Positions 1-61,565 of a stretch of DNA of 61,565 bases are shown piece after piece. Both the position numbers and the translations under genes were made by a program. The DNA lies in contig JAGNBF010000036.1 of assembly GCA_018004935.1 (NCBI GenBank), positions 2,789-64,353 on the forward strand, read 5' to 3'. Positions within the stretch are counted from its first letter, which is position 1; every line of letters begins with the position of its first letter. The notes under the pieces are model-generated. The model saw only the letters and a program-made list of their open reading frames with translations. It was not told the DNA's origin and did not search any database. The stretch comes from Chloroflexota bacterium. Its GTDB lineage: Bacteria; Chloroflexota; Anaerolineae; Promineifilales; Promineifilaceae.

Positions 1-262
1 CGTCCGGGCGATTTGCCAAATCGCCCTACATTTTCGTAGGAGTTCCCCATGGACGAAACGCACACCAAGTTGGATGAAAATAACGCTACCATTTTCATTC
101 CCATCCGTGTTTCTTCCTATCCGTGTTTCCATTATCAGTGGCTATTTTCGTAGGAGTTCCCCATGAGCCTTTGGCGCACCAAGATGGATGAAAACCTGTA
201 GGACGATTTTGTAAATCGTCCACTGGGCGATTTGCCAAATCGCCCTACATTTTCGTAGGAGA
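1..262. repeat. Palindromic repeat remnants, no gene
   Basis: A-T rich repeated text around short palindromes: paired arms of the type gggcgatttgccaaatcgccc at 1-30 and 231-248 and gacgattttgtaaatcgtc at 204-222. A tag resembling ttttcgtaggagttccccat recurs at 32-51, 146-165 and (varied) 249-265. The inner arms match the core of the 119-bp repeat at 3271-3389 and 18691-18809, so this is probably a degraded or partial relative. No ORF with a ribosome-binding site was seen. Confidence 0.55.
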
Positions 263-344
263 ACCCTTGCGGAGAGATTATCTGAATTCCCCCTCTGCAC
301 GTCAAATCTAGAGATAACCAGCAGTAATTCTCAATTTGGCCTGA

Positions 345-500
345 ACGTCTAAAATACCGAGGCCGCCCGGCCGTAAAACGGGCCGGGTTATGGTTACGAA
401 GGCCGTGGGCCTGCTGTTTTAGCCCGTAGGGCCTGGTACTGATAGCCCGGCGGTTTGACCGCCGGGCGGATTAATGGAACGTTTATCGTTCAAAATGAGA
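345..500. repeat. Degenerate 158-bp repeat (family B)
   Basis: The order of motifs (cgtaaaacgg, ggccgtgggcctg, ttttagcccgtagggcctgg, cggtttgaccgccggg) follows the better preserved family B copies at 11198-11355, 20460-20617 and 24905-25062. The terminal inverted repeats are eroded here (only gaacgttta is recognisable at the right end), so the limits are approximate. It fills most of the gap before the first gene. Confidence 0.55.
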
Positions 501-594
501 ATTGCTGATAAGCAGAGAATTGCCGTGACGGGTTAACATGCCAACGTGCGGTTCCTAAAAGTAACGCGCACCCGACGAATGGCGAAAGATCCCT

Positions 595-1002
595 ATGACT
601 ATACCTGACAAGATTCCGGGCTTACGTTGGTTGACAGTGTTGTTGGCGGCTTATTTTGCGTTGTGGATTATGCGCGAAGGGAATCTGGCGCAGACCGTTT
701 TGTTGGGGGTGAGTAGTTGCGGCATCGCGGCCGCGCACCTCATACAACGATATGGCCGCGGCCGCGTGTTGCCTCATTGGCAATGGCTGGCCGGTATGAC
801 TATCGCTGGCCTGTTTGGGGGTGGCAGTAGCGTCTTTGCCACCCTGGCTTTCATGGCTGTCAAAACCGGCCTACATGCTCACGGCCCCGAATTTACCCCC
901 GCCGAAATTACCTGGGTGTGGCAACATCTGACCCTTTGGATACTGGGAGGGGGGTTATTGGGGTTGGGGCTGTCCACCTTACTCCTGGGTCTGCGGCAAT
1001 AA
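595..1002 (+). CDS. Hypothetical membrane protein, 4 TM segments
   Basis: A 135-residue hydrophobic protein of unknown function. Four likely membrane spans can be read at about residues 12-28, 34-49, 64-88 and 110-133. Basic residues (HLIQRYGRGR) lie between spans 2 and 3, which suggests a cytoplasmic loop. No catalytic motif is visible. The ATG at 595 is the first of the frame; the ribosome-binding site is weak. Its 3' end overlaps the convergent translin-family gene by 24 bp, a compact tail-to-tail arrangement with no room for a terminator. Two GCGGCCGC palindromes lie inside the reading frame, as in neighbouring resident genes. Confidence 0.6.
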   Translation: MTIPDKIPGLRWLTVLLAAYFALWIMREGNLAQTVLLGVSSCGIAAAHLIQRYGRGRVLPHWQWLAGMTIAGLFGGGSSVFATLAFMAVKTGLHAHGPEFTPAEITWVWQHLTLWILGGGLLGLGLSTLLLGLRQ

Positions 1003-1623
1003 TCGTGCTTCCAGGCGTGCCAGGGCTTGTTCTAATTGCGCCTGACGCAAACTGGTTGTCACATCAGCTCTTGTACGTTCTAAAACACCGCGCACTGTAT
1101 CCGTACGGCGGCGCAAGCCTCCGGTAATAGCATCGTTAAAGTCCATCACCACCAAAACGCTATAAACCTCCTCCATTACACTCAGCAGACGCTCTACTTC
1201 ATTAGAGTGGCCGTGCCGGATTAAATCCAAAATGGTGCGGCGGAGTTCAGTTGTTGCTTCGGCCAGGCCATTTAGCCAGGTATTGTACTCCACACCCAGT
1301 TCAGCAGGGGTGGGCCAGGGCAAACCTCGGATGATGGCGTAGGTAAGATAGGCTTCGACATACTCTTTTAATGAATCCTGCGTATAGCCAGCGTGGTATA
1401 AATCGCCATAACCCTGAACACCCGCAACGAGTTGTAACGCGGCCGCTTTAGCCTCGCCCATCAACGTTTCCGCCCGATCCCATTCAGAGCGATGGACGGC
1501 CCGGATTGCCCGCGAACAAATACTGACCAACTCCCGCGACCGTTGATAGGCCAGATCGCGGGCGGCATTTACTTCTTCAAAATAATGACGAATTTCTTCA
1601 CTGATCGTTTCTAATTGATCCAT
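979..1623 (-). CDS. Translin family protein (prokaryotic)
   Basis: A 214-residue, almost entirely alpha-helical protein. The sequence RSRELVSICSRAIRAVHR (about 28-45), the GY..DSLKEYVEA block (about 78-90), LPWPTPAELGVE (about 100-111), the WLNGLAEATTELRR block (about 115-130) and the C-terminal GGLRRRTDTVRGVLERTRAD stretch (about 168-187) match the pattern of the translin superfamily. Eukaryotic translin/TRAX are RNA- and DNA-binding octamers with RNase activity in TRAX. Prokaryotic members are known mainly in archaea and some bacteria, with little functional work. I did not identify the TRAX catalytic acidic residues with certainty, so a nucleic-acid-binding role is inferred. Full length for the family. 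Confidence 0.8.
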   Translation of the reverse strand: MDQLETISEEIRHYFEEVNAARDLAYQRSRELVSICSRAIRAVHRSEWDRAETLMGEAKAAALQLVAGVQGYGDLYHAGYTQDSLKEYVEAYLTYAIIRGLPWPTPAELGVEYNTWLNGLAEATTELRRTILDLIRHGHSNEVERLLSVMEEVYSVLVVMDFNDAITGGLRRRTDTVRGVLERTRADVTTSLRQAQLEQALARLEARLLPQTQE

Positions 1624-1658
1624 GATATGTTATTCCTAATCTGAACAGGCCGATTCAG

Positions 1659-1814
1659 CTAACCATTCAGTCGTGTAAATTCATCCGTTCTGCTCGTCCA
1701 GTTATAAAACGACCGGACTATCGTTACCAGGGCCGTTAAGCCTGGGTTTTGGCCCGTAGGGCTTGGTATATAACCCGGTGATTTGATCACTGGGCGAGGT
1801 AACTGAACGTTCAG
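1659..1814. repeat. Family B repeat, about 156 bp
   Basis: Termini ctaaccattcagt (1659-1671) and actgaacgttcag (1802-1814) are imperfect versions of the family B ends GTAAGCGTTCAGT and ACTGAACGCTTAC. Internal text (cataaaacgaccggac, gcccgtagggcttggtat, cggtgatttgatcactggg) follows the other copies. It occupies nearly all of the spacer between the translin-family gene and the DUF3467 gene, possibly upstream of the former's promoter. Confidence 0.7.
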
Positions 1815-1864
1815 TTACCTCGTTTCATTTTTGTGTGCCGTGATAATGGTTTTCTTCGCGGCCA

Positions 1865-2215
1865 TCATTTTTCCGGGGGAGTGTTTGTTTCTCCTGCTCC
1901 AGGAGGGGGAAACAAATAATCAGCGATGTGGGGTACTTTGGGCAATTTAATTTCACCAAACTGCTGTTCATAACTGGCGATACTTTGCGCTAAGGCCTGT
2001 TGCAACTGTTTGGCATGTAACGGCGACATGACAATGCGGGTGTTGACCGTTCCTTTTGGCATACGGGGCAAAATCTGGGCGAAATCTAACACCACTTCGG
2101 CCATGGTGTGCGTGATAAAAGCAACATTGGCATAAACAGCCTGTAACTGATGAGGGATTTCTATGGCGATTTTTTGACCTTGTGGCACGGGTCCGGGTGA
2201 GTTGGCGGGAACCAT
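1865..2215 (-). CDS. DUF3467 family protein
   Basis: A 116-residue protein starting MVPANSPGPV. The core YANVAFITHTMAEVVLDFAQ (about 30-49), followed by TRIVMSPLHAKQLQQAL and SYEQQFG, is the DUF3467 signature (small soluble bacterial proteins of unknown function). A Pro-rich tail follows. The ATG at 2213-2215 is chosen because AGGAG lies 8 bp upstream (2224-2228). The frame is open further upstream to 2389, but that extension is not protein-like and runs through intergenic sequence. Flanked on both sides by repeats; no operon partner. Confidence 0.8.
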   Translation of the reverse strand: MVPANSPGPVPQGQKIAIEIPHQLQAVYANVAFITHTMAEVVLDFAQILPRMPKGTVNTRIVMSPLHAKQLQQALAQSIASYEQQFGEIKLPKVPHIADYLFPPPGAGETNTPPEK

Positions 2216-2551
2216 AATGTTGACTCCTATAAAGATGTAATACGAATGGGAAGAAACACGAATAAAGAATGAAAATGGGTGCAAATTGGCGAAACCTGGT
2301 AGTCTGACACACAAGGTTTGCCGGATGACATAGGTCCCACTTATCGGCTGGTGTGGGTAGGGGAATGGGTTCCTTTGAGTTCGCCGCAAATAACTTTTGA
2401 ATTTGCTGTGGCTGGTCTCCTGATCGTGCCACCCAACTTAATCTTGAGCGAACCCTATGGTGGCCTAGGCCAAGCATTCTGGTAGTCTAAACTTGTCTAC
2501 GACTATACCTATAAAGTTACAATTTGTGATGGTAATGGTTGACAGTTTGTA

Positions 2552-2764
2552 ACTATTCAGTCCCTCACCCTAACCCTCTCCCCAGGGAAAGGGAATCAAC
2601 TCTCCTCTCCCGTTTCGGGAGAGGGTCGGGGGTGAGGGTCAGCCATTGCCTATGCTCATTCCACGCAGAGCGTGGAATGGTTCCGACGACACTCTGCGTC
2701 CTACTTGACGCAGAGCGTCCCAGAGATCATCCCCACGCAGAGCGTGGGAATGAGTTCTGATACT
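2552..2764. repeat. Repeat G (Ctcaccct/cgcagagcgtgg type)
   Basis: Begins actattcagtccctcaccct, then inverted arms ctctcccgtttcgggagag, then two or three short palindromes built on cacgcagagcgtgg, ending near ttctgatactt. A related shorter copy lies at 23568-23672 (same start actatacagcccctcaccct, same ttgcctatnctcnttccacgc centre, same end). Non-coding hairpin repeat; the short frames inside it are not genes. Confidence 0.6.
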
Positions 2765-2994
2765 TGTGTAGTTACGACAGTTTTTCATTCTTGTGGGTAA
2801 TTCCTGTTAGTCCTGTCTCAAAGATACTCCACATTGCCTTAATGGGGCAAACAAGGCAGGGTAAACACCAGCCATTTCCAATTTGAAGGTGGTATTCTCC
2901 TGTTCAAATTGAACATGGCTATTACTCTAATCCGGCTTTCCCCAAGTCCGATTTCTTAGCGCTGGGCTATTGTGTCGGGTATTTTTCCCCGCAT

Positions 2995-3260
2995 CTAACC
3001 CCACATCCAGGGGCGTTCGCCGCCAAACCACGCCGGAAAAGTTCCCTGCCCCTGGGGCGGGGTTGGGGGTGGGGGAAAGCCGAGTATGCAGTTATCCTGG
3101 GATATGCAGGGCGACTGCATACTCACCAAAATGAACCCGTCCCCTGATGATTCCCGAGTGCGGGAAGGGGGAACGCACTCGGCGGGCAAAATCGGGGGAT
3201 TCGCCCCCGATTTTGCCTGCCTTAAAAAACTCCCCGCCCCTGGGGGTGGGGTTGGGGGAA
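2995..3260 (-). repeat. Two hairpin cassettes with variable stems
   Basis: Read on the minus strand, both carry the cassette header (cccaaccccnccccagggg followed by cggggagttttt or cagggaactttt). The one at about 3150-3260 contains stem arms GGCAGGCAAAATCGGGGG and its near-perfect complement at about 3175-3222; the other (2995-3080) has arms built on ggcgttcgccgccaaacc. Same family as 5862-5945, 13695-13805, 17267-17375 and 17455-17570. Confidence 0.6.
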
Positions 3261-3270
3261 AGCCGAATAT

Positions 3271-3389
3271 GGCGTGGTTCAAAAGTTGGCAAATGGTGCT
3301 TAACAGTTTGTAGGGCGATTTTGTAAATCGCCCACGAGACGATTTACAAAATCGTCCTACAAATTTGTAAAGCTGATCTGAACCATGCC
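3271..3389. mobile_element. MITE family A, 119 bp
   Basis: Ends GGCGTGGTTCA (3271-3281) and TGAACCATGCC (3379-3389) are inverted repeats with one mismatch. The middle is a long palindrome of arms gtagggcgattttgtaaatcgccc and gacgatttacaaaatcgtccta. Flanking octamers ccgaatat and ctgaatat differ at one base, consistent with an 8-bp target duplication. A second copy of the same length lies at 18691-18809. Too short to code; presumably moved by a transposase encoded elsewhere. Confidence 0.85.
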
Positions 3390-3469
3390 CTGAATATGCA
3401 ATCGCCGTACTGGGATATGTGGATGGGTTGCTCAGGCCATGTTAGAATGTGGCTATTCTGGCATGGATC

Positions 3470-3552
3470 GTAACTACTAAGGCTCTCGCGGGCTGAGCTT
3501 GTCGAAGCCTTGTGTTGCCTGCGACAAGCTCAGGCAATGGCTTAGTAGTTAC
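3470..3552. repeat. Family E inverted-repeat element, 83 bp
   Basis: Perfect 12-bp termini GTAACTACTAAG (3470-3481) and CTTAGTAGTTAC (3541-3552) enclose a second inverted pair, gctgagcttgtcg and cgacaagctcagg. A related element with GTAACGACTAAG ends lies at 25195-25276. The inner pair is also shared with family D (39668-39768). No target duplication was seen here. Confidence 0.7.
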
Positions 3553-3834
3553 ATGAAATGTAACTTTATAACTCTGCTGAGTATAATTTCAGTGGGTCTT
3601 TCGGAATCTGCGGGATGGGTTTCATATAGGGGCTGGCCTTGTGCCTGCTCCCCCTGAGGATAACCATAAGAGTTATGCCTACATAGTGCCGATTATCGGC
3701 ACATGAGAAAATTCCCCGCTCCTGGGGTGAGGTTAGCGGTAGGGGCGGTATAGTTATTAGTTATTTTGATTATGCCCATAAATCTTGAGTTTAGAGTGTA
3801 AGCGTTCAGTTGAGTTACTTCAACGGATTAAGAA

Positions 3835-3917
3835 TCTGAGTTTAGAGTTCAGAGCCAGAGCTAGAGGGTTTTCCAAAGTAATTTCCTCTTGCCTTCTCCT
3901 CTCGCTCTAAATTCCAG
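3835..3917. mobile_element. MITE family C, 83 bp
   Basis: Same length and internal text (agttcagagccagagctaga) as copies at 13290-13372, 17640-17722 and 28899-28981. Ends gagtttagag and ctctaaattccag form the family's terminal inverted repeat with small changes. No clear target duplication at this copy, so it is probably older. Confidence 0.7.
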
Positions 3918-3948
3918 TAAATATAAAAGGGAAGTAACTCTACACATC

Positions 3949-4006
3949 AGAAACCGGGTTTTTCTCTTGTAGAGTATGAGTTGGCCTAAGCAAAAACCCG
4001 ATTTCT
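3949..4006. repeat. Imperfect inverted repeat
   Basis: Arms AGAAACCGGGTTTTT (3949-3963) and AAAAACCCGATTTCT (3992-4006) pair with one mismatch around a 28-nt loop. It lies 35 bp upstream of the comEA-like start, so it could affect expression of that gene, but no clear promoter hexamers were identified. Related text was not seen elsewhere in the window. Confidence 0.5.
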
Positions 4007-4041
4007 CCCGCGAGGCCGTATAATTACAAAGGGAATTGGTT

Positions 4042-4647
4042 ATGAAGTGGGATCTAAATACCCTGGTACGCTCTTTGATTATGATGTTGGTGGGAATTGT
4101 TATGGGTGGGGGAATGATGGGTTTGTGGCAGGGAACGCGCCCGGCCGCTATTTATATTGAACCACCTTTGCCGACGATAACTCCTTTGCCCTGGCAGGTG
4201 TATGTGAGTGGAGCCGTGAATAATCCTGGTGTTTATCAGGTGGATCCGGATATGATTGTGGCGGATGCGGTTGCTCTGGCTGGGGGGGTTACTGCGGCCG
4301 CTGATCAAACTGGCGTGAATCTGGCGTTACGGGTGCGTGATGGGTTGCAGGTGTTTGTCCCGGTTTTGGGGGAAACAACGGTTTTGCCCACAGCCCCGGC
4401 TCTCCCGGGGGAAACGGTAGACGTTGTCACCCCGTCTGCTCCTATGGCACTTATCAATCTGAATACAGCCACCCTTGAGGAATTGGATACCTTACCCGGT
4501 ATTGGCCCCAGTATTGCCCAACGAATTGTGGATTATCGCACCCAAAATGGTGCTTTTACTCAGATTGAAGATTTAATGAATGTACCCGGCATTGGCGAAA
4601 GTAAATTTAATGACATTAAAATGCTGATTACTGTGGGGGAATCTTAA
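4042..4647 (+). CDS. comEA: ComEA-like SLBB/helix-hairpin-helix protein
   Basis: A 201-residue protein. An N-terminal membrane anchor (about 10-30, LIMMLVGIVMGGGMMGLW) is followed by a short Pro-rich stretch, an SLBB domain (about 52-115, VYVSGAVNNPGVYQVDPD through VNLALRVRDGLQVFVP), a second linker, and two helix-hairpin-helix motifs at the C-terminus (INLNTATLEELDTLPGIGPS and LMNVPGIGESKF). This is the architecture of ComEA, the exported double-strand DNA receptor of natural transformation. The ATG at 4042 is preferred over a TTG two codons upstream; a purine-rich aaaggga precedes it. Five bp separate it from the glycosyltransferase gene. No comEC is in the window, so the role in DNA uptake is inferred. 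Confidence 0.85.
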   Translation: MKWDLNTLVRSLIMMLVGIVMGGGMMGLWQGTRPAAIYIEPPLPTITPLPWQVYVSGAVNNPGVYQVDPDMIVADAVALAGGVTAAADQTGVNLALRVRDGLQVFVPVLGETTVLPTAPALPGETVDVVTPSAPMALINLNTATLEELDTLPGIGPSIAQRIVDYRTQNGAFTQIEDLMNVPGIGESKFNDIKMLITVGES

Positions 4648-4652
4648 ACCCC

Positions 4653-5762
4653 ATGTGGCGTGAAAGTCATCTGACGACCGCGGCCGCACGTCTCGCCGCT
4701 TTGCCCTTTTTTCTCTCTCGCCAGAGAGCCATTCAGCCACCTCAACGGGCCGTCATTCTCAAGCCCTGTTGCCTGACTCAGGTTTTGTTGACAACCCCTC
4801 TGCTTGCCGCCCTCCACCAAAGTTATCCGACGGCTCGCTTTGATTGGGCGGTACATGATTGGGCACGCCCGGCTATTGCTTCCCATCCTTTCATCAGTCA
4901 GACGATTAATACCGGTTCTGTGGGGTTAACCCAAATTGTGTGGGGAGATGTGCGCCGCCTGGTGGCCCGATTGCGTCAGGAGCAGTATGACACTTGCTTT
5001 ATTCCTAGCCGTTCGGCCTTGTTATCGCTGGTGGCCTGGCTGGCTGGTATTCCCCAGCGGGTAGGGCTGACGGTGCAGGGGCGTGGTTTTGCTCAGACGG
5101 TACGCGTGCGGCCGCGCACGGAAGATTTGCATGAAGCGGATCAATACCTGGCTCTGGCCCGTGCTCTTGGCCTTGAAGCCCGCCCCGATGTTTCCTTTTT
5201 CCCTACGGATCGAGATCGTTCGGCGGCAACCCGGCGGCTGGTAGATGAGATTGATTGGTTGGGGGATGTGCCGCTGGTATTGTTGCACCCCGGTGGGGGG
5301 AGTAATCCACGCCAGGGGATGGTAGAAAAACGCTGGCCGGTGGAGCGGTTTGTTCTTTTGGGCAACCATCTGGTGCGCCGGTATAACGCACGGATATTGG
5401 TGGTGGGCGCGGCCGCAGATGCGGATCTGGCGCGTACCTTAACCGGTTTGATGTCGGCTAAAGCGGTGAACCTGGCCGGTCAGTTGACATTGGGGGAATT
5501 AGGAGCGTTGGGAGAAGTGGCTGATCTGTATGTTGGGAATGACACGGGGCCAACCCATGTCGCGGCCGCAGTAGGTTGTCCCACAATGGCCCTGTTTGGT
5601 CCTAGCGATCCCGCCCTTTCGGCACCACGCGGCCGCCAGGTAACGGTTCTGGCTCCCCAAAAACAACTATTTCCCTTTCGTTGGGAGAAGGTGTTGTTGG
5701 CGGCGGAAGTTAGTGCGGCCGCAGATACTATTCTGGCTCCTCGCCAAAAGAAAAAGGGTTAA
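4653..5762 (+). CDS. Glycosyltransferase family 9 protein
   Basis: A 369-residue protein of the ADP-heptose:LPS heptosyltransferase superfamily (GT9). Visible hallmarks are RAVILKPCCLTQVLLTTPLL near the N-terminus (the usual position of the first nucleotide-sugar fold motif), VLLHPGGG (about 210), and the conserved C-terminal block YVGNDTGPTHVAAAVGCPT then LFGPSDP. It probably transfers a sugar from an activated donor to a cell-surface glycan. The actual donor is unknown; Chloroflexota mostly lack LPS, so heptose is not implied. Translationally close to the ComEA-like gene upstream (5-bp gap). Five in-frame GCGGCCGC sites mark it as a long-term resident. Confidence 0.82.
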   Translation: MWRESHLTTAAARLAALPFFLSRQRAIQPPQRAVILKPCCLTQVLLTTPLLAALHQSYPTARFDWAVHDWARPAIASHPFISQTINTGSVGLTQIVWGDVRRLVARLRQEQYDTCFIPSRSALLSLVAWLAGIPQRVGLTVQGRGFAQTVRVRPRTEDLHEADQYLALARALGLEARPDVSFFPTDRDRSAATRRLVDEIDWLGDVPLVLLHPGGGSNPRQGMVEKRWPVERFVLLGNHLVRRYNARILVVGAAADADLARTLTGLMSAKAVNLAGQLTLGELGALGEVADLYVGNDTGPTHVAAAVGCPTMALFGPSDPALSAPRGRQVTVLAPQKQLFPFRWEKVLLAAEVSAAADTILAPRQKKKG

Positions 5763-5849
5763 CACAGCAATTCTCAGTTTGAATGGGAAGCGTTTTTTCG
5801 TGAGTGTCTAAAAATAACTTGGGTGGCGTGGTGAGGAGACCGGCCCCAG

Positions 5850-5948
5850 CCAGCAACCCCTAACCCCGCCCCCAGGAGCAGGGAACTTTCTCATGTGCGG
5901 GTTATCGAGCGCGGCCGCGCTCGATAACCCGCACTCCTGGTGTTTCCC
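5850..5948. terminator. Hairpin cassette; 40-nt perfect palindrome
   Basis: The header cccctaaccccgcccccagg is followed by a perfect palindrome at 5895-5934 (arms GTGCGGGTTATCGAGCGCGG and its complement, no loop) centred on GCGGCCGC, then a cttcccgctgggaatcg tail. It lies between the convergent GT9 and secA genes, so a bidirectional transcription-stop role is reasonable, although no long T run follows. Member of the variable-stem cassette family. Confidence 0.6.
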
Positions 5949-5973
5949 CCTTCCCGCTGGGAATCGTTCCCGG

Positions 5974-8900
5974 CTACTTTTGTCGCTTTAACGCCTGGGG
6001 CGGCGCGGCCGCACTTCGGGTGGTCTGTAAATCTTTTTGCATGTGGCAATTCTTGTACTTTTTGCCACTTCCACAGGGGCACGGGTCATTACGTCCTACT
6101 TTGGGCGTGTCACGGCGCATTTCAGCTCCCCGCCCATGCTCTCGTTGCACCACCTGATACCCGGCCTGAGCCATTTTCATCTGCTGAGCGATAGCCGCTC
6201 GTTGTTGCGTTACAAACGCCTCATGCCGGGGTAATTCACGGAAGAACTGGTTGACAATCGCCTCATCAATGTTGGAGCGCATATCGGCAAACATTTCGTA
6301 GGAGCGGCGCTTGTATTCTACTTTGGGGTCACGTTGGGCGATGGCCTGGAGGTTAATTTCCCGGCGCAGGTCGTCCATCGCCGTCAAGTAATCGCGCCAC
6401 TCCCGGTCAATCGCCCGGATCATGAGTAGGCGTTGGAAGTTGCGATACTCTTCGTCTCCAATGCGGCCGCGCCATTGCTCTTGCCATTTTTGCACGTAAG
6501 TTTGCAGGGCGGACACCAACTGTTCACTAGAAAATGTAGCCAGACTTTCAACCAGCAATTTTTGTAATGCCTGATCAATCTGCTGTTTAAACGGCGTTTG
6601 TTGGTTTTTGATCACCTCGCGGGACATGCCTTCAACGGCAAACTGATTAAACGCCCGATTAATCTGTTCAGTAGCCTGGCTCATGAGCTGATCTTTGCGC
6701 GTGGCATCCAGGTGAGCGGTCAGAAAATCATTGGCAAAGGTCTCGATTTGTTCCAGGAATTGGCGGCGTACATTCTCGCGCACCTGGAGATAACCAGAGC
6801 GGCTCCCGGCGATGATCAGCCCTAAGTTGGGCACGGCAGGTAGAATGGGTAGGAAACGCCCCATCGCAACCAGCAATTGCAAGAGATTCGTTCCTTCTTG
6901 CAGGTTATCGTGAGCCATTTTGCTCAGCCGGTCAATGAGCTTGTCGCCTGACAGCCTTTCCAGTTCGGCCCGGTCTAACCGTAGGATACCTGGTACAACC
7001 TGAAGCACACGGCGGATGATGCCATTGTAATTGATGGCGTCCGTGGCGTCGGTGGTGAAATCTTGTACCGCCTGCTCTACCTGTTGGCGCACGTAGGCGG
7101 GGTAATTGACCAGGTAATTTTGGGCTAACTCTTCCAGAGCGGTGGCAAACGCGGCCGCGAACTTTTCATCCAGGTCATCCCCGGCCCCGCTGAGAACCTG
7201 TCGTCGCTCTTCGTATATCGCCTTGCGCTGTTTGTCCATCACGTCGTCGTATTCGACCACGTTTTTACGCATATCAAAGTTGAACCCTTCAATACGCTCT
7301 TGAGAACTGGCGATGAGGCGGTCCAGGGCGGAGTGTTCAATGGGCAAGTCTTCGGGTAAATCCATGAAGCGGGCCAGCGTGCCATTCATCAAACTACGCA
7401 GGCGTTCTCCCCCAAAACGACGCATCAGTTCATCATCTACGGAGAGGAAAAAGCGGCTGGAACCGGGGTCGCCCTGGCGGGCGGCGCGGCCGCGGAGCTG
7501 ATTATCAATGCGCCGTGCTTCATGCCGTTCTGACCCCACCACATGCAAACCACCTAACTGCTTAACCTCTTGCCTCTCCCGTTCCGTCTGCGCCCGAATG
7601 TCTTGAATGAGCTGGATATGACTCTCATTGAGGCCAGGGGCGCGGCTGATGACCCGTTTGGCCTCGGCCATATCGCCAGCGAGGAGGGCGCGGATGAGGG
7701 CGGCGCGGCCATTGTAATGGAGTTCAAATACCTGTTCAGCCAGGAATTGAGCCGTTTTTTGTGGGTCGTCGTGCACTTGTTGGTATTGACCGTAGAGGGA
7801 GCGTAGACGCACGGCTTCTTCTACCATGGCGACATCTTTTTCTTGTTCGGTGAGGAATTGGCGTGCGGCCGCGAACTGGCGTGCCATCACCAGCCGTATC
7901 ACCTGCCGGGCCATGCTAAAATCAGCCCCATATTTCTCCTGCAACTGGCGAATGAGATACCCTTCCAACTGCACTTCTTCGATTTCACTGAGGGCGGTAT
8001 CAAATTCGGTTTTACTGGATTGTAGGGCGGTAATGAGATCTGCTTGCAGACGATGACCTTTTTGGATGAGGGTGTGCGCGGCCGCGACCCCTTCTGTCAG
8101 CAGAGTCATGGCTAATTTGGCTAACAAAGGCCGGTCAAACAGAGCATCTTCTAACGCCTGCGCTGACAGCCCTTCCGGGTTGCCCCCCAACAAAATGTCC
8201 GTACCACGCCCGGCCATGTTCGTCGAAATCGTAACCGCCCCTTTGCGCCCTGCCTGGGCCACAACCAGCGCTTCCGATTGGTGCAACTTAGCATTCAAAA
8301 CCGTATGGGGAACCCGTGCCTGGTTCAACAATTTGTGAATCGTTTCCGAATGCTCAACCGACGTAGTACCCACCAGAACGGGCCGCCCTGATTCATATAC
8401 ACGTTGAATCTCCGTCACGATGGCCTTGTCTTTCGCATCCAGAGACCGATACACCTGGTCTGGGAAATCTGTTCGCCGGAAAAAGGCAGGCACATCTGGC
8501 TTTTCTGGCCGCACATAGTAGATGCGGGTAGCATTTTCCAGCTTCTCTTTTTGCTCCTTCAACCCCATTTGGCCTGTTTCAACAATATATTCCACATTGG
8601 TAGGTAACGCCGTTACCCCCAGTTCATAAATTTTGTCAAACTCTTCCGCGTCTGTCAGCGCCGTACCGGTCATGCCTGCCAGCCGTTCGTACATACGGAA
8701 ATAGTTCTGCAAAGTGATAGTCGCCACTGTGACCGTTTCGCGTTTAACCTGCACCTTTTCTTTGGCTTCAATGGCTTCGTGCAAACCATCCGAATAGCGG
8801 CGACCGGGCATGGGCCGACCGGTGAAGTCATCAATGATGATGACCTGACCACTGGGGTCTACCATGTAATCCTTATCCCGATGAAACAGGTATTGGGCTT

Positions 8901-9906
8901 TGAGCGCGTTATCCAGATAGTAGGTCAGTTTAAAATGTTTGGGGTCATACAAACTTTCCCCGGCAGAGACATCAATATCGGGGATACGCTCTTCTACTTT
9001 GCTGATACCCCGTTCGGTGAGCGAAATGGAACGACTTTTTTCGTCAATGTCGTAATCCCCATTCGGCTCTTCGTCTTCCTCGGCGGTGTTACGCTTGAGA
9101 TTGCGGATATATTCGGCAAAGTCGTTGTACAGGCGGCTAGATTGATCCGCCGGGCCAGAGATGATGAGTGGGGTGCGGGCTTCGTCAATGAGGATGTTGT
9201 CTACTTCGTCAATGACGGCCATGTACAAATCTCGTTGTACCAGGTCAGCCTGGTTCATGGCCATATTATCGCGCAGATAGTCGAAGCCGAATTCACTGCT
9301 GATACCATAGGTCACATCGGCCTGGTAGGCCTGGGTGCGGGTGCAGGGGCGCCAGTGAACCAGCCGCTCATCTTCCAGTTCGGCCCCGGGGTTGACATAT
9401 TCGGGGTCAAATAGGGCAGAATACCCTTGCGGGCCAATACAGCCGACGGTCAGCCCCAGGGCATGGAAGATTTTACCCATCCAGCCACCGTCGCGGCGGG
9501 CCAGATAATCATTGACGGTGACGAGATGGATACCACGACCCAGCAGGGCGTTTAGGTAAAGGGGTAAGGTGGCAACAAGGGTTTTCCCTTCGCCGGTACG
9601 CATTTCTACGACCTGTCCCTGGTGGAGCAAAATACCACCCATGATTTGCACATCGTAGTGGCGCAAACCGGTAGTGCGACGGGATGCTTCACGTACCAGT
9701 GCATAGGCACGAGGTAATATTTCGTCCAGTTCCGTATCCGGGGTGATTTGTTCGCGGAGGAGTTGGGTTTGGGTTTTGAGGTCGTCGGCGGTGAGTTTTT
9801 CCAACTCTGCTTCGTAGCTGGCAACTTTTTCTACCTGCGGCCGCAATTTCTTCGTTAATCTTGAGGTGGGATCGCCCATGATGGCGTTAACTAATTTTTT
9901 GAACAT
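5974..9906 (-). CDS. secA: Preprotein translocase ATPase SecA
   Basis: Motor ATPase that drives unfolded preproteins through SecYEG. A 1310-residue protein. The N-terminus [16 protein letters not shown] is typical. The Walker [10 protein letters not shown] is near residue 105, Walker B region [20 protein letters not shown] near 235-254, and helicase motifs [14 protein letters not shown] near 575. The preprotein-binding, scaffold and wing regions follow, and the C-terminus has the zinc-binding SEC-C motif [19 protein letters not shown]. It is longer than the usual 830-950 residues; extra sequence lies mainly between the second nucleotide-binding fold ([18 protein letters not shown] onward) and the scaffold domain. 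Single-gene transcription unit. Confidence 0.97.
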
Positions 9907-10052
9907 GGGGGAGATTGTACTCGCTTTGTCTTAGAGAATAGTTAGTAAGCAACTAAAATATGCCCATCACGGTCACATATTGGTGGCTCGGTCAGGAGAC
10001 CAGGCACAGCGTAAAAGCGCAATAACTGACCGCGAACAGTATAACTTCCCGA

Positions 10053-10092
10053 TTTAGATCTGACAGGTTTCCGAAAACCTGTTAGATCTAAA
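10053..10092 (-). terminator. Hairpin repeat (family ctgacaggttt)
   Basis: Arms TTTAGATCTGACAGGTTT (10053-10070) and AAACCTGTTAGATCTAAA (10075-10092) pair with one mismatch around CCGA, 16 bp beyond the prs stop. The inner part CTGACAGGTTT/AAACCTGTCAG recurs in hairpins at 13473-13503 and 17110-17136, so it is a dispersed repeat that may serve as terminator for prs. The T run after the stem is short. Confidence 0.55.
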
Positions 10093-10108
10093 TTGAATCT
10101 GGGCAACG

Positions 10109-11065
10109 TTATTCGTTAAACAGTTCCCCAACGCTCCGTCCTTCGTGTGAACGCAGAATAACTTCGCCCAGAAGTTCGGCTACGGTGAGGACGGTGATAT
10201 TGGGGAGTAGTTTGTCTTGGGGAATGGGAATGGTATCGGTCGTGACGATCTCTTTGATAGGCAGGTTCTTGAACCGTTCACAAGCCGGATCGGAGAGGAC
10301 AGGGTGGGTGAAGGCTACATAGACTTCCTGAGCGCCACGTTCTTTGACCAGGTTGACGGCGGTTTTGATGCTTCCCCCGGTGTCTACCAGGTCATCTACG
10401 ATGATCACGTCTTTGCCTTCTATGTTGCCGATGAGGTTGAGGGCCTGACGGCCGGTTTCGTTGCCCAAACGGCGTTTTTCAACAAAGGCGAGGGGGAGGT
10501 CGAGCGCGGCCGCGAAGTTTCTCCCCTTTTTGGCAAAACCCAAATCCGGGGTCACAATGGCCGCGTTTTGCAGGTTCTTGGCGGCAAAGTAGTTAGTCAA
10601 AATATGGAAGGCGGTCAACGAATCACCCGGAATTTTGTAAAACCCTTGAATCTGTTCCGCATGTAAATCCAGGGTAATCCAGCGGTCGGCCCCAGCTACC
10701 TCAATCATATCCGCCAGCAATCGGGCGGTAATGGGTACACGGGGCTGATCTTTTTTGTCGCTTTGGGCATAAGCCATAAAAGGAATGACTACCGTAATGC
10801 GTCCCGCCGAATCCCGCTTAAGACAATCAATGGCGATGAGCATCTCCATGATGTTGCGGTGCACCGGACGGCTGTGGCTTTGGATGAGGTAAACATCCTG
10901 CCCGCGTACACTGCCATGCAACTTAACCATTAAGTTCTCATTAGGGAACTCAATGACATCCCAATTAGATAACGGGCGATGGACATAACGGGCGATTTTC
11001 TGGGCTAATTCTGGACAACCTGACCCAGCAAAAATCTTTATGTCCCCAAAGCTCTGTATTCCCAT
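10109..11065 (-). CDS. prs: Ribose-phosphate pyrophosphokinase
   Basis: Makes PRPP from ribose 5-phosphate and ATP for purine, pyrimidine, histidine and tryptophan synthesis. A 318-residue class I enzyme: FAGSGCPELAQKIA at the N-terminus, the ATP/regulatory region SHSRPVHRNIMEMLIAID (about 70-88), VVIPFMAYAQSDKKDQPR (about 95-112), catalytic region TPDLGFAKKGRNFA (about 165-178), and the PRPP-binding loop IIVDDLVDTGGSI (about 218-230). The ATG at 11065 is chosen over a GTG five codons upstream because GGGAG stands 8 nt before it. Typical length. Monocistronic, with an inverted-repeat hairpin just downstream. Confidence 0.95.
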   Translation of the reverse strand: MGIQSFGDIKIFAGSGCPELAQKIARYVHRPLSNWDVIEFPNENLMVKLHGSVRGQDVYLIQSHSRPVHRNIMEMLIAIDCLKRDSAGRITVVIPFMAYAQSDKKDQPRVPITARLLADMIEVAGADRWITLDLHAEQIQGFYKIPGDSLTAFHILTNYFAAKNLQNAAIVTPDLGFAKKGRNFAAALDLPLAFVEKRRLGNETGRQALNLIGNIEGKDVIIVDDLVDTGGSIKTAVNLVKERGAQEVYVAFTHPVLSDPACERFKNLPIKEIVTTDTIPIPQDKLLPNITVLTVAELLGEVILRSHEGRSVGELFNE

Positions 11066-11127
11066 CCTTTTTTCTCCCACTCAATCTCATCTTGTAACCA
11101 GGCACCCTTCTGAAGGTTTGCCCTGGG

Positions 11128-11394
11128 GTAACTTCTCAATAAAGTGTGATGACGTTGGCTGAGTTTGTCGAAACCAAGGCTTTTGACAGGTTCCGGCGTA
11201 AGCGTTCAGTTATCCCGCCCGGTGGTCAAACCATCGGGCTAAACATACGGAGCTTTGCGGGCTAAAACTCCAGGCCAGCGGTCTTTGTAAACATAGCCCG
11301 GTCGTTTTACGTCCGGGCAGGTCTGGCGGATGAATTTATATGACTGAACGCTTACGGTTCCGGCTACGTTTCCCCTGAAATATTGAGAAGCTAC
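11128..11394. mobile_element. MITE family D, interrupted by family B
   Basis: Outer ends GTAACTTCTCAATA (11128-11141) and TATTGAGAAGCTAC (11381-11394) match the intact 101-bp element at 39668-39768 (gtatcttctcaata...tattgagaagatac). The inner sequence gacgttggctgagtttgtcgaaaccaagg continues to the family B insertion at 11198 and resumes at 11356 with the 9-bp duplication. Removing 158 + 9 bp leaves exactly 100 bp. Between prs and meaB; no gene in this 400-bp gap. Confidence 0.85.
11198..11355. mobile_element. MITE family B, 158 bp, nested
   Basis: Perfect 13-bp terminal inverted repeats GTAAGCGTTCAGT (11198-11210) and ACTGAACGCTTAC (11343-11355). The flanks 11189-11197 and 11356-11364 are both GGTTCCGGC, a 9-bp target duplication. 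The uninterrupted element at 39668 has only one copy of the equivalent sequence, which confirms insertion. Internal arms cccggtggtcaaaccatcggg and cccggtcgttttacgtccggg are themselves hairpins. Other copies: 20460-20617, 24905-25062; degraded 345-500, 1659-1814. Confidence 0.92.
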
Positions 11395-11473
11395 ATAAGC
11401 GTTGGCAATTCACGGGGTGATTTGTTGTGGCCGGTCTCCTGATCGGGCTACCCCGGTTATTTTGAGACGATTC

Positions 11474-12538
11474 CTAATGATGCAAATGAGCGAAGAGGTG
11501 ATGCGCGGCCGCGTATGGATCGATCTTTCTCTCCGCTACCGCCGTAATAAGTCGTTCCCGTTCGGCCGAGGGAACCGTGTCCTGTAGCTGTCGCAACAGG
11601 TAGGTCTGGAGCAATTGCTCTACTTCCTGGCGACTACGCGCCTTTTCTCGTTCGTGCCATTCGCCGCTGATCTGTAAATAGTGCCGGTGGGCTTCCAGGG
11701 CATCTACCACTTTGTCAATGCCCTGGCTATTTGTGGCTACCGTTTCGTACACCTGTACGACCCATTCGCTGTTGATGTCCTTGTCCGAGGGGGCGACACC
11801 ATCATCGGCCAACATTAATTCGCCGTGATGACGCATCATCTGCCGGGTACTGCCAAAATGGAGCATCATTTCTAATGCTTTGACGGTACGCTGGCTGTTG
11901 GGGTGATCCGCTTTATTAACGACCAAAATATCGGCGATTTCCAGGATGCCAGCTTTGATAGATTGTACTTCATCGCCCAGACCAGGGGCCTCAATGACAA
12001 TGGTGGTATGGGCGGCGCTGGCGATGTCTACTTCGGCCTGGCCCGCACCGACGGTTTCGATGAGAATGGTCTGGTACGCGGCCGCGTCCAGCACCTTAAT
12101 CACTCCCGCCGTTGTCCGGGCCAATCCTCCCAGCCTGCCGCGTGAAGCCATACTGCGAATAAAAATTCCTTTGTCGCCAGAAAGATCCCGCATCCGCACC
12201 CGGTCGCCGAGTAGGGCACCCCCGGTAAATGGACTGCTAGGGTCAACTGCGACAATGGCTACAGTTTGGTTGCGGCCGCGTAATGCTTTTGCCAGTTCGT
12301 TTACCAGGCTACTCTTGCCTGTGCCCGGCGCACCTGTTACGCCAACGATATGGGCCTGTCCGGTGTGGGGATACAGCGCGGCTATTTCCGCCTGCGCATC
12401 CGGCTCTTCCCGTTCTACACGGCTGATAAGGCGGGCCATCGCCCGCACATTTCCCTGACGTACCTGTTCCGCCAGCGTAGTGACTATGGGGGGTTGTGTT
12501 GTCATAATGAGCGGTAGGAATGGGGCGTAAATAGTCAT
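11474..12538 (-). CDS. meaB: MeaB/ArgK-family GTPase
   Basis: G3E-family GTPase chaperone that loads and protects the cobalamin cofactor of methylmalonyl-CoA mutase. A 354-residue protein. Walker A GVTGAPGTGKSSLVNEL (about 65-81), the family signature VDPSSPFTGGALLGDRVRM (about 97-115), FIRSMASRGRLGGLA (about 125-139), the switch region ETVGAGQAEVDI (about 162-173) and NKAD (about 208) are all present. Lies 83 bp downstream of the B12-binding mutase subunit gene in the same direction, a classic pairing. The frame opens at 12538; an internal ATG at 12505 (MTTQPPIVTT) gives the usual family N-terminus, but neither has a good ribosome-binding site, so the start is uncertain. Confidence 0.93.
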   Translation of the reverse strand: MTIYAPFLPLIMTTQPPIVTTLAEQVRQGNVRAMARLISRVEREEPDAQAEIAALYPHTGQAHIVGVTGAPGTGKSSLVNELAKALRGRNQTVAIVAVDPSSPFTGGALLGDRVRMRDLSGDKGIFIRSMASRGRLGGLARTTAGVIKVLDAAAYQTILIETVGAGQAEVDIASAAHTTIVIEAPGLGDEVQSIKAGILEIADILVVNKADHPNSQRTVKALEMMLHFGSTRQMMRHHGELMLADDGVAPSDKDINSEWVVQVYETVATNSQGIDKVVDALEAHRHYLQISGEWHEREKARSRQEVEQLLQTYLLRQLQDTVPSAERERLITAVAERKIDPYAAAHHLFAHLHH

Positions 12539-12621
12539 GTGTGAACAATGATCTGTTCCGTTTTCACCCGATACAAATGCCGGATCATTGACTATGTTTA
12601 AGTTCCCAGCGTTCCCCCTCC

Positions 12622-13029
12622 TTAAACCGCCTCGCCCAGAACCCGTTCTCGAATCTTCGCCGCAATCACATCCGTAGAGGTGCCAGGGCCAAAGATACCC
12701 GCAACCCCCTTCGCGGTCAGGGTAGCTACGTCGTCTTCAGGGATGATACCCCCCAAGAAAACGGGCACATCACTCAGGTCATTTTCCGCCATAAGTTCCA
12801 TGATGCGGGGGATGAGGGCGTTGTGTGCCCCAGAGAGAATGCTGAGGCCGATGGCGTCCACGTCTTCATGCAAGGCGGCTTCAACGACCATTTCCGGAGT
12901 CTGACGCAGACCCGTGTAAATGACTTCCATACCCGCATCCCGTAGGGCGCGGGCAATGACTTTGGCTCCCCGATCATGGCCATCGAGGCCGGGTTTGGCA
13001 ATGAGAATGCGGATTTTGCGCTCGTCCAT
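12622..13029 (-). CDS. Methylmalonyl-CoA mutase B12-binding subunit
   Basis: A 135-residue free-standing cobalamin-binding domain (mutase C-terminal domain, often called mcmA2 or mcmB). Motif I DGHDRG (16-21, the D-x-H-x-x-G that supplies the lower cobalt ligand His), then [14 protein letters not shown] (about 63-76) and [10 protein letters not shown] (about 91-100) plus FGPGTST (about 112-118) are complete. In archaea and some bacteria the mutase is split into a large catalytic subunit and this small one. The large subunit is not adjacent. The GGAG at about 8 nt upstream of the ATG supports the start. Probably forms a transcription unit with meaB. Confidence 0.93.
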
Positions 13030-13104
13030 GTTGATTACTCCACAGTGAGTTAAAGCAAGAGCTAAAACGAGGAAACCCCGCTAGTCTGACAAACATTGAG
13101 TTTT

Positions 13105-13200
13105 GGGGAATTCAGGGGGTTGACACCAGATGTACGGGCTGGCCTTCTGCCTGCCCCGTGTGGACAACCACAAGGGTTGCCCGTACCCCGCGAAATCCCC
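13105..13200. repeat. Family F repeat, about 96 bp
   Basis: Starts ggggaattcagggggttgac and ends near gcgaaatcccc; ttggggaa/aatccccaa at the two edges are inverted. The centre holds the hairpin caaccacaagggttg. A copy in the opposite orientation lies at 23836-23933, and fragments occur near 3630 and 25083. Located upstream of the B12-binding subunit gene. Confidence 0.65.
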
Positions 13201-13289
13201 AAGGACCCAAACATTCTTTTAACGGTATCATGACTATGCCACAAAAGATGTTTGTTAAAGACTAACCTTTTTTCTCACGTTTGCTCTTA

Positions 13290-13372
13290 CTTGAGTTTAG
13301 AGTTCAGAGCCAGAGCTAGAGGGTTTTCCAGAGTAATTTTCTCTTGCTCTCTCCTCTCGCTCTAAACTCCAG
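13290..13372. mobile_element. MITE family C, 83 bp
   Basis: Terminal inverted repeats CTTGAGTTTAGAG (13290-13302) and CTCTAAACTCCAG (13360-13372). Five matching flanking bases (tctta) lie on both sides, shorter than the 7-bp duplications at 17640 and 28899. Internal sequence agttcagagccagagctagaggg is identical to the other copies over its central part. Confidence 0.8.
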
Positions 13373-13443
13373 TCTTACTTGTTTGTTGCAAATACCTTAC
13401 GATTATAGCGGTTGGTAGGCTGATTTACGAACCGGGCGCGAGT

Positions 13444-13530
13444 GTCGAGTATACCCATAAATCGTGGGCACAGACCTGACAGGTTTCTAAAACCTGTCAG
13501 GTCTCCCACAAAACGTGGATATACTCGCGG
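13444..13530. repeat. Hairpin repeat (ctgacaggttt family)
   Basis: Inner stem GACCTGACAGGTTT (13473-13486) pairs perfectly with AAACCTGTCAGGTC (13490-13503); an outer imperfect pair gagtatacccataaatcgtgg and ccacaaaacgtggatatactc encloses it. The same inner stem, with a gagtatacccat left edge, lies at 17085-17136. Possibly a small mobile palindrome. Confidence 0.6.
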
Positions 13531-13694
13531 GTGTCCCTCAGGGATTATGTGTACTCGACTTTTCTTCCCGCCCACACCCAGGGGGGAGCGTCAGCAATTC
13601 TCAATTGGGTTTGCTCCTGGCGTTTGCCGTTTTTGTTTTCTCGAGGGGGTGAACAGCCTGATTGTCGTTTAAAAAATTAATCAGGTAATGGAAT

Positions 13695-13820
13695 CCCCCC
13701 CACCCCTAACCCCACACCCAGGGGCGGGAAACTTTTCTAAGGGGCATTTTTCGGGGCATTGGCCCCGAAAAATGCCCCATTGGAATTCCCCCCTTCCCGA
13801 TTTCGGGAAGGGGCAGGGGG
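13695..13820 (+). repeat. Hairpin cassette, 17-bp stem
   Basis: Header cccccacccctaaccccaca plus cccaggggcgggaaactttt, then perfect stem GGGGCATTTTTCGGGGC (13741-13757), loop ATTG, GCCCCGAAAAATGCCCC (13762-13778), then the tail ggaattccccccttcccga with a second small hairpin (cttcccgatttcgggaag). It ends 8-30 bp from the stop of the convergently read aminotransferase gene and may act as its terminator. Confidence 0.65.
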
Positions 13821-13827
13821 TTGGGTT

Positions 13828-15117
13828 CTATTGTGTCGGTGGGTTTGCGGGGAGAGTTCGGGCAAGATTTTGCAAGGCATTCAGCACACGATCCACCTCG
13901 TCCAGTGTGTTGTAATGGACGAAGCCAATGCGTACCAGGCCCCCTTTGTCTAGCAGGCCCAGGCGTTCCATAACCGCCACTGCGTAATAATGCCCATCCC
14001 AAACGAAGATGCCCTGTTGGCCTAAATGAGCGGCGACAGCGGCGGGGGTGTAGCCGTCCAGGCTGACAGCGAAAGTGGGGGTACGTTGTTCCAGGCATTC
14101 AATATCGGTGATGCCATAAACGTGTAAACCGGGAATCGCGGCCGCACCGCGTAAGAACCGCTCACTTAACTCCATTTCATACTGTTTGATCCGCCCAATG
14201 GCTCGCACCAATAATTCCCGCAAACTTCCTTTGGGGCCACCAATTTTAGCCAGGTATTCCACCGCGGCCGCGACCCCTGCCAGACTCTCAAAACTTTGTG
14301 TGCCCGTTTCCCATTTCCCGGCCGGTATATTAGATGAAGGGCGAACCTTGTAGGCTGTCAGGCGGTCTAGATGTTCATATTTGCCATACAACGCGCCCGT
14401 GTGTGGTCCAAAGTATTTGTACACACTAGAAACCAGGAAATCACAATCCAGGGCCTGAACATCAATCAGGCCATGAGGGGCATAATGTACCGAGTCTACA
14501 TAAACCAGCGCCCCCACCTGATGGGCCATCTCTACCACCTGGCGCACATCGGTAATGCTACCCACCGCATTCGAGGCGAAGGTGACAGCCACCAGCCGGG
14601 TGCGTTCGTTGAGCAGGCTGGGCAATTGATCCAGGCGTAGGGTGCAATCTTCTGGGCGAAAATCGAGCCAGCGCACGGTGACACCCCGATCCTCGGCGGC
14701 TAATAACCAGGGGGAGATATTGGCGTCGTGATCCAGTTGGGTCACGATGATTTCATCACCCGGTTGCCAGGTACGGGCCAGGGCGCGACTGAAGGCAAAG
14801 GTGAGGCTGGTCATATTCTGGCCAAAGATGATTTCTTCGGGCTGGCGGGCGTTGTAAAGGGCTTGAATCGCCTGGCGTGCGGCCGCGAGCGTAGCATCTG
14901 TCTGTTGGCTGGTAAGAAACGGGCCACCCAGATTACTACTTCCCCTGGTGAGATACCCCCCCATCGCTTTGATGACCCGCTGGGGTACTTGAGTTCCTCC
15001 AGGACCATCTACATATACCACTGGCTGGCCAGCAATTTCCTGCTGTAACGCAGGAAATTGCTCCCGCAAAGGGTAAGGGTTAAAAAAATATTCGGTTGTT
15101 ATGAGGGGGTTATCCAT
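13828..15117 (-). CDS. Cysteine desulfurase-like aminotransferase (VC1184 type)
   Basis: A PLP-dependent class V aminotransferase of 429 residues, of the subfamily typified by Vibrio VC1184. Conserved features: YVDGPGGTQVP (about 34-44), QNMTSLTFAFSRALAR (about 99-114), DHDANISPW (about 128-136), YVDSVHYAPHG (about 208-218; the D-x-V-H pattern holds the PLP-ring Asp and His), and the Schiff-base Lys in SSVYKYFGPH (about 231-240). The usual desulfurase active-site Cys loop is not obvious, so sulfur mobilisation should not be assumed; the substrate of this subfamily is not established. The ATG is supported by an aggtg box. Monocistronic. Confidence 0.85.
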   Translation of the reverse strand: MDNPLITTEYFFNPYPLREQFPALQQEIAGQPVVYVDGPGGTQVPQRVIKAMGGYLTRGSSNLGGPFLTSQQTDATLAAARQAIQALYNARQPEEIIFGQNMTSLTFAFSRALARTWQPGDEIIVTQLDHDANISPWLLAAEDRGVTVRWLDFRPEDCTLRLDQLPSLLNERTRLVAVTFASNAVGSITDVRQVVEMAHQVGALVYVDSVHYAPHGLIDVQALDCDFLVSSVYKYFGPHTGALYGKYEHLDRLTAYKVRPSSNIPAGKWETGTQSFESLAGVAAAVEYLAKIGGPKGSLRELLVRAIGRIKQYEMELSERFLRGAAAIPGLHVYGITDIECLEQRTPTFAVSLDGYTPAAVAAHLGQQGIFVWDGHYYAVAVMERLGLLDKGGLVRIGFVHYNTLDEVDRVLNALQNLARTLPANPPTQ

Positions 15118-15235
15118 TCTTCACCTCTGGTTATACTTACCACGGTCACAAAGTGACATTTTGTTTGCGGCAACAGATGGGGTAGGTTTGGGCTGAAGAC
15201 CCATCATCCAACGATCCCAGAGGAAGGGGAGAAAC

Positions 15236-15322
15236 CTACCGGCGCGGTTTGGGGGCGTCCGCCCCTAAACTGTGCCCAGAAAAGTTCCCTGCCCCTGGGC
15301 GCGGGGTTAGGGGTGGCCTCGG
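15236..15322 (-). repeat. Hairpin cassette, degenerate stem
   Basis: Read on the minus strand: header ccacccctaaccccgcgccc, cagggaacttttctgggc, then arms cacagtttaggggcg and cgcccccaaaccgcg that pair with several mismatches. Same family as 13695-13820 and 17267-17580 but decayed. It fills most of the 255-bp gap between the aminotransferase gene and the ABC-F gene. Confidence 0.55.
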
Positions 15323-15372
15323 ATAAACCCAAAGATAAGCCACAAATTATACGAACTTGGCTGGGTTAAGAC

Positions 15373-17007
15373 CTAAATTCGCAGATGCTGGTGGCTATGA
15401 TAGTACCGATCACGTAATTCCTGGACAACAGGATCTTTGATGTACTCCTCTAGCTTCATGGCCCGGTCAATCACCCCCCCCGGCGCTATCTCTACGATCC
15501 GGTTGGCAATCGTATCCACAAACTGGTAATCGTGAGAAGCAAACAATAACACTTCGGGGTAGTTGATAAGCCCATCATTTAAGGCTGTAATGGCTTCCAG
15601 GTCCAGATGGTTTGTTGGTTCGTCCAATACCAGGGCATTTGCGCCGCTGAGCATTATCTTGGCCAGCATACAGCGCACCTTCTCCCCCCCCGACAAAACG
15701 CGGGTTGATTTGAGGGCATCATCTCCGGAAAATAGCATCCGGCCCAGGTAGCCCCGGACGAAGGTATCGCTTTGATCGGGGGAATATTGCCGTAACCAAT
15801 CTACCAGGTTGAGATCGGTGTCGAAGAAGACGGCATTTTCTTTGGGGAAGAAGGCGGGGGTGATAGTAGTTCCCCAACTGAAGATACCATCATCCGGTTT
15901 CTGTTTTTCGGCCAATATTTCAAACAGAGCGGTTTTGACTACGTCATTGGGGCCAATGAAGGCGATTTTGTCTCCAGGGTTAACGTTTAAACTGAAACGG
16001 TGGAGTAAGGGGCGCCCTTCCTGGCTGACACAAAGTTCGTTAATGGAGAGGATAACGCGGCCGCAGGGCCGATCCGGCTTAAAATCAATGTAAGGAAATC
16101 GGCGTGCCGAAGTGGGTAACTCACCCACCGTAAGCTTATCAATGAGCTTCTTGCGTGAGGTGGCCTGGCGTGATTTAGACGCATTGGCACTGAAGCGGCG
16201 CACAAACTGCTCCAACTCTTTGATCTTCTCATCACGTTTCTTATCCGCATTCTTGCGCTGTTGCTCCGCTAACTGACTGGCCTGGTACCAAAAATCATAG
16301 TTGCCTACATACAATTGAATCTTACCAAAATCAATATCGGCGATATGGGTGCAGACGTTGTTGAGGAAATGCCGATCATGGGAAACTACGATGACTGTGT
16401 TGGTAAAGCGCATGAGGAACTCTTCCAACCAGTTAATCGAGTCCAGATCTAGTTGATTAGTCGGCTCGTCCAGGAGCAAGATATCTGGGTTGCCAAATAA
16501 CGCCTGAGCCAACAACACCCGCACCTTCTGACTGGCTTCCAAATCACGCATTAGCAGAAGATGGGTGTTTTCTTCTAGTCCCAGGTTATCTAACAGAGTG
16601 GACGCTTCCGCTTCTGCTTCATATCCTCCCAATTCAGCCAGTTCTGTCTCCAGGTCAGCGGCACGCAGGCCATCTGCTTCGCTGAAATCCGCTTTGCTGT
16701 ATATGGCATCCCGCTCTTGTAACAGGTGATACAGGCGCGGGTGGCCCATGATGACGGTTTCCAAAACCGAAAAATCATCAAAGGCAAATTGATCTTGTTG
16801 GAGCAGAGCAATCCGTTCTCTGGTTCCGGCGGCGATAAACCCTTTGTTAGGTTCAATTTGCCCGGCAATGGCCTTGAGCAAAGTGGATTTGCCTGCACCA
16901 TTCGGCCCGATCAGGCCATAGCAGTTGCCCGCCAAAAATTCTAAATTGACATCTTTAAACAACACTCGTGGCCCAAACGCCAGAGTGACATCTTGAACGG
17001 TTAACAC
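15373..17007 (-). CDS. ABC-F family ATPase (YbiT/YkpA-like)
   Basis: A 544-residue soluble protein with two ABC ATPase domains and no membrane domain. ABC-F proteins bind the ribosomal E site and act in translation rather than transport. Walker A1 IGPNGAGKSTLL (about 33-44), Walker B1 ILLLDEPTNQLD (about 176-187), a charged inter-domain linker (about 245-305), second domain Walker A region IGPNDVVKTALF (about 353-364), signature LSGGEKVR (about 440) and Walker B2 ALVLDEPTNHLD (about 459-470). The first signature reads DLEASQKVR instead of LSGGQ, and the second Walker A lacks the usual GxGK glycines. GTG start with aaggtg upstream. Monocistronic. Confidence 0.9.
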   Translation of the reverse strand: MLTVQDVTLAFGPRVLFKDVNLEFLAGNCYGLIGPNGAGKSTLLKAIAGQIEPNKGFIAAGTRERIALLQQDQFAFDDFSVLETVIMGHPRLYHLLQERDAIYSKADFSEADGLRAADLETELAELGGYEAEAEASTLLDNLGLEENTHLLLMRDLEASQKVRVLLAQALFGNPDILLLDEPTNQLDLDSINWLEEFLMRFTNTVIVVSHDRHFLNNVCTHIADIDFGKIQLYVGNYDFWYQASQLAEQQRKNADKKRDEKIKELEQFVRRFSANASKSRQATSRKKLIDKLTVGELPTSARRFPYIDFKPDRPCGRVILSINELCVSQEGRPLLHRFSLNVNPGDKIAFIGPNDVVKTALFEILAEKQKPDDGIFSWGTTITPAFFPKENAVFFDTDLNLVDWLRQYSPDQSDTFVRGYLGRMLFSGDDALKSTRVLSGGEKVRCMLAKIMLSGANALVLDEPTNHLDLEAITALNDGLINYPEVLLFASHDYQFVDTIANRIVEIAPGGVIDRAMKLEEYIKDPVVQELRDRYYHSHQHLRI

Positions 17008-17084
17008 GACACACCTTACCTTGTAACTCAGTCGGGAATTGGGGTTTTCGCAACACAGCTATTTTCGCCCCGACTGAGGCTGTT

Positions 17085-17145
17085 GAGTATACCCATGTTT
17101 GGTGAGAGGCCTGACAGGTTTCACAAACCTGTCAGGTCTGTATTC
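17085..17145. repeat. Hairpin repeat (ctgacaggttt family)
   Basis: Perfect stem CCTGACAGGTTT (17110-17121) and AAACCTGTCAGG (17125-17136), loop CAC. The left context gagtatacccat matches the copy at 13444. Lies upstream of the ABC-F start, on the far side of its probable promoter. Confidence 0.6.
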
Positions 17146-17264
17146 ACGATTCATGAGGTTAATTGTAGTTGTTGGACGAAATTTCCAGCGGACAAGAATA
17201 ACATACAATGTTGTTTCTTGCCGCTGGTGTTGAGATCAAATTAGGGCGATTGCCTACTCGGATT

Positions 17265-17375
17265 TCCCCCACCCCTAACCCCGCCCCCAGGGGCGGGGAA
17301 CTTTTTAGGAGCCGTTTTTCGCGGGCATTCGCCCGCGAAAAACGGCTCAAATTAGTTTTCCCCCCCTTCTTGCAG
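17265..17375 (+). repeat. Hairpin cassette, 18-bp stem
   Basis: Header cccccacccctaaccccgcc plus cccaggggcggggaactttt; perfect stem GAGCCGTTTTTCGCGGGC (17309-17326), loop ATTC, complement at 17331-17348; tail ttttccccccttcttgcaga. A second cassette begins 80 bp further with the identical header but a different stem. Confidence 0.7.
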
Positions 17376-17454
17376 AGAATCGTTAGGGCGGTGGATTCAT
17401 TGGGGTGAGCAGGCAATCGCCCTGGGGATCAAATGAGGGCGATTGCCTACTCGG

Positions 17455-17572
17455 ATTTCCCCCACCCCTAACCCCGCCCCCAGGGGCGGGGAACTTGTTC
17501 TCGTGTCATTTTTCGCGGGCAGACGCCCGCGAAAAATGACACGAATGGGGTTTCCCCTTCCTGCTGTGCTGG
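17455..17572 (+). repeat. Hairpin cassette, 19-bp stem
   Basis: Identical 40-bp header to the cassette at 17265, then stem CGTGTCATTTTTCGCGGGC (17502-17520), loop AGAC, perfect complement at 17525-17543, then tail ggggtttccccttcctgctg. The inner eight base pairs match the neighbouring cassette; the outer ten differ but remain fully paired. Confidence 0.7.
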
Positions 17573-17639
17573 GATCGCAAGGGCTGGATCTTTCGTGGTA
17601 GCCATTCTATGCCTGTATTATTTCGGAAAATCTCAAAAA

Positions 17640-17722
17640 CTTGAGTTTAGAGTTCAGAGCCAGAGCTAGAGGGTTTTCCAGAGTAAATTCCTTTCGCTCT
17701 CTCCTCTCACTCTAACATCCAG
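17640..17722. mobile_element. MITE family C, 83 bp, 7-bp duplication
   Basis: Termini CTTGAGTTTAGAG (17640-17652) and CTCTAACATCCAG (17710-17722). The heptamer TCAAAAA lies immediately outside on both sides (17633-17639 and 17723-17729), a clear target-site duplication. Confidence 0.88.
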
Positions 17723-17874
17723 TCAAAAACGGTTGGATGCCAAAAGCACGCTCGAAAAATGGCCCAAGCCGTAGAACAGCCTTTCAGGCTGTTCGCCCTC
17801 TTGTGAACACAAAAAACGGTAAATGCCAGGAGCAAACCAAACTGAGAATTGCTGGGGCCAAATTGCCTGGAGAA

Positions 17875-18633
17875 TCAGGGGCAAAGGTCGAGGATGGCCT
17901 GTTTGATGGCCGGGTTGACGGGGAAATGTTGGTCGAGGAAGGAGAGGATGGTGATCGCGGCCGCGGGCGTACCCTCATACCCTGGAGCCATTTGCGCTAA
18001 AGACCGGGCCACCCTCGGAAATCTCTGCTCAAACCGGCGTTCACCCACAAAAATATCCGCGTGGCCCGGTTGGGCCGTCTCGATCCGTGACGCCAGGTCT
18101 ACTACTCGCCCCAACGCATACACCTGAACAAACTGGAACGCCGATAACTTCTCCCCCCGCCGATAGCGCCCCATCCCTACATACAAATTAGTCAACGCCT
18201 CACCCAGGAGCCAATCCACCGAATGGACTGACGAGCCAGATTGTTTCACGGGAACGGCTATGGTCTCACTTACCCCCTCCCGTTTCCAGACAACCCGTCC
18301 GGCGGCAAAGGGGATATGGCTCAACTCCGCCGCTTCAAAAACGGCAAACTCACAAAACACCCCATCGGCAAAGAGCAGTTTGTAGCCATCGGCGGTATTC
18401 TGGAAATGGTAGGCGATGGGAGCCAATGAACTAAGCCAATCCAGGTTAGTCAGGAACCGTTCTTTCTGCCCTGGTTCTACAACGGCAAAAAAATCCAGGT
18501 CAGAATAATCATCCAGCCGGTCTAACTCCTGCCCCACCGACCCCAACCCCAGCAAAGCCAGGGCTTGCCCTGTCTTCTCCAGTGATTGACCGATTTCGTT
18601 CAGACGGTTTAATAATTTTTCTTGGTGTGTCAT
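17875..18633 (-). CDS. Nucleotidyltransferase-domain protein
   Basis: A 252-residue protein with the minimal nucleotidyltransferase (pol beta-like) signature near its N-terminus: LGLGSVGQELDRLDDYSDLDFF (about 28-49), that is GS followed by the D-x-D metal pair. An all-helical C-terminal half follows (LGEALTNLYVGMGRYRRGEKLSAFQFVQVYALGRV, about 142-176). The layout resembles aminoglycoside/lincosamide nucleotidyltransferase-like proteins, but no substrate can be assigned; a resistance function is not implied. ATG start. A GCGGCCGC site is read as Ala-Ala-Ala near the C-terminus. Monocistronic, flanked by repeats. Confidence 0.75.
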   Translation of the reverse strand: MTHQEKLLNRLNEIGQSLEKTGQALALLGLGSVGQELDRLDDYSDLDFFAVVEPGQKERFLTNLDWLSSLAPIAYHFQNTADGYKLLFADGVFCEFAVFEAAELSHIPFAAGRVVWKREGVSETIAVPVKQSGSSVHSVDWLLGEALTNLYVGMGRYRRGEKLSAFQFVQVYALGRVVDLASRIETAQPGHADIFVGERRFEQRFPRVARSLAQMAPGYEGTPAAAITILSFLDQHFPVNPAIKQAILDLCP

Positions 18634-18690
18634 CAGACAGGTTAATCCGTAGCTACAGGCAGTTCTAACCGCTCGTCAATCCATTTATTT

Positions 18691-18809
18691 GGCGTGGTTC
18701 AAAAGTCGGCAAGCTGTGCTTAAAAATTTGTAGGGCGATTTTGTAAATCGCCCACTGGACGATTTACAAAATCGTCCTACAGATTTGTAAAGCTAACCTG
18801 AACCATGCC
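18691..18809. mobile_element. MITE family A, 119 bp, 8-bp duplication
   Basis: Ends GGCGTGGTTCA (18691-18701) and TGAACCATGCC (18799-18809). ATTTATTT lies directly outside both ends (18683-18690 and 18810-18817): a perfect 8-bp target duplication. Same length and central palindrome as 3271-3389. The right-hand duplication falls at the very end of accC and includes its stop region. Confidence 0.92.
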
Positions 18810-18811
18810 AT

Positions 18812-20323
18812 TTATTTTAACACATTCCGCCAGCCGGTTGATTGATTCCAGGGATCGGGGATGGTGGTAGGGCCGTTGGCGGTTGGCCGCTGGCCGCTGG
18901 CAGTGCCGGATTTGCCGCCCAGGAGTTCGGCGACGGCGATGGCGAGCAGGGTGTGAGGGTCGGTGGGGGGTGTAGCTTGCCAGGTAGGGAAATGTTGCCC
19001 CAGGAAGCCGGTGTGGGTCTGACCGGCCTGGAAGGCTGGGTGATCGAGGATGTGGAGCAGGTAGGGGATGTTGGTGGTGATGCCCAGGACGGCCGTTTCG
19101 TGTAGAGCGTGGCGCATTTGGGCGATGGCGTCGGCGCGATCCGCCCCCCAGGTGATGATTTTTGCCAACATGGGGTCGTAGTAGGGGCTGACGATGCTCC
19201 CGGTTTCGATGCCATCATCCACGCGAATGTTGGGGCCTTGCGGCCGCGCATAATGGGTTATCGTCCCTGTCGAGGGCATAAAATTGTGGGCCGGGTCTTC
19301 GGCGTACACCCGGCTCTCCAGGGCATGACCCCTCTGCCGAATGTCCCCCTGTTGTAACGTCAGCGGTTCGCCACTGGCAATACGAATCTGCCAGGCGGCA
19401 ATATCTACCCCCGTCACCCACTCCGTCACCGGATGCTCCACCTGGAGCCGGGTATTCATTTCCAACAGATAAAACTGGTTGTCGGGTGTGAGGATAAATT
19501 CGACTGTACCGGCACTGGCATACCCCACTTCTTGGGCCAGAGAGACCGCGGCCGCACAAATTCTTTCTCTCACCTCGGTGGGCACATGGGGGGCAGGGGT
19601 CTCCTCGATGATTTTCTGGTGGCGGCGTTGCACCGAACATTCCCGTTCATACAGGTGGATGAGGTGGCCGTGCCAATCGCCCAGCACCTGCACCTCGATG
19701 TGGCGGATTTCGGTGAAATACCGTTCCAAAATAATATGATCACTGCCAAAAGCGGATAGACTTTCGCGGCGGGCGGCCTGGACGGCGTCCAGAAACTCAT
19801 TTTCGGCCTGGACGACCCGCATCCCTTTGCCACCCCCCCCGGCACTGGCTTTGATGAGCACCGGGAAGCCGATCTGGTGTGCGGCCGCGAGCAAAGCCTC
19901 ATCACTCATTCCGGCCCCATTGACACCGGGGATGACCGGCACACCCGCGACCTGGGCCAGTTCGCGGGCACTGGCCTTACTGCCCAGGGCACGCATTGCC
20001 TCTGCGCTTGGCCCCACAAAGATGATTCCCGCAGATGTACAGGCCTGGGCAAAATCGGCATTTTCGCTCAGGAAGCCGTAGCCGGGATGAATAGCCTCCA
20101 CACCCGCCTGCCGGGCAATGTGGAGAATGGCTAACTGGTTGAGGTAGGTATCTGCGGCCGCGACCCCTTTCAGCGGATAACGTTCATCGGCCAGGCGTGT
20201 CCAGGGGGCGTGGGCATCTGCCTCGGAATAAAGGGCGACAGAGCGCACCCCCAGCAGGCGGCAAGCCCGAAATAGACGGGCGGCGATTTCACCCCGATTA
20301 GCAACCAGTAATTTTTTCACCAT
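18812..20323 (-). CDS. accC: Acetyl/propionyl-CoA carboxylase, biotin carboxylase subunit
   Basis: A 503-residue biotin carboxylase, which carboxylates carrier-bound biotin with ATP and bicarbonate. N-terminal MVKKLLVANRGEIAARLFRA; ATP-grasp glycine loop KASAGGGGKGMRVV (about 158-171); HIEVQVLGDWHGHLIHLYERECSVQRR-type block (about 208-234); the catalytic EMNTRLQVEHPVTE (about 287-300). The biotin carboxylase C-terminal domain ends near residue 455. The last 45 residues are a low-complexity tail (ASGQRPTANGPTTIPDP) with no biotinyl domain, so a separate carrier must exist elsewhere. The tail coincides with a repetitive stretch ending at the MITE at 18691-18809, suggesting the 3' end was remodelled. 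Confidence 0.93.
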   Translation of the reverse strand: MVKKLLVANRGEIAARLFRACRLLGVRSVALYSEADAHAPWTRLADERYPLKGVAAADTYLNQLAILHIARQAGVEAIHPGYGFLSENADFAQACTSAGIIFVGPSAEAMRALGSKASARELAQVAGVPVIPGVNGAGMSDEALLAAAHQIGFPVLIKASAGGGGKGMRVVQAENEFLDAVQAARRESLSAFGSDHIILERYFTEIRHIEVQVLGDWHGHLIHLYERECSVQRRHQKIIEETPAPHVPTEVRERICAAAVSLAQEVGYASAGTVEFILTPDNQFYLLEMNTRLQVEHPVTEWVTGVDIAAWQIRIASGEPLTLQQGDIRQRGHALESRVYAEDPAHNFMPSTGTITHYARPQGPNIRVDDGIETGSIVSPYYDPMLAKIITWGADRADAIAQMRHALHETAVLGITTNIPYLLHILDHPAFQAGQTHTGFLGQHFPTWQATPPTDPHTLLAIAVAELLGGKSGTASGQRPTANGPTTIPDPWNQSTGWRNVLK

Positions 20324-20719
20324 AAATAAACCTCAGTGCCCTTGTTCAGATAATGATAATCTTCATACAATAAAGGTAACTATTCAGGCAGTTACGCACC
20401 AACCGCGACAAAAATTGTCACTGTTTGTTGATGGTGCACAGCCTGGAAAGGCTGTGCATATAACCGTTCAATTGAATTCATTCATCTGCCAGGCCCGCCC
20501 AGTCGTAAAACGACCGGGCTATTTTTACAAAGGCCGCTGGCCTGGGCTTTTAGCCCGCAAAGCTTCGTATGTTTAGCCCGGCGATTTGACCGCCGGGTGG
20601 GGTAACTGAACGCTCACCCGTTCAGACAGTAGAGACGCAAAATTTTGCGTCTCTACAAAAGTCCGATACAACGGGATATGGTCTGAGTATAACGTGCCAA
20701 AAAGGGGCTGACTACCAAA
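20324..20719. other. Divergent intergenic region, accC and kinase
   Basis: About 400 bp between divergently transcribed accC and the histidine kinase gene. It contains a family B element (20460-20617) and a short inverted repeat gagacgcaaaattttgcgtctc (20632-20653), just upstream of the kinase start. Promoters for both genes must lie here, but no hexamer pair stands out. Confidence 0.5.
20460..20617. mobile_element. MITE family B, 158 bp
   Basis: Same length as the copies at 11198 and 24905. Ends ataaccgttcaat and actgaacgctcac are decayed inverted repeats. Interior motifs cgtaaaacgaccgggcta, ggccgctggcctgggctttt and cggcgatttgaccgccggg match. Flanks show no duplication, so the insertion is old. 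Confidence 0.75.
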
Positions 20720-22525
20720 ATGGAAATAACAACCGTACATTTGTTAGAGTCGGTGGACGAAGCCCCCAAAGTTGCGGGGCAGAAATCGTTTGCCGATCTT
20801 ATTAACCTTGTTAATCAAACCAGAGACCGGGATCCCCATCGTGCCCTTGTTTTAGCGCAACAGGCTTTATATCTGGCTCAAGACGGGGGACTGAAACCTG
20901 ATCCTGATATGTTGCTGGACAGCTATCTTGCCCTGGGTTCGGTGTATGGTCGCCTGTCAGATTACGATCAGGCGTTGCCCTATGCCTTAGAAGCTATCGA
21001 GCTAAGTCAGACGTACGGCAACCTCACGCAACGGTTTCACGCCGCCAATATGTTAGGTGTGCTTTACGTGTACATGGGACTTTTTCAGGAAGGTTTACCC
21101 TTTTTGCTCCAGGCCCAATGCGTAGCTGAGACAATGGGTGATGTGGAAACCATCACCATGGTGGTTAACAACATCGGTTGGCTTTATCTCAAATTGGATC
21201 AGGTGGAAGAGGCGCGACATTGTTTTGAGACCTATTTGCCCATGGTGTTGGCACACCATAATCGCAAACGTCATGCTGACTTCTACGACAATTTGTGCCA
21301 GGTCTATCAACGTCTCGGCCAGTTTGAACGAGCCGAACAGCAGGGGCGGCAAAGCGTTGCCCTGTATCAACAAACGCACTCCGTGCGCGGTGAAGCCGAA
21401 GCCTGGACGACTTTGGGGCAACTCCAGCAACGGCAAGGGGAGTATGAGAAGGCTACTCTTTGCCTGCAAACGGCGCTGATGTTGTTTACGCAGGTGGAGA
21501 ACCCGCAAGGTATGGTAGGCGCACTTGTCGCCTTGGGGCATGTGGCGGCCCAGAAAGGGCAACCCGCCCTGGCCCTGAGCTATCTGCATGAAGCGTTGAT
21601 CATGGCGGAGCGGATTTCGGCGCAACAGGAGCAGTATGAATGTCATGAGAGTCTGGCCCAGATTTATGAGTCGTTGGGGCAGTTGCCCCAGGCGTTGTCC
21701 CATTATCGGCAGTTTCATGAGACGAAGGCGAAACTGTTTAACGCCCAGGCAGATCATCGGCTGAAAAGTCTGGAGGTTATGTACCGGGTAGAACAGACGC
21801 GCCAACAAGCGGCCGCGTTGCAACGGGAAATTGAGGAGCGGGAACGGTACATCGCCGACCTGGATACCTTTGCTCATACGGTGGCTCATGACCTGAAAAG
21901 TCCGTTGGGGGTGATTGCGGGGTATAGTGAGTTGTTGTTGGAAGATTATGAGGTGTTGGACGCGGCCGCGAGTCAATCTATTCTGCAAATCATGTGGCGT
22001 AGTAGCCGCAAGATGTCCCGCATCGTGGACGATCTCCTCATCCTGGCGCAGGTACAGCGGCAAACTATCACCCCAGAGCCACTCTCAATGGATACCATCT
22101 GGCAAGATGTCCTGGCCCGTTTCCAGATGGAAATCGAAACGCACGAGGCGATCATACATCAGCCTGATAGTTGGCCCACTGCGTTGGGTCATGTCAGTTG
22201 GATTGAAGAGGTGTGGGCGAATTATTTGAGCAATGCTCTGAAATATGGAGGGAAACCACCGGTCATCTGGGTGGGGGCGACGGTGATCGAAGAGGGCCGG
22301 GTCTGTTTTTGGATGCAGGACAATGGGGCGGGGTTGGACGCGGCCGCGCAAGCCAAGCTGTTTCAGGATTTCAGCCGCCTCAATACCCAGCAAAGCAAAG
22401 GGCACGGCCTGGGGCTGTCCATCGTCAAACGCATTGTCGAACGGTTAGGGGGAAGGGTGGGCGTGACTAGCGCACTTGAACAGGGGAGCACCTTCAGCTT
22501 TACCTTGCCCCAGGTGCCTATCTGA
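20720..22525 (+). CDS. TPR-containing sensor histidine kinase
   Basis: A 601-residue soluble protein. Residues about 20-340 form consecutive tetratricopeptide repeats (for example LDSYLALGSVYGRLSDYDQALPYALEA and AEAWTTLGQLQQRQGEYEKATLCLQTAL). A coiled coil follows (about 345-378, TRQQAAALQREIEERERYIADLD), then a HisKA domain with phospho-acceptor His in FAHTVAHDLKSPLG (about 384-397), and a HATPase_c domain with N box YLSNALKYGG (about 503), G1 DNGAGLD (about 534) and G2 GHGLGLSIVKRIVERLGG (about 562). There is no membrane segment or periplasmic sensor, so input is probably cytoplasmic and sensed by the TPRs. No response regulator is adjacent. Confidence 0.9.
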   Translation: MEITTVHLLESVDEAPKVAGQKSFADLINLVNQTRDRDPHRALVLAQQALYLAQDGGLKPDPDMLLDSYLALGSVYGRLSDYDQALPYALEAIELSQTYGNLTQRFHAANMLGVLYVYMGLFQEGLPFLLQAQCVAETMGDVETITMVVNNIGWLYLKLDQVEEARHCFETYLPMVLAHHNRKRHADFYDNLCQVYQRLGQFERAEQQGRQSVALYQQTHSVRGEAEAWTTLGQLQQRQGEYEKATLCLQTALMLFTQVENPQGMVGALVALGHVAAQKGQPALALSYLHEALIMAERISAQQEQYECHESLAQIYESLGQLPQALSHYRQFHETKAKLFNAQADHRLKSLEVMYRVEQTRQQAAALQREIEERERYIADLDTFAHTVAHDLKSPLGVIAGYSELLLEDYEVLDAAASQSILQIMWRSSRKMSRIVDDLLILAQVQRQTITPEPLSMDTIWQDVLARFQMEIETHEAIIHQPDSWPTALGHVSWIEEVWANYLSNALKYGGKPPVIWVGATVIEEGRVCFWMQDNGAGLDAAAQAKLFQDFSRLNTQQSKGHGLGLSIVKRIVERLGGRVGVTSALEQGSTFSFTLPQVPI

Positions 22526-22575
22526 ACCCGATTCTGGAACAAGGCATGAGGAACATAGGGGCAATTCAGTTTGCT

Positions 22576-23553
22576 CTATTTCTCATCGGATAACTTAAGT
22601 TCGTCCACCGATTGTGCGGTCAACACCTGTTCGCTGAGCTGGTCAAAAACTGTCGTATCAGTAATCGCTTCAAGTCGTTCCACAAAATCAACTGATAAAA
22701 CACCGAACTTTATCGTCAACAAACGAAGCAATAGTTCTAGCTTTCCTTCTCTAAGGCCTTCTCTAAGGCCTTCTCTAAGGCCTTCTTTAAGACCTTCTTT
22801 AAGACCTTCTTGTTTGCCTTTTAAAACGCCTTCCTGGGCGATGCGCTCACGCCAGGTGAGTTCCGTTTCCATTAACGCTTCCATAATCTCTGCTCCTGCA
22901 TCCACTAAGGTTGCCGTAGGTAAATACGTTTCAATAACATCTATTAAAAACAGCTTATCCCCTGCTGTCAAGCTACTGTCAATCACGGTACGTAAACCGG
23001 CCAGTTTGACGGACGCTTTGCTTTGCTGTTGAGGTTCCATCAAAGCGGCTAACGCGGCCGCGACCGGATTTCTATCCAGGTATGCTTCACTGGGCAGATC
23101 CCGTAATCCAACCTGCCCATATTGGAATGTAACTAATTCTCGACCAAACAGCGTTTCCTGGTAAATCGGCCAACTGATTCCTCCCGCATCTGGCTGTAAG
23201 ATCAACGCCAGGGGTAACACCTTCTTTTGCCGCAATAGCCTGAGCAGGGAGTAATACTCAAACATGCGCTTGGGCACACTCTTTTTATCGCGTCCTTCTA
23301 CCTCAATATGAATAATGATGGCTTCTGGCTCACCTTCATAGCTCAAGGCTTCGGCCACAACATCGGTGATTCGTAGCGTTTGACCGGGCAGGTTGACAAC
23401 CAATTCCTGGTCTAAAAAGGTGAGTGTAGAAAAGTCGAGGCGGGCCGCTTCTGCGGAGAAAAACAGACGCATAAACTCAGGCAAAAAGCGGTGTAAAAAT
23501 TCTTTGAAGATGCGATCATGTAACGTGCGTGACGGAGTTGTGATGTCATTCAT
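22576..23553 (-). CDS. Rpn/PD-(D/E)XK family protein with DUF4351
   Basis: A 325-residue member of the recombination-promoting nuclease (Rpn)/putative transposase superfamily. HDRIFKEFLHRFLPEFMRLFF (about 12-32), DVVAEALSYEG (about 64-74) and EAIIIHIEVEGRDKK (about 77-91) carry the expected D..ExK-like nuclease core (D64, E86 region). The GRDLPSEAYL block follows, and after about residue 245 an EGLREGLREGLKEGLKEG-type helical repeat, then the C-terminal DUF4351-like helix (LLLRLLTIKFGVLSVDFVERL). Known Rpn proteins have DNA endonuclease activity. A paralogue lies at 30594-31547. Repeat-number change in the linker is likely (12-bp units). Confidence 0.85.
   Translation of the reverse strand: MNDITTPSRTLHDRIFKEFLHRFLPEFMRLFFSAEAARLDFSTLTFLDQELVVNLPGQTLRITDVVAEALSYEGEPEAIIIHIEVEGRDKKSVPKRMFEYYSLLRLLRQKKVLPLALILQPDAGGISWPIYQETLFGRELVTFQYGQVGLRDLPSEAYLDRNPVAAALAALMEPQQQSKASVKLAGLRTVIDSSLTAGDKLFLIDVIETYLPTATLVDAGAEIMEALMETELTWRERIAQEGVLKGKQEGLKEGLKEGLREGLREGLREGKLELLLRLLTIKFGVLSVDFVERLEAITDTTVFDQLSEQVLTAQSVDELKLSDEK
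22741..22812. repeat. In-frame 12-bp tandem repeat inside Rpn gene
   Basis: Six imperfect copies of a 12-bp unit (consensus aaggccttctct, later units aagaccttcttt), encoding E-G-L-R or E-G-L-K on the minus strand. The unit length is a multiple of three, so gain or loss keeps the frame. The paralogue at 31306-31365 has an independent repeat, caacagggctta, encoding Q-Q-G-L. Confidence 0.85.
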
Positions 23554-23567
23554 GTTCTGTTCCGATG

Positions 23568-23672
23568 GGTAACTATACAGCCCCTCACCCTCACCATCTC
23601 CTGTTTCGGAAGAGGGTCAGGGTTAGCCATTGCCTATTCTCGTTCCACGCTGGGCGTGGGAATGAATTATGA
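23568..23672. repeat. Repeat G, short copy
   Basis: Shares its left edge (aactatacagcccctcaccct), middle (agccattgcctattctcgttccacgc) and right edge (gaattatgatac) with 2552-2764. Lies just upstream of the Rpn gene start. Confidence 0.55.
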
Positions 23673-23835
23673 TACCTGAATGGATACGAAGGGATTATAC
23701 TGGCAACGGGCATAATCCCGCATTTTGCCCAAGATGGCACGGTTAGGCTTGTACTGAGCGTAGCTCAAGTGGGACGGATACGACCAGGCCAATACAGGGG
23801 GCTGGTCGTTAATTGTTGCACGATTTTGTGGGTCT

Positions 23836-23933
23836 TCGGGATTTCGTAAGGTATGGGCAACCCTCGTGGTTGCCCCACACGGGGCAGGCACAAGGCCAGC
23901 CCGTACATATGGTGTCAACCCCCTGAATTCCCA
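23836..23933. repeat. Family F repeat, opposite orientation
   Basis: Reverse complement of the element at 13105-13200: reads from tcgggatttcg to ccctgaattccca, with centre caaccctcgtggttg. Between 23673 and 23835 no repeat or gene was recognised. A short frame on the minus strand across this gap (23667-23981) is not protein-like. Confidence 0.6.
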
Positions 23934-24026
23934 AAAAACCGATTTTGTTTGTCTGGGGACGGGCTTCCTGTTAAAGTCCAATCGTCTTTTGGTACAGTAA
24001 TTTCAATCCGCTTTTGATGAGGTTTT

Positions 24027-24890
24027 ATGAGTGTCAGCAATTTAGCGAAACAACGAGGCACGATCCTCGATGAAATCATGCGGTATCACCGGGAGCAGTT
24101 GCCCAAAACGATGCGCGAAATTCCGCTGGCGGACCTGCGGGCACATACCACTGTAGCCCCTGCTCCGGTTGACCTCGCGGCCGCGCTCCGGCTCTACGGC
24201 GTCTCCATCATTGCCGAATGCAAAAAGGCTTCTCCCAGCAAAGGGTTACTCGTCCCCGAATACGACCCCGTGCAACTGTCAACCACCTACACCCGCGCCG
24301 GGGCCAGAGCCATCTCTGTCCTTACCGATGGGCGCCACTTCCAGGGTTCCCTCGAACATTTGCGCGATGTCAAAGAAGCCCTGAGCGATTTGAACCCCCA
24401 CGTCATTGGCAAAAGTGATCCCCGGCTCAAAATCGGTATGCCGGTTTTGCGTAAAGATTTCATCTTCCACCCTTACCAGGTGTACGAAGCCCGCGTTGCT
24501 GGTGCTGATGCGGTTCTGCTCATTGCCGCCGTATTGGGAGTGGGCGACATGAAAGAGTTGCTGGCCCTCACCCATCAACTAGGCATGAACGCCCTCATCG
24601 AAGTCCATACCGCTGAGGAACTGGAGCGGGTTTTACCCCTTAATCCCCGCATCATTGGCATCAATAATCGCAACCTGCAAACATTTGAGGTGGATTTTGA
24701 CAACACCGCCCGCTTGCGCCAGCTTATCCCACCCGGCATCTTGGTGGTAGGCGAAAGTGGCATCCAAACGACGGACGACGTGCGCCGCATGAAGGCCATC
24801 GGTGTGGATGCGGTTTTGGTGGGGGAGACGTTTGTGAAGAGTACGAATTTGTTTAAGAGCGTACAGAGTTTCGTCAAAGCAGGCATTTAA
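24027..24890 (+). CDS. trpC: Indole-3-glycerol phosphate synthase
   Basis: Fourth step of tryptophan synthesis: ring closure of CdRP to indole-3-glycerol phosphate. A 287-residue TIM barrel. Family hallmarks in order: SIIAECKKASPSKGLL (about 60-75, the EhK-A/S-PSkG motif), ISVLTDGRHFQGS (about 97-109), PVLRKDFIFHPYQVYEA (about 141-157, catalytic Lys in RKDF), GADAVLLIAAVL (about 161-172), LIEVHTAEELERVL (about 191-204), IGINNRNLQTFEVDF (about 211-225), and VGESGIQTTDDV then AVLVGETFVKS at the end. ATG start with GAGG box 7 bp upstream. Stands alone, not in a trp operon. Confidence 0.96.
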   Translation: MSVSNLAKQRGTILDEIMRYHREQLPKTMREIPLADLRAHTTVAPAPVDLAAALRLYGVSIIAECKKASPSKGLLVPEYDPVQLSTTYTRAGARAISVLTDGRHFQGSLEHLRDVKEALSDLNPHVIGKSDPRLKIGMPVLRKDFIFHPYQVYEARVAGADAVLLIAAVLGVGDMKELLALTHQLGMNALIEVHTAEELERVLPLNPRIIGINNRNLQTFEVDFDNTARLRQLIPPGILVVGESGIQTTDDVRRMKAIGVDAVLVGETFVKSTNLFKSVQSFVKAGI

Positions 24891-24904
24891 AGAGGAACTC
24901 ACAC

Positions 24905-25062
24905 GTAAGCGTTCAGTCATATAAATCCATTCGCCAGACCCGCCCGGACGTAAAACGACCGGCCTGTTGTTACAAAGGCCGCTGGCCCGGGGTTTTAATC
25001 CGCAGGGCCTGGTATGTTTAGCCCGGCGGTTTGACCGCCGGGCGGGATAACTGAACGCTTAT
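24905..25062. mobile_element. MITE family B, 158 bp
   Basis: Ends GTAAGCGTTCAGT (24905-24917) and actgaacgcttat (25050-25062). Flanks actcacac and actcacgc match at 7 of 8 bases, a slightly eroded duplication. It sits 15 bp after the trpC stop, where its inverted ends could serve as transcription stop. Confidence 0.85.
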
Positions 25063-25194
25063 ACTCACGCACATCATTCCCAGGGTTGCCCGTACCCCAG
25101 GAATTCTGAAGACGCGAAATTGTTTCGGTGATGCGGCCGCACATCCCCCGGTTGCCCACTCCTACCAATCACCTCTCTACCATCAGTCAAAGTT

Positions 25195-25276
25195 GTAACG
25201 ACTAAGCCATTACCTGAGCTTGTCGAAGGCCACAGGGACTTCAACAAGCTCAACCTTCGAGAGCGTTAGTCGTTAT
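25195..25276. repeat. Family E inverted-repeat element
   Basis: Ends GTAACGACTAAG (25195-25206) and cgttagtcgttat (25264-25276) with an inner pair cctgagcttgtcgaagg and cttcaacaagctcaacc. The right end overlaps the stop codon of the large lamin-tail/endonuclease gene (25273-25275), so insertion of this element appears to have supplied or reset that gene's end. Confidence 0.65.
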
Positions 25277-28200
25277 TCAAAGTCGAAGATCACCACCAGC
25301 GGATCATGATCAGATGTGTGACGGGGGGAGTTGTCACCGGGGGCGGCGATGGGGTATGGGGTGTTGAGGTGTAGTACCGTCACAATTTGTACTTTATCTA
25401 CCAAATTTTCGCTGATCAGCATATGATCCAGGGCTTGCGTCCGCCCCTCGAAGATGTAGGTGTAGGGCAGAGGGCCACTAAGCAGATCGTAAACATGCGC
25501 CAGTTCGCTCCCCAATGTTTCTAAAGGCAATGTACCATAAAACGAGTTCAGGTCGCCCATGACGATCACATAAGCGTCGGGGAAGTTGGCCTGGAATTGC
25601 ACCGCCAGTTGGGCGTTCCAGGCGGCCTGGGCGTTGCGCGTCGGTTCGGTGGCCGTTTCCCCGGCGGAGAGGGCCAGGAAATGGTTGTTGATGGCGATCA
25701 CCTGAATGTCGCCCCCTTCCAGATGGACAGTAGCCGTAATGACCAACGGCGGCCGCGCAAATAGTTCATTCGGGGCATCATACGCCTTCACCCCGGTCAC
25801 GGTGGCTAAATCGCTCCGCACCAAAAAGCCCACATCAATCCAGCGGGAATCGTTGCCTTCGATGAGGTAGGCGTCGTAGCTGTACCCCGACAGGGCGGCT
25901 TCGGCGGCTAAATCTTCCAGTACGTCAATATTTTCCACTTCCTGCAAACCGATGAGGGTCGGTGCGCCCATGGCCACGATGGATGCGGCCAGTTTGGTCA
26001 GTTTGGTGTGATATTCGTCCAGGCTGGGGCGCGGCGGGCTGGATGGGTGCGGGTCTACCAGGTCGTACAGGTTTTCCACGTTGAAAGTGGCGACGGCGAA
26101 TTGGTTGGCGGCCGCGGCCGCAACCGTCGGCAACTCTATCTCCACGGTCTGAATATCCGGCGGGGCCAGCGGTTCAATCTTGTACTGCCCAAAGGTAAAG
26201 GCCAAAATCCCGGCCAGATTCGAGACCACATCCCCTTGTTGCACCGTGTAGGCCAGCGTGGAACTGTCATCATGGGCCACATCCGAGCCATCATCCACAA
26301 AGATGAGATACCCCACTGCCTCGGTGCGGGCCACGCTGGTGGCGTTGGTGCTCTGGGCAATGAGGGCATATTCGCCAAAACGAGTGGTCGCGGCCGCGAC
26401 GATGGACGGTTCAGCCAGCATTACCAGCATCCCTTCCCGGCTTTCGTTGTACAGCAACGCCTCAGCCGGGTCGGCGGGTGGGTTGTAGGGCAGTGGTTCC
26501 GGCGCAGGCAGGCCAGAGGCCAGCACCGTGATGTCGCTGGCTTGCACCGGGTCAAGGGCCGTCTGACCGGACAGTTCACGCACCCGCCCCGTCACCTGCA
26601 CCTGATCACCCACCGCCACAGGCATATCAAAATCGTCCACCAGAATAAACAGCCCATCGGATGTAGCTTCGCTTTGATCCGGTTGGCCCACAATCCAGAA
26701 GCCGTTGAGTTCCGGGAAGACTGCCGTCACCAGCCCCTCGGTGGTAGCGTCACTGCGGATGTAGGGGGATTTGTCGCCACTGCCCTGGATGGCCCACACG
26801 GGAATGCTTGGCCCCAGGAAGGTGAGGAACGGCGGGGTGCTGGCGATTTCCGCATAACCCGTGGCGGTCACTTGCACGGGGCGGGCCAGGAGGGGGTTGA
26901 TCGCGGCCGCGTCCACCTGCACCGTGTAACTCACCACAACAGTGGTTCCATCACCCGGCAGGTTGGCGATATTCCAGGTGATGAGTCCGTCCGCGGCCGC
27001 GCCCCCCCCATACACCGCCAATAAAGTCGCATCCGGTTCGGGGGGATAAGCCACAATCTGCACATTGTTCAGCGGTTCAGCGGTGTGGTTGAAGGCGGTG
27101 ATCGTATACGTCAGCACCGCCCCGGCCTGGACATTGTTGGCCGCGCTAATTTCCGCCAGCAAAACAGGCGGAAAAATCTCGGCGATGTCGGTCTGGAAGC
27201 GGGGTTTGAGTTGGTGCTGGCCGCTCGCCAGCTCGCTGATACCCGTCACCCGATACTGCCGCCCGATGTCCAGCGGCTCCGTCGTGACCCCGGTATCTTT
27301 TTCGATGAAAACAGTGGTGATGTTGCCTTCGTCGTCCTGCAAATCCAGTTCATAGGAGAAGCTGAACTCTTCGATGGTCACAATCGTGCCTTCGATCTGG
27401 TTCAAACGGCCCAAAATGGCCGGGTCTTCTTCGTTGGTTTGGGCGGTGATGAGGGCCGGTTCTGGTTCCACCCCACTTTCGCCCAGCACCTCGATGTCAT
27501 CGGGGATGGTGTTGGGGATGATTTCCAGGGAGTCGCGGAACAGTTCAATATAGCCGGTCACACGCACCTGGTCGCCTACGGCCACATTGACCAATCCACC
27601 GCCACCGGGCACAAACACCTGGATGCCGCCGGTTTCATCTTCGATATAAAACTTTGTGCCCGTCGTTCCGGCAAAGAAGCCGCCCGTGTACATCGTGGCG
27701 ATCCCTTCCACCGCCACCGTCTGCCCAATGAGGGTGCGGGCGACGGCGATGGGTACGGCTCCTCCGGCTACGATCAGGGGTTGTAGAGGACCGTACTGGC
27801 GCAAACCGGCCTCGGTCTGGATATAGTAACCGCGCAAAATGGTCGTGGCGTAGGTGTAGGGGGCTTGTAATGAGACGAGGCCGTCCAACTTTGCCCCCGC
27901 CGCCAGGGTGGCGATGGGCCAGGTGAGAATGCCATCTTGGATGGTGGCGTCAGGGGGCGCGGCCGCGAGGGTGTACCCCGTCGGAATGGCCCAGGAAACG
28001 AGGAGACCATTAGCAGGGCTGGCCCCGTTGTTGCTCACCTTCAAGGTCAGGTCAAAGGTGGTTCCGGGCGCGGCCGCGTCTGGCACAATCAGGTTCACCG
28101 TAACATCGAGGGTAGAGGCCATGCCACTGTTTTGTGGATTGGGGGTGGCAGAAAGGGTGAAATCGTCGGCGTTGCGGCCGCTGTTTTGTCCATTCCCCGC

Positions 28201-28809
28201 CTCACCGCCCGGCAACCGTTCCAAACTAGCCCCATCAGGCGAAAAAGCCACCGCCTCACCGCTAAAAAAGCCATTTGGAGCCTCACCCCAGCCCAAAGCG
28301 TCAACATCATTCCCCTCGGCATCGCGCAAAACCAGCCCCCCTTTGCGCTCAAATAGAGACACATCGTAGAGACCATCGGGGATGACACCAAAATCCTGTG
28401 CCGCCCGTACCAGGAGAAAATGCCCCTGACCCGGGATGTCCGCTCGCTCCGTCCATGCATACACGAGGGCTGGCTCTTGTCCCTCGCCGAGTAAATACCA
28501 GAGGCTATAGCCGTTCAGGTCAACCGCCTGCGCTCCGGCGTTGTACAGTTCGATGAATTCGGTGTTGTTGCCGCCCGGCACACCGGGTAGGAGTTCGCTG
28601 AAGAAAACCCCTTTGCCCGCTGACGGCTTTGTTTCGTCAATCGGTTCGGCGATTTGTGGGGTTACGTCGGGTGGTGGTGAGGTGGGCACGGGGGGAAGGG
28701 TCGCGGCCGCGGATGTTGCCCCTGGTGTACTGTTGTTATCCTGTTTGCAGGCCACCAGTAACACCATCAACCACACCAGACCAGAGAAGAATCGTTTATT
28801 GTTCATCAT
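25273..28809 (-). CDS. Secreted lamin-tail/DUF11/endonuclease lipoprotein
   Basis: A 1178-residue exported lipoprotein. The signal peptide ends in the lipobox LVAC (Cys about 21). A lamin tail domain follows (about 65-190, GVFFSELLPGVPGGNNTEFIEL and DLNGYSLWYL), then a DUF11-type beta repeat (about 235-330), OB-fold-like modules (VAVEGIATMYTGGF and IEDETGGIQVFVPGGG), another DUF11 repeat (about 560-650) and more OB-like modules. The C-terminal endonuclease/exonuclease/phosphatase domain (about 905-1178) has FNVENLYDL, GLQEVEN, NNHFLAL, MGDLNSF and the catalytic SDHDPLVV all intact. Probably a surface nuclease or phosphodiesterase with scavenging or competitive roles. Contains eight to nine GCGGCCGC sites. 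Stop lies inside a repeat element. Confidence 0.9.
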   Translation of the reverse strand: MMNNKRFFSGLVWLMVLLVACKQDNNSTPGATSAAATLPPVPTSPPPDVTPQIAEPIDETKPSAGKGVFFSELLPGVPGGNNTEFIELYNAGAQAVDLNGYSLWYLLGEGQEPALVYAWTERADIPGQGHFLLVRAAQDFGVIPDGLYDVSLFERKGGLVLRDAEGNDVDALGWGEAPNGFFSGEAVAFSPDGASLERLPGGEAGNGQNSGRNADDFTLSATPNPQNSGMASTLDVTVNLIVPDAAAPGTTFDLTLKVSNNGASPANGLLVSWAIPTGYTLAAAPPDATIQDGILTWPIATLAAGAKLDGLVSLQAPYTYATTILRGYYIQTEAGLRQYGPLQPLIVAGGAVPIAVARTLIGQTVAVEGIATMYTGGFFAGTTGTKFYIEDETGGIQVFVPGGGGLVNVAVGDQVRVTGYIELFRDSLEIIPNTIPDDIEVLGESGVEPEPALITAQTNEEDPAILGRLNQIEGTIVTIEEFSFSYELDLQDDEGNITTVFIEKDTGVTTEPLDIGRQYRVTGISELASGQHQLKPRFQTDIAEIFPPVLLAEISAANNVQAGAVLTYTITAFNHTAEPLNNVQIVAYPPEPDATLLAVYGGGAAADGLITWNIANLPGDGTTVVVSYTVQVDAAAINPLLARPVQVTATGYAEIASTPPFLTFLGPSIPVWAIQGSGDKSPYIRSDATTEGLVTAVFPELNGFWIVGQPDQSEATSDGLFILVDDFDMPVAVGDQVQVTGRVRELSGQTALDPVQASDITVLASGLPAPEPLPYNPPADPAEALLYNESREGMLVMLAEPSIVAAATTRFGEYALIAQSTNATSVARTEAVGYLIFVDDGSDVAHDDSSTLAYTVQQGDVVSNLAGILAFTFGQYKIEPLAPPDIQTVEIELPTVAAAAANQFAVATFNVENLYDLVDPHPSSPPRPSLDEYHTKLTKLAASIVAMGAPTLIGLQEVENIDVLEDLAAEAALSGYSYDAYLIEGNDSRWIDVGFLVRSDLATVTGVKAYDAPNELFARPPLVITATVHLEGGDIQVIAINNHFLALSAGETATEPTRNAQAAWNAQLAVQFQANFPDAYVIVMGDLNSFYGTLPLETLGSELAHVYDLLSGPLPYTYIFEGRTQALDHMLISENLVDKVQIVTVLHLNTPYPIAAPGDNSPRHTSDHDPLVVIFDFE

Positions 28810-28898
28810 TTACTCGCTTCAGAAAAACTGGTTTTGTTTGGGGAGCGATTATAACACAGGGGTGCATTGTCATGTTTTGTTGACCAGTAATCCGAGTA

Positions 28899-28981
28899 CT
28901 TGAGTTTAGAGTTCAGAGCCAGAGCTAGAGGGTTTTCCAGAGTGATTTCCTCTCACTCTCTCCTCTCGCTCTAAACTCCAG
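28899..28981. mobile_element. MITE family C, 83 bp, 7-bp duplication
   Basis: Ends CTTGAGTTTAGAG (28899-28911) and CTCTAAACTCCAG (28969-28981), with CCGAGTA duplicated on both sides (28892-28898 and 28982-28988). Inserted between the lipoprotein gene and the tRNA-Asn promoter, 38 bp from the -35 box. Confidence 0.9.
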
Positions 28982-29019
28982 CCGAGTAGGCAATCGCCCT
29001 ATTGAGATTTGCTGTTGTC

Positions 29020-29047
29020 TTGACACAAGACATCCCTTTGCTATAAT
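29020..29047 (+). promoter_or_regulatory. tRNA-Asn promoter
   Basis: Consensus -35 TTGACA (29020-29025), 16-bp spacer, perfect -10 TATAAT (29042-29047), 12 bp before the mature tRNA 5' end. The clearest sigma-70 type promoter in the window. Confidence 0.9.
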
Positions 29048-29059
29048 TCCCCCTCGTGT

Positions 29060-29131
29060 TCCTCAGTAGCTCAATGGCAGAGCATGCGGCTGTTAACCGC
29101 AGGGTTGTTGGTTCGAGTCCAACCTGAGGAG
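29060..29131 (+). tRNA. tRNA-Asn (GTT)
   Basis: Cloverleaf read directly: acceptor TCCTCAG paired with CTGAGGA, D stem GCTC/GAGC, anticodon stem TGCGG/CCGCA with loop CTGTTAA (anticodon GTT, Asn), T stem GTTGG/CCAAC with loop TTCGAGT, discriminator G. CCA is not encoded. A strong promoter stands upstream and a terminator directly downstream, so it is a single-tRNA unit. Confidence 0.97.
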
Positions 29132-29135
29132 CCTC

Positions 29136-29175
29136 AAGGCGGTCTGGTGCAAAAGCATTCAGACCGCCTTTTTTA
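29136..29175 (+). terminator. Rho-independent terminator of tRNA-Asn
   Basis: Stem AAGGCGGTCTG (29136-29146) and CAGACCGCCTT (29160-29170), 13-nt loop, then six T. Begins 5 bp after the tRNA end. Confidence 0.93.
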
Positions 29176-29177
29176 TT

Positions 29178-29276
29178 TTGGTTATTGGTTATTAGTATAT
29201 TGGTCTATTGGTGTATTGGTTATCGGGTGAATAGCCAATACACCAATAGACCAATACACCAATACACCAATAACTC
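29178..29276. repeat. AT-rich inverted repeat of ccaataca units
   Basis: Left half reads ggttattagtatattggtct and right half has the complementary units ccaatacaccaatagaccaa, so the region folds into a long imperfect hairpin upstream of apgM. A shorter relative, ggttattggtgtattggtta, occurs at 31551-31575. The apgM frame is open through it, but the peptide is not protein-like. Confidence 0.6.
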
Positions 29277-29292
29277 TTCTAAGGAGTCAATC

Positions 29293-30504
29293 ATGGCAAA
29301 CTTTGACCTGATGAAACAATTGGCAACCGAAAAAGGGGGCAAAATCATCTTGTTGATCATGGATGGCCTGGGTGGTCTGCCGATGGAGCCGGGGGGCAAA
29401 ACGGAACTGGAAGCGGCCTTTACGCCCAACATGGATCGGCTGGCGCAGGAAGGGTGTTTGGGCGGTAGTCACCCGATTACGCGAGGGGTGACGCCTGGCA
29501 GTGGCCCGGCCCATTTGTCGCTGTTTGGTTATGACCCGGTAGCGGTTCCGGTTGGGCGTGGGGTGTTGTCGGCTCTAGGGGCTGGCATTCCCATCAAAGC
29601 GGCCGATGTGGCGGCGCGGGGTAACTTCTGCACTGTGGACGCTAATGGCCTGATTACGGATCGGCGGGCGGGGCGGATCAGCAATGACGCGGCCGCGCCG
29701 CTGGTCGAAAAACTACGCACCATCCAGATTCCGGGGGTCAACATTGAAGTGCGGCTAGAGCAGGAATACCGTTTTGTTCTGGTGATCAGCGGCGAGGGGT
29801 TACATGGCGGACTGGCGGACACGGATCCGCAGGTGACGGGCAAGGCCCCATACCCGGCTACGGCCCTGGTACCGGAAGCGGAAAAGACGGCGGGAATCGT
29901 AAGACAGTGGGTGGACGCGGCCGCGGCCATCCTCAAAAACGACGCCCCGGCCAACATGGTGACATTACGTGGTTTCGGTCAACCCCCGGACCTGCCCACT
30001 TTCCAGGAAGTGTACAAACTCAAGGCCGCCTGTGTAGCCGTTTATCCTATGTACAAGGGTGTTGCCAGTCTGGCGGGTATGGCTGTGTTACCTACCGGCA
30101 GTTTCACCCCAGCCCAAGAGTTCCAGGTCGTCGCTGACCACTGGCACGAATACGACTTCTTCTTCATCCACATCAAATACACCGACAGTCGGGGTGAAGA
30201 TGGCAACTTCCCGGCCAAAGCCGCCGTCATTGAGCAGGTAGATACAGCCCTGCCCATCCTGCTTGACCTGAAACCGGATGTCCTCATCATAACCGGCGAC
30301 CACTCCACCCCGGCCAAACTACGCTCCCACTCCTGGCATCCTGTCCCCACCTTGCTGTGGGCACCCGCCACCCACATGCCCGACGCCTGTCAGAGTTTCG
30401 GCGAACGGGAAACCCATCGTGGCGGTCTGGGCCAATTCCCCGCCAACGAACTGATGCCAATGGCTATGGCTCATGCCCTGCGCCTCGCCAAATACGGCGC
30501 GTAG
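29293..30504 (+). CDS. apgM: Cofactor-independent phosphoglycerate mutase, archaeal type
   Basis: Interconverts 3- and 2-phosphoglycerate in glycolysis. A 403-residue alkaline-phosphatase-superfamily enzyme. ILLIMDGLGGLP (about 19-30) has the first metal Asp; GVTPGSGPAHLSLFGYDP (about 65-82) has the active-site Ser; GNFCTVDANGLITDRRAGRI (about 112-131); FFIHIKYTDSRGEDGNF (about 292-308) and IITGDHSTPAKLRSHSWHPVP (about 335-355) carry the other metal ligands. The start at 29293 is chosen because AAGGAG lies 7 bp upstream; the longer frame from 29185 is an open but repetitive leader. Found in archaea and some bacteria including Chloroflexota. Confidence 0.93.
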   Translation: MANFDLMKQLATEKGGKIILLIMDGLGGLPMEPGGKTELEAAFTPNMDRLAQEGCLGGSHPITRGVTPGSGPAHLSLFGYDPVAVPVGRGVLSALGAGIPIKAADVAARGNFCTVDANGLITDRRAGRISNDAAAPLVEKLRTIQIPGVNIEVRLEQEYRFVLVISGEGLHGGLADTDPQVTGKAPYPATALVPEAEKTAGIVRQWVDAAAAILKNDAPANMVTLRGFGQPPDLPTFQEVYKLKAACVAVYPMYKGVASLAGMAVLPTGSFTPAQEFQVVADHWHEYDFFFIHIKYTDSRGEDGNFPAKAAVIEQVDTALPILLDLKPDVLIITGDHSTPAKLRSHSWHPVPTLLWAPATHMPDACQSFGERETHRGGLGQFPANELMPMAMAHALRLAKYGA

Positions 30505-30593
30505 AATCCCATCAGATTCGTAGTAACGGCTTTAACCGTCCCACGCTGGACGGCTAAAGCCGTTACTACAAACCTTTCTGTTGAAAATCGCCC

Positions 30594-31547
30594 ATGGCAA
30601 TTCCCCACGATCCCATTTTCAAAGAGTTTTTCCATCGCTTCTTCCGGGAGTTTATGGAAATCTTTTTCCCGGCAGAGGCGGCCCAACTGGATTTTGCTAC
30701 CCTGAAATGGGTTGAGCAGGAACTCATCAGCAATTTCCCTGACCAGATAAAACGGGTATCAGACTTGATCGGTGAGATTGCTCTCAAAAATGGAGACGAA
30801 CGGGTGATATTGATCCACCTGGAAGTCGAAGCCAACCGGCCTAAAACGTTGCCCAACCGGATGTTTGAATATTACGGCCTGCTCCGCGCCCTGCGGCAAA
30901 AACCGGTTCTGCCTTTGGCTCTGGTGTTACAGAAGAATATGGGTGGTCTACTCTGGCAAACACATCGGGAAACCTTGTTAGGCCATACCATTGTGGAATT
31001 CCATTATGGTCAGGTTGGGCTGTTTGACCTGAACAGTTTCGCCTATCTGAAAGACGACAATCCCGTCTCTGCGGCTCTGGCAACCTTGATGAAAGCCAAA
31101 CCGACCGAGAAGCCCCGGATCAAGTTAGATGCGCTTAACACAATTGTAAAAAGTACCTTGACACACGGGGATAAACTCTTTTTAATCAATGTCATGCAAA
31201 CGTATCTACCAACCGAAAATTTGGCTGGTGGTGGAGAGAATGTCATGGAAGCGATTCAGGCTATCGAGGGAACATGGTTAAGCAAAGAAACCAAGAAGGC
31301 AATTAAGGAAGGTTTGCAACAGGGCTTACAACAGGGCTTACAACAGGGCATGCAACAAGGTGAACTAAAAGGCAAAAAAGAGATGTTGATGCGTCTGTTG
31401 CAGAAAAAATTTGGCCCACTGCCAGCATTGATTGAAACACGGCTGGAGATGATCCATGATCCGGCCTTATTGGATCAGTTAAGTGAACAGGTGGTTTTTG
31501 CTCAAACGCTGGCGGAGATGCAATGGCCCGCGGCCGCGGCCGGTTGA
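30594..31547 (+). CDS. Rpn/PD-(D/E)XK family protein, second copy
   Basis: A 317-residue paralogue of the protein at 22576-23553 with the same order: HDPIFKEFFHRFFREFMEIFFP (about 5-26), VSDLIGEIALKNGDERVILIHLEVEAN (about 56-82, nuclease core), RMFEYYGLLRALRQKPVLPLALVL (about 88-111), a QQGLQQGLQQGMQQG helical linker (about 240-258) and a DUF4351-like tail (LMRLLQKKFGPLPALIETRLEMI). The last codons run through a GCGGCCGC tract (Ala-Ala-Ala-Ala-Gly). It is the last intact host gene before the integrated element and ends 75 bp upstream of the split target gene. No clear ribosome-binding site. Confidence 0.85.
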   Translation: MAIPHDPIFKEFFHRFFREFMEIFFPAEAAQLDFATLKWVEQELISNFPDQIKRVSDLIGEIALKNGDERVILIHLEVEANRPKTLPNRMFEYYGLLRALRQKPVLPLALVLQKNMGGLLWQTHRETLLGHTIVEFHYGQVGLFDLNSFAYLKDDNPVSAALATLMKAKPTEKPRIKLDALNTIVKSTLTHGDKLFLINVMQTYLPTENLAGGGENVMEAIQAIEGTWLSKETKKAIKEGLQQGLQQGLQQGMQQGELKGKKEMLMRLLQKKFGPLPALIETRLEMIHDPALLDQLSEQVVFAQTLAEMQWPAAAAG

Positions 31548-31619
31548 GCCGGTTATTGGTGTATTGGTTATTAGTTGCCGCTCCGTTGGTTGGTAAACGG
31601 GGCGGTTTTTGTTTAGCGG

Positions 31620-33374
31620 TTATGGCGCAACTATCACAAACACGTTTTTTGCAGACACTACCCGATGTGGTGATTCCGCAGTTACCAGTACATTGGGGAC
31701 GGGTGCAGGTAAAACAACCCTGGGGATTCCTGGTGCAGTTCCATTTTGGTGATTTATAGTATACGTCGTTGATAGACGCTCCTGCCCCAAGATACACCGT
31801 AAATCTGCCCAATATTGCCCCTCTTCACCTTCCTCTTTAGCTGGCTCATAGGTGAGCGTTACTTCCATGTGTAGCAAGCGGTATATCTCCCGCTGTTCGG
31901 CTGGATCATTACTCGTCAAGTCTGCCCCCTGCCGAATCTGCTGTGCATATTTCTCAATCGTTTCAATCTCCTTCGCGTTGGGGATACGTGGCTGTAAGTC
32001 GGCTTGTAATTCGGCATTCGCTTGGGTTAAGTCAGCAATTTGCTTCTCAACACGTGTTTTTTCTACCGCTATGTCGTCTAACGTCAAAGTACCGGCTGTG
32101 TATGCCTTAATCAGACGCTGTTTTTCCAGCTGTAGTTCGGCTAATCTGGCTTCATTGCTTTTTATCATACTGACCAACGGCTGGAGTTCGTTAAGCCTCT
32201 GTTGCTCGTGCTGTTTCCAGGCTTCATATAACCTTGTCGGATTTAACAGAAACGCCTGCACCCATTGCCAGATAATTGGCTCAATCGCATCCGTTCGCAA
32301 CGTTGGCATATCGCAGGTTCTTTCGTAACGAGCGGAGAGATGTCTGGTTGAACAACGGTAGTAGCGATGCGGTGTAGCTTTATACTTGCGTGTAATTCCT
32401 ACCATTCCGCTTCCGCAGTGGCCGCATTTCATAATGCTTCCTAACGGATAAGGATAGCTACCCTTCTTTTCACGCACTCGCTTATTTTTCTTGCGCCGTC
32501 TCTCGACAAGGCTGAATGTTTCTTCGTTGATGAGGGCGGGGACTTCTATTAAAAGCCATTCGGAGCGAGGGCGTTCCACCTGTCTCAACTTTCCATCCCG
32601 GCCTTTTACATTTCTCGTCTTTTGGTAATACCAGCGACCCAAATACGTCTCGTTATTCAGAATGCCACTAAGCGTGCCCGTTGACCAACCCTGGCGGCGG
32701 CGTCTGGCTTTATGGTTGTGCCCCTTTGTAGGCGTCGGCACATTACATTCATCAAGGTAACGACATATGCTCAGTAAAGCCTTACCCTCATAGGCATATA
32801 GACGAAAAATAAGCCTTACAATGATCGCCTCACGCTCATTTACTTCTAGCGTCCGCTTGCCTTCTTTCAGCACCACGTCATAACCAAAAGGTGCATTACT
32901 GCCACCAATAATCACATTTCCAGCCGCAACAGAACGAACACTGCCCCGTTTGGTTCGTTCTAAGGTCTTTTCTCGTTCATACTCAGCAAAGTCACTCATT
33001 AGACCCTTTAGCAACCGCCCTTCGGCTGTGTCCTTATACTGGCCTATCACATATTCCACCTGTATGCCTTGTTGGGTAAGAGCGTTTTCAATAGACATTT
33101 GTTTAAAGCGGTTGCGGGCGAGTCGGTCCACCTCTCGCACGACCAACACATCAAAAGTACCCGTACAGGCCAGCTTCAGTAAGGCTTCAATTTCTGGCAA
33201 CCAGTCGGCACCTGAGGTTGCCTTCTCCGGCGTTTCAAAGTGTTCGCCTACAATGGCATAGCCTTGTTTTTGGGCATACGTCCGACAATCGCCAAGCTGA
33301 CTCTCTATGCCGCTCGTGGCATACTTCGTGTCATCACCACTTACTCTTGCATACAAAATGGCTCGTTTCGTCAT
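31620..33374 (-). CDS. Large serine recombinase (site-specific integrase)
   Basis: A 584-residue large serine integrase. Resolvase domain at 1-145 with catalytic Ser in RAILYARVSG (about residue 11) and the R..R pair in REVDRLARNRF; recombinase domain about 170-290 (NAPFGYDVVLKEGKRTLEVNEREA, WSTGTLSGILNNETYLGRW); zinc ribbon CGHCGSGMVG...CDMP (about 325-370); coiled coil about 405-475. TAGGAG precedes the ATG. The frame runs through attL: the last 41 codons after T-I-N-H-Q are antisense host DNA. Joined to the right end in the circular form the frame would instead encode 35 other residues and stop at 61332-61334, so the integrase tail changes on integration. Confidence 0.95.
   Translation of the reverse strand: MTKRAILYARVSGDDTKYATSGIESQLGDCRTYAQKQGYAIVGEHFETPEKATSGADWLPEIEALLKLACTGTFDVLVVREVDRLARNRFKQMSIENALTQQGIQVEYVIGQYKDTAEGRLLKGLMSDFAEYEREKTLERTKRGSVRSVAAGNVIIGGSNAPFGYDVVLKEGKRTLEVNEREAIIVRLIFRLYAYEGKALLSICRYLDECNVPTPTKGHNHKARRRRQGWSTGTLSGILNNETYLGRWYYQKTRNVKGRDGKLRQVERPRSEWLLIEVPALINEETFSLVERRRKKNKRVREKKGSYPYPLGSIMKCGHCGSGMVGITRKYKATPHRYYRCSTRHLSARYERTCDMPTLRTDAIEPIIWQWVQAFLLNPTRLYEAWKQHEQQRLNELQPLVSMIKSNEARLAELQLEKQRLIKAYTAGTLTLDDIAVEKTRVEKQIADLTQANAELQADLQPRIPNAKEIETIEKYAQQIRQGADLTSNDPAEQREIYRLLHMEVTLTYEPAKEEGEEGQYWADLRCILGQERLSTTYTINHQNGTAPGIPRVVLPAPVPNVLVTAESPHRVVSAKNVFVIVAP
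31622..31759 (+). pseudogene. 5' half of host gene split by integration
   Basis: Reads MAQLSQTRFLQTLPDVVIPQ and on for 43 matching residues to QFHFG, then leaves homology exactly at the core TTTGGTGA and stops two codons later (GAT TTA TAG). The N-terminal 43 residues agree at about 24 positions with the intact 152-residue protein at 60827-61285. The 3' half of this gene resumes at 61439. Family unknown to me; no function assigned. Confidence 0.85.
31736..31775. promoter_or_regulatory. attL junction
   Basis: Host text cagttccat, core TTTGGTGA (31745-31752), then element text tttatagtatacgtcgttg. Joined to the right-end text (tcgtacaacaacgttcac before the core), the reconstructed attP arms gtacaacaacg and cgtcgttgatagac are roughly inverted about the core, as expected for large serine integrases. 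Confidence 0.75.
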
Positions 33375-33520
33375 GATCCTATTCTCCTAAACAGAAGGGG
33401 AAGATGTTCCGCCCCTTCTGCTCTAATCAATTAATCTTCAGCGTTTGACTTGTTGCTCTCCGGCATAACAAGCCACGCGGCCGCAAGCAATAAGACGTAT
33501 CAATGCCTGTATCCGCTTCA
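33375..33520. other. Short gap with possible 28-residue ORF
   Basis: Between the membrane-protein gene and the integrase. On the minus strand an ATG overlapping the upstream stop (ATGATG at about 33519-33524) opens a frame of 28 codons (MKRIQALIRLIACGRVACYA and on) ending at about 33439. Coupling by overlap is the only support. A hairpin ccccttctg...cagaagggg stands just upstream of the integrase start. Confidence 0.3.
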
Positions 33521-34426
33521 TCATGGCGCCCCTTTGCCATTGGTAAAACCCGCTAACGCGGCCGCGTCCGGACTGCCCTTTTCGCTTGCCTGATTCTTGC
33601 GCCGCTCGGCCTCTAGTCGCTCCGATACCAAAAGGTCTACCAGTTCATGCAGATCAAGGTCGTCGTCCTCGATGTCATCCTCATCCCCCGCCGCAAGGGA
33701 CAACCCACGATCAAACTGGATCCCTGCCGCCCGTAACAGGGCTGGCATATTGGCCAAGGCTGTTTGCATAATTGCCTGTTGCACCTGATCGCTGGCATAC
33801 ACATTACCCAACTGCTTAATCACCGCCTGCCGGGATGATCCTTGCATCGCCCGGATCGCTCTGGCCTCATTCAGCTTGGCCCGCTCCTGGTCCAGCAAAG
33901 CGTTGAACCGTTCATCTTCCAATTGTCGCTTCTGCTCCGCTTGTTCCCTGGCCCGCCCTTGTTCCGGTTCCAGGGCGTGCACGATCACCGCTCCCAGTCC
34001 CATAATTGCCGGGGCTACCGGCAACACCCACAGCAGATAAGCCACCAGCCAGGAAGATAACCCCTGGCCTGCATTCAGTTGGCTATCGGCCACAATCGCC
34101 AGACACTCCAGAATAAAACCAATGGCATACACCGCCGCGGCCGCGATCATCTGTCTGGCTCCCTGTATCTTCCGATTCATAAACAGCAGGTACAGGCCAA
34201 ACAACACAATCCCTGTGACCACAATCCCTACAATCTGAGCGGCTTGTGCCCACCAATGATTTCCGGCATAAGCCAGCGAAGCGCTGATCCCATGCGACAT
34301 GGCATAAAGTAAAAACATCACCTTCACCAGATGGAGAAGCCAGCTCCCAATTCCCCCCACCGTCTTGCTCATGGTAGATTGCTCTTGACCGTCTACCCCG
34401 GTAAAAAATTCTTCAGGGTCAAACAT
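33521..34426 (-). CDS. Multi-pass membrane protein with acidic tail
   Basis: A 301-residue protein from MFDPEEFFTG. Four probable membrane spans at about 35-57, 62-80, 90-110 and 122-148 (GLSSWLVAYLLWVLPVAPAI), then a long charged coiled-coil region (REQAEQKRQLEDERFNALLD) and an acidic patch (AAGDEDDIEDDDLDLHELVD). Unknown function; this arrangement is typical of plasmid-borne TM plus coiled-coil proteins but I do not recognise a family. AGGAG lies 9 bp before the chosen ATG (34424-34426), so the 13 codons further upstream are not used. Two GCGGCCGC sites. Confidence 0.7.
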   Translation of the reverse strand: MFDPEEFFTGVDGQEQSTMSKTVGGIGSWLLHLVKVMFLLYAMSHGISASLAYAGNHWWAQAAQIVGIVVTGIVLFGLYLLFMNRKIQGARQMIAAAAVYAIGFILECLAIVADSQLNAGQGLSSWLVAYLLWVLPVAPAIMGLGAVIVHALEPEQGRAREQAEQKRQLEDERFNALLDQERAKLNEARAIRAMQGSSRQAVIKQLGNVYASDQVQQAIMQTALANMPALLRAAGIQFDRGLSLAAGDEDDIEDDDLDLHELVDLLVSERLEAERRKNQASEKGSPDAAALAGFTNGKGAP

Positions 34427-34868
34427 CGTGATATACTCCTGTTTGGTACTGGGGCGTGTTGTCACCGACCAAAGTCACAACACGCCTGCACTTTCCTTGA
34501 GCATGACCCGATCCTCATATCGGGTCATGCTTTTTTGTTGACCGCTCACCAGAACCTCGTCAGACTCGCGGCCGCGTCCGGCGATTGCCTCATCCCCATT
34601 GCTTTTTTTCGATAATCACCCCCAGAAAACAAACGACCCCACTGCCAACAGGTAAGCAGAGGGGTCGTTGCCCGGAAATGAAAACAGGCAACCCTATGCT
34701 TTTGGGCATCGGGTCGCCTGTTAGATACAATAAACAGCAAGCCCGCCGCCACTCACCTGGCAGATGGGTCAGGGTTACGTAAGTGGTGATGACACTTGCG
34801 TAGCCCGTCTTTTAGATAAAATATGTCGTACTAGCAAGACATATTATAGGGTGATTAAGAGAGTTTGT
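34427..34868. other. Intergenic, three hairpins
   Basis: No gene. Contains a perfect 12-bp stem with six T on the plus strand (34501-34536), an inverted pair AACGACCCC (34632-34640) and GGGGTCGTT (34661-34669), and an imperfect stem of caggcaaccctatgc and ggcatcgggtcgcctg (34685-34721). A tandem of such structures upstream of the membrane-protein gene may be a regulatory leader or a replication locus. A short duplicated tag atatgtcg/acatatta occurs near 34818-34845. Confidence 0.5.
34501..34536 (+). terminator. Orphan plus-strand terminator
   Basis: Perfect stem GCATGACCCGAT (34501-34512) and ATCGGGTCATGC (34519-34530) followed by six T. All genes for several kilobases either side are on the minus strand, so it would stop a plus-strand (antisense) transcript, or it has another role. 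Confidence 0.75.
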
Positions 34869-35072
34869 CTACCGATTGCCTTTCGCTCCCCAGCGCTTAT
34901 CCCCAGCTTTCGCGGCCGCATCCATATATACCAGTAAAGATTCCCGGCTCACCTGCCAGGCCGATCCCCACTTGCGGCCGCGTATCTCCCCCGCCCGTAT
35001 CAAACGCCGTAAGTGATCAGGGTGATACCCGCTCAACTCCGCCGCGTCCTGGGTGGTAATCCAATCTTCCAT
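34869..35072 (-). CDS. Excisionase-like HTH DNA-binding protein
   Basis: A 67-residue protein: MEDWITTQDAAELSGYHPDH then LRRLIRAGEIRGRKWGSAWQVSRESL. This is the winged-helix MerR/excisionase-family pattern (helix-turn-helix with recognition helix HPDHLRRLIRAG, then the wing KWGSAWQVS). Within an integrative element it is a plausible recombination-directionality factor for the serine integrase, although such small proteins may also be transcription regulators. Two GCGGCCGC sites near its 3' half. Good purine-rich leader (tatggaagattgg) at the start. Confidence 0.8.
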   Translation of the reverse strand: MEDWITTQDAAELSGYHPDHLRRLIRAGEIRGRKWGSAWQVSRESLLVYMDAAAKAGDKRWGAKGNR

Positions 35073-35187
35073 AGGCTCACTATTCTACCTGTGCCCCTGG
35101 CATCTGCCATGCCCACCCGTATGCAATTGTTAAGGTTAAAACGGGTGATTGCGCCTGCCCCGGTCATCAGACCGGCCAGGGGTATCC

Positions 35188-35760
35188 TCAACCCGACTGA
35201 TTGATCTGGTTTATCTGCTGATGAGCCACATTCAATTGCACCACTGGCACATTCAGCTTACGCACACGCGCCAACGTCTCACAGGCCCGCAAAAAACGCC
35301 GCTGGCTGGCATTCAATCGCTTTTCCAGAAAATCCCAACGCTTAAACTCGGTATTCTCATTCGTGGCCTGGCTATAGGCATACTCCACCAGAGACATTCT
35401 GAACCAGGCCAAAACTACCTGCTGCACCAGTAGCTGTTCTAGCAGGTTATTCGGCTCGCTTATTAACTCGGTGCCCAATTGCTCCTGGGCCATCTTATAC
35501 ATGGCTTTCAGGCCCGGCTCTAACTTAAAACCATTAACCAACTCCATAATGGCCCATTCGCTCAAATTGGCTCCATAAAGCCACAAACCTGGATGTTGGC
35601 GCAAAAAACGGGTCAAGGCCGCCACATCACGCGGCGATTTACTGTTGTTCACCTTTGCCAGAAGTGTCTCCAACTCCGCAATCTGATCCTTGTACTTGAC
35701 GAGTATGTTTTCTCTGATCACGCCGTTTTCTCCATTGCCGCTTATGGGCATAATGACCAC
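35188..35760 (-). CDS. Hypothetical helical protein of plasmid-type pair
   Basis: A 190-residue, mainly helical protein. KYKDQIAELETLLAKVNNSK is a coiled coil; ALTRFLRQHPGLWLYGANLSEWAIMELV, LEQLLVQQVVLAWFRMSLVEYAYSQA and LNASQRRFLRACETLARVRKL form the conserved helices. I recall similar proteins, often beside a small partner like the next gene, in Chloroflexota and planctomycete genomes; no function is established. The frame opens with GTG at 35760 or ATG at 35751 and overlaps the 3' end of the upstream gene by about 110-120 bp, so either start lies inside that gene. Confidence 0.65.
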   Translation of the reverse strand: MVIMPISGNGENGVIRENILVKYKDQIAELETLLAKVNNSKSPRDVAALTRFLRQHPGLWLYGANLSEWAIMELVNGFKLEPGLKAMYKMAQEQLGTELISEPNNLLEQLLVQQVVLAWFRMSLVEYAYSQATNENTEFKRWDFLEKRLNASQRRFLRACETLARVRKLNVPVVQLNVAHQQINQINQSG

Positions 35761-36004
35761 TGGTTATTAACAAGGTCGCTGTCAACAGCCGCAGCGTATG
35801 CTCCACTTCCTGAATCAGGGCAACCTGGGCTAAATCCTCACGGAGCACCCGCCGTTGGCACGCTCGTTCCTCTTTGAGCATCTCATCCAGTTCCGCCAGT
35901 TGTTTTACCTGTGGGCTTTTGCCCACATAAATACTGATCACCCGTTTACCGATCCGCCGCTTCCGGTAGTAGTACCGCTGATTTCCTCTCAATTCCCAAC
36001 CCAT
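35639..36004 (-). CDS. Hypothetical small basic protein (RYYYRK family)
   Basis: A 121-residue protein. MGWELRGNQRYYYRKRRIG then RVISIYVGKSPQVKQLAEL at the N-terminus (a compact beta unit), followed by a helix RACQRRVLREDLAQVALIQEVEHTLRLLTATLL and the basic end GHYAHKRQWRKRRDQRKH. The N- and C-terminal motifs (RYYYR and HKRxWRKRR) recur, in my memory, in many short proteins of Chloroflexota. GAGGTG lies 7 bp upstream of the ATG. Its 3' end overlaps the start of the downstream gene. Confidence 0.65.
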   Translation of the reverse strand: MGWELRGNQRYYYRKRRIGKRVISIYVGKSPQVKQLAELDEMLKEERACQRRVLREDLAQVALIQEVEHTLRLLTATLLITSGHYAHKRQWRKRRDQRKHTRQVQGSDCGVGDTSGKGEQQ

Positions 36005-36031
36005 TGTGCTACACCTCGATACATGCCCCAG

Positions 36032-37060
36032 TTATCCCTCATGGCGGGAAAACCTTGTTTGACTGTCTAACCCGGACTGAATCCATGCCCGTAGATTGCC
36101 CCCGGCCCGCCAAAAATCGGAAATGTCCTTTAATCCATCCGGCAAAGAGGGCATTAGTTCAGTCCACTTCAGCAACGTCCGCCAATCTTCCAAACCTTCG
36201 GCTCCAGCTTCGTCATTGTCCAGAGCCAGTAATAGCCGATTAAGCGGGGCAAAATATTTCTGAAAAGCGATCCCCGGTATCGTTCGGGCACTCCCCATAG
36301 TTACGACAGCCACCCCATCCGGCAAGAAACGGGCTAAGAGCATCGCATCAAACTCTCCTTCAGTGACAATAGCCGTATGGACTCCTAGCAACGTGTTGGC
36401 CCGGAAAAGGGCTTTAAGTCGGCTTCCTGAGACTGCCTGGTATTTCCCCAGGTCGCGGCCGCGTTGCCGGGCTTTGGCCGTTGTTCTAACCTGGGCATAC
36501 CACAGTTGTCCCTCAACCATGGCCGGGATAGTGATGCCCGGTGCCATCCAATACTTTCCTTCAATCTGCCGCCATTCGGGGTTAAACCCCAGCATATGAT
36601 TAAATATGATGTCAGGCGTCAGACCCCGTTTCTCAATCAAATAGTTGTACACCGCGGCCGCGGCCGTCGTTTTCCCTTGCAAATAATAGGCAGCATCCGC
36701 GCAAGCTAATAACACGGGTGTCTGCCAATCCTCATCGGGGGGACAATCAAGCGGTTGCGGCCGCGTTTCCTCTATTGGTCTCACTATCGGCAAACTCATC
36801 TTTCCCTCTCCTAAAACGCCCAAAGCTCCGACAAAATCCAACCCGTGTAACTTCATCACCAAAGCAATCCCATCTTGATACTTTCCTGGTGAACAGTGGC
36901 GACATATCCATAAATCGCCATCATCCGTGTGTTTAATCGTGAACCGGTCATCACCCCCGCAAAACGGACAGGGACCTATGTGATAACGCCCTTTTTGTTT
37001 GAGACTAACCCCGGCCAAAGCCACCAGATCAATCGTTGTCATTAATCTTTGCAAATCCAT
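36032..37060 (-). CDS. DNA primase-like protein (CHC2 zinc finger, Toprim)
   Basis: A 342-residue primase-like protein. An N-terminal CHC2-type zinc finger (GPCPFCGGDDRFTIKHTDDGDLWICRHC, about 29-56), a middle region, and a Toprim domain (HTAIVTEGEFDAMLLARFLPDGVAVVTMGS about 230-260, then LLLALDNDEAG about 276-286, the conserved E and D-x-D). It would make RNA primers for element replication. GAGGTAG precedes the ATG. Together with the RepA-like ATPase it forms a replication unit; a 23-bp inverted repeat lies between the two genes. Confidence 0.88.
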   Translation of the reverse strand: MDLQRLMTTIDLVALAGVSLKQKGRYHIGPCPFCGGDDRFTIKHTDDGDLWICRHCSPGKYQDGIALVMKLHGLDFVGALGVLGEGKMSLPIVRPIEETRPQPLDCPPDEDWQTPVLLACADAAYYLQGKTTAAAAVYNYLIEKRGLTPDIIFNHMLGFNPEWRQIEGKYWMAPGITIPAMVEGQLWYAQVRTTAKARQRGRDLGKYQAVSGSRLKALFRANTLLGVHTAIVTEGEFDAMLLARFLPDGVAVVTMGSARTIPGIAFQKYFAPLNRLLLALDNDEAGAEGLEDWRTLLKWTELMPSLPDGLKDISDFWRAGGNLRAWIQSGLDSQTRFSRHEG

Positions 37061-37080
37061 AAGAGTGCTACCTCATCTGG

Positions 37081-37143
37081 GTTGATTTAATTGATTTGAT
37101 TGACTTGTTACAGGAACAAATCAATCAAATCAATCAAATCAAC
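37081..37143. repeat. 23-bp inverted repeat of ttgatttgat units
   Basis: Arms 37081-37103 (begins gttgatttaattgatttga) and 37121-37143 pair at 22 of 23 positions around a 17-nt loop cttgttacaggaacaaa that can itself pair. Built from tandem aatcaatc heptamer-like units. It fills the gap between the repA-like stop (37144) and the primase start (37060). No T run follows, so an origin/iteron or RNA-processing role is as likely as termination. Confidence 0.75.
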
Positions 37144-38235
37144 TTAACTTTGACTGGCTTGTGTACCTAAATACCAGATTGAAACAGGTTTCTTTGAGTG
37201 TTCTTTGTTCTGTTTCCTTCCATGAACTAAACCTCGCGTTTGGGCCAGGTTTAATTGTTGGTTGATCGTCTGTTTAGTCTTGCCTGTTGCTTCGGCCAAC
37301 TCTTCTACTGTCAGCCCTTCCCCATGTGTTTCAATAGCTAACACAATTTCCCGTCCTGCCCGGATATTCTGAATTTCCTGGCTATCGCCCAAACTTTCCC
37401 AACCCACCCCATTTGCTACTTGTCGGATGGTCATATCTGATACATCAACATCCCGGCTTTCTAGATGCAAAATAGCCTCTTTTTCCGTCTGTTTCCGCTC
37501 CAGCAACATCCCCACATCGTAAGCTCCACGAATTGCCGAAGCTCCACGCAAGAGATCAAATATATTCTCTGAATTTCCTTTGCCCGTGTGATGTACCAAC
37601 ACAATAGCCGTATCTGTCTCATGGGCGATCCGGGCTATTTCGTTCACAATTGCGCCCATCGCGGCATTATCGTTTTCGTTCATGCGGCCGCTTAAAGTCG
37701 CAATCAGGGTGTCAATAATCACCAGATCAAACTGTTCGGCATAGGCTTCAATCTGGGCCAACCCTGGCCCTGGCTGACCGTTCTCCCCATCAAACCGTGG
37801 TAATTGGAAAACTACTTCTGCTTGTTGCGGTTGCCACTTCAGAATCTTGCCCCGTTGATTAATGCGCCGTTTTCCATCTTCTAGAACTATCAGCAGGACG
37901 CGGCCGCGTTGTGTTGACCGCCCCAAAAACGGTTCACCCAGGTCTATCGCCTTAGCGAGTTGTAAAACCAGCCACGACTTGCCGCTCTTAGCCCGTCCCC
38001 CCAACATGACAAAATGCCCTTTGGCAATAATGCCGTCTACCAGAAAATCAAGGGGAGCAAACTCCTTCTGTAAAAGTTCCGCCAGGGTTAAGGAACGCAA
38101 CGGAGCGATGCCCTTGTTATCAGGGGATAGGGTCGCGGCCGCGTGTGTGCCATTTCGTGATATGGCGACATGAGCCAATGCTTTCTGTCTTAGCTCCGGC
38201 GAAAGAGCGGCAAAGATTCTTTCATCCGCGTTCAT
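37144..38235 (-). CDS. RepA-like AAA ATPase (replicative helicase type)
   Basis: A 363-residue RecA-fold protein of the RepA/AAA_25 type. Walker A GGRAKSGKSWLVLQLA (about 78-93), Walker B FDLVIIDTLIATLSGR (about 174-189), sensor region TAIVLVHHTGKGNS (about 215-228), and a winged-helix C-terminus LTVEELAEATGKTKQTINQQLNLAQTRGLV (about 300-329). Plasmid RepA proteins of this class are hexameric helicases acting at the origin. The start ATG overlaps the stop of the small upstream gene (ATGA), so the two are translationally coupled. Several GCGGCCGC sites. Confidence 0.87.
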   Translation of the reverse strand: MNADERIFAALSPELRQKALAHVAISRNGTHAAATLSPDNKGIAPLRSLTLAELLQKEFAPLDFLVDGIIAKGHFVMLGGRAKSGKSWLVLQLAKAIDLGEPFLGRSTQRGRVLLIVLEDGKRRINQRGKILKWQPQQAEVVFQLPRFDGENGQPGPGLAQIEAYAEQFDLVIIDTLIATLSGRMNENDNAAMGAIVNEIARIAHETDTAIVLVHHTGKGNSENIFDLLRGASAIRGAYDVGMLLERKQTEKEAILHLESRDVDVSDMTIRQVANGVGWESLGDSQEIQNIRAGREIVLAIETHGEGLTVEELAEATGKTKQTINQQLNLAQTRGLVHGRKQNKEHSKKPVSIWYLGTQASQS

Positions 38236-38408
38236 TCCTCGCCCCTCTCTTTCACATCCACTGCCACCAGGTGGGGTTTTGCCTCTGCCTGTTCTGCCTC
38301 AGCTTCCTGCGCGGCCGCAGCCTTCTTTTTCCTGTCCGCGGCCGCGAGCAATATCCGGTAAACTCTCGCCAAAATGATCGCTTCCGGGTCTGGTTCATAC
38401 CTGGTCAT
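38232..38408 (-). CDS. 58-residue protein upstream of repA
   Basis: Small ORF below the usual length cut-off: begins MTRYEPDPEAIILARVYRIL, then Ala- and Glu-rich (AAADRKKKAAAAQEAEAE), ends DVKERGEE. GGGGGA lies just before its ATG, its start overlaps the stop of the 76-residue gene upstream by 14 bp, and its stop overlaps the repA-like ATG (ATGA). The coupled chain supports it as a real gene. Function unknown; two GCGGCCGC sites are read as Ala runs. Confidence 0.65.
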   Translation of the reverse strand: MTRYEPDPEAIILARVYRILLAAADRKKKAAAAQEAEAEQAEAKPHLVAVDVKERGEE

Positions 38409-38625
38409 GGCTTCCCCCTTGCGGTGTCGTGGCCGCGTTTCCTATTTCTTGTTCTAATGACTCAGCCTCTAACGCGGCCGCGTCTGCCTGCAAATAACCT
38501 GCTGTCTCTAACCCCTGACGGATTAACAAAGCAGCTTGTTGACGAGGGTGACGTTTGTGTTGTTGAGCAAACAATGTCAAAGCTTTTCTTTCATCTTCAA
38601 GCAAAGTTACAGCGATCCATGTCAT
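38395..38625 (-). CDS. Small ribbon-helix-helix-like protein
   Basis: A 76-residue protein: MTWIAVTLLEDERKALTLFA followed by QQHKRHPRQQAALLIRQGLE and an Ala/Glu-rich tail. The strand (WIAVTLLEDE) plus two helices are compatible with an Arc/CopG-type dimer that could repress the replication operon; this is inference. AAGGTG stands 8 bp before the ATG. First gene of a coupled series: this gene, the 58-residue gene, repA-like, then the primase. Confidence 0.6.
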   Translation of the reverse strand: MTWIAVTLLEDERKALTLFAQQHKRHPRQQAALLIRQGLETAGYLQADAAALEAESLEQEIGNAATTPQGGSHDQV

Positions 38626-38735
38626 GGTAATGCACCTTAAAACAAAAACGGGTTACTCTCTAGGAAAGAGTAACCCGTTCTCAATTCTATTAACAGGCAT
38701 TTTTGGTGCAGATTAGGTGCAGGCTTAGTACATGA

Positions 38736-39647
38736 TTATTGAAGCGGATGTAACCCCTTCTCTTTCATAAATTTAACGTCAGCCTTAATTGTCCTAGTCT
38801 CTACCCCTGTGATTTCAGCTATTTCATCCTGTGTTTTTCCATCTAGAATAAGTTGCTTCATGGATATCAATCGGGTCAATCGCTTTGGATGGACCCCTAA
38901 ACGTTTCGCCTGAATAGCTAAAGGTTGTTCGTTTATTGCGGCCGCGCTCACAACTCCCTCGCGTTCTCTGACTCCAAATCCAGATTCGCGCATTTTGCTT
39001 TCAATATCCTCTGCAAGTTGACGCACTTGGTCGAAATACCTCTCCTGACCTTGAAGCAAGTAAAAATTAATTGACAAATTAGGCAGATTCAGCACCTCTA
39101 CATATCCAATTTGCGAAGTTTTATATACCAGATCAATGATGGCTCTGGCCTGCACATCAAAACTTTCACCCCCCAATGAGTTTTTCACTGCTTCTCTCGC
39201 AAGTTCTTCATCTCCATGAAACAACAACATATACCAGTAATAGTCAGTGATATATGGAACGCGATCAAGATGACAAATGGGGCTATGTAGGCTATTAAAA
39301 AATCTTTTGAAAAGTAGTTCAATTTGCTCAATCTTCCCTTGTCCCACTTCAATTTGAGTAACCTGTATATCTAATTCTGAGTGAGTCGAGTTCCAATAGC
39401 TTTGCCACTCCATTGCCCGAAGCCTGTCAGATTCTCTGCCAAAATCCTCATAATGTTTAGCAATTTTCAAGTAATCCGACGGGTCAAGTACACTGCTCAT
39501 TGGATCAGGTACTATTGGCGGATAACCCGGGGGCGAAGAGCGAAAATATTCTTCTTTTTGTGCTTGACTGCCCCCAGTTGGATTTGTGAAGTATTCTGGT
39601 TCGTGTGTGTATTCGTCCTCTTCCTGTTCGTCATTCCCGTTAGCCAT
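38736..39647 (-). CDS. Putative HTH-domain regulator
   Basis: A 303-residue protein starting MANGNDEQEEDEY. The N-terminal 60 residues are acidic and disordered. The middle is helical without a recognised fold. The C-terminus holds two helix-turn-helix-like segments: AIQAKRLGVHPKRLTRLISM (about 248-267) and DEIAEITGVETRTIKADVKF (about 277-296). A DNA-binding regulatory or replication-control role is inferred. The start at 39647 is preferred because AGG lies about 8 bp upstream; the longer frame to 39779 runs through a family D repeat and is not coding. Confidence 0.65.
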   Translation of the reverse strand: MANGNDEQEEDEYTHEPEYFTNPTGGSQAQKEEYFRSSPPGYPPIVPDPMSSVLDPSDYLKIAKHYEDFGRESDRLRAMEWQSYWNSTHSELDIQVTQIEVGQGKIEQIELLFKRFFNSLHSPICHLDRVPYITDYYWYMLLFHGDEELAREAVKNSLGGESFDVQARAIIDLVYKTSQIGYVEVLNLPNLSINFYLLQGQERYFDQVRQLAEDIESKMRESGFGVREREGVVSAAAINEQPLAIQAKRLGVHPKRLTRLISMKQLILDGKTQDEIAEITGVETRTIKADVKFMKEKGLHPLQ

Positions 39648-39667
39648 AACCATTACCTGCCTGTAGA

Positions 39668-39768
39668 GTATCTTCTCAATAAAGTACGGCGACGTTGGTT
39701 GAGCCTGTCGAAACCAACGGCCTTCGACAGGCTCAGGCCACGTTTTCCCCGAAATATTGAGAAGATAC
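39668..39768. mobile_element. MITE family D, intact, 101 bp
   Basis: Inverted ends GTATCTTCTCAATA (39668-39681) and TATTGAGAAGATAC (39755-39768), inner pair gagcctgtcgaaacc and cgacaggctcagg. TGTAGA occurs directly outside both ends (39662-39667 and 39769-39774), a 6-bp duplication. It is the undisturbed reference for the interrupted copy at 11128-11394, and shows that the host's small repeats have also entered the integrated element. Confidence 0.88.
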
Positions 39769-39820
39769 TGTAGAAACAAAAAAAGCCGCTAACATTAAAT
39801 GTCAGCGGCCGCAACCCTGC

Positions 39821-39896
39821 TATAATTGCCTCGTTAGCCGCTCACATCGGTTAACCATACCCCAGGATGACTGCACATCGCTGGGGTGTTTTTTAT
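39821..39896 (+). ncRNA. Candidate small RNA unit (promoter to terminator)
   Basis: A perfect -10 box TATAAT (39821-39826; -35 not convincing) is followed after about 32 bp by a strong terminator: ACCCCAG (39859-39865), inner pair GATG/CATC, CTGGGGT (39881-39887) and six T. A transcript of about 60 nt would result. No ORF fits. It lies between the HTH regulator and hsdR; the terminator could also isolate hsdR from read-through. Confidence 0.4.
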
Positions 39897-39973
39897 TCTG
39901 TTTCCAACACAATCATACTCAGCTTTGACAGGGTGCCAACTTCTAGATACGGCAAAGGAAACACGGACGGTAT

Positions 39974-40083
39974 GCGGCCGCGAAAGGTTGACGATGGGAG
40001 TTGTTGTTGTATACTGCCCAACACCTTGTAAGTTTTGCCAAGCAGTTCCCAGTGAAAAGAAAATAATAGTAGTTTGTGGCCGC
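39974..40083 (+). promoter_or_regulatory. Promoter-bearing boundary repeat upstream of hsdR
   Basis: GCGGCCGC (39974-39981), -35 TTGACG (39988-39993), 16-bp spacer, -10 TATACT (40010-40015), then TGCCC and a ttgtaagttttgcc tail. The same arrangement, with the same spacer, is at 48410-48525 and its tail at 46111-46172. Probably the promoter of hsdRMS; the long 5' leader to 40181 has no other gene. Confidence 0.7.
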
Positions 40084-40180
40084 AGGTTTGGTGTTGGCAG
40101 AAGGCCGACTTCAGCAAATTGTAAGTCAACTGCGAACGATTACCCAACATGCCTATTTAGGATTCGCAAAGGGATATCTC

Positions 40181-43100
40181 ATGAGCTTCAATGAAAACAC
40201 GCGAGTAAAAATTCCCGCTATTTTACATTTGGGTCGTTTGGGGTATGAGTATGTTTCGCTTTCAGGCGCACAGTGGGATGAAGGCAGTAATATTTTTACG
40301 GATATTTTTAGGGAAGCCATTTTACGCATCAACCCTGAAAGTGACGAGAGTGATGTCACCAGACTATTTGAAGATGTTTCTCTGGCCCTCGACAATGAAG
40401 ACTTGGGGGAAGCTTTCTATAAGATGTTGACGGCTAGTTCGGGGATCAGGCTGATTGACTTTAAGAACTTTGATCATAATGCCTTCCATGTGGTCACGGA
40501 GTTGACGTGTAAAAATGGGGATGACGAATTCCGGCCTGATATTACTTTGTTGATTAATGGGATGCCGCTGGCTTTTATTGAAGTTAAGAAGCCGAACAAT
40601 CGGGATGGTGTCCTGGCGGAAAGAGAGCGCATCAATGCGCGTTTCAAGAATAAGAAGTTCAGAAAGTTTATCAATATCGCGCAGCTCCTGGTTTTTACCA
40701 ACAATATGGAGTACGACGCGGATTTTGTTGAACCCATCCAGGGAGCGTTCTACGCAACGACCTCATATGTAGAGGCCAACTTTCATTATTTTCGAGAGCA
40801 GGAAGACCTTGATTTGGCGGCACTTCTCAAGGACGAAAATGAGGATGGGGAAAATTTTGTTTTGAAGGATAACAACCTGGTGGCGATCAAAAATTCACCT
40901 GAGTTCCTGACTAATAAAAATCCTAACAATCCTACGAATCGTATTTTGACAGCACTGTTTTGTCGGGAGCGGCTGGCGTTCCTGCTGAAGTATGGTTTTG
41001 CTTATGTGAATACGGCAACGGGGCTGGAAAAGCACATCATGCGTTACCCGCAACTGTTTGCAACCAAAGCTATCCAGCGGGTCATTGATGAGGATGTTAA
41101 TAAGGGCATTATCTGGCATACGCAGGGGAGTGGTAAGACGGCGTTAGCCTTTTACAATGTGCATTATCTGACGGATGTGTTCCAACGTAAGGGGATTGTG
41201 CCCAAGTTCTATTTCATCGTGGATCGGATTGATTTGATGAATCAGGCGATGCGGGAGTTTTCCAGCCGCGGCCTACTCGTGCATATTGTCAATTCCAGAG
41301 AGGGGTTGGTAAAGGAGTTTAAGTCACAACAGGCGATCATTAACTTGCAAGGGAAGCGGGAGATCACGGTTGTCAACATTCAGAAGTTTCAAGAGGATGA
41401 TGATATTCTCAAGCCTGGCGCATATGATGTCAACATGCAGCGGGTTTATTTCCTGGATGAAGTCCATCGCAGTTACAACCCAACGGGTAGTTTTCTGGCT
41501 AACCTGTTTAACTCTGATCGCAAGGCCATTATGATTGGCCTGACCGGTACGCCCCTGATTGGAACAGACCGGCGTTCGCGTGATACTTTCGGCGGTTACA
41601 TCCACAAGTATTATTACAATGCCTCGATTGCGGATGGTTATACCCTGAAGCTGATCCGGGAAGGCATCGAAACGAAGTACAAGTTGTTGCTGGAACAAGC
41701 CCTCAGAGAAGTGGAAGTCTTGAAAAACAGCATCGAGAAGCGTGAGGTGTATGCTCATGAGCGGTTTGTGGAACCGATGCTGGATTATGTGGTGGAAGAT
41801 TTTGTGAAAAGCCGGGGGCGATTTAATGATCACAGCGTCGGGGGGATGGTGGTTTGTGATAGTGCGGACCAGGCGCGGGTCATGTTCAGGATATTCGTCA
41901 ATAAGTACAACACAGAACAGGCTGTCGTGGAAGCAATCCCGCCCTTTGCGGCACAGTGGCCAGTAGGGGATGAGTATGGGGTTTATACAACCCAACAGGG
42001 TCAAAAGTTGAGGGCGGCCCTGATTTTGCATGATGTGGGTTCAAAGGATGATCGCAAAGAGGAGATTGAAAAGTTCAAAGAGGGGAAGATTGACCTGCTC
42101 TTTGTTTACAACATGCTCCTGACGGGCTTTGATGCCAGCCGTTTGAAGAAGCTGTATATGGCGCGGCTGATCAGGCGGCACAACCTGCTGCAAACGTTGA
42201 CCCGTGTCAACCGGCCCTATAAAGAATTCCGCTATGGCTATGTGGTTGATTTTGCGGACATCCGCAAGGAATTTGATGCCACGAATAAGGCCTATTTTGA
42301 TGAGTTGCAAGAAGAACTGGGCGATGAGATGCAAACGTACTCTAACCTGTTCAAGTCGGCGGAAGAAATTGAAGCGGAGATTCGAGAGATTAAGGATGAA
42401 CTGTTTTATTATGATTTGCAGAATGCGGAGATTTTTTCGCAGCAGATTAGCCAGATTGAAGACCGGCAGATGGTGCTGGGGATTAAAAAGGCCCTGGAGA
42501 ATACCCGCAACCTGTACAACCTGATCCGGCTTCATGGACACTTTGATCTTCTGGAAAAAATTGATTTTAAGAAGCTCAATCAGTTGTATTATGAGGCGGC
42601 GCGGCACCTGGATTTGCTGAACCTGAAGGAATCACTGGAGAATGATATTGACTCGGTCAATTTATTAAATGAGGCTCTGGCCAATGTGGTCTTCATGTTC
42701 CGCAAGATTTCGGAAGAGGAGATGGTCATTGCTGACCAATTGAAGGATATGTTACGCAAGACGCGGGAGGGGTTGAGTGACAATTTTGATCCGGCGGATC
42801 CGGCGTATGTGCAACTGTATGAGGAACTCAAACGTCTGTTTAATAAAAAGCATCTGAATGAGATCGGCCAGGAAGAAATGAAAGAGAATATCGGTTCGTT
42901 GTTACAGATCTATGAAAAAGTGACGGAGTTGAACCGCCGGAACAACCTGCTACGAGCCAAATACCATAACGATGCCAAGTATGCCCGCACCCACAAACGC
43001 ATCCTGGAACGCGGCCGCGTCACGCGCCGGGAGAGTGAATTGCACGAAACCTTGATGGGGATTAAACAGCAGGCGGATGATAAGGTTTTGATCAACCGTC

Positions 43101-43267
43101 ACATGCTGAATAATGAAGGCTATTTTTCGAGCTTGATGATGCAAACGGTTATGGGGGGGTTTGACAATATGAGAGTGCATTTGGAACCGGATTCGGCCCG
43201 TTATATCAATAATCTCCTGGTGAAAGAGTATATGGGTGAGTACCAGGGTGGGGCCTATTGGCAATGA
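40181..43267 (+). CDS. hsdR: Type I restriction enzyme, R subunit
   Basis: A 1028-residue translocase/nuclease subunit. N-terminal nuclease domain with FRPDITLLINGMPLAFIEVKKPN (about 140-163; D...ExK). Helicase motor with Walker A HTQGSGKTALAFY (about 312-324), DEVH box YFLDEVHRSYN (about 424-434), GLTGTPLIG (about 450-458) and the later motif FVYNMLLTGFDASRLKKLYM (about 642-661), then a helical C-terminal domain. ATG at 40181 with AAGGG 8 bp upstream; the longer frame to 40076 runs through the boundary repeat. HsdR stop and HsdM start overlap (ATGA). Only one GCGGCCGC in 3.1 kb, unlike resident genes, which suggests recent acquisition. Confidence 0.95.
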   Translation: MSFNENTRVKIPAILHLGRLGYEYVSLSGAQWDEGSNIFTDIFREAILRINPESDESDVTRLFEDVSLALDNEDLGEAFYKMLTASSGIRLIDFKNFDHNAFHVVTELTCKNGDDEFRPDITLLINGMPLAFIEVKKPNNRDGVLAERERINARFKNKKFRKFINIAQLLVFTNNMEYDADFVEPIQGAFYATTSYVEANFHYFREQEDLDLAALLKDENEDGENFVLKDNNLVAIKNSPEFLTNKNPNNPTNRILTALFCRERLAFLLKYGFAYVNTATGLEKHIMRYPQLFATKAIQRVIDEDVNKGIIWHTQGSGKTALAFYNVHYLTDVFQRKGIVPKFYFIVDRIDLMNQAMREFSSRGLLVHIVNSREGLVKEFKSQQAIINLQGKREITVVNIQKFQEDDDILKPGAYDVNMQRVYFLDEVHRSYNPTGSFLANLFNSDRKAIMIGLTGTPLIGTDRRSRDTFGGYIHKYYYNASIADGYTLKLIREGIETKYKLLLEQALREVEVLKNSIEKREVYAHERFVEPMLDYVVEDFVKSRGRFNDHSVGGMVVCDSADQARVMFRIFVNKYNTEQAVVEAIPPFAAQWPVGDEYGVYTTQQGQKLRAALILHDVGSKDDRKEEIEKFKEGKIDLLFVYNMLLTGFDASRLKKLYMARLIRRHNLLQTLTRVNRPYKEFRYGYVVDFADIRKEFDATNKAYFDELQEELGDEMQTYSNLFKSAEEIEAEIREIKDELFYYDLQNAEIFSQQISQIEDRQMVLGIKKALENTRNLYNLIRLHGHFDLLEKIDFKKLNQLYYEAARHLDLLNLKESLENDIDSVNLLNEALANVVFMFRKISEEEMVIADQLKDMLRKTREGLSDNFDPADPAYVQLYEELKRLFNKKHLNEIGQEEMKENIGSLLQIYEKVTELNRRNNLLRAKYHNDAKYARTHKRILERGRVTRRESELHETLMGIKQQADDKVLINRHMLNNEGYFSSLMMQTVMGGFDNMRVHLEPDSARYINNLLVKEYMGEYQGGAYWQ

Positions 43268-44913
43268 AACAACCTTTTGTTGAGAAACCTATGATTCAAG
43301 ATTTTACGACCAAGACTAAAGCCCTGATTGATAACCTGAAGGCTGTTTGTGCCAACTATGGGCTGGGCAATGATGGCAATGAGTACAAGATCATCACGCA
43401 GGTTTTTTTGTATAAGTTCATGAATGATAAGTTTGGCTATGAAGTCAAACAGATTGATCCCCAACTGAAGAAGGGTGAGAATTGGGAACAGGCTATCGCG
43501 GCGTATTCGGAGATGGAATATGAACGGCTGCTCTTGAAGCTCAGTCCGGATAGTGCGCGGCTGAAACGGGAGCATTTCATTACGTATCTCTATAACCGGC
43601 AACACCAGGAAGAGTTTGCCAAGTTTTTTGATGATACCCTGCGCGATATCGGCATCCTCAATCATGAGATTTTTTCGGTGAAAACAGAGGGGGGCGCGAA
43701 AGTGAAATTGTTTGATGAGTTGAGCAATTTCATCACCGATAGCTCACGGCGGGATGATTTCTGCCGTGCTTTGATCAACCAGTTGTTTGAGTTCAGCTTT
43801 GAAGGCATTTTTAGCCAGAAGTTTGATTTCTTTGCCACGATCTTTGAGTATCTGATCCAGGATTACAACAAAAACGGTGGGGGTAAGTATGCGGAGTATT
43901 ACACGCCCCACGCGGTGGCTGAGATTATGGCGGCCATTTTAGTAAGTGAGCCGTTGCAAAATGTGACCGCCTACGATCCGGCGGCGGGCACCGGCTCCTT
44001 GTTGATGAGCCTGGCGCACGCCATCGGTGAGGATCGCTGTACCCTCTACTCGCAGGATATTTCCCAGAAATCGAGTGGGATGCTACGCCTGAACCTGATT
44101 TTGAATAACCTGGTGCATTCGATCCAGAATGTGATTCAGGGGAATACGCTGGTCTCGCCCTACCATCGGGTAGGGGATCATTTGCAGCGGTTTGATCGCA
44201 TTGTCTCGAATCCGCCCTTTAAGCTTGATTTCAGTGATTTCCGTGATGCGCTGGATACGAAGGCTAACCAGGAGCGTTTCTTTGCGGGTATTCCGAGAAT
44301 CCCCAAGAAGAGCAAGGACCAGATGGCGATCTACCTGCTCTTCATCCAACACATTCTCTATTCACTAGCCCCCAAAGGTAAAGCTGCTATCGTCGTGCCA
44401 ACCGGGTTTTTAACCTATTCGAGCGGCATTGAGAAAAAGATCCGGCAGAAGCTGGTTGATTCGAGGATGCTGCGTGGTGTAGTGGCGATGCCGAGTAATA
44501 TCTTTGCCACAACGGGCACGAATGTCTCGATTTTGTTTGTGGATAAAACGAACACTGAGGGGCCGATTGTCCTGATGGATGCTTCTAAACTGGGGACAAC
44601 GGTCAAAGAGGGGAAGAACCAGAAAACGTTGCTCTCCAGGGCAGAAGAACAGCGGATCATTCAGACTTTCAACCAGCAGGTTGCGGTAGATGATTTTTCT
44701 GTGGTTGTCAACTATGAACAGATCCAGGAGAAAAACTACTCGTTCAGCGCAGGGCAGTATTTTGATGTCAAGATTGAATATGTAGACATCACCCCCACAG
44801 AATTTGCCGCTAAAATGGACGGTTTCACGCAGAACCTAGATGTGTTGTTTGAACGGTCGCAGGATTTGGAAAAAGAAATCCATAAACAACTGGGGAATTT
44901 GAAGTATGGGTAA
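43264..44913 (+). CDS. hsdM: Type I DNA methyltransferase, M subunit
   Basis: A 549-residue N6-adenine methyltransferase subunit. N-terminal helical HsdM domain (FTTKTKALIDNLKAVCANYG); SAM-binding region GGGKYAEYYTPHAVAEIMA (about 202-220) and motif I AYDPAAGTGSLLMSLAHA (about 236-253); catalytic motif IV IVSNPPFKLDF (about 316-326, N-P-P-F). ATG overlaps the hsdR stop. Its 3' end overlaps hsdS by 8 bp, so all three subunits are translationally coupled. No GCGGCCGC in the gene. Confidence 0.96.
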   Translation: MKQPFVEKPMIQDFTTKTKALIDNLKAVCANYGLGNDGNEYKIITQVFLYKFMNDKFGYEVKQIDPQLKKGENWEQAIAAYSEMEYERLLLKLSPDSARLKREHFITYLYNRQHQEEFAKFFDDTLRDIGILNHEIFSVKTEGGAKVKLFDELSNFITDSSRRDDFCRALINQLFEFSFEGIFSQKFDFFATIFEYLIQDYNKNGGGKYAEYYTPHAVAEIMAAILVSEPLQNVTAYDPAAGTGSLLMSLAHAIGEDRCTLYSQDISQKSSGMLRLNLILNNLVHSIQNVIQGNTLVSPYHRVGDHLQRFDRIVSNPPFKLDFSDFRDALDTKANQERFFAGIPRIPKKSKDQMAIYLLFIQHILYSLAPKGKAAIVVPTGFLTYSSGIEKKIRQKLVDSRMLRGVVAMPSNIFATTGTNVSILFVDKTNTEGPIVLMDASKLGTTVKEGKNQKTLLSRAEEQRIIQTFNQQVAVDDFSVVVNYEQIQEKNYSFSAGQYFDVKIEYVDITPTEFAAKMDGFTQNLDVLFERSQDLEKEIHKQLGNLKYG

Positions 44914-46066
44914 CATACTTGCAAAGAAGCGGCTTGGAGACATTATAAATTTCAAAAGAGGCTATGACTTGCCATCATATAAACGTAAAGATGGCCCATA
45001 TCCTATTGTCAGTTCATCTGGTATTTCAGGTTATCACGCTGAGTACAAAGCCGAAGGTGAAGGGTTGGTTACTGGTAGATATGGTACTTTAGGAGAAGTG
45101 TACTACGTCAACGGAAGATACTGGCCGCATAATACTGCACTTTATGTTACCAACTTCAAGGGTAACTATCCCAAGTATGTTTATTACCTTATGAAATGCC
45201 TGGGAAACTTAAAGACATCTGATAAAAGCACTGTTCCAGGCGTTAATAGAAATGATTTACATGAGATTTTTATTCCATATATTGAACCTGAACATCAGAA
45301 GCCAATTGCGGATTGCCTTTTCAATATTGAGGCTAAAATTGAACTCAACCAGCGCATTAATGTTGAGTTGGAAATGATGGCTAAGACCCTCTATGATTAC
45401 TGGTTTGTGCAGTACGATTTCCCCAATAAAAAAGGCAAACCGTACAAAACTAGTGGGGGGGAAATGGTGTGGAATGAGCAGTTGAAGCGGAAAATTCCGG
45501 TAGGGTGGGATGTAGGTTCTCTGCTAGACATTGCAGATTATTTTAATGGCCTAGCCTGTCAAAATTTCAGGCCAACGGGAAAAGAATCTCTGCGGGTGAT
45601 CAAAATCCGAGAAATGCGTGATGGTTTTACTGAAAACTCAGAACTTGTACGTCCCGATATTCCCAAAAAGGCCATCATAGAAAACGGCGATGTCCTGTTT
45701 TCCTGGTCTGCCTCACTTGAAGTACAAATTTGGTCTGGTGGCAAAGGTGCGCTCAATCAGCACATTTTCAAAGTAACTTCAGAAAAGTATCCAAAGTCAT
45801 TTTACTATTATCAATTGGTCAACTATTTACAGCACTTCAAGATGATGGCCGAGAACCGTAAGACGACAATGGGCCATATTACGCAGGAGCATCTGAATCA
45901 AAGTCGAATTGTGATCCCACCCAAGCCGTTAACTTTAGAACTTGAAAAAATAATTGCGCCTATTTTTGAGAAAAAGTTGATCAACGACGTTCAGTCCCAA
46001 ACCCTGGCCGAACTGCGTGATTGGCTGTTGCCGATGCTGATGAATGGGCAGGTGAAGGTTGGATAG
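44906..46066 (+). CDS. hsdS: Type I restriction, specificity subunit S
   Basis: A 386-residue DNA-recognition subunit with two target-recognition domains. TRD1 spans about 8-145 (LGDIINFKRGYDLPSYKRKD, PIVSSSGISGYH, GRYGTLGEVYYVNGRYWPHNTAL). A conserved helical spacer follows (FNIEAKIELNQRINVELEMMAKTLYDYWFVQYDFP, about 140-175), then TRD2 (about 200-345, VGSLLDIADYFNGLAC) and a C-terminal helix (LAELRDWLLPMLMNGQVKV). Two TRDs mean a bipartite target, which cannot be read from the sequence. A+T rich relative to neighbours. Ends just before a boundary repeat. Confidence 0.93.
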   Translation: MGNILAKKRLGDIINFKRGYDLPSYKRKDGPYPIVSSSGISGYHAEYKAEGEGLVTGRYGTLGEVYYVNGRYWPHNTALYVTNFKGNYPKYVYYLMKCLGNLKTSDKSTVPGVNRNDLHEIFIPYIEPEHQKPIADCLFNIEAKIELNQRINVELEMMAKTLYDYWFVQYDFPNKKGKPYKTSGGEMVWNEQLKRKIPVGWDVGSLLDIADYFNGLACQNFRPTGKESLRVIKIREMRDGFTENSELVRPDIPKKAIIENGDVLFSWSASLEVQIWSGGKGALNQHIFKVTSEKYPKSFYYYQLVNYLQHFKMMAENRKTTMGHITQEHLNQSRIVIPPKPLTLELEKIIAPIFEKKLINDVQSQTLAELRDWLLPMLMNGQVKVG

Positions 46067-46110
46067 GGCGTTTTTTTAAGGGCATGGCTACGTATGCTCA
46101 AACCAATAGC

Positions 46111-46200
46111 GTGTAAGCGCTGGGCCGAATAGATTGAGACGAATAGGAAAATGATGGTGGGTTGCGGCCGCGGGGTGGTGTGGTTTGGAGTGCGGCCGCA
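46111..46200. repeat. Boundary repeat after hsdS
   Basis: gtgtaagcgctgggccgaat, an A-rich stretch, atggtgggttgcggccgcgg (46111-46172) matches 48467-48525 (gtgtaagtgctgtgccgaat ... atggcgggttgcggccgcg). A second GCGGCCGC follows at about 46191. The promoter half seen at 39988 and 48427 is missing here. It separates the hsd cassette from the membrane-protein and toxin-like cassette. Confidence 0.65.
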
Positions 46201-46231
46201 GCAACCTTACTGCATCAAGGGAGAGTAAATA

Positions 46232-46861
46232 ATGGCGACAACTGCCCTTATTGTTGAAATGATTGTTATTGGTACTTTTGGCCTTGGGTGGGTGGCGCTT
46301 TTTGCTTTCAAGTTTTTCGGTTTAGAGATGTCAGATGTATCCGGCTGGCTAGTTCAATATAAAGATTGGTCAACTGGGATTGTCCTTATTGCCATTGTGG
46401 TTGCTTATCAACTTGGATGGATGGTAAATCAACTCAGTTATTTCTTGGCCAGAAATACTTTTAACAAGCCGATAAAGTCGAAGGTCTTTAAAGATGAAGT
46501 CAAAAATTATGATTCGATAAAGACTATGGTCTATATGCAAGGCTCTCCGTTAATAGTAGAAAAAGTTAAAGAACGCCTTAGCGTCGTCAGACTGACAAGG
46601 TCTGCATTTGTAAATTTTTTACTTATCAGTATTGGCTTATTCGTACTTGAAAAATGGCAGGCGGGTTTGGTTGCATTGGGTATAACAGTTGTATTTTTTA
46701 TCCTGGCAAGGGACATGTATTCTCTCTACTGTAATCAAGTGTTCAATGCTTACAAAGTAATCAGCGTAAAACAAGGTAAGCAGTTTGAAGATCAAATTAA
46801 GAGTGAAAATTTGAAAACAACTGTTAACAACCGTCGAGCCAAGCGTAGAGCAAATATATAA
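46232..46861 (+). CDS. Hypothetical membrane protein, 4 TM segments
   Basis: A 209-residue protein with likely spans at about 6-28, 47-66, 130-146 and 148-163, plus basic C-terminus (NNRRAKRRANI). GGGAG lies 8 bp upstream of the ATG. Between hsdS and the toxin-like module, with no GCGGCCGC and A+T rich, so it appears to belong to the imported segment. No family recognised; an accessory role in defence (for example a membrane effector) would be speculation. Confidence 0.65.
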   Translation: MATTALIVEMIVIGTFGLGWVALFAFKFFGLEMSDVSGWLVQYKDWSTGIVLIAIVVAYQLGWMVNQLSYFLARNTFNKPIKSKVFKDEVKNYDSIKTMVYMQGSPLIVEKVKERLSVVRLTRSAFVNFLLISIGLFVLEKWQAGLVALGITVVFFILARDMYSLYCNQVFNAYKVISVKQGKQFEDQIKSENLKTTVNNRRAKRRANI

Positions 46862-47031
46862 TTTGTGCGGCTGCGTGAATGACGAGGCGGAGAAGTGGGC
46901 TGGGCAGGGATGATAGCCACGGATGAGGGGGAGCACAGATGGAGGATGCGGCTACGGGGCGGTACAGTCTGGAAAACAGCAACAGTGGGATAACTAACAC
47001 CTCGCCACATCCGAAGATTGTTGCTCTAGTT
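46862..47031. other. Gap between convergent genes
   Basis: Short region between the membrane protein and the toxin-like gene. No hairpin with T run and no gene was recognised. The short frames here lie on the opposite strand and are not protein-like. Confidence 0.4.
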
Positions 47032-47388
47032 CTATATATCGCGAATTATGTGTTCTATTTGCTGTTTGCTTATGTCAGGTTGATCTGACTTAGCATAGAT
47101 TGTTAATAGATAGATGATGTTATGCTCTTTAGAGTAATATATGACTCGATAACCTGAGCGTTTCCCTTTATCAAGATCGCTGTTTTTTACTCGAACTTTA
47201 TAAACGTGGTAATTTGTGCCAGGCACTCGATCCCCAGGCAATTCCCGATTTTGTAGTTGTTCTATCAGTGCTGAAAGATCAGATTTAATGTGTCGATATT
47301 TTTTTGCTAATTGTTTAAGGTTCCTCTCGAATTCAGGCGCGAAAAAAATTTGTGTGGGAAATAGCTCATGTTGTTCATTCGACATCAT
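47032..47388 (-). CDS. RelE/ParE-superfamily toxin-like protein
   Basis: A 118-residue protein: QIFFAPEFERNLKQLAKKYRHIKSDLSALIEQL (about 13-45), then VPGTNYHVYKVRVKNSDLDKGKRSGYRVIYYSKEHN (about 54-90), then IIYLLTIYAKSDQPDISKQQIEHIIRDI (about 91-118). This is the RelE/ParE fold: helical pair, then beta strands with R in KSGYRVIYY and the final Y-x-K-S-D helix. Such proteins cleave mRNA on the ribosome or poison gyrase. The start overlaps the 301-residue upstream gene by 14 bp, so the two are coupled. Unlike typical modules, no small antitoxin is adjacent. Confidence 0.85.
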   Translation of the reverse strand: MMSNEQHELFPTQIFFAPEFERNLKQLAKKYRHIKSDLSALIEQLQNRELPGDRVPGTNYHVYKVRVKNSDLDKGKRSGYRVIYYSKEHNIIYLLTIYAKSDQPDISKQQIEHIIRDI

Positions 47389-48280
47389 CTATATCATTCC
47401 ATAACTCAGAAATGGGTTTGACATTTTCATCGAGGGCTTCTTCCCAACTTCTACGGAAGCTGGCTAACGTGTCATTATCTGCAATATAACTATCAAGTAC
47501 ATCAGTTAACTGCTGAGGAGACACTTCTTCATCTAATATAGTAATTTGTTTTATGTGAAATCCCATTATTTCATCATCAACCGGGTTTATCGTAGCAATC
47601 CCTACCGCATTAACTTGGTGACGCATAGCGTTATCAATATCTTCGATAACGTCTTCGTCAAATGTACAAGAGATATATTTGTCGTCCTCATAATATAAGT
47701 GGCAACGGTATCTATCCCTGCCGAAATTGGCCATTAGCAGATGACCTGAAATGGCTGCAATCTTTTCTTCTGGTTCACTAATAACTTCCGATATTTTTAA
47801 ATAAGTGTAATTGTCATAAGTAGCAGTGACTCGATCTTGGGATGCAACAACATCAAATTCCATTTGTTCAATGCCTGAGTGCAAGATTCTTCCAAGATCC
47901 TGTAAAACAATCAGTACACCTTGATCGTAACCTTCAGGCAAATCACCATTTTCGCTGTTTCGTAAGAGATCTAACCCTGCTACTAGTTTTTTTGCTGCGT
48001 CAGTGGCGATATCATAGAAACCTTCAAATAAAACAGGGGCCCGAATAAATTCCATCTCTGCAACAAAACTACCTGCTTTTGTTTCAAGCAAACGCAATGA
48101 TGTATCTTGACGAACTTCACCAAACTTTCTTCGTGAACCGCTCTGTTTTTCAATGGAGTAGGCCACTCTATCTATGGCTTTCTGCAATCTTTCTCCAAAT
48201 TGGACAAGACGCCGTAACTCAATAGTTCCTCTATTAACTGCGGAACCTGTCAAAGTCACGCTAATCGTTGTGTCTGGCAT
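47375..48280 (-). CDS. 301-residue partner of RelE/ParE-like toxin
   Basis: A protein I do not recognise, encoded directly upstream of and overlapping the toxin-like gene. Acidic; begins MPDTTISVTLTGSAVNRGTI; a beta-rich region (about 140-240, DRVTATYDNYTYLKISEVIS and RYRCHLYYEDDKYISCTFDE) and a C-terminal helix FRRSWEEALDENVKPISELW that ends WNDIDDVE. The position is that of an antitoxin, and the terminal helix would suit toxin binding, but the length is three to four times that of standard antitoxins. It may neutralise the toxin or act as a sensing partner. GCGGCCGC-free. Confidence 0.65.
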   Translation of the reverse strand: MPDTTISVTLTGSAVNRGTIELRRLVQFGERLQKAIDRVAYSIEKQSGSRRKFGEVRQDTSLRLLETKAGSFVAEMEFIRAPVLFEGFYDIATDAAKKLVAGLDLLRNSENGDLPEGYDQGVLIVLQDLGRILHSGIEQMEFDVVASQDRVTATYDNYTYLKISEVISEPEEKIAAISGHLLMANFGRDRYRCHLYYEDDKYISCTFDEDVIEDIDNAMRHQVNAVGIATINPVDDEIMGFHIKQITILDEEVSPQQLTDVLDSYIADNDTLASFRRSWEEALDENVKPISELWNDIDDVE

Positions 48281-48409
48281 TTAATTTCCTTGTTTCAACT
48301 TGTTTTGAGCAAACTACAGTCACTTGTTATTTTGTTTGAGAATCATGGGAGATCTGACAAGTAAATGATAGCGGGGAGTAGGTAGATCGTCAACGAGCTA
48401 CACACCGTT

Positions 48410-48525
48410 GCGGCCGCGAAAAGGGATTGATGGGTAGAGTTGGTGTTGTATACTGCCCTGTAGCGTGTAAGTGCTGTGCCGAATTGCTGCAAGTGCGTAA
48501 TAAAATAATGGCGGGTTGCGGCCGC
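48410..48525 (+). promoter_or_regulatory. Promoter-bearing boundary repeat, second copy
   Basis: GCGGCCGC (48410-48417), -35 TTGATG (48427-48432), 16-bp spacer, -10 TATACT (48449-48454), TGCCC, gtgtaagtgctgtgccgaat, closing GCGGCCGC (48518-48525). Matches 39974-40083 in layout. It points rightward into DR1 and away from the leftward toxin-like pair, so its transcript would be non-coding. Confidence 0.65.
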
Positions 48526-48742
48526 GTTGCCTGGGCTGGGGGTTCCGGTGGCGGGCACCGCCCCGGACAAATAAAAAAACGCGCAGCGATTCCACTCTTA
48601 AAGGGTGGGTGGTCGGGGGCTGGCGATGCCTGCGAAGCGCGAAGCAAGCGAAGCAGGCACGAGCCAGCCGGTGCGATGCCACGAGCGCCAGGTATGGGGC
48701 CAGACGCAATAAGAGGCCGCCCCTTCCCGACCTCGCAGATCG
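48518..48742. repeat. Direct repeat DR1 (225 bp)
   Basis: Shares nearly its whole length with DR2 (49616-49874): tgcctgggctgggggttccg, gtggcgggcaccgccccgga, gattccactcttaa, gcgatgcctgcgaagcgcga, then cacgagccagccgg and gatgccacgagcgccaggt. DR2 has an extra 30-bp module. The two copies flank the small lamin-tail gene. GC-rich, many self-complementary stretches; possibly an RNA element. Confidence 0.8.
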
Positions 48743-48781
48743 CAGAAGGGTAGGGGATTAACAACTAAATAATTCTTCTCA

Positions 48782-49384
48782 TCAGGGGCAGTTGTAATAC
48801 CCTGGACTCCCGCCAGGATAAGTGCATGTGCTAATAACCGTGCCCCCGGCATTTCTCAATTCTGCGGTGTCGCCGGTATTGTTCCAGATGGCGAGTTCGA
48901 GGCCCCAGAACAAATTGGTTGCATTATTTGACCCAGATTTCACCCAGACCTGCACCTCACCCCCGGCTGGAAGCGTGAACGCCGGGAATGTGTAGACATG
49001 TGCCGCTAAATCTCTGAGCGTCCAGTTTGTCAGCGTGGCAGCCGTCCCCCCAATGTTTTTGATTCTGACGAATTCGCCGTCAAGATCAATACCAGGCGGG
49101 TCATATGTGATATGTATGATCCGCACATTGGCTGGGGGCGGGCTGGTGGGTGTTCTGGTCGGTGTCCGGCTGGGGGTTGGTGTGTTGGCCGTTGTTGCGG
49201 TGGCTGTCGGTGTTCTGGTTGGGGTGGGTGTTAAGGTGAAGGTGGGCGTGGGTGGGGGGTTGGCGATGAAAGGTAAATAGGCCGGGATAGTCGGTGTTAG
49301 CTGTCCATAGGCTGTGTTGGTTGTGGATAGACCAAAGATGAGAAGGACAACAAAAGCGCCGAAAATGAAAACTGCTTTTTTCAT
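48782..49384 (-). CDS. Secreted lamin-tail-domain protein
   Basis: A 200-residue exported protein. A signal peptide (MKKAVFIFGAFVVLLIFGLS) is followed by a Thr/Pro linker (TPTPTRTPTATATT and similar, about 45-85). A lamin tail domain (about 90-198) reads IDLDGEFVRIKNIGGTAATL, LTNWTLRDLAAHVYTFPAF, LPAGGEVQVWVKSG, DTAELRNAGGTVISTCTYPG. This is a wall- or surface-associated module like the first domain of the 1178-residue lipoprotein at 25273-28809. GAGGTG precedes the chosen ATG (49382-49384). The gene sits between two direct repeats, so it may be a mobile or duplicable cassette. Confidence 0.85.
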   Translation of the reverse strand: MKKAVFIFGAFVVLLIFGLSTTNTAYGQLTPTIPAYLPFIANPPPTPTFTLTPTPTRTPTATATTANTPTPSRTPTRTPTSPPPANVRIIHITYDPPGIDLDGEFVRIKNIGGTAATLTNWTLRDLAAHVYTFPAFTLPAGGEVQVWVKSGSNNATNLFWGLELAIWNNTGDTAELRNAGGTVISTCTYPGGSPGYYNCP

Positions 49385-49615
49385 GGTACACCTCAGAATT
49401 TTTTGGGGAAACGATGGTCTTGTGAAGAACTGCGGCCGCATCAGGGCTGGCACTAGTCTTTAATAATATTATAGCCTTCGCGCTGATAATCTTACGACCT
49501 ATACTCACTTCAACTTGAAACCGAAAGTTTTGAGTGGGTGCGATACACTGAACTGTGGAGCAAACTCAGTAGCAAAACTCCTGGTTTCATCTTGATTTTA
49601 GTTTAGTTAGAAATC

Positions 49616-49874
49616 GCGGCCGCGTTGCCTGGGCTGGGGGTTCCGGTGGCGGGCACCGCCCCGGACAAGTAAAAAAACGCGCAGCGATTCCACTCTTAAG
49701 GGGTGGGTGGTCGGGGGCTGGCGATGCCTGCGAAGCGCGAAGCAAGCGAAGCAGGCGAAGCAGGCACGAGCCAGCCGGCGCGATGGCAAAGCCGCCCGGC
49801 AGGCGGCGATGCCACGAGCGCCAGGTGTGGGGCCGGGCGCAATAAGAGGCCGCGTAGCGGCTTCCGCAGATCGC
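49616..49874. repeat. Direct repeat DR2 (259 bp)
   Basis: Second copy of the GC-rich repeat at 48518-48742, in the same orientation, with the added module gcgatggcaaagccgcccgg (about 49780-49808) and an extra aggcgaagc unit. Separated from DR1 by 0.87 kb including the lamin-tail gene. Region 49385-49615 before it has the gene's promoter side and nothing else recognised. Confidence 0.8.
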
Positions 49875-49930
49875 GCCGCCCTGGTTTGGGGGGTCGTCAT
49901 TGGGGCCAGGGCGTTTAGGTGAGAAATAAA

Positions 49931-49959
49931 AAGAACCTGGGCGGCCAGGCTCTTTTTTT
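49931..49959 (-). terminator. Bidirectional terminator after leftward operon
   Basis: Stem AGAACCTGG (49932-49940) and CCAGGCTCT (49945-49953) with one mismatch; T-rich on both strands (tctttttttg to the right, aaaaag to the left read as cttttt). Lies 16 bp beyond the stop of the last gene of the operon 49975-53169. Confidence 0.8.
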
Positions 49960-49974
49960 GTGGGGAATGAGGTG

Positions 49975-50211
49975 TTAGGTGTGGCGTCTGCGGCCGCGTT
50001 CCTGGCGGCGTTTCTGCTCTAGCTGTTCATCGGTCAAACTGTCCTGGCCTATAGCATGGGCCGGACAACAGGCGGCCGTCTGATAATCCCCCTCAATGAT
50101 ATAGATGCGGTCGCCCGTCTCCAGCGGTTCACCACAAAAAGTGCAAGGGCATTCCTCAGTGATATGGTTAACCGTATAAGAGGTGATCGTGTAGTGGTCT
50201 ATTTTTAACAT
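49975..50211 (-). CDS. Small Cys-rich zinc-binding-like protein
   Basis: A 78-residue protein starting MLKIDHYTIT. Metal-type motif CPCTFCGEPLETGDRIYIIE with later CCPAH (Cys at about 21, 23, 26 and 51-52, His at 55). A basic tail RRQERGRRRHT follows. A zinc ribbon or knuckle is plausible. AGGAG lies 7 bp before the ATG. Last gene of the seven-gene leftward operon; GCGGCCGC present near its 3' end. Confidence 0.7.
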   Translation of the reverse strand: MLKIDHYTITSYTVNHITEECPCTFCGEPLETGDRIYIIEGDYQTAACCPAHAIGQDSLTDEQLEQKRRQERGRRRHT

Positions 50212-50228
50212 GGTGGCTTCTCCTGGGC

Positions 50229-50837
50229 TTAAAAACAAGGGATTCCAGTCTGGGTGGCTGCCTGGTATTGCAGGCGGTCGTCAACATCCTGGGGAATGGT
50301 CGCGGCCGCGTCTGCCTCAAAATTGCTTGGCCCCGCTTGATACAGATACGCTCCCGCCATTGGGCCAGAGTATTGGCGTTGCCAGCTTCCCCAATGGTCT
50401 GGGGGGGTGACGTGGGTCGTACCAAAAACAAACACCGGCACGGTGTGATGAATCGCCATTGCCACCGTCGCCCATGTGCCTGGGCCAAATACCTGGAACG
50501 GGTTACGGCAAGGGGTCAACCGGGCCGGGCAACCCTGACCGGGAAAAGCCACCAAAGCGGAGCGGGGCGACTGGGTGACGAGGGCAGTCACCAGGGCAGC
50601 AGATCGCACGGCTAAACGGGCCTGGATCGTGGGGATACGCAGATAATCACGCACCGATAACACAATCGCCTGGGGTGCGGCCGCACGGACCGCCGCATCA
50701 GCCCCATTAGCACAACCCACCAGAATCGTACAACCGGCTTGCCGGGCATAAAGAGTGATTCGCCCAATCGCGGCCGCGCGGTAAATGGATAAATGGCGCG
50801 TACCGGTAAAACCGAGCGTTTTGTATGGGTCAAACAT
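50229..50837 (-). CDS. SLOG-domain protein (DprA/YspA-like)
   Basis: A 202-residue Rossmann-like protein. LGFTGTRHLSIY (about 8-19), then CTILVGCANGADAAVRAA (about 36-53) are the two signature loops of the SLOG superfamily (YspA/cpYpsA type: GSR-like and GGARGAD-like). SLOG proteins bind nucleotide-derived signals or nucleic acid, and some belong to defence or NAD+-linked systems. The rest has no added catalytic domain. The C-terminal 60 residues (GTWATVAMAIHHTVPVFVFG and on) complete the fold. Short gap (18 bp) to the zinc-type gene downstream. Confidence 0.72.
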   Translation of the reverse strand: MFDPYKTLGFTGTRHLSIYRAAAIGRITLYARQAGCTILVGCANGADAAVRAAAPQAIVLSVRDYLRIPTIQARLAVRSAALVTALVTQSPRSALVAFPGQGCPARLTPCRNPFQVFGPGTWATVAMAIHHTVPVFVFGTTHVTPPDHWGSWQRQYSGPMAGAYLYQAGPSNFEADAAATIPQDVDDRLQYQAATQTGIPCF

Positions 50838-50914
50838 GGGGAACTCCTTTGGGTTTCAAGTTTCAAGTTTCAGGGCTACAACTTGAAACCTGAAACCCTG
50901 GAACCTGAAACCAT

Positions 50915-51313
50915 TTAACGAATCGTCAACGAACCGGGCATAGCCGTCGCTTTGCGGAACGGGGCAATCTTGGCGGCCAGCTTCTGGTCACTGGCGCATA
51001 ACGCATCCAGGGCCTTGCTGTCATAACTGATCCGGGTAGATGGGGCGGGCACATATGCAATACCCTGCATGGCCTCAATGCGGGTCGTCTTTGTCTCCAG
51101 CATAATGTCCGCCAAAACTTCCTTGGCGGTGGTCAAGCTGGTGTTAATCTCACCCTCAACCGTTTGCAGATACGTTTTGAGCAACTTATAAGCCTCAATC
51201 ATCTCTGCGGCCGCGTTCGGGGTGTCTTTAGCCGTGAAACTGGTCGCATTGATACGGCGTTGCTGGGCCATAATCTCCTTGATCAACTTCTGTCCACTGG
51301 TTAGCGTCAACAT
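50915..51313 (-). CDS. Phage-type hypothetical protein
   Basis: A 132-residue protein starting MLTLTSGQKLIKEI. N-terminal helices AAEMIEAYKLLKTYLQTVEGEI; the C-terminus APSTRISYDSKALDALCASD then KIAPFRKATAMPGSLTIR. I recall similar C-termini in small phage and plasmid proteins of unknown function. AAGGAG lies 7 bp before the ATG at 51311-51313; the longer frame upstream is low-complexity Pro. Between the SLOG gene and the ArdC-like gene in the operon. Confidence 0.65.
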   Translation of the reverse strand: MLTLTSGQKLIKEIMAQQRRINATSFTAKDTPNAAAEMIEAYKLLKTYLQTVEGEINTSLTTAKEVLADIMLETKTTRIEAMQGIAYVPAPSTRISYDSKALDALCASDQKLAAKIAPFRKATAMPGSLTIR

Positions 51314-51375
51314 GGGGTCTCCTTTTGGGGGTGGGGTGTGGGGCGGGGGTGGCAACCCCTGCCCCACAAAAAAAT

Positions 51376-52218
51376 TCAGGCCACCGGGGTCACGGCGTCC
51401 GCCTGGGTCAAGATAAGATCAACCGCTTTGAGCGTTCGCTCTAGCACGCGGCCGCAAGCCGTGATCGTTTCAATCTTCGCTTCCTCGGCATAACTGGTGA
51501 TATAGCGGAACGTCTTCCCCTCGTCGGCATACTCTGGGCATCCGATCATGTGGGCCAACACGCACGCGCCTAACTGGGCTACCGTCTCGCTTCGCCAGTG
51601 TTGGCCGGTCTCCGTCAGATTCCCCAGGCGATAATCGGCCGCGTGGGTCAATTCATGTAACCAGGTGTTAATGTTCTCCACGCCTAAAAAGATGGCATTC
51701 TGACGGGGCACAAAATATCCTTTGGCGCGTGCGCCTTGGCCGGTGTAGGTGTCGGTGTGGATATGCCAATGGCGGGCTACATCTACCAGGGGCAAAGCAT
51801 CCAAAAAATCACGGTGCGGGTGTTCTTCGGTAATGGGATCGCCATCGGTCTGGCTCACATCAAAAACGGGGCAGGTCGTAAAACCAATAATGGGGGCTGT
51901 CTGGCCGGTTTCGTCGTCGTCCTGGTGGCTCTGACGGTCGCTTTTACGCTGGTACGGGCGGATAGGCACCATAATATGTGCCTGGGCTTTCTCGCCCTTC
52001 CTCACCTGCCTGCCTGCCTGTTTCCACTGGTCATACCCTCGCGGATCGGTGCAACCAAACAACAAACAAATAAACTGATTCAAGGCTGACCAGTGGGCAA
52101 CCGGTTTGTCATCCGTGCGGATCAAATAAGCGGTTGCCAGTGGGGCGGCAATGTTGCCCGTTCTAAAGGCGTCTATAACCTTCTCGGCTACTTCCTGGGA
52201 ACGTCCTTTCAATAACAT
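51376..52218 (-). CDS. ArdC-like antirestriction protein
   Basis: A 280-residue protein of the ArdC/DUF1738 type. The N-terminal single-strand-DNA-binding domain (about 1-120) has YLIRTDDKPVAHWSALNQFI, YDQWKQAGRQVRKGEKAQAH and VFDVSQTDG. The C-terminal zincin-like domain has ENINTWLHELTHAADYRLG with the H-E-x-x-H metalloprotease signature at about residues 188-192 (HELTH). Such proteins protect incoming single-stranded DNA from restriction by the host, and ArdC is common on plasmids. Consistent with a replicating or transferring element that also carries a type I restriction system. Confidence 0.87.
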   Translation of the reverse strand: MLLKGRSQEVAEKVIDAFRTGNIAAPLATAYLIRTDDKPVAHWSALNQFICLLFGCTDPRGYDQWKQAGRQVRKGEKAQAHIMVPIRPYQRKSDRQSHQDDDETGQTAPIIGFTTCPVFDVSQTDGDPITEEHPHRDFLDALPLVDVARHWHIHTDTYTGQGARAKGYFVPRQNAIFLGVENINTWLHELTHAADYRLGNLTETGQHWRSETVAQLGACVLAHMIGCPEYADEGKTFRYITSYAEEAKIETITACGRVLERTLKAVDLILTQADAVTPVA

Positions 52219-52233
52219 GGGGTTGTCTCCTTT

Positions 52234-52575
52234 TCACCCTGTCCATACCGGGTGATAAAACAGGTTTTTGATTTCGTCGGGGTGTACTTCCTGGGCCGGT
52301 TCGCGTTTGTAGGCACAAGGATCACAAATGGGGCATAGGTGGGGGGCGTCTTTGCGGTTCTTCAGCCGTCTTTCGCGGCCGCGATCCCCATGCCATACCC
52401 TCACCACCTGAAACTTGATGCCGCGTTCTATGGCAACCTGGGTCAAGCGTGCGCCTTGTCCTTGACGGTGGCATTTCACGCGGGCGGCCAGGTTCTCCGC
52501 GTATCCCAGGTAATGCTGGCAGGTGTGGCGGTCGCTGATGGGGGCGTCAAAATGAATAAGGTAAACGTAGGGCAT
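52234..52575 (-). CDS. GIY-YIG domain protein
   Basis: A 113-residue protein starting MPYVYLIHFDAPIS. The fold signature is visible: YVYLIHF (first strand), HYLGYAENLAARVKCHRQGQ (the second G-Y-type strand and catalytic Arg helix), then ARLTQVAIERGIKFQVVRVW and a Cys-rich C-terminal segment HLCPICDPCAYKRE. AGGAG lies 8 bp upstream of the ATG at 52573-52575. GIY-YIG nucleases cut DNA in repair, homing and restriction; function here is unassigned. Confidence 0.8.
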   Translation of the reverse strand: MPYVYLIHFDAPISDRHTCQHYLGYAENLAARVKCHRQGQGARLTQVAIERGIKFQVVRVWHGDRGRERRLKNRKDAPHLCPICDPCAYKREPAQEVHPDEIKNLFYHPVWTG

Positions 52576-52591
52576 GGGGGAAACTCCTGGA

Positions 52592-52804
52592 TCAAACCTG
52601 ATAGGTAGCGAGTTCACGCACGCGGCCGCGGCTGTCGGCGGCAAAGCGGTTAGAGCCTCGGCGGTGGGAAACTTCGATCAAACTGTCGGCGGGAATGTCC
52701 TGCCCAAATACACCAACAGTCAGCCGGGCCGCGTCGCGGGGGCTTTCGGCGGTGCATTCGTGATATATGTCCGATTTCGTGACTTTGACCGTGTAGGTAC
52801 TCAT
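52592..52804 (-). CDS. Small hypothetical protein
   Basis: A 70-residue protein: MSTYTVKVTKSDIYHECTAE, SPRDAARLTVGVFGQDIPAD, SLIEVSHRRGSNRFAADSRG, RVRELATYQV. A beta-rich small domain with no family recognised. AAGGATG lies 6 bp before the ATG at 52802-52804; upstream codons derive from a gctaaccgctaacggc repeat. In the operon, upstream of the GIY-YIG gene. Confidence 0.6.
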   Translation of the reverse strand: MSTYTVKVTKSDIYHECTAESPRDAARLTVGVFGQDIPADSLIEVSHRRGSNRFAADSRGRVRELATYQV

Positions 52805-52872
52805 AGCTTCATCCTTGGGGCTGTTAGCGGTTGGCTGTGTCTGGCGAACGGCCAACCGCTAACGGCTAACCG

Positions 52873-53169
52873 CTAAAAAGGGGCATAACCTGACCAGTTG
52901 CGAAAATGGACGCGGGCGGCGATAGCCTCGGCGGTATCGGGTAGGGTGTGTTCTGCGGCCGCTGTCCACTGCCCTACCGATACAAAAATCTGACCGGGAA
53001 AAACGGCGATGCCGACCGCCTGCCAGCCGGTTAAAAGTCCTTTGACCAGTTGGGCATTCAGATAACGGGCCGGGCCGGTAAACGCATATAAAACGGGTCT
53101 ACCAGTAGCCGGTGGGGGGCTAACCTGCTGTAAGGGGGTGATTAAAGTGGGGGATACGGGGGTGATCAT
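52873..53169 (-). CDS. Hypothetical protein, first gene of the leftward operon
   Basis: A 98-residue protein starting MITPVSPTLITP, with ALYAFTGPARYLNAQLVKGLLTG-like and FPGQIFVSVGQWTAAAEHTL segments and ending RVHFRNWSGYAPF. Perhaps a small ssDNA-annealing or regulatory protein, but no match is recognised. AGGAG lies 6 bp before the ATG (53167-53169). Upstream is a GC-rich non-coding zone, so the operon promoter must lie in or near 53170-53300. Next gene downstream is 68 bp away. Confidence 0.6.
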   Translation of the reverse strand: MITPVSPTLITPLQQVSPPPATGRPVLYAFTGPARYLNAQLVKGLLTGWQAVGIAVFPGQIFVSVGQWTAAAEHTLPDTAEAIAARVHFRNWSGYAPF

Positions 53170-54405
53170 TTTTTCTCCTGTGGCGGCGGGGTTGCCCGCC
53201 CCGCCTACCAAACAGCCGCCAACCGGCCACCTCATCCCGCACACCACGGCGGGAAGGAACGGGCACAAAGCGGCAAACGCCAAAAAGAAAACCGCAACCA
53301 AACGAGCCGACAGAGGACGGCGGGCCACCCGACCACTGCGCCCAAAAGTGAGCAGGGGCATAGGGCAGGTTGGAGCCGGGCGTGAAAGCGGGTGGGCGCT
53401 GGCCGATAGGCCACAAGCCCGCCTCGCCGCCCGGTGGCCGCGTTAGCGAGCCAGGGGGAAAGGGGCGGACTGAGCGGTAGCGGCACCAGCCAAGTCCGCC
53501 CCTGACCCCCGAAGACCTGCCGCCCCTGCTACACTGGGCGCAATAAGTGGGCGTGGGTGGCCCTGGCTGTCCTGCCCGGCGTGGTGGCGTGTTTTCTGGC
53601 GTTTGCCGCGCCCGTTCCTGGGAGCGTGGGGAGTGGGTGGCCGTGAGGCGAGGCTGTTTTCGAGCCGAACGGATCGGCCTTGGGCGGGCGCAGGCCGAGC
53701 CAAGCGAGGCCACAAGCCCGCCAAAGCCGCTCCACCTGCGGCAACAGCCGCACGGCTACCGCTGGCGTGTGCCCGACAGCCCAGGCGGGCTGGCGGCAAG
53801 GCACGCGCCACAAGGTAGCCGATTCCTTATCGCTGGGGTGGGTGGTGGGGTGAGAAAAGAAAAGGCATCGGGGGCGTTAGCCTGGCGATGCCCGGCGTGT
53901 GGGGTGGGAAAAGCGAGAAGCGGAGCGGTGGTGGCCTGCCCGGTAGGGAAGCCGGTGGCGAGGGAAAAGCGACTGAGTGGACGGACGCCTGGAGCGTAAG
54001 CCCCCTGGCCGTGCGCCTGCCCCCGAAACACGGTGCGGGCGGCGAACCCGGCCCGCTTTTGGCCGGGTGAGAGGCAAAGCCGATCCGCCTAGCACGGTGT
54101 GCAGGGAAAAAGGCAGGCGCGTTGTTACGGCGAAGGGGCAAAGCGGAAGGAGCGGCCGGGAGCGAAGAAGCCCCGAAGCCACGAGCTGACCGTTAAGCCG
54201 GGCAGGTTGTAGCCACGACCGCCAAGCGTAACGCTCCCACCCGCGCCGGTGCCATCGCCACCGCCTAGCGGCCCGATGCCTTCATTCAGGGGGTGGGTTG
54301 TATTGGGCGTTGCGGGTGAAACCCGCAGAGGGGGGTAGCGTAGGGCGGGCTTCCCGACCGAAGCGAGCGGGGGAGACATCCCCCCTTTAACATCAGCCGT
54401 TGCGT
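53170..54405. other. GC-rich 1.2-kb non-coding zone
   Basis: No credible gene. Many overlapping frames (all strands and frames) are open here only because of extreme G+C; none has a start with a ribosome-binding site or a protein-like composition. It contains the candidate structured RNA at 53908-54246. The remainder (53170-53907 and 54247-54405) has repeated aggcgaggc-type text and many self-complementary stretches but no unit I can define. Confidence 0.6.
53908..54246 (+). ncRNA. Candidate structured RNA, copy 1 (339 nt)
   Basis: Homologous along its whole length to 60400-60738. Both have gcggagcggtggtggcctgc, gagtggacggacgcctg, tggccgtgcgcctgcccc, gagaggca, gccgatccgcc, aagcggccggga and accgttaagccgggcaggtt. 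A long-range pair CCTGCCCGG (53937-53945) and CCGGGCAGG near the 3' end closes it. A hairpin between conserved blocks is ACCCGGCC (54046-54053) with GGCCGGGT (54061-54068) here, but GGCGTGC with GCACGCC in copy 2: different sequence, same pairing. Not coding. Orientation is inferred from the shared order only. Confidence 0.6.
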
Positions 54406-54783
54406 CTAGCCAATAAGCTGAACCTTACGCAAGCGGCTTTCAATCGCTGAGGGTTGCCGTTCAAACTGCTGGGAGAGGGTTTTGCTAATTTGGGGGATCG
54501 TATACGCCTGCTGGCGCAGAGCGTGAAAAGCCGTTTGTAGCGACTCATCTTCTTCCAGGGTCCAGGGGGAATAAGCACGGGGGAATTGCGCCTTAATGCG
54601 CTCCATCTTCGTCTGCGGGGTCTGCTCCGGCGTCGTGGGGGTGTCAAGGGCCAGGTCTAACGCTTCCTGCGCGGCCGCGAAAATATCCGGGTAAGTCAGA
54701 TCGGGGTAGTGATCGAGGATTTGGCTGTAGCTGTGGCCATCAGCAATAAGTTGCAGAATGGCACGAGCCTGTGCTGATAACAT
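54406..54783 (-). CDS. DUF433-like/SANT-like HTH protein
   Basis: A 125-residue protein starting MLSAQARAIL. The N-terminal segment RAILQLIADGHSYSQILDHY then PDLTYPDIFAAAQEALDLAL resembles the DUF433/VapB-type HTH of small antitoxins; the C-terminal AYSPWTLEEDESLQTAFHAL, YTIPQISKTLSQQFERQPSA and IESRLRKVQL resembles a SANT/Myb DNA-binding motif. Likely a regulator. Start at 54783 is preferred because the frame above it overlaps a TATAAT (54821-54826, minus strand) that would be its -10 box. It stands alone between the GC-rich zone and the Ser-rich gene. Confidence 0.6.
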   Translation of the reverse strand: MLSAQARAILQLIADGHSYSQILDHYPDLTYPDIFAAAQEALDLALDTPTTPEQTPQTKMERIKAQFPRAYSPWTLEEDESLQTAFHALRQQAYTIPQISKTLSQQFERQPSAIESRLRKVQLIG

Positions 54784-55054
54784 AAGGGCGTTCCATATAG
54801 AGTTACTGTGAGGCAAATTATAGCACTGCTAGGCATTTGCGGCCGCGTCCGGCATTAGATGGCGTAAGATTTCTGGCGTAAAGGGTATAGTAATTAATAG
54901 TAACCTACTTCGGCCAAGTGGTAGAGCAACCCTGAGTCGCTACAAATAAGGCAGACCATAAATGAAGAGATGGATCTGCGGCCGCGGGCTAGGTAATTTA
55001 GATAATGTGTTTGAACCATTATGTACACAAATATACAGGAATTAAGGAGTGACA
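54784..55054. other. Short intergenic region
   Basis: Divergent promoter region for the 54406 and 55055 genes. It includes a minus-strand TATAAT near 54821-54826 and two GCGGCCGC sites (54838 and 54977). A stretch at about 54908-54935 (cggccaagtggtagagca) resembles a tRNA D arm, but no cloverleaf can be folded. Confidence 0.45.
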
Positions 55055-55813
55055 ATGATGTCAGACAATACCTCGGATAATCAGAGCAAAAAGAAAAATA
55101 ACATTCGTTTTGTACTTATTCTGGCCATCGCAGTTGTGGTTCTCATGTGTTGCCGTTTGGGATCAGGAGCCAATTCCTCAGAAAGCAATCCACCAAGATC
55201 GAACTCAAGTAGTTCTAGTAGCTCATCTAGTTCCAGTAGCTCGTCATCTCCCCGTACAGTGGCTACGAGCACACCAAGTCTACGATTTACTCCAATAACA
55301 GTTAACGGAAGTGGAGATGATGTGGTTGACATTACTAAACCAAATGCACCTGCCATAGTTGTCATTAGTACTACTGCTTCAAGAGGTAACTTTATTGTGA
55401 CAAGCTACGGGACCAACGGTGAAAAAATTGACTTGCTAGTTAACGAGATAGGTGCTTACAGCGGTATTCGTGCGATAGATTTTCTTGACGGGGAACACAC
55501 TGCCAGATTTGAAGTAGAAGCAGAAGGTTCTTGGAAAATAGAAGTGAAACCGATCACATCTGCGCGTTCCGTAAGAGTGCCGGGACAAATTTCGGGCAAA
55601 GGTGACGATGTTATTTTGATCGAGGGGGGAACTGCTGACACTGGCATATTTACGCATACTGGAACCCATAACTTTATTGTCACCGGATACAGTAGTAGAC
55701 GATCTTTATTGGTCAATGAAATTGGAGCATATGACGGCAGGGTCATACTCAATGGGGCTGTTGTTTTAGAAATTCTTGCTGACGGTAACTGGAGTGTTGA
55801 TATTACTGCGGAG
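55055..55813 (+). CDS. Secreted Ser-rich protein with two repeat domains
   Basis: A 253-residue protein. N-terminal signal or anchor (NNIRFVLILAIAVVVLMCC, about 15-33), a pure Ser linker (SNSSSSSSSSSSSSS), then two homologous beta domains: GSGDDVVDITKPNAPAIVVI through LLVNEIGAYSG (about 85-165) and GKGDDVILIEGGTADTGIFT through LLVNEIGAYDG (about 180-253). Each ends in a W-containing strand (GSWKIEV and GNWSVDI). Probably anchored outside the cell. AAGGAG lies 5-8 bp before the ATG codons at 55055 and 55058. No GCGGCCGC in the gene. A frame shadow on the minus strand is not coding. Confidence 0.7.
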
Positions 55814-56510
55814 TAAGACCTCTACAAATGTAGCAATAACCAACAAATAAGTTGAACATTTTTGGGAAGCAACCATCCTTGAAATGTTCAGGTTGATAAA
55901 TGCGGCTTGCGGCTTGTCGCAATGTAGTATGAATAGCCTCATCGTTGCGACGGTGGGGCTGTTTTGTTTTACACTAGTGTACAGAGCAGATTCGTATCCG
56001 GCGTAAGCCGGGTGTTGTGTAGGAATGAGGGAAAGGGGAGTAGGCAAAGCCTGCAACTACTCGCCCTGGTGCTGTGTAGGAACGTGGGGATAACGGGTCG
56101 GTTTGCGGCCGCGTTTGCCATCGCAAAGTGAGTGAGCGTTTCGAGCGAGGTAACGAGCAAGAGCGAACGAACGTAACTGGAACAACTGAGAACATGGCCT
56201 GTTGCGGCCGCGTTGGAATCGAGTTAGCACGGCTTGCCGTGCGCTGTTGGGGGAACAGAGAATTTCGCCAGTCGCGGCCGCGTTGCTATTTCCCAAAGCG
56301 AAGCGTCAGCGTAGCGCCGCTGGGCCAATTGTTGTTTGACCTAGCCGGTAGGTAAGTGAGAGAGCGTTTACGCCTGCGGCCGCGGGCGTAGCGAACGAAC
56401 GGGGTTGGTATTGTGTAGAACTTCACCAGATGCGGCCGCGTTTGATGCCTGTTCACCACGGCTTGCCGTGCGCCGTGGGAAACCAGGAGTTTGACTGCCT
56501 CAAAGGAAAG

Positions 56511-56553
56511 CCCGCGCCTGGCGAGCCTTTAGGCGAGCAAACTGCGGCGCGGG
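56511..56553. repeat. Array-end hairpin, left
   Basis: Reads cccgcgcctggcgagccttt then aggcgagcaaactgcggcgcggg; the same element is at 60086-60128. Arms cccgcgcc/ggcgcggg and gcgagcctt/aaggcgagc-like text pair. It marks a boundary or an inserted unit of the array. Confidence 0.6.
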
Positions 56554-59500
56554 CGTAGATGGATTGCGGTGGGCCTTGCCAGTAGCAGGGCCTCGGTCGG
56601 TGGGGAGTGGGAATAACATAGAACCTGGCCTTTTGCGGCCGCGTTGGAACTGCGTTAGCACGGCTTGCCGTGCGCCGTTGGGAGAACATCGAACTTAGCC
56701 GGTCGCGGCCGCGTTCCCACTGCCCAAAGCAAAGCGTCAGCGTAGCGCCCCTGGCACAACAGTTGTTTGACTTGATCCGTAGGTAAGTGAGAGAGCGTTT
56801 ACGCCTGCGGCCGCGGGCGTAGCGAACGAACGGTGTGAGAATAACTTAGACCCCCTTTTTTGCGGCCGCGTTGGAACTGAGTTAGCACGGCTTGCCGTGC
56901 GCCGTTGGAAGAACAAAAAACCTGGCCGGTTGCGGCCGCGTTCCCATCCCCCAAAGCGAAGCGTCAGCGTAGCGCCCCTGGCCCAACAGTTGTTTGACTT
57001 CACCAATATGAAAGTGAGAGAGCGTTTACGCCTGCGGCCGCGGGCGTAGCGAACGAACGATGTAGGGAGCACAGAAATAGATGGACGTTTGCGGCCGCGT
57101 TCCCATTACCCAAAGCGAAGCGTCAGCGTAGCGCCGCTGGGCCAATTGTTGTTTGACCTGACCTGTGGAAAGTGAGTGAGCGTTTACGCCTGCGGCCGCG
57201 GGCGTAGCGAACGAACGATGTGGAGAGAATAGAAATAGATGGCCGTTTGCGGCCGCGTTGGAACTGAGTTAGCACGGCTTGCCGTGCGCCGTTGGGAGAA
57301 CAGAGAACTTGGCCGGTCGCGGCCGCGTTCCCATACCCCAAAGCGAAGCGTCAGCGTAGCGCCGCTGGGCCAATGGTTGTTTGACTTGACCTGTGGAAAG
57401 TGAGTGAGCGTTTACGCCTGCACCAGCGGGCGTAGCGAACGAACGGGGTGGGGGAACAGAGTACTTTGCTGAGTGCGGCCGCGTTGAAACTGAGTTAGCA
57501 CGGCTTGCCGTGCGCCCCTGGCACAACAGTTGTTTGACTTCACCAACATGAAAGTGAGAGAGCGTTTACGCCTGCGGCCGCGGGCGTAGCGAACGAACGT
57601 AGCTGGAACAACTGAGAACCTGGGTGATTGCGGCCGCGTGGGAATCTAGTTAGCACGGCTTGCCGTGCGCCGTTGGGAGAACAGAGAACTTAGCCAGTCG
57701 CGGCCGTGTTCCCACCACCCAAAGCGAAGCGCCAGCGTAGCGCCCCTGGCCCAACAGTTGTTTGACTTCACCAACATGAAAGTGAGAGAGCGTTTACGCC
57801 TGCGGCCGCGGGCGTAGCGAACGAACGATGTGGGAATAACTTAGAACCCAACTTTTTTGCGGCCGCGTTGGAACTGAGTTAGCACGGCAAGCCGTGCGCC
57901 GTTGGGAGAACAGAGAACTTGGCCGGTCGCGGCCGCGTTCCCATCATCCAAAGCGAAGCGTCAGCGTAGCGCCCCTAGGCCAATTGTTGTTTGACCGGAC
58001 CGGTAGATAAGTGAGAGAGCGTTTACGCCTGCGGCCGCAGGCGTAGCGAACGAACGGGCTAGAAATAACGTAAGACCCAACTTTTTGCGGCCGTGTTGGA
58101 ATCGAGTTAGCACGGCCTGCCGTGCGCCGTTGGAAGAACAGAGAACTTGGCTGGTCGCGGCCGCGTTCCCATAACCCAAAGCGTATCGTTGCTGGGCCAA
58201 TTGTTGTTTGACTTGGCCGGTAGGTAAGTGAGAGAGCGTTTACGCCCGCGGCGGCGGGCGTAGCAAACGAACGGCGAGGGGAGAACAGAGAACCTAACTT
58301 TTTGCGGCCGCGTTGGAATCGAGTTAGCACGGCTTGCCGTGCGCCGTTGGCAGAACAGAGAACTTGGCCGGTCGCGGCCGCGTTCCCATTACCCAAAGCG
58401 AAGCGTCAGCGTAGCGTCCCTAGGCCAATTGTTATTTGACCTTGCCGGTAAGTAAGTGAGAGAGCGTTTACGCCCGCGGCCGCGGGCGTAGCGAACGAAC
58501 GGGGTGGGAATAACATTAGAACCTTGCTTTTTCGCGGCCGCATTGGAACTGAGTTAGCACGGCTTGTCGTGCGCCGTTGGGAGAAGAGAGAACTTAGCCG
58601 GTCGCGGCCGCGTTCCTATTCCTCAAAGCGAAGCGTCAGCGTAGCGCCCCTAGACCAATGGTTGTTTGATTTGGTCTGTGGAAAGTGAGTGAGCGTTTAC
58701 GCCCGCTGGCGCGGGCATAGCGAACGAACGATGTGTGAATAACTTAGAACCCAACATTGTTGCGGCCGCGTTGGAACTGAGTTAGCACGGCTTGCCGTGC
58801 GTCGTTGGGAGAACAGAGAACTTAGCCGGTCGCGGCCGCGTTCCCATCACCCAAAGCGAAGCGTCAGCGTAGCGCACGTGGGCCATTAACTGTTTGACTT
58901 GGCCGGTTGGTAAGTGAGTGAGCGTTTACGCCTGCGGCCGCGGGCGTAGCGAACGAACGGGGTGGGTGTAACTTAGAACCTTGCCGTGCGCCGTTGGGAG
59001 AATAGAGAACCTGGCCGGTTGCGGCCGCGTTCTCATTCCCCAAAGCGAAGCGTCAGCGTAGCGCCGCTGGGCCAACAGTTGTTTGACCTGGCCAGTAGAG
59101 CAGTGAGTGAGCGTTTACGCCTGCGGCCGCGGGCGTAGCGAACGAACGGGGCGGGAATAACTTAGAACCTTGCTGGTCGCGGCCGCGTTGGAATCTAATT
59201 AGCACGGCTTGCCGTGCGCCGTTGGCAGAACAGAGAACTTGGCCGGTCGCGGCCGCGTTCCCATCACCAAAAGCGAAGCATCAGCGTAGCGCCCCTGGCC
59301 CAACAGTTGTTTGATCTGGCCGGTAGGTAAGTGAGAGAGCGTTTACGCCTGCGGCCGCGGGCGTAGCGAACGAATGGGGCGGGAATAACGTAGAAACCTG
59401 GCTGTTTGCGGCCGCGTTGGAACTGAGTTAGCACGGCCTGCCGTGCGCCGTTGGGAGAACATAGAACTTAGCCAGTCGCGGCCGCGTTCCCATCACCAAA

Positions 59501-60085
59501 AGCGAAGCATCAGCGTAGCGCCCCTGGTCCAACAGTTGTTTGACTTGGCCGGTAGATAAGTGAGAGAGCGTTTACGCCTGCGGCCGCGGGCGTAGCGAAC
59601 GCATGCACGACAATAATGGAAAACCCAACTTTTTGCGGCCGCGTTGGAATCGAGTTAGCACGGCTTGCCGTGCGCCGTTGGAAGAACAGAGAACTTGGCC
59701 GGTCGCGGCCGCGTTTCCACCATCCAAAGCGAAGCATCAGCGTAGCGCCCCTGGCCCAATGGTTGTTTGACTTGACTGGTAGAGCAGTGAGTGAGCGTTT
59801 ACGCCTGCGGCCGCGGGCGTAGCGAACGAACGGGATAGAAATAACATAAGACCCAACTTTTTGCGGCCGCGTTGGAACTGAGTTAGCACGGCTTGCCGTG
59901 CGCCGTTGGAAGAACATAGAACTTGGCTGGTTGCGGCCGCGTTCCCACCACCTAAAGCGTAGCGCCCCTGGCCCAATGGCCGTTTGACTTGGCTGGTAGA
60001 GCAGTGAGTGAGCGTTTACGCCTGCGGCCGCGGGCGTAGCGAACGGCTTGATTCATTGGGAGCTTGAGTGTCATCAAGGGGTAGC

Positions 60086-60128
60086 CCCGCGCCTGGCGAG
60101 CCTTCAGGCGAGCGAACGGCGGCGCGGG
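60086..60128. repeat. Array-end hairpin, right
   Basis: Reads ccccgcgcctggcgagcctt then caggcgagcgaacggcggcgcggg, 90% identical to 56511-56553. It follows the last full unit; beyond it the array text stops. Confidence 0.6.
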
Positions 60129-60185
60129 GCGGGTAAGGAAGTTTGAATGGGGTAGGGAAATTAGTTGCGGCCGCGTGATGTGTGT

Positions 60186-60275
60186 CTGACCAGGCGTGAT
60201 TTGCCCTGGTGTGGTCACAGTTTCGCCGTCACGGTTCTGTGACAAAGCTCACCCGGCGTGATGTGGCCGGGTCAC
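60186..60275 (+). other. Two hairpins with a conserved loop
   Basis: CCAGG-cgtgatttgc-CCTGG (60190-60209) and ACCCGG-cgtgatgtgg-CCGGGT (60251-60272, one unpaired G). The stems differ in sequence but the loop gcgtgatntg and the following gtcaca are shared. They lie directly after the array and before the second structured-RNA copy. Confidence 0.5.
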
Positions 60276-60399
60276 ATCTTCATCGAGTTGTCACGTTTTC
60301 CGTGTCTCGCCGGTCGCCAGCAACGTGTGTCGGGTCACAATAGGACCTGGTCTAGTAAGAGAGTGAATGAGCAAAGATAGGCGTGAGTAGGGGGCGGAT

Positions 60400-60738
60400 A
60401 GAGCGGAAGGCGGAGCGGTGGTGGCCTGCCCGGTAGGGAAGCTGGTGGCGTAGGGAATAGACGACGGAGTGGACGGACGCCTGAAGCCAAAGCCGCTGGC
60501 CGTGCGCCTGCCCCGGAACATGGTGGCGGCGGCGAGGCGGGCGTGCCTATGCCGCACGCCGAGAGGCAGGGCCGATCCGCCAGGCCACGATGTGAAGGGA
60601 TAAAGCAGGCGCAAAAACGGCGTGCGGCGTGGTGAAAGAAGCGGCCGGGAACACAGGAGACCCCGGAGCCACGGGCTGTGACCGTTAAGCCGGGCAGGTT
60701 GTTGCCACGCCCGCGTAGCCTGTAGCTCCCGCACACGC
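60400..60738 (+). ncRNA. Candidate structured RNA, copy 2 (339 nt)
   Basis: Same length and order as 53908-54246; shared blocks listed there. The closing pair CCTGCCCGG (60428-60436) and CCGGGCAGG at the 3' end is identical. The variable hairpin is GGCGTGC (60540-60546) and GCACGCC (60554-60560), where copy 1 has ACCCGGCC/GGCCGGGT. Lies between the array and the intact paralogue gene of the split target, 52 bp before that gene's -35 box. Confidence 0.6.
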
Positions 60739-60788
60739 CACGCCGGGATAAGACAAGGAATACCTCACCCCGTTGTTTGATCGCTCTT

Positions 60789-60817
60789 TTGACCAGGCCA
60801 TATGGTAATGATATGAT
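60789..60817 (+). promoter_or_regulatory. Promoter of the 152-residue homologue
   Basis: -35 TTGACC (60789-60794), 17-bp spacer, -10 TATGAT (60812-60817), 9 bp before the ATG at 60827. The expected mRNA start would give a nearly leaderless transcript. Confidence 0.7.
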
Positions 60818-60826
60818 GCAGCTACG

Positions 60827-61285
60827 ATGGCCACACTCTCCCAAACCAAGTTTCTCAAGACACTTCCTGACCTGGTAGTTTCCCGCCTGCCAGAGCCATT
60901 GCGGGGCATTAAGGTGCATCAGCCCTGGAACTGGCTGATCCAGTTCCATTATGGTGAGTCCAGCCTACACTTTGAGGTATCTCCCGTCAGATACCGGTCG
61001 GGTTGGGAATTGGGTTTCCATTGCGAGGCCAAAGACCACAACCTGAACCGGTATCTGCTAGAGGGATTCCGTCGCCACCTTTTGGAGATTAAAGACGTGC
61101 TGGGGCCAACAGTTGAGGCGGAGATGTGGGATAAGGGTTGGACGAAAATATATGAGGTTTACCCGAACGGGGCACTAACTGAAGCCTATCAAGTTGCTCT
61201 AGCTACCCGCCTGGCCGATTTCATCATCTGTCTGCACCCTATTTACGTTGATCTCCGTAGTGAGGCGACTAAGATTTACCACTAG
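60827..61285 (+). CDS. Intact homologue of the split target gene
   Basis: A 152-residue protein of unknown family: MATLSQTKFLKTLPDLVVSR, LPEPLRGIKVHQPWNWLIQF, HYGESSLHFEVSPVRYRSGW, ELGFHCEAKDHNLNRYLLEG, FRRHLLEIKDVLGPTVEAEM, then WDKGWTKIYEVYPNGALTEA and ALATRLADFIICLHPIYVDLR. It aligns along its first 43 residues with the truncated host protein (31622) and from residue 45 with the right-hand host fragment at 61439 (HFGEPNLHYEVV...LNRFLLDGFRR). It lies inside the element, 150 bp from the right junction, with its own promoter and no ribosome-binding site. Confidence 0.7.
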   Translation: MATLSQTKFLKTLPDLVVSRLPEPLRGIKVHQPWNWLIQFHYGESSLHFEVSPVRYRSGWELGFHCEAKDHNLNRYLLEGFRRHLLEIKDVLGPTVEAEMWDKGWTKIYEVYPNGALTEAYQVALATRLADFIICLHPIYVDLRSEATKIYH

Positions 61286-61424
61286 CCGCACTCACTCAGA
61301 TAGTAGGAAGCAGTAGCTTCCCAACCAGATGTTAAGCTGTTGCCGACAGTATGCCTACTTGGAAGAACAGAACCTCGGCTAACCAGTTACCGTCGCCGCT
61401 GATGGGTAGCCTGCTCCGTATCGT

Positions 61425-61455
61425 ACAACAACGTTCACTTTGGTGAGCCGAATTT
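61425..61455. promoter_or_regulatory. attR junction
   Basis: Element text tcgtacaacaacgttcac, core TTTGGTGA (61439-61446), then host text gccgaatttgcattatgagg. The host sequence continues the frame ttt ggt gag ccg that was interrupted at 31752. Confidence 0.75.
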
Positions 61456-61565
61456 GCATTATGAGGTGGTGAAGGCGTACCGAACCGGAGGGTATGAGGT
61501 AGGGTTACATTTTGAGGATAAACGGCATGAATTGAATCGCTTTTTGCTTGACGGGTTTAGGCGGC
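61439..61565 (+). pseudogene. 3' half of the split host gene (runs off the window)
   Basis: Frame FGEPNLHYEVVKAYRTGGYE, VGLHFEDKRHELNRFLLDGF, RR continues to the window edge. It agrees with residues 43-82 of the intact homologue at about 24 of 40 positions. No start codon precedes it in the element, so it is probably not translated. The far end is outside the window. Confidence 0.85.

Follow-up and report, generated by a model that had tools for sequence, protein, structure and literature searches.

The window, that is, the whole 61.6-kb stretch of DNA analyzed here, contains seven matches to a conserved header sequence, located at 5857, 13703, 17272 and 17465 on the plus strand and at 15313, 3257 and 3068 on the minus strand. 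Five of these headers are accompanied by long hairpins, and two belong to decayed copies. Two of the cassettes, copy 1 (17243-17423) and copy 2 (17436-17620), are arranged head to tail between two minus-strand genes, one of which is a putative ABC-type ATPase gene, named from its translation, with its closest relatives in MAGs titled Anaerolineae and Chloroflexota. The features are:

about 3000-3068, minus strand: truncated copy, from which most of the hairpin is gone
3150-3257, minus strand: family-H copy with a variant header and an imperfect hairpin (14 perfect pairs at 3185-3217)
5857-5965, plus strand: family-F copy with header, 19-bp hairpin at 5895-5934 (self-complementary loop GC) and tail
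13703-13800, plus strand: family-B copy with header, 17-bp hairpin at 13741-13778 (loop ATTG) and tail hairpin
15230-15313, minus strand: family-E copy with a decayed stem (~15241-15277) and several one-arm changes
15373-17007, minus strand: putative ABC-type ATPase gene, one flank of the cassette pair
17234-17241: candidate target-site repeat GATCAAAT, judged from the sequence, left of copy 1 and recurring at 17427-17434 between both copies
17243-17259, plus strand: left terminal inverted repeat AGGGCGATTGCCTACTC of copy 1 (family A), with 343 such ends genome-wide
17272-17305, plus strand: header of copy 1, including a 20-nt header hairpin at 17279-17298
17309-17348, plus strand: variable hairpin of copy 1 (family A), with an 18-bp perfect stem and the loop ATTC
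17349-17372, plus strand: tail of copy 1, ending in TTTTCCCCCCCTTCTTG
17407-17423, plus strand: right terminal inverted repeat of copy 1 (family A)
17436-17452, plus strand: left terminal inverted repeat of copy 2 (family A), with 97% identity to copy 1 across 73 nt
17465-17498, plus strand: header of copy 2 and junction region between a family-A left part and a family-G right part
17501-17544, plus strand: variable hairpin of copy 2 (family G), with a 20-bp perfect stem and the loop AGAC
17545-17620, plus strand: family-G right part of copy 2, ending in GGATCTTTCGTGGTAGCCATTCTA
17875-18633, minus strand: 252-aa ORF, the other flank of the cassette pair

Perfect stems of 17-20 bp were found in four window copies: those at 5857 (family F, stem beginning GTGCGGGTT, 19 bp), 13703 (family B, GGGGCA, 17 bp), 17272 (family A, GAGCCG, 18 bp) and 17465 (family G, TCGTGTC, 20 bp). 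These hairpins are not due to chance, since simple arithmetic gives an expectation of ~3e-5 perfect hairpins of at least 17 bp with a loop of 2-8 nt per 61.6 kb, and single-stranded DNA folding of the window hairpins yields z-scores from -6.2 to -7.6. In an Rfam search of the window, a tRNA was the sole match, and none fell on the cassettes.

Other repeats are also present in the window. The octamer GCGGCCGC, a highly iterated palindrome that resembles cyanobacterial HIP1 with a different sequence, occurs 133 times here, as compared to a single occurrence of GCGATCGC, and 3739 times in ~2.4 Mb of the genome (one per ~640 bp, at 52.5% GC). A ~4-kb array at 56086-60044 consists of ~228-bp tandem repeats in 13-19 units with no long ORF across it; the units contain GCGGCCGC and a CACGGC-TT-GCCGTG hairpin, the loop of which varies between TT, AA and CT. 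Two separate palindrome families were identified, one starting with GTAGGGCGATTTTGTAAATCGCCC (191-257, 3303-3369, 18723-18789) and the other with the sequence TAGCCCGGCGGTTTGACCGCCGGGC (443-485, 1771-1813, 20574-20616, 25019-25061), in which the loop flips rarely.

Anatomy and distribution of the elements

The header is matched 522 times with at most 3 mismatches in the 7.98-Mb genome (229 contigs) that contains the window, while the reversed header used as a control gave 0 matches. The header is missing from all 399 other genomes sampled from the phylum and from all 38 near relatives examined, and the stretches fetched from syntenic relatives (L181-L187) contain no cassette-like hairpins. The detailed analysis covers about 261 elements from ~2.4 Mb of the genome, which were sampled by their header and never by their stem. 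This part of the genome has 354 header matches; a hairpin with a score of 12 pairs or more follows 260 of them, and 214 of these 260 hairpins are perfect. The initial annotation described cassettes with a common header, each enclosing a perfect 17-20 bp stem; the cassettes are real, with two of the window copies decayed, and the perfect stems are frequent rather than universal.

From left to right, each element consists of an end sequence, a C-rich stretch, the header hairpin CCCCGCCCC-CA-GGGGCGGGG, the sequence AACTTTTT, the variable hairpin (17-20 bp stem, 2-4 nt loop), a C-rich tail that contains a short hairpin, and the second end sequence. Several unrelated types of ends surround this one common hairpin core. 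Type A ends are formed by AGGGCGATTGCATACTC and its inverted copy, in elements of about 165-195 bp. Several copies are flanked by repeats of 10-11 bp, which as target duplications were scored by eye with 1-nt offsets and include one exact 11-bp case. Type B elements, which run from TTGTCGTTTAAAAAATTAATCAGG to GATTAAAAATTTAATGAACAA (about 180-210 bp), sit at the centers of other palindromes and have no target duplication, and type D elements, which run from TATACTGTCAAAGGGC to GGTAAGTATA (about 260-275 bp), have no clear one. The palindromes entered by family-B elements include the loops of the hairpin cassettes themselves (L036, L120, L049, L050 and others). Whole elements with flanking sequence also occur in tandem arrays, as at L043:8570-9210 (5 x 158 bp) and L042:14367-14800; the arrays in L043, L044 and L042 are apparently recent and preserve stem changes limited to one arm as well as a loop flip under way.

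The elements are thus short and non-coding with terminal inverted repeats, as are MITEs. Searches of the genome with transposase profiles returned 0 matches for PF01609, 2 for PF13358 and 2 for PF02371, none of them with cassette ends, and blastn searches for the ends revealed no autonomous transposon carrying such end pairs in ~2.4 Mb. We therefore refer to the elements as MITE-like rather than as MITEs. More than 500 small mobile elements coexist with very few transposases of the three tested families. The idea that the core moves independently as a unit of fixed extent was rejected, because the histogram of boundaries has no single edge. In summary, a swarm of MITE-like elements, small and non-coding, is peculiar to this genome, and the cassette forms their hairpin-bearing core.

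Paired changes in the stem arms and inversion of the loops

We aligned 261 hairpins to 12 subfamily stems and scored 4749 pairs. Complementary changes of both partners were observed in 104 cells (58 distinct), as compared to ~0.7 expected from the one-arm rates, while non-complementary double changes were found in only 6 of the 4749 pairs. The earlier suggestion of a copying process that alters the two arms jointly is thereby well supported within subfamilies, where the paired changes are often transversions. Correction of the arms is incomplete, since changes restricted to one arm (196 cells) exceed the paired ones, and in subfamily B elements with both ends intact the ratio of one-arm to paired changes is 13 to 1. 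In subfamily D, both sides have changed in 8 of 19 pairs (12 distinct stems), a value matched in 0 of 500 shuffles, while slid structures score 0; the test of subfamily C agrees with that of subfamily D. The initial annotation had named single changes at the rate of the flanks as an argument against such copying. In subfamily D, which is the best aligned, the rate is indeed that of the flanks (2.6% divergence in the stem arms versus 2.1-2.8% in the ends), but the kind of change is not, so that the stems are coupled rather than hypermutable.

Among distinct interior changes, the ratio of transitions to transversions is 27:24 for paired changes and 66:14 for one-arm changes (p = 0.0004), and this richness in transversions argues against a stepwise route via G.U pairs. 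The one-arm mismatches comprise 32 G.U and 34 A.C on the header strand. This parity indicates that neither RNA strand is favored, which argues against selection on one transcript. The ratio of paired to one-arm changes also depends on the position in the stem: counted from the loop, it is 9:27 in pairs 1-4, rises to 27:22 in pairs 6-13 and falls to 19:48 beyond them (p = 0.008 and 0.004 for the contrasts). Uncertain stem ends may account for some of the paucity of paired changes beside the loop and at the base. The concentration in mid-stem is as predicted by fold-back copying, where the loop-proximal pairs would serve as primer, the base would mark the return to the template, and the middle would be copied. 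The profile has the same direction in both halves of the data, which were split from one set as a check rather than as an independent test, with p < 0.05 only in the larger half. In several copies the hairpin has been lost between short direct repeats, joining TGGTGCGGTTT to CCCCCC or AAGGGGCATT to GGAATT, an outcome expected of slippage across a hairpin.

A further signature, absent from the initial annotation, is the inversion of the loops, which come in reverse-complement pairs (ATTC/GAAT, GA/TC, GTCT/AGAC, CTTC/GAAG, GAA/TTC). Relative to the header, the two loop orientations are distributed 141:100 in ten subfamilies. Loop orientation was discordant in 0 of 7 copy pairs with less than 2% flank divergence and in 54% of 39 pairs at 2-4%, the latter drawn from 29 elements and hence not independent, and the discordant share remains near half at flank divergences above 4%. 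Loop orientation is not clustered on the flank trees of subfamilies B and D; these trees are weak and poorly resolved, so that several of the flips may be ancient and common to more than one copy. In a 184-bp tandem triplication (about L044:7172-7740), the loop is GAAG in copy 1 and CTTC in the two other copies, and copies 1 and 2 differ by one base besides the loop. The header hairpin loop of the same elements is CA in 176 cases and TG in 4, and other repeated palindromes of the genome have loop orientations of 25:3 and 10:1. Flipping therefore appears to track stem length, shorter palindromes flipping only rarely, in a comparison that is confounded by element age. Inversion on its own leaves one-arm mismatches in place, so that flips can be close to saturated with such mismatches still present; of the two processes, arm copying is slower.

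Proposed template switching and alternative explanations

We consider it likely that these patterns arise from template switching during replication at hairpin DNA, of which loop inversion is an expected companion. According to this model, the long palindrome would fold into a DNA hairpin or cruciform while being replicated. In an intrastrand switch, the nascent first arm would fold back with a few loop-proximal pairs as primer, and the arm would be copied outward before the polymerase goes back to its template, so that a one-arm substitution would either become a perfect paired change or be erased. In an interstrand switch, the polymerase would cross via the loop to the other parental strand, inverting the loop, while the stem would otherwise keep its sequence. 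Occasionally the hairpin would be deleted by slippage across it. The process probably operates on cellular DNA and does not depend on selection at the RNA level.

Crossover between the two arms, resolution of a cruciform, or gene conversion between copies in inverted register could instead invert the loops, which we regard as unlikely. The persistence of one-arm mismatches despite near-saturated flips is what such processes would give, since inversion alone retains these mismatches, but they yield no paired substitutions, for which a second process would be needed. Moreover, arms of 17-20 bp are short for RecA-dependent crossover.

Template switching is not the source of the large stem differences within the window. 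When left end, stem and right end were each classified separately, the stem type was found to travel with the right part, and among the roughly 90 elements in which both ends could be assigned to a type, 10 had a foreign left end. Copy 2 is one such mismatch, with a family-A left end, a family-G stem and right part, and a join that falls inside the conserved header. The different stems of the pair at 17.27 and 17.47 kb thus reflect module exchange rather than the rewriting in place first proposed, and the large differences among the window copies are due to different subfamilies and header-joined chimeras. Some chimeras may be assembly joins, as the 229 contigs are often broken at these repeats, and any individual chimera may be an assembly error. 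These mismatched left ends, the window pair included, are also what supports the view that subfamily history and module exchange at the header account for all stem variety with no copying within stems. We consider this improbable: private single-pair changes occur in otherwise identical subfamily D stems with no donor subfamily, and loop inversion with no change in the flanks is left unexplained. As a full account it is refuted, and for the differences between subfamilies it still holds true.

It is also conceivable, if doubtful, that the core acts as a hairpin module which is exchanged by recombination among unrelated element ends via the conserved header, and that fold-back copying from the conserved inner stem then re-templates the outer arm. 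Inner and outer stem blocks are found in many combinations; for example, the inner block TTTTTCGCGGGC is paired with the outer block GAGCCG or TCGTGTCA, and the outer block GGCGCGG with four different inner blocks. No re-templating intermediates were caught among the analyzed elements. If this were so, exchange and template switching together would generate long, perfect stems of new sequence, each in a single step.

Selection for a functional RNA hairpin, such as a terminator or an mRNA-end stabilizer, would purge unpaired variants and keep compensatory ones. The long perfect stems, the intergenic location and the GC-rich header hairpin followed by T-rich sequence are in line with this explanation, and the header hairpin with its T-run, taken alone, looks terminator-like. 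With genes called crudely as the longest non-overlapping ORFs of at least 110 codons, 35 of 252 cassettes lie inside ORFs, as compared to 76% of random positions, and coding sequence is thus avoided. Yet, relative to the genes around them, the copies between genes are distributed as random intergenic positions would be (56% tandem, 28% divergent and 17% convergent, versus 59, 25 and 17% at random). The nearest gene end is a 3' end for 93 copies and a 5' end for 89, and the proposal that copies often lie after genes is therefore not upheld, nor is that of a role as terminator or at mRNA ends. Where a copy lies between two co-oriented genes, its header is on the strand opposite to them in 66 cases and on their strand in 35 (p = 0.003), a bias that would fit the purging of copies that terminate genes; given this strand bias and the random placement, the cassettes were not classified as intrinsic terminators. 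Neither gene placement nor strand provided positive evidence for a host function. Together with the lack of a preference for G.U over A.C, the frequent transversions, the freely inverting loops and the lack of Rfam matches to the cassettes, this makes selection on RNA very unlikely as the cause. That the signals are an artefact of assembly or amplification is very improbable: repeats do lie at contig ends in this assembly of 229 contigs, but a hairpin of ~40 nt should fit within one short read, and the signals recur across hundreds of unique contexts and are limited to long stems.

Relation to known systems

The mutational mechanism is known already; its scale and its neutral natural setting are new. 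Functional RNA structures are usually recognized by compensatory changes in their stems. Here, paired changes have arisen in elements with no sign of RNA-level constraint and no strand preference, and covariation alone thus cannot show RNA function. The two switching modes have previously been studied only with reporters or as rare events, and the 500 copies permit intrastrand and interstrand switching to be measured separately, by stem position and length.

As for other repeats, the elements resemble the MITE/SMR sequences of Haloquadratum (PMC3119063) in being short, non-coding and of high copy number with terminal inverted repeats, and also in that one type (A) has candidate duplications of 10-11 bp and another (B) has none and a strong target preference. 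Unlike those, they have unrelated end types around one core and no partner transposase was found. REP palindromes (PMC3733652) are likewise of high copy number and intergenic, with subfamilies that differ by complementary stem changes, but have 5-13 bp stems and GTAG/CGTC tags, whereas the stems here are 17-20 bp and embedded in elements with terminal inverted repeats. As no such tag lies beside the stems, the cassettes were not classified as REP elements. Integron attC sites were considered and set aside on general knowledge.

In E. coli, template switching at a quasipalindrome makes an imperfect inverted repeat of ~18 bp perfect in an intramolecular reaction (PMC7202029). That system is a designed lacZ reporter, whereas the present genome has hundreds of natural palindromes, whose loops are inverted as often as they are in the original orientation. 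Template switching has also been held responsible for instantaneous compensatory changes and loop inversions in the evolution of RNA hairpins (PMC8794818). In rRNA, where selection acts on the loops, such inversions are very rare, with GAAA 99 times more common than UUUC (PMC8794818); in contrast, loop inversion in the cassettes appears to be unconstrained. Published cases of bacterial template switching favored transversions (PMC8604942). In Saccharomyces, the same two footprints have been described, namely homogenization of inverted-repeat arms and inversion of the spacer, with ten inversions in coding genes (PMC8604942); here they are found in non-coding mobile elements with inversion near saturation. 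The yeast inversions have arms of over 9 bp (PMC8604942), with which the relation between flipping and stem length in the present elements agrees.
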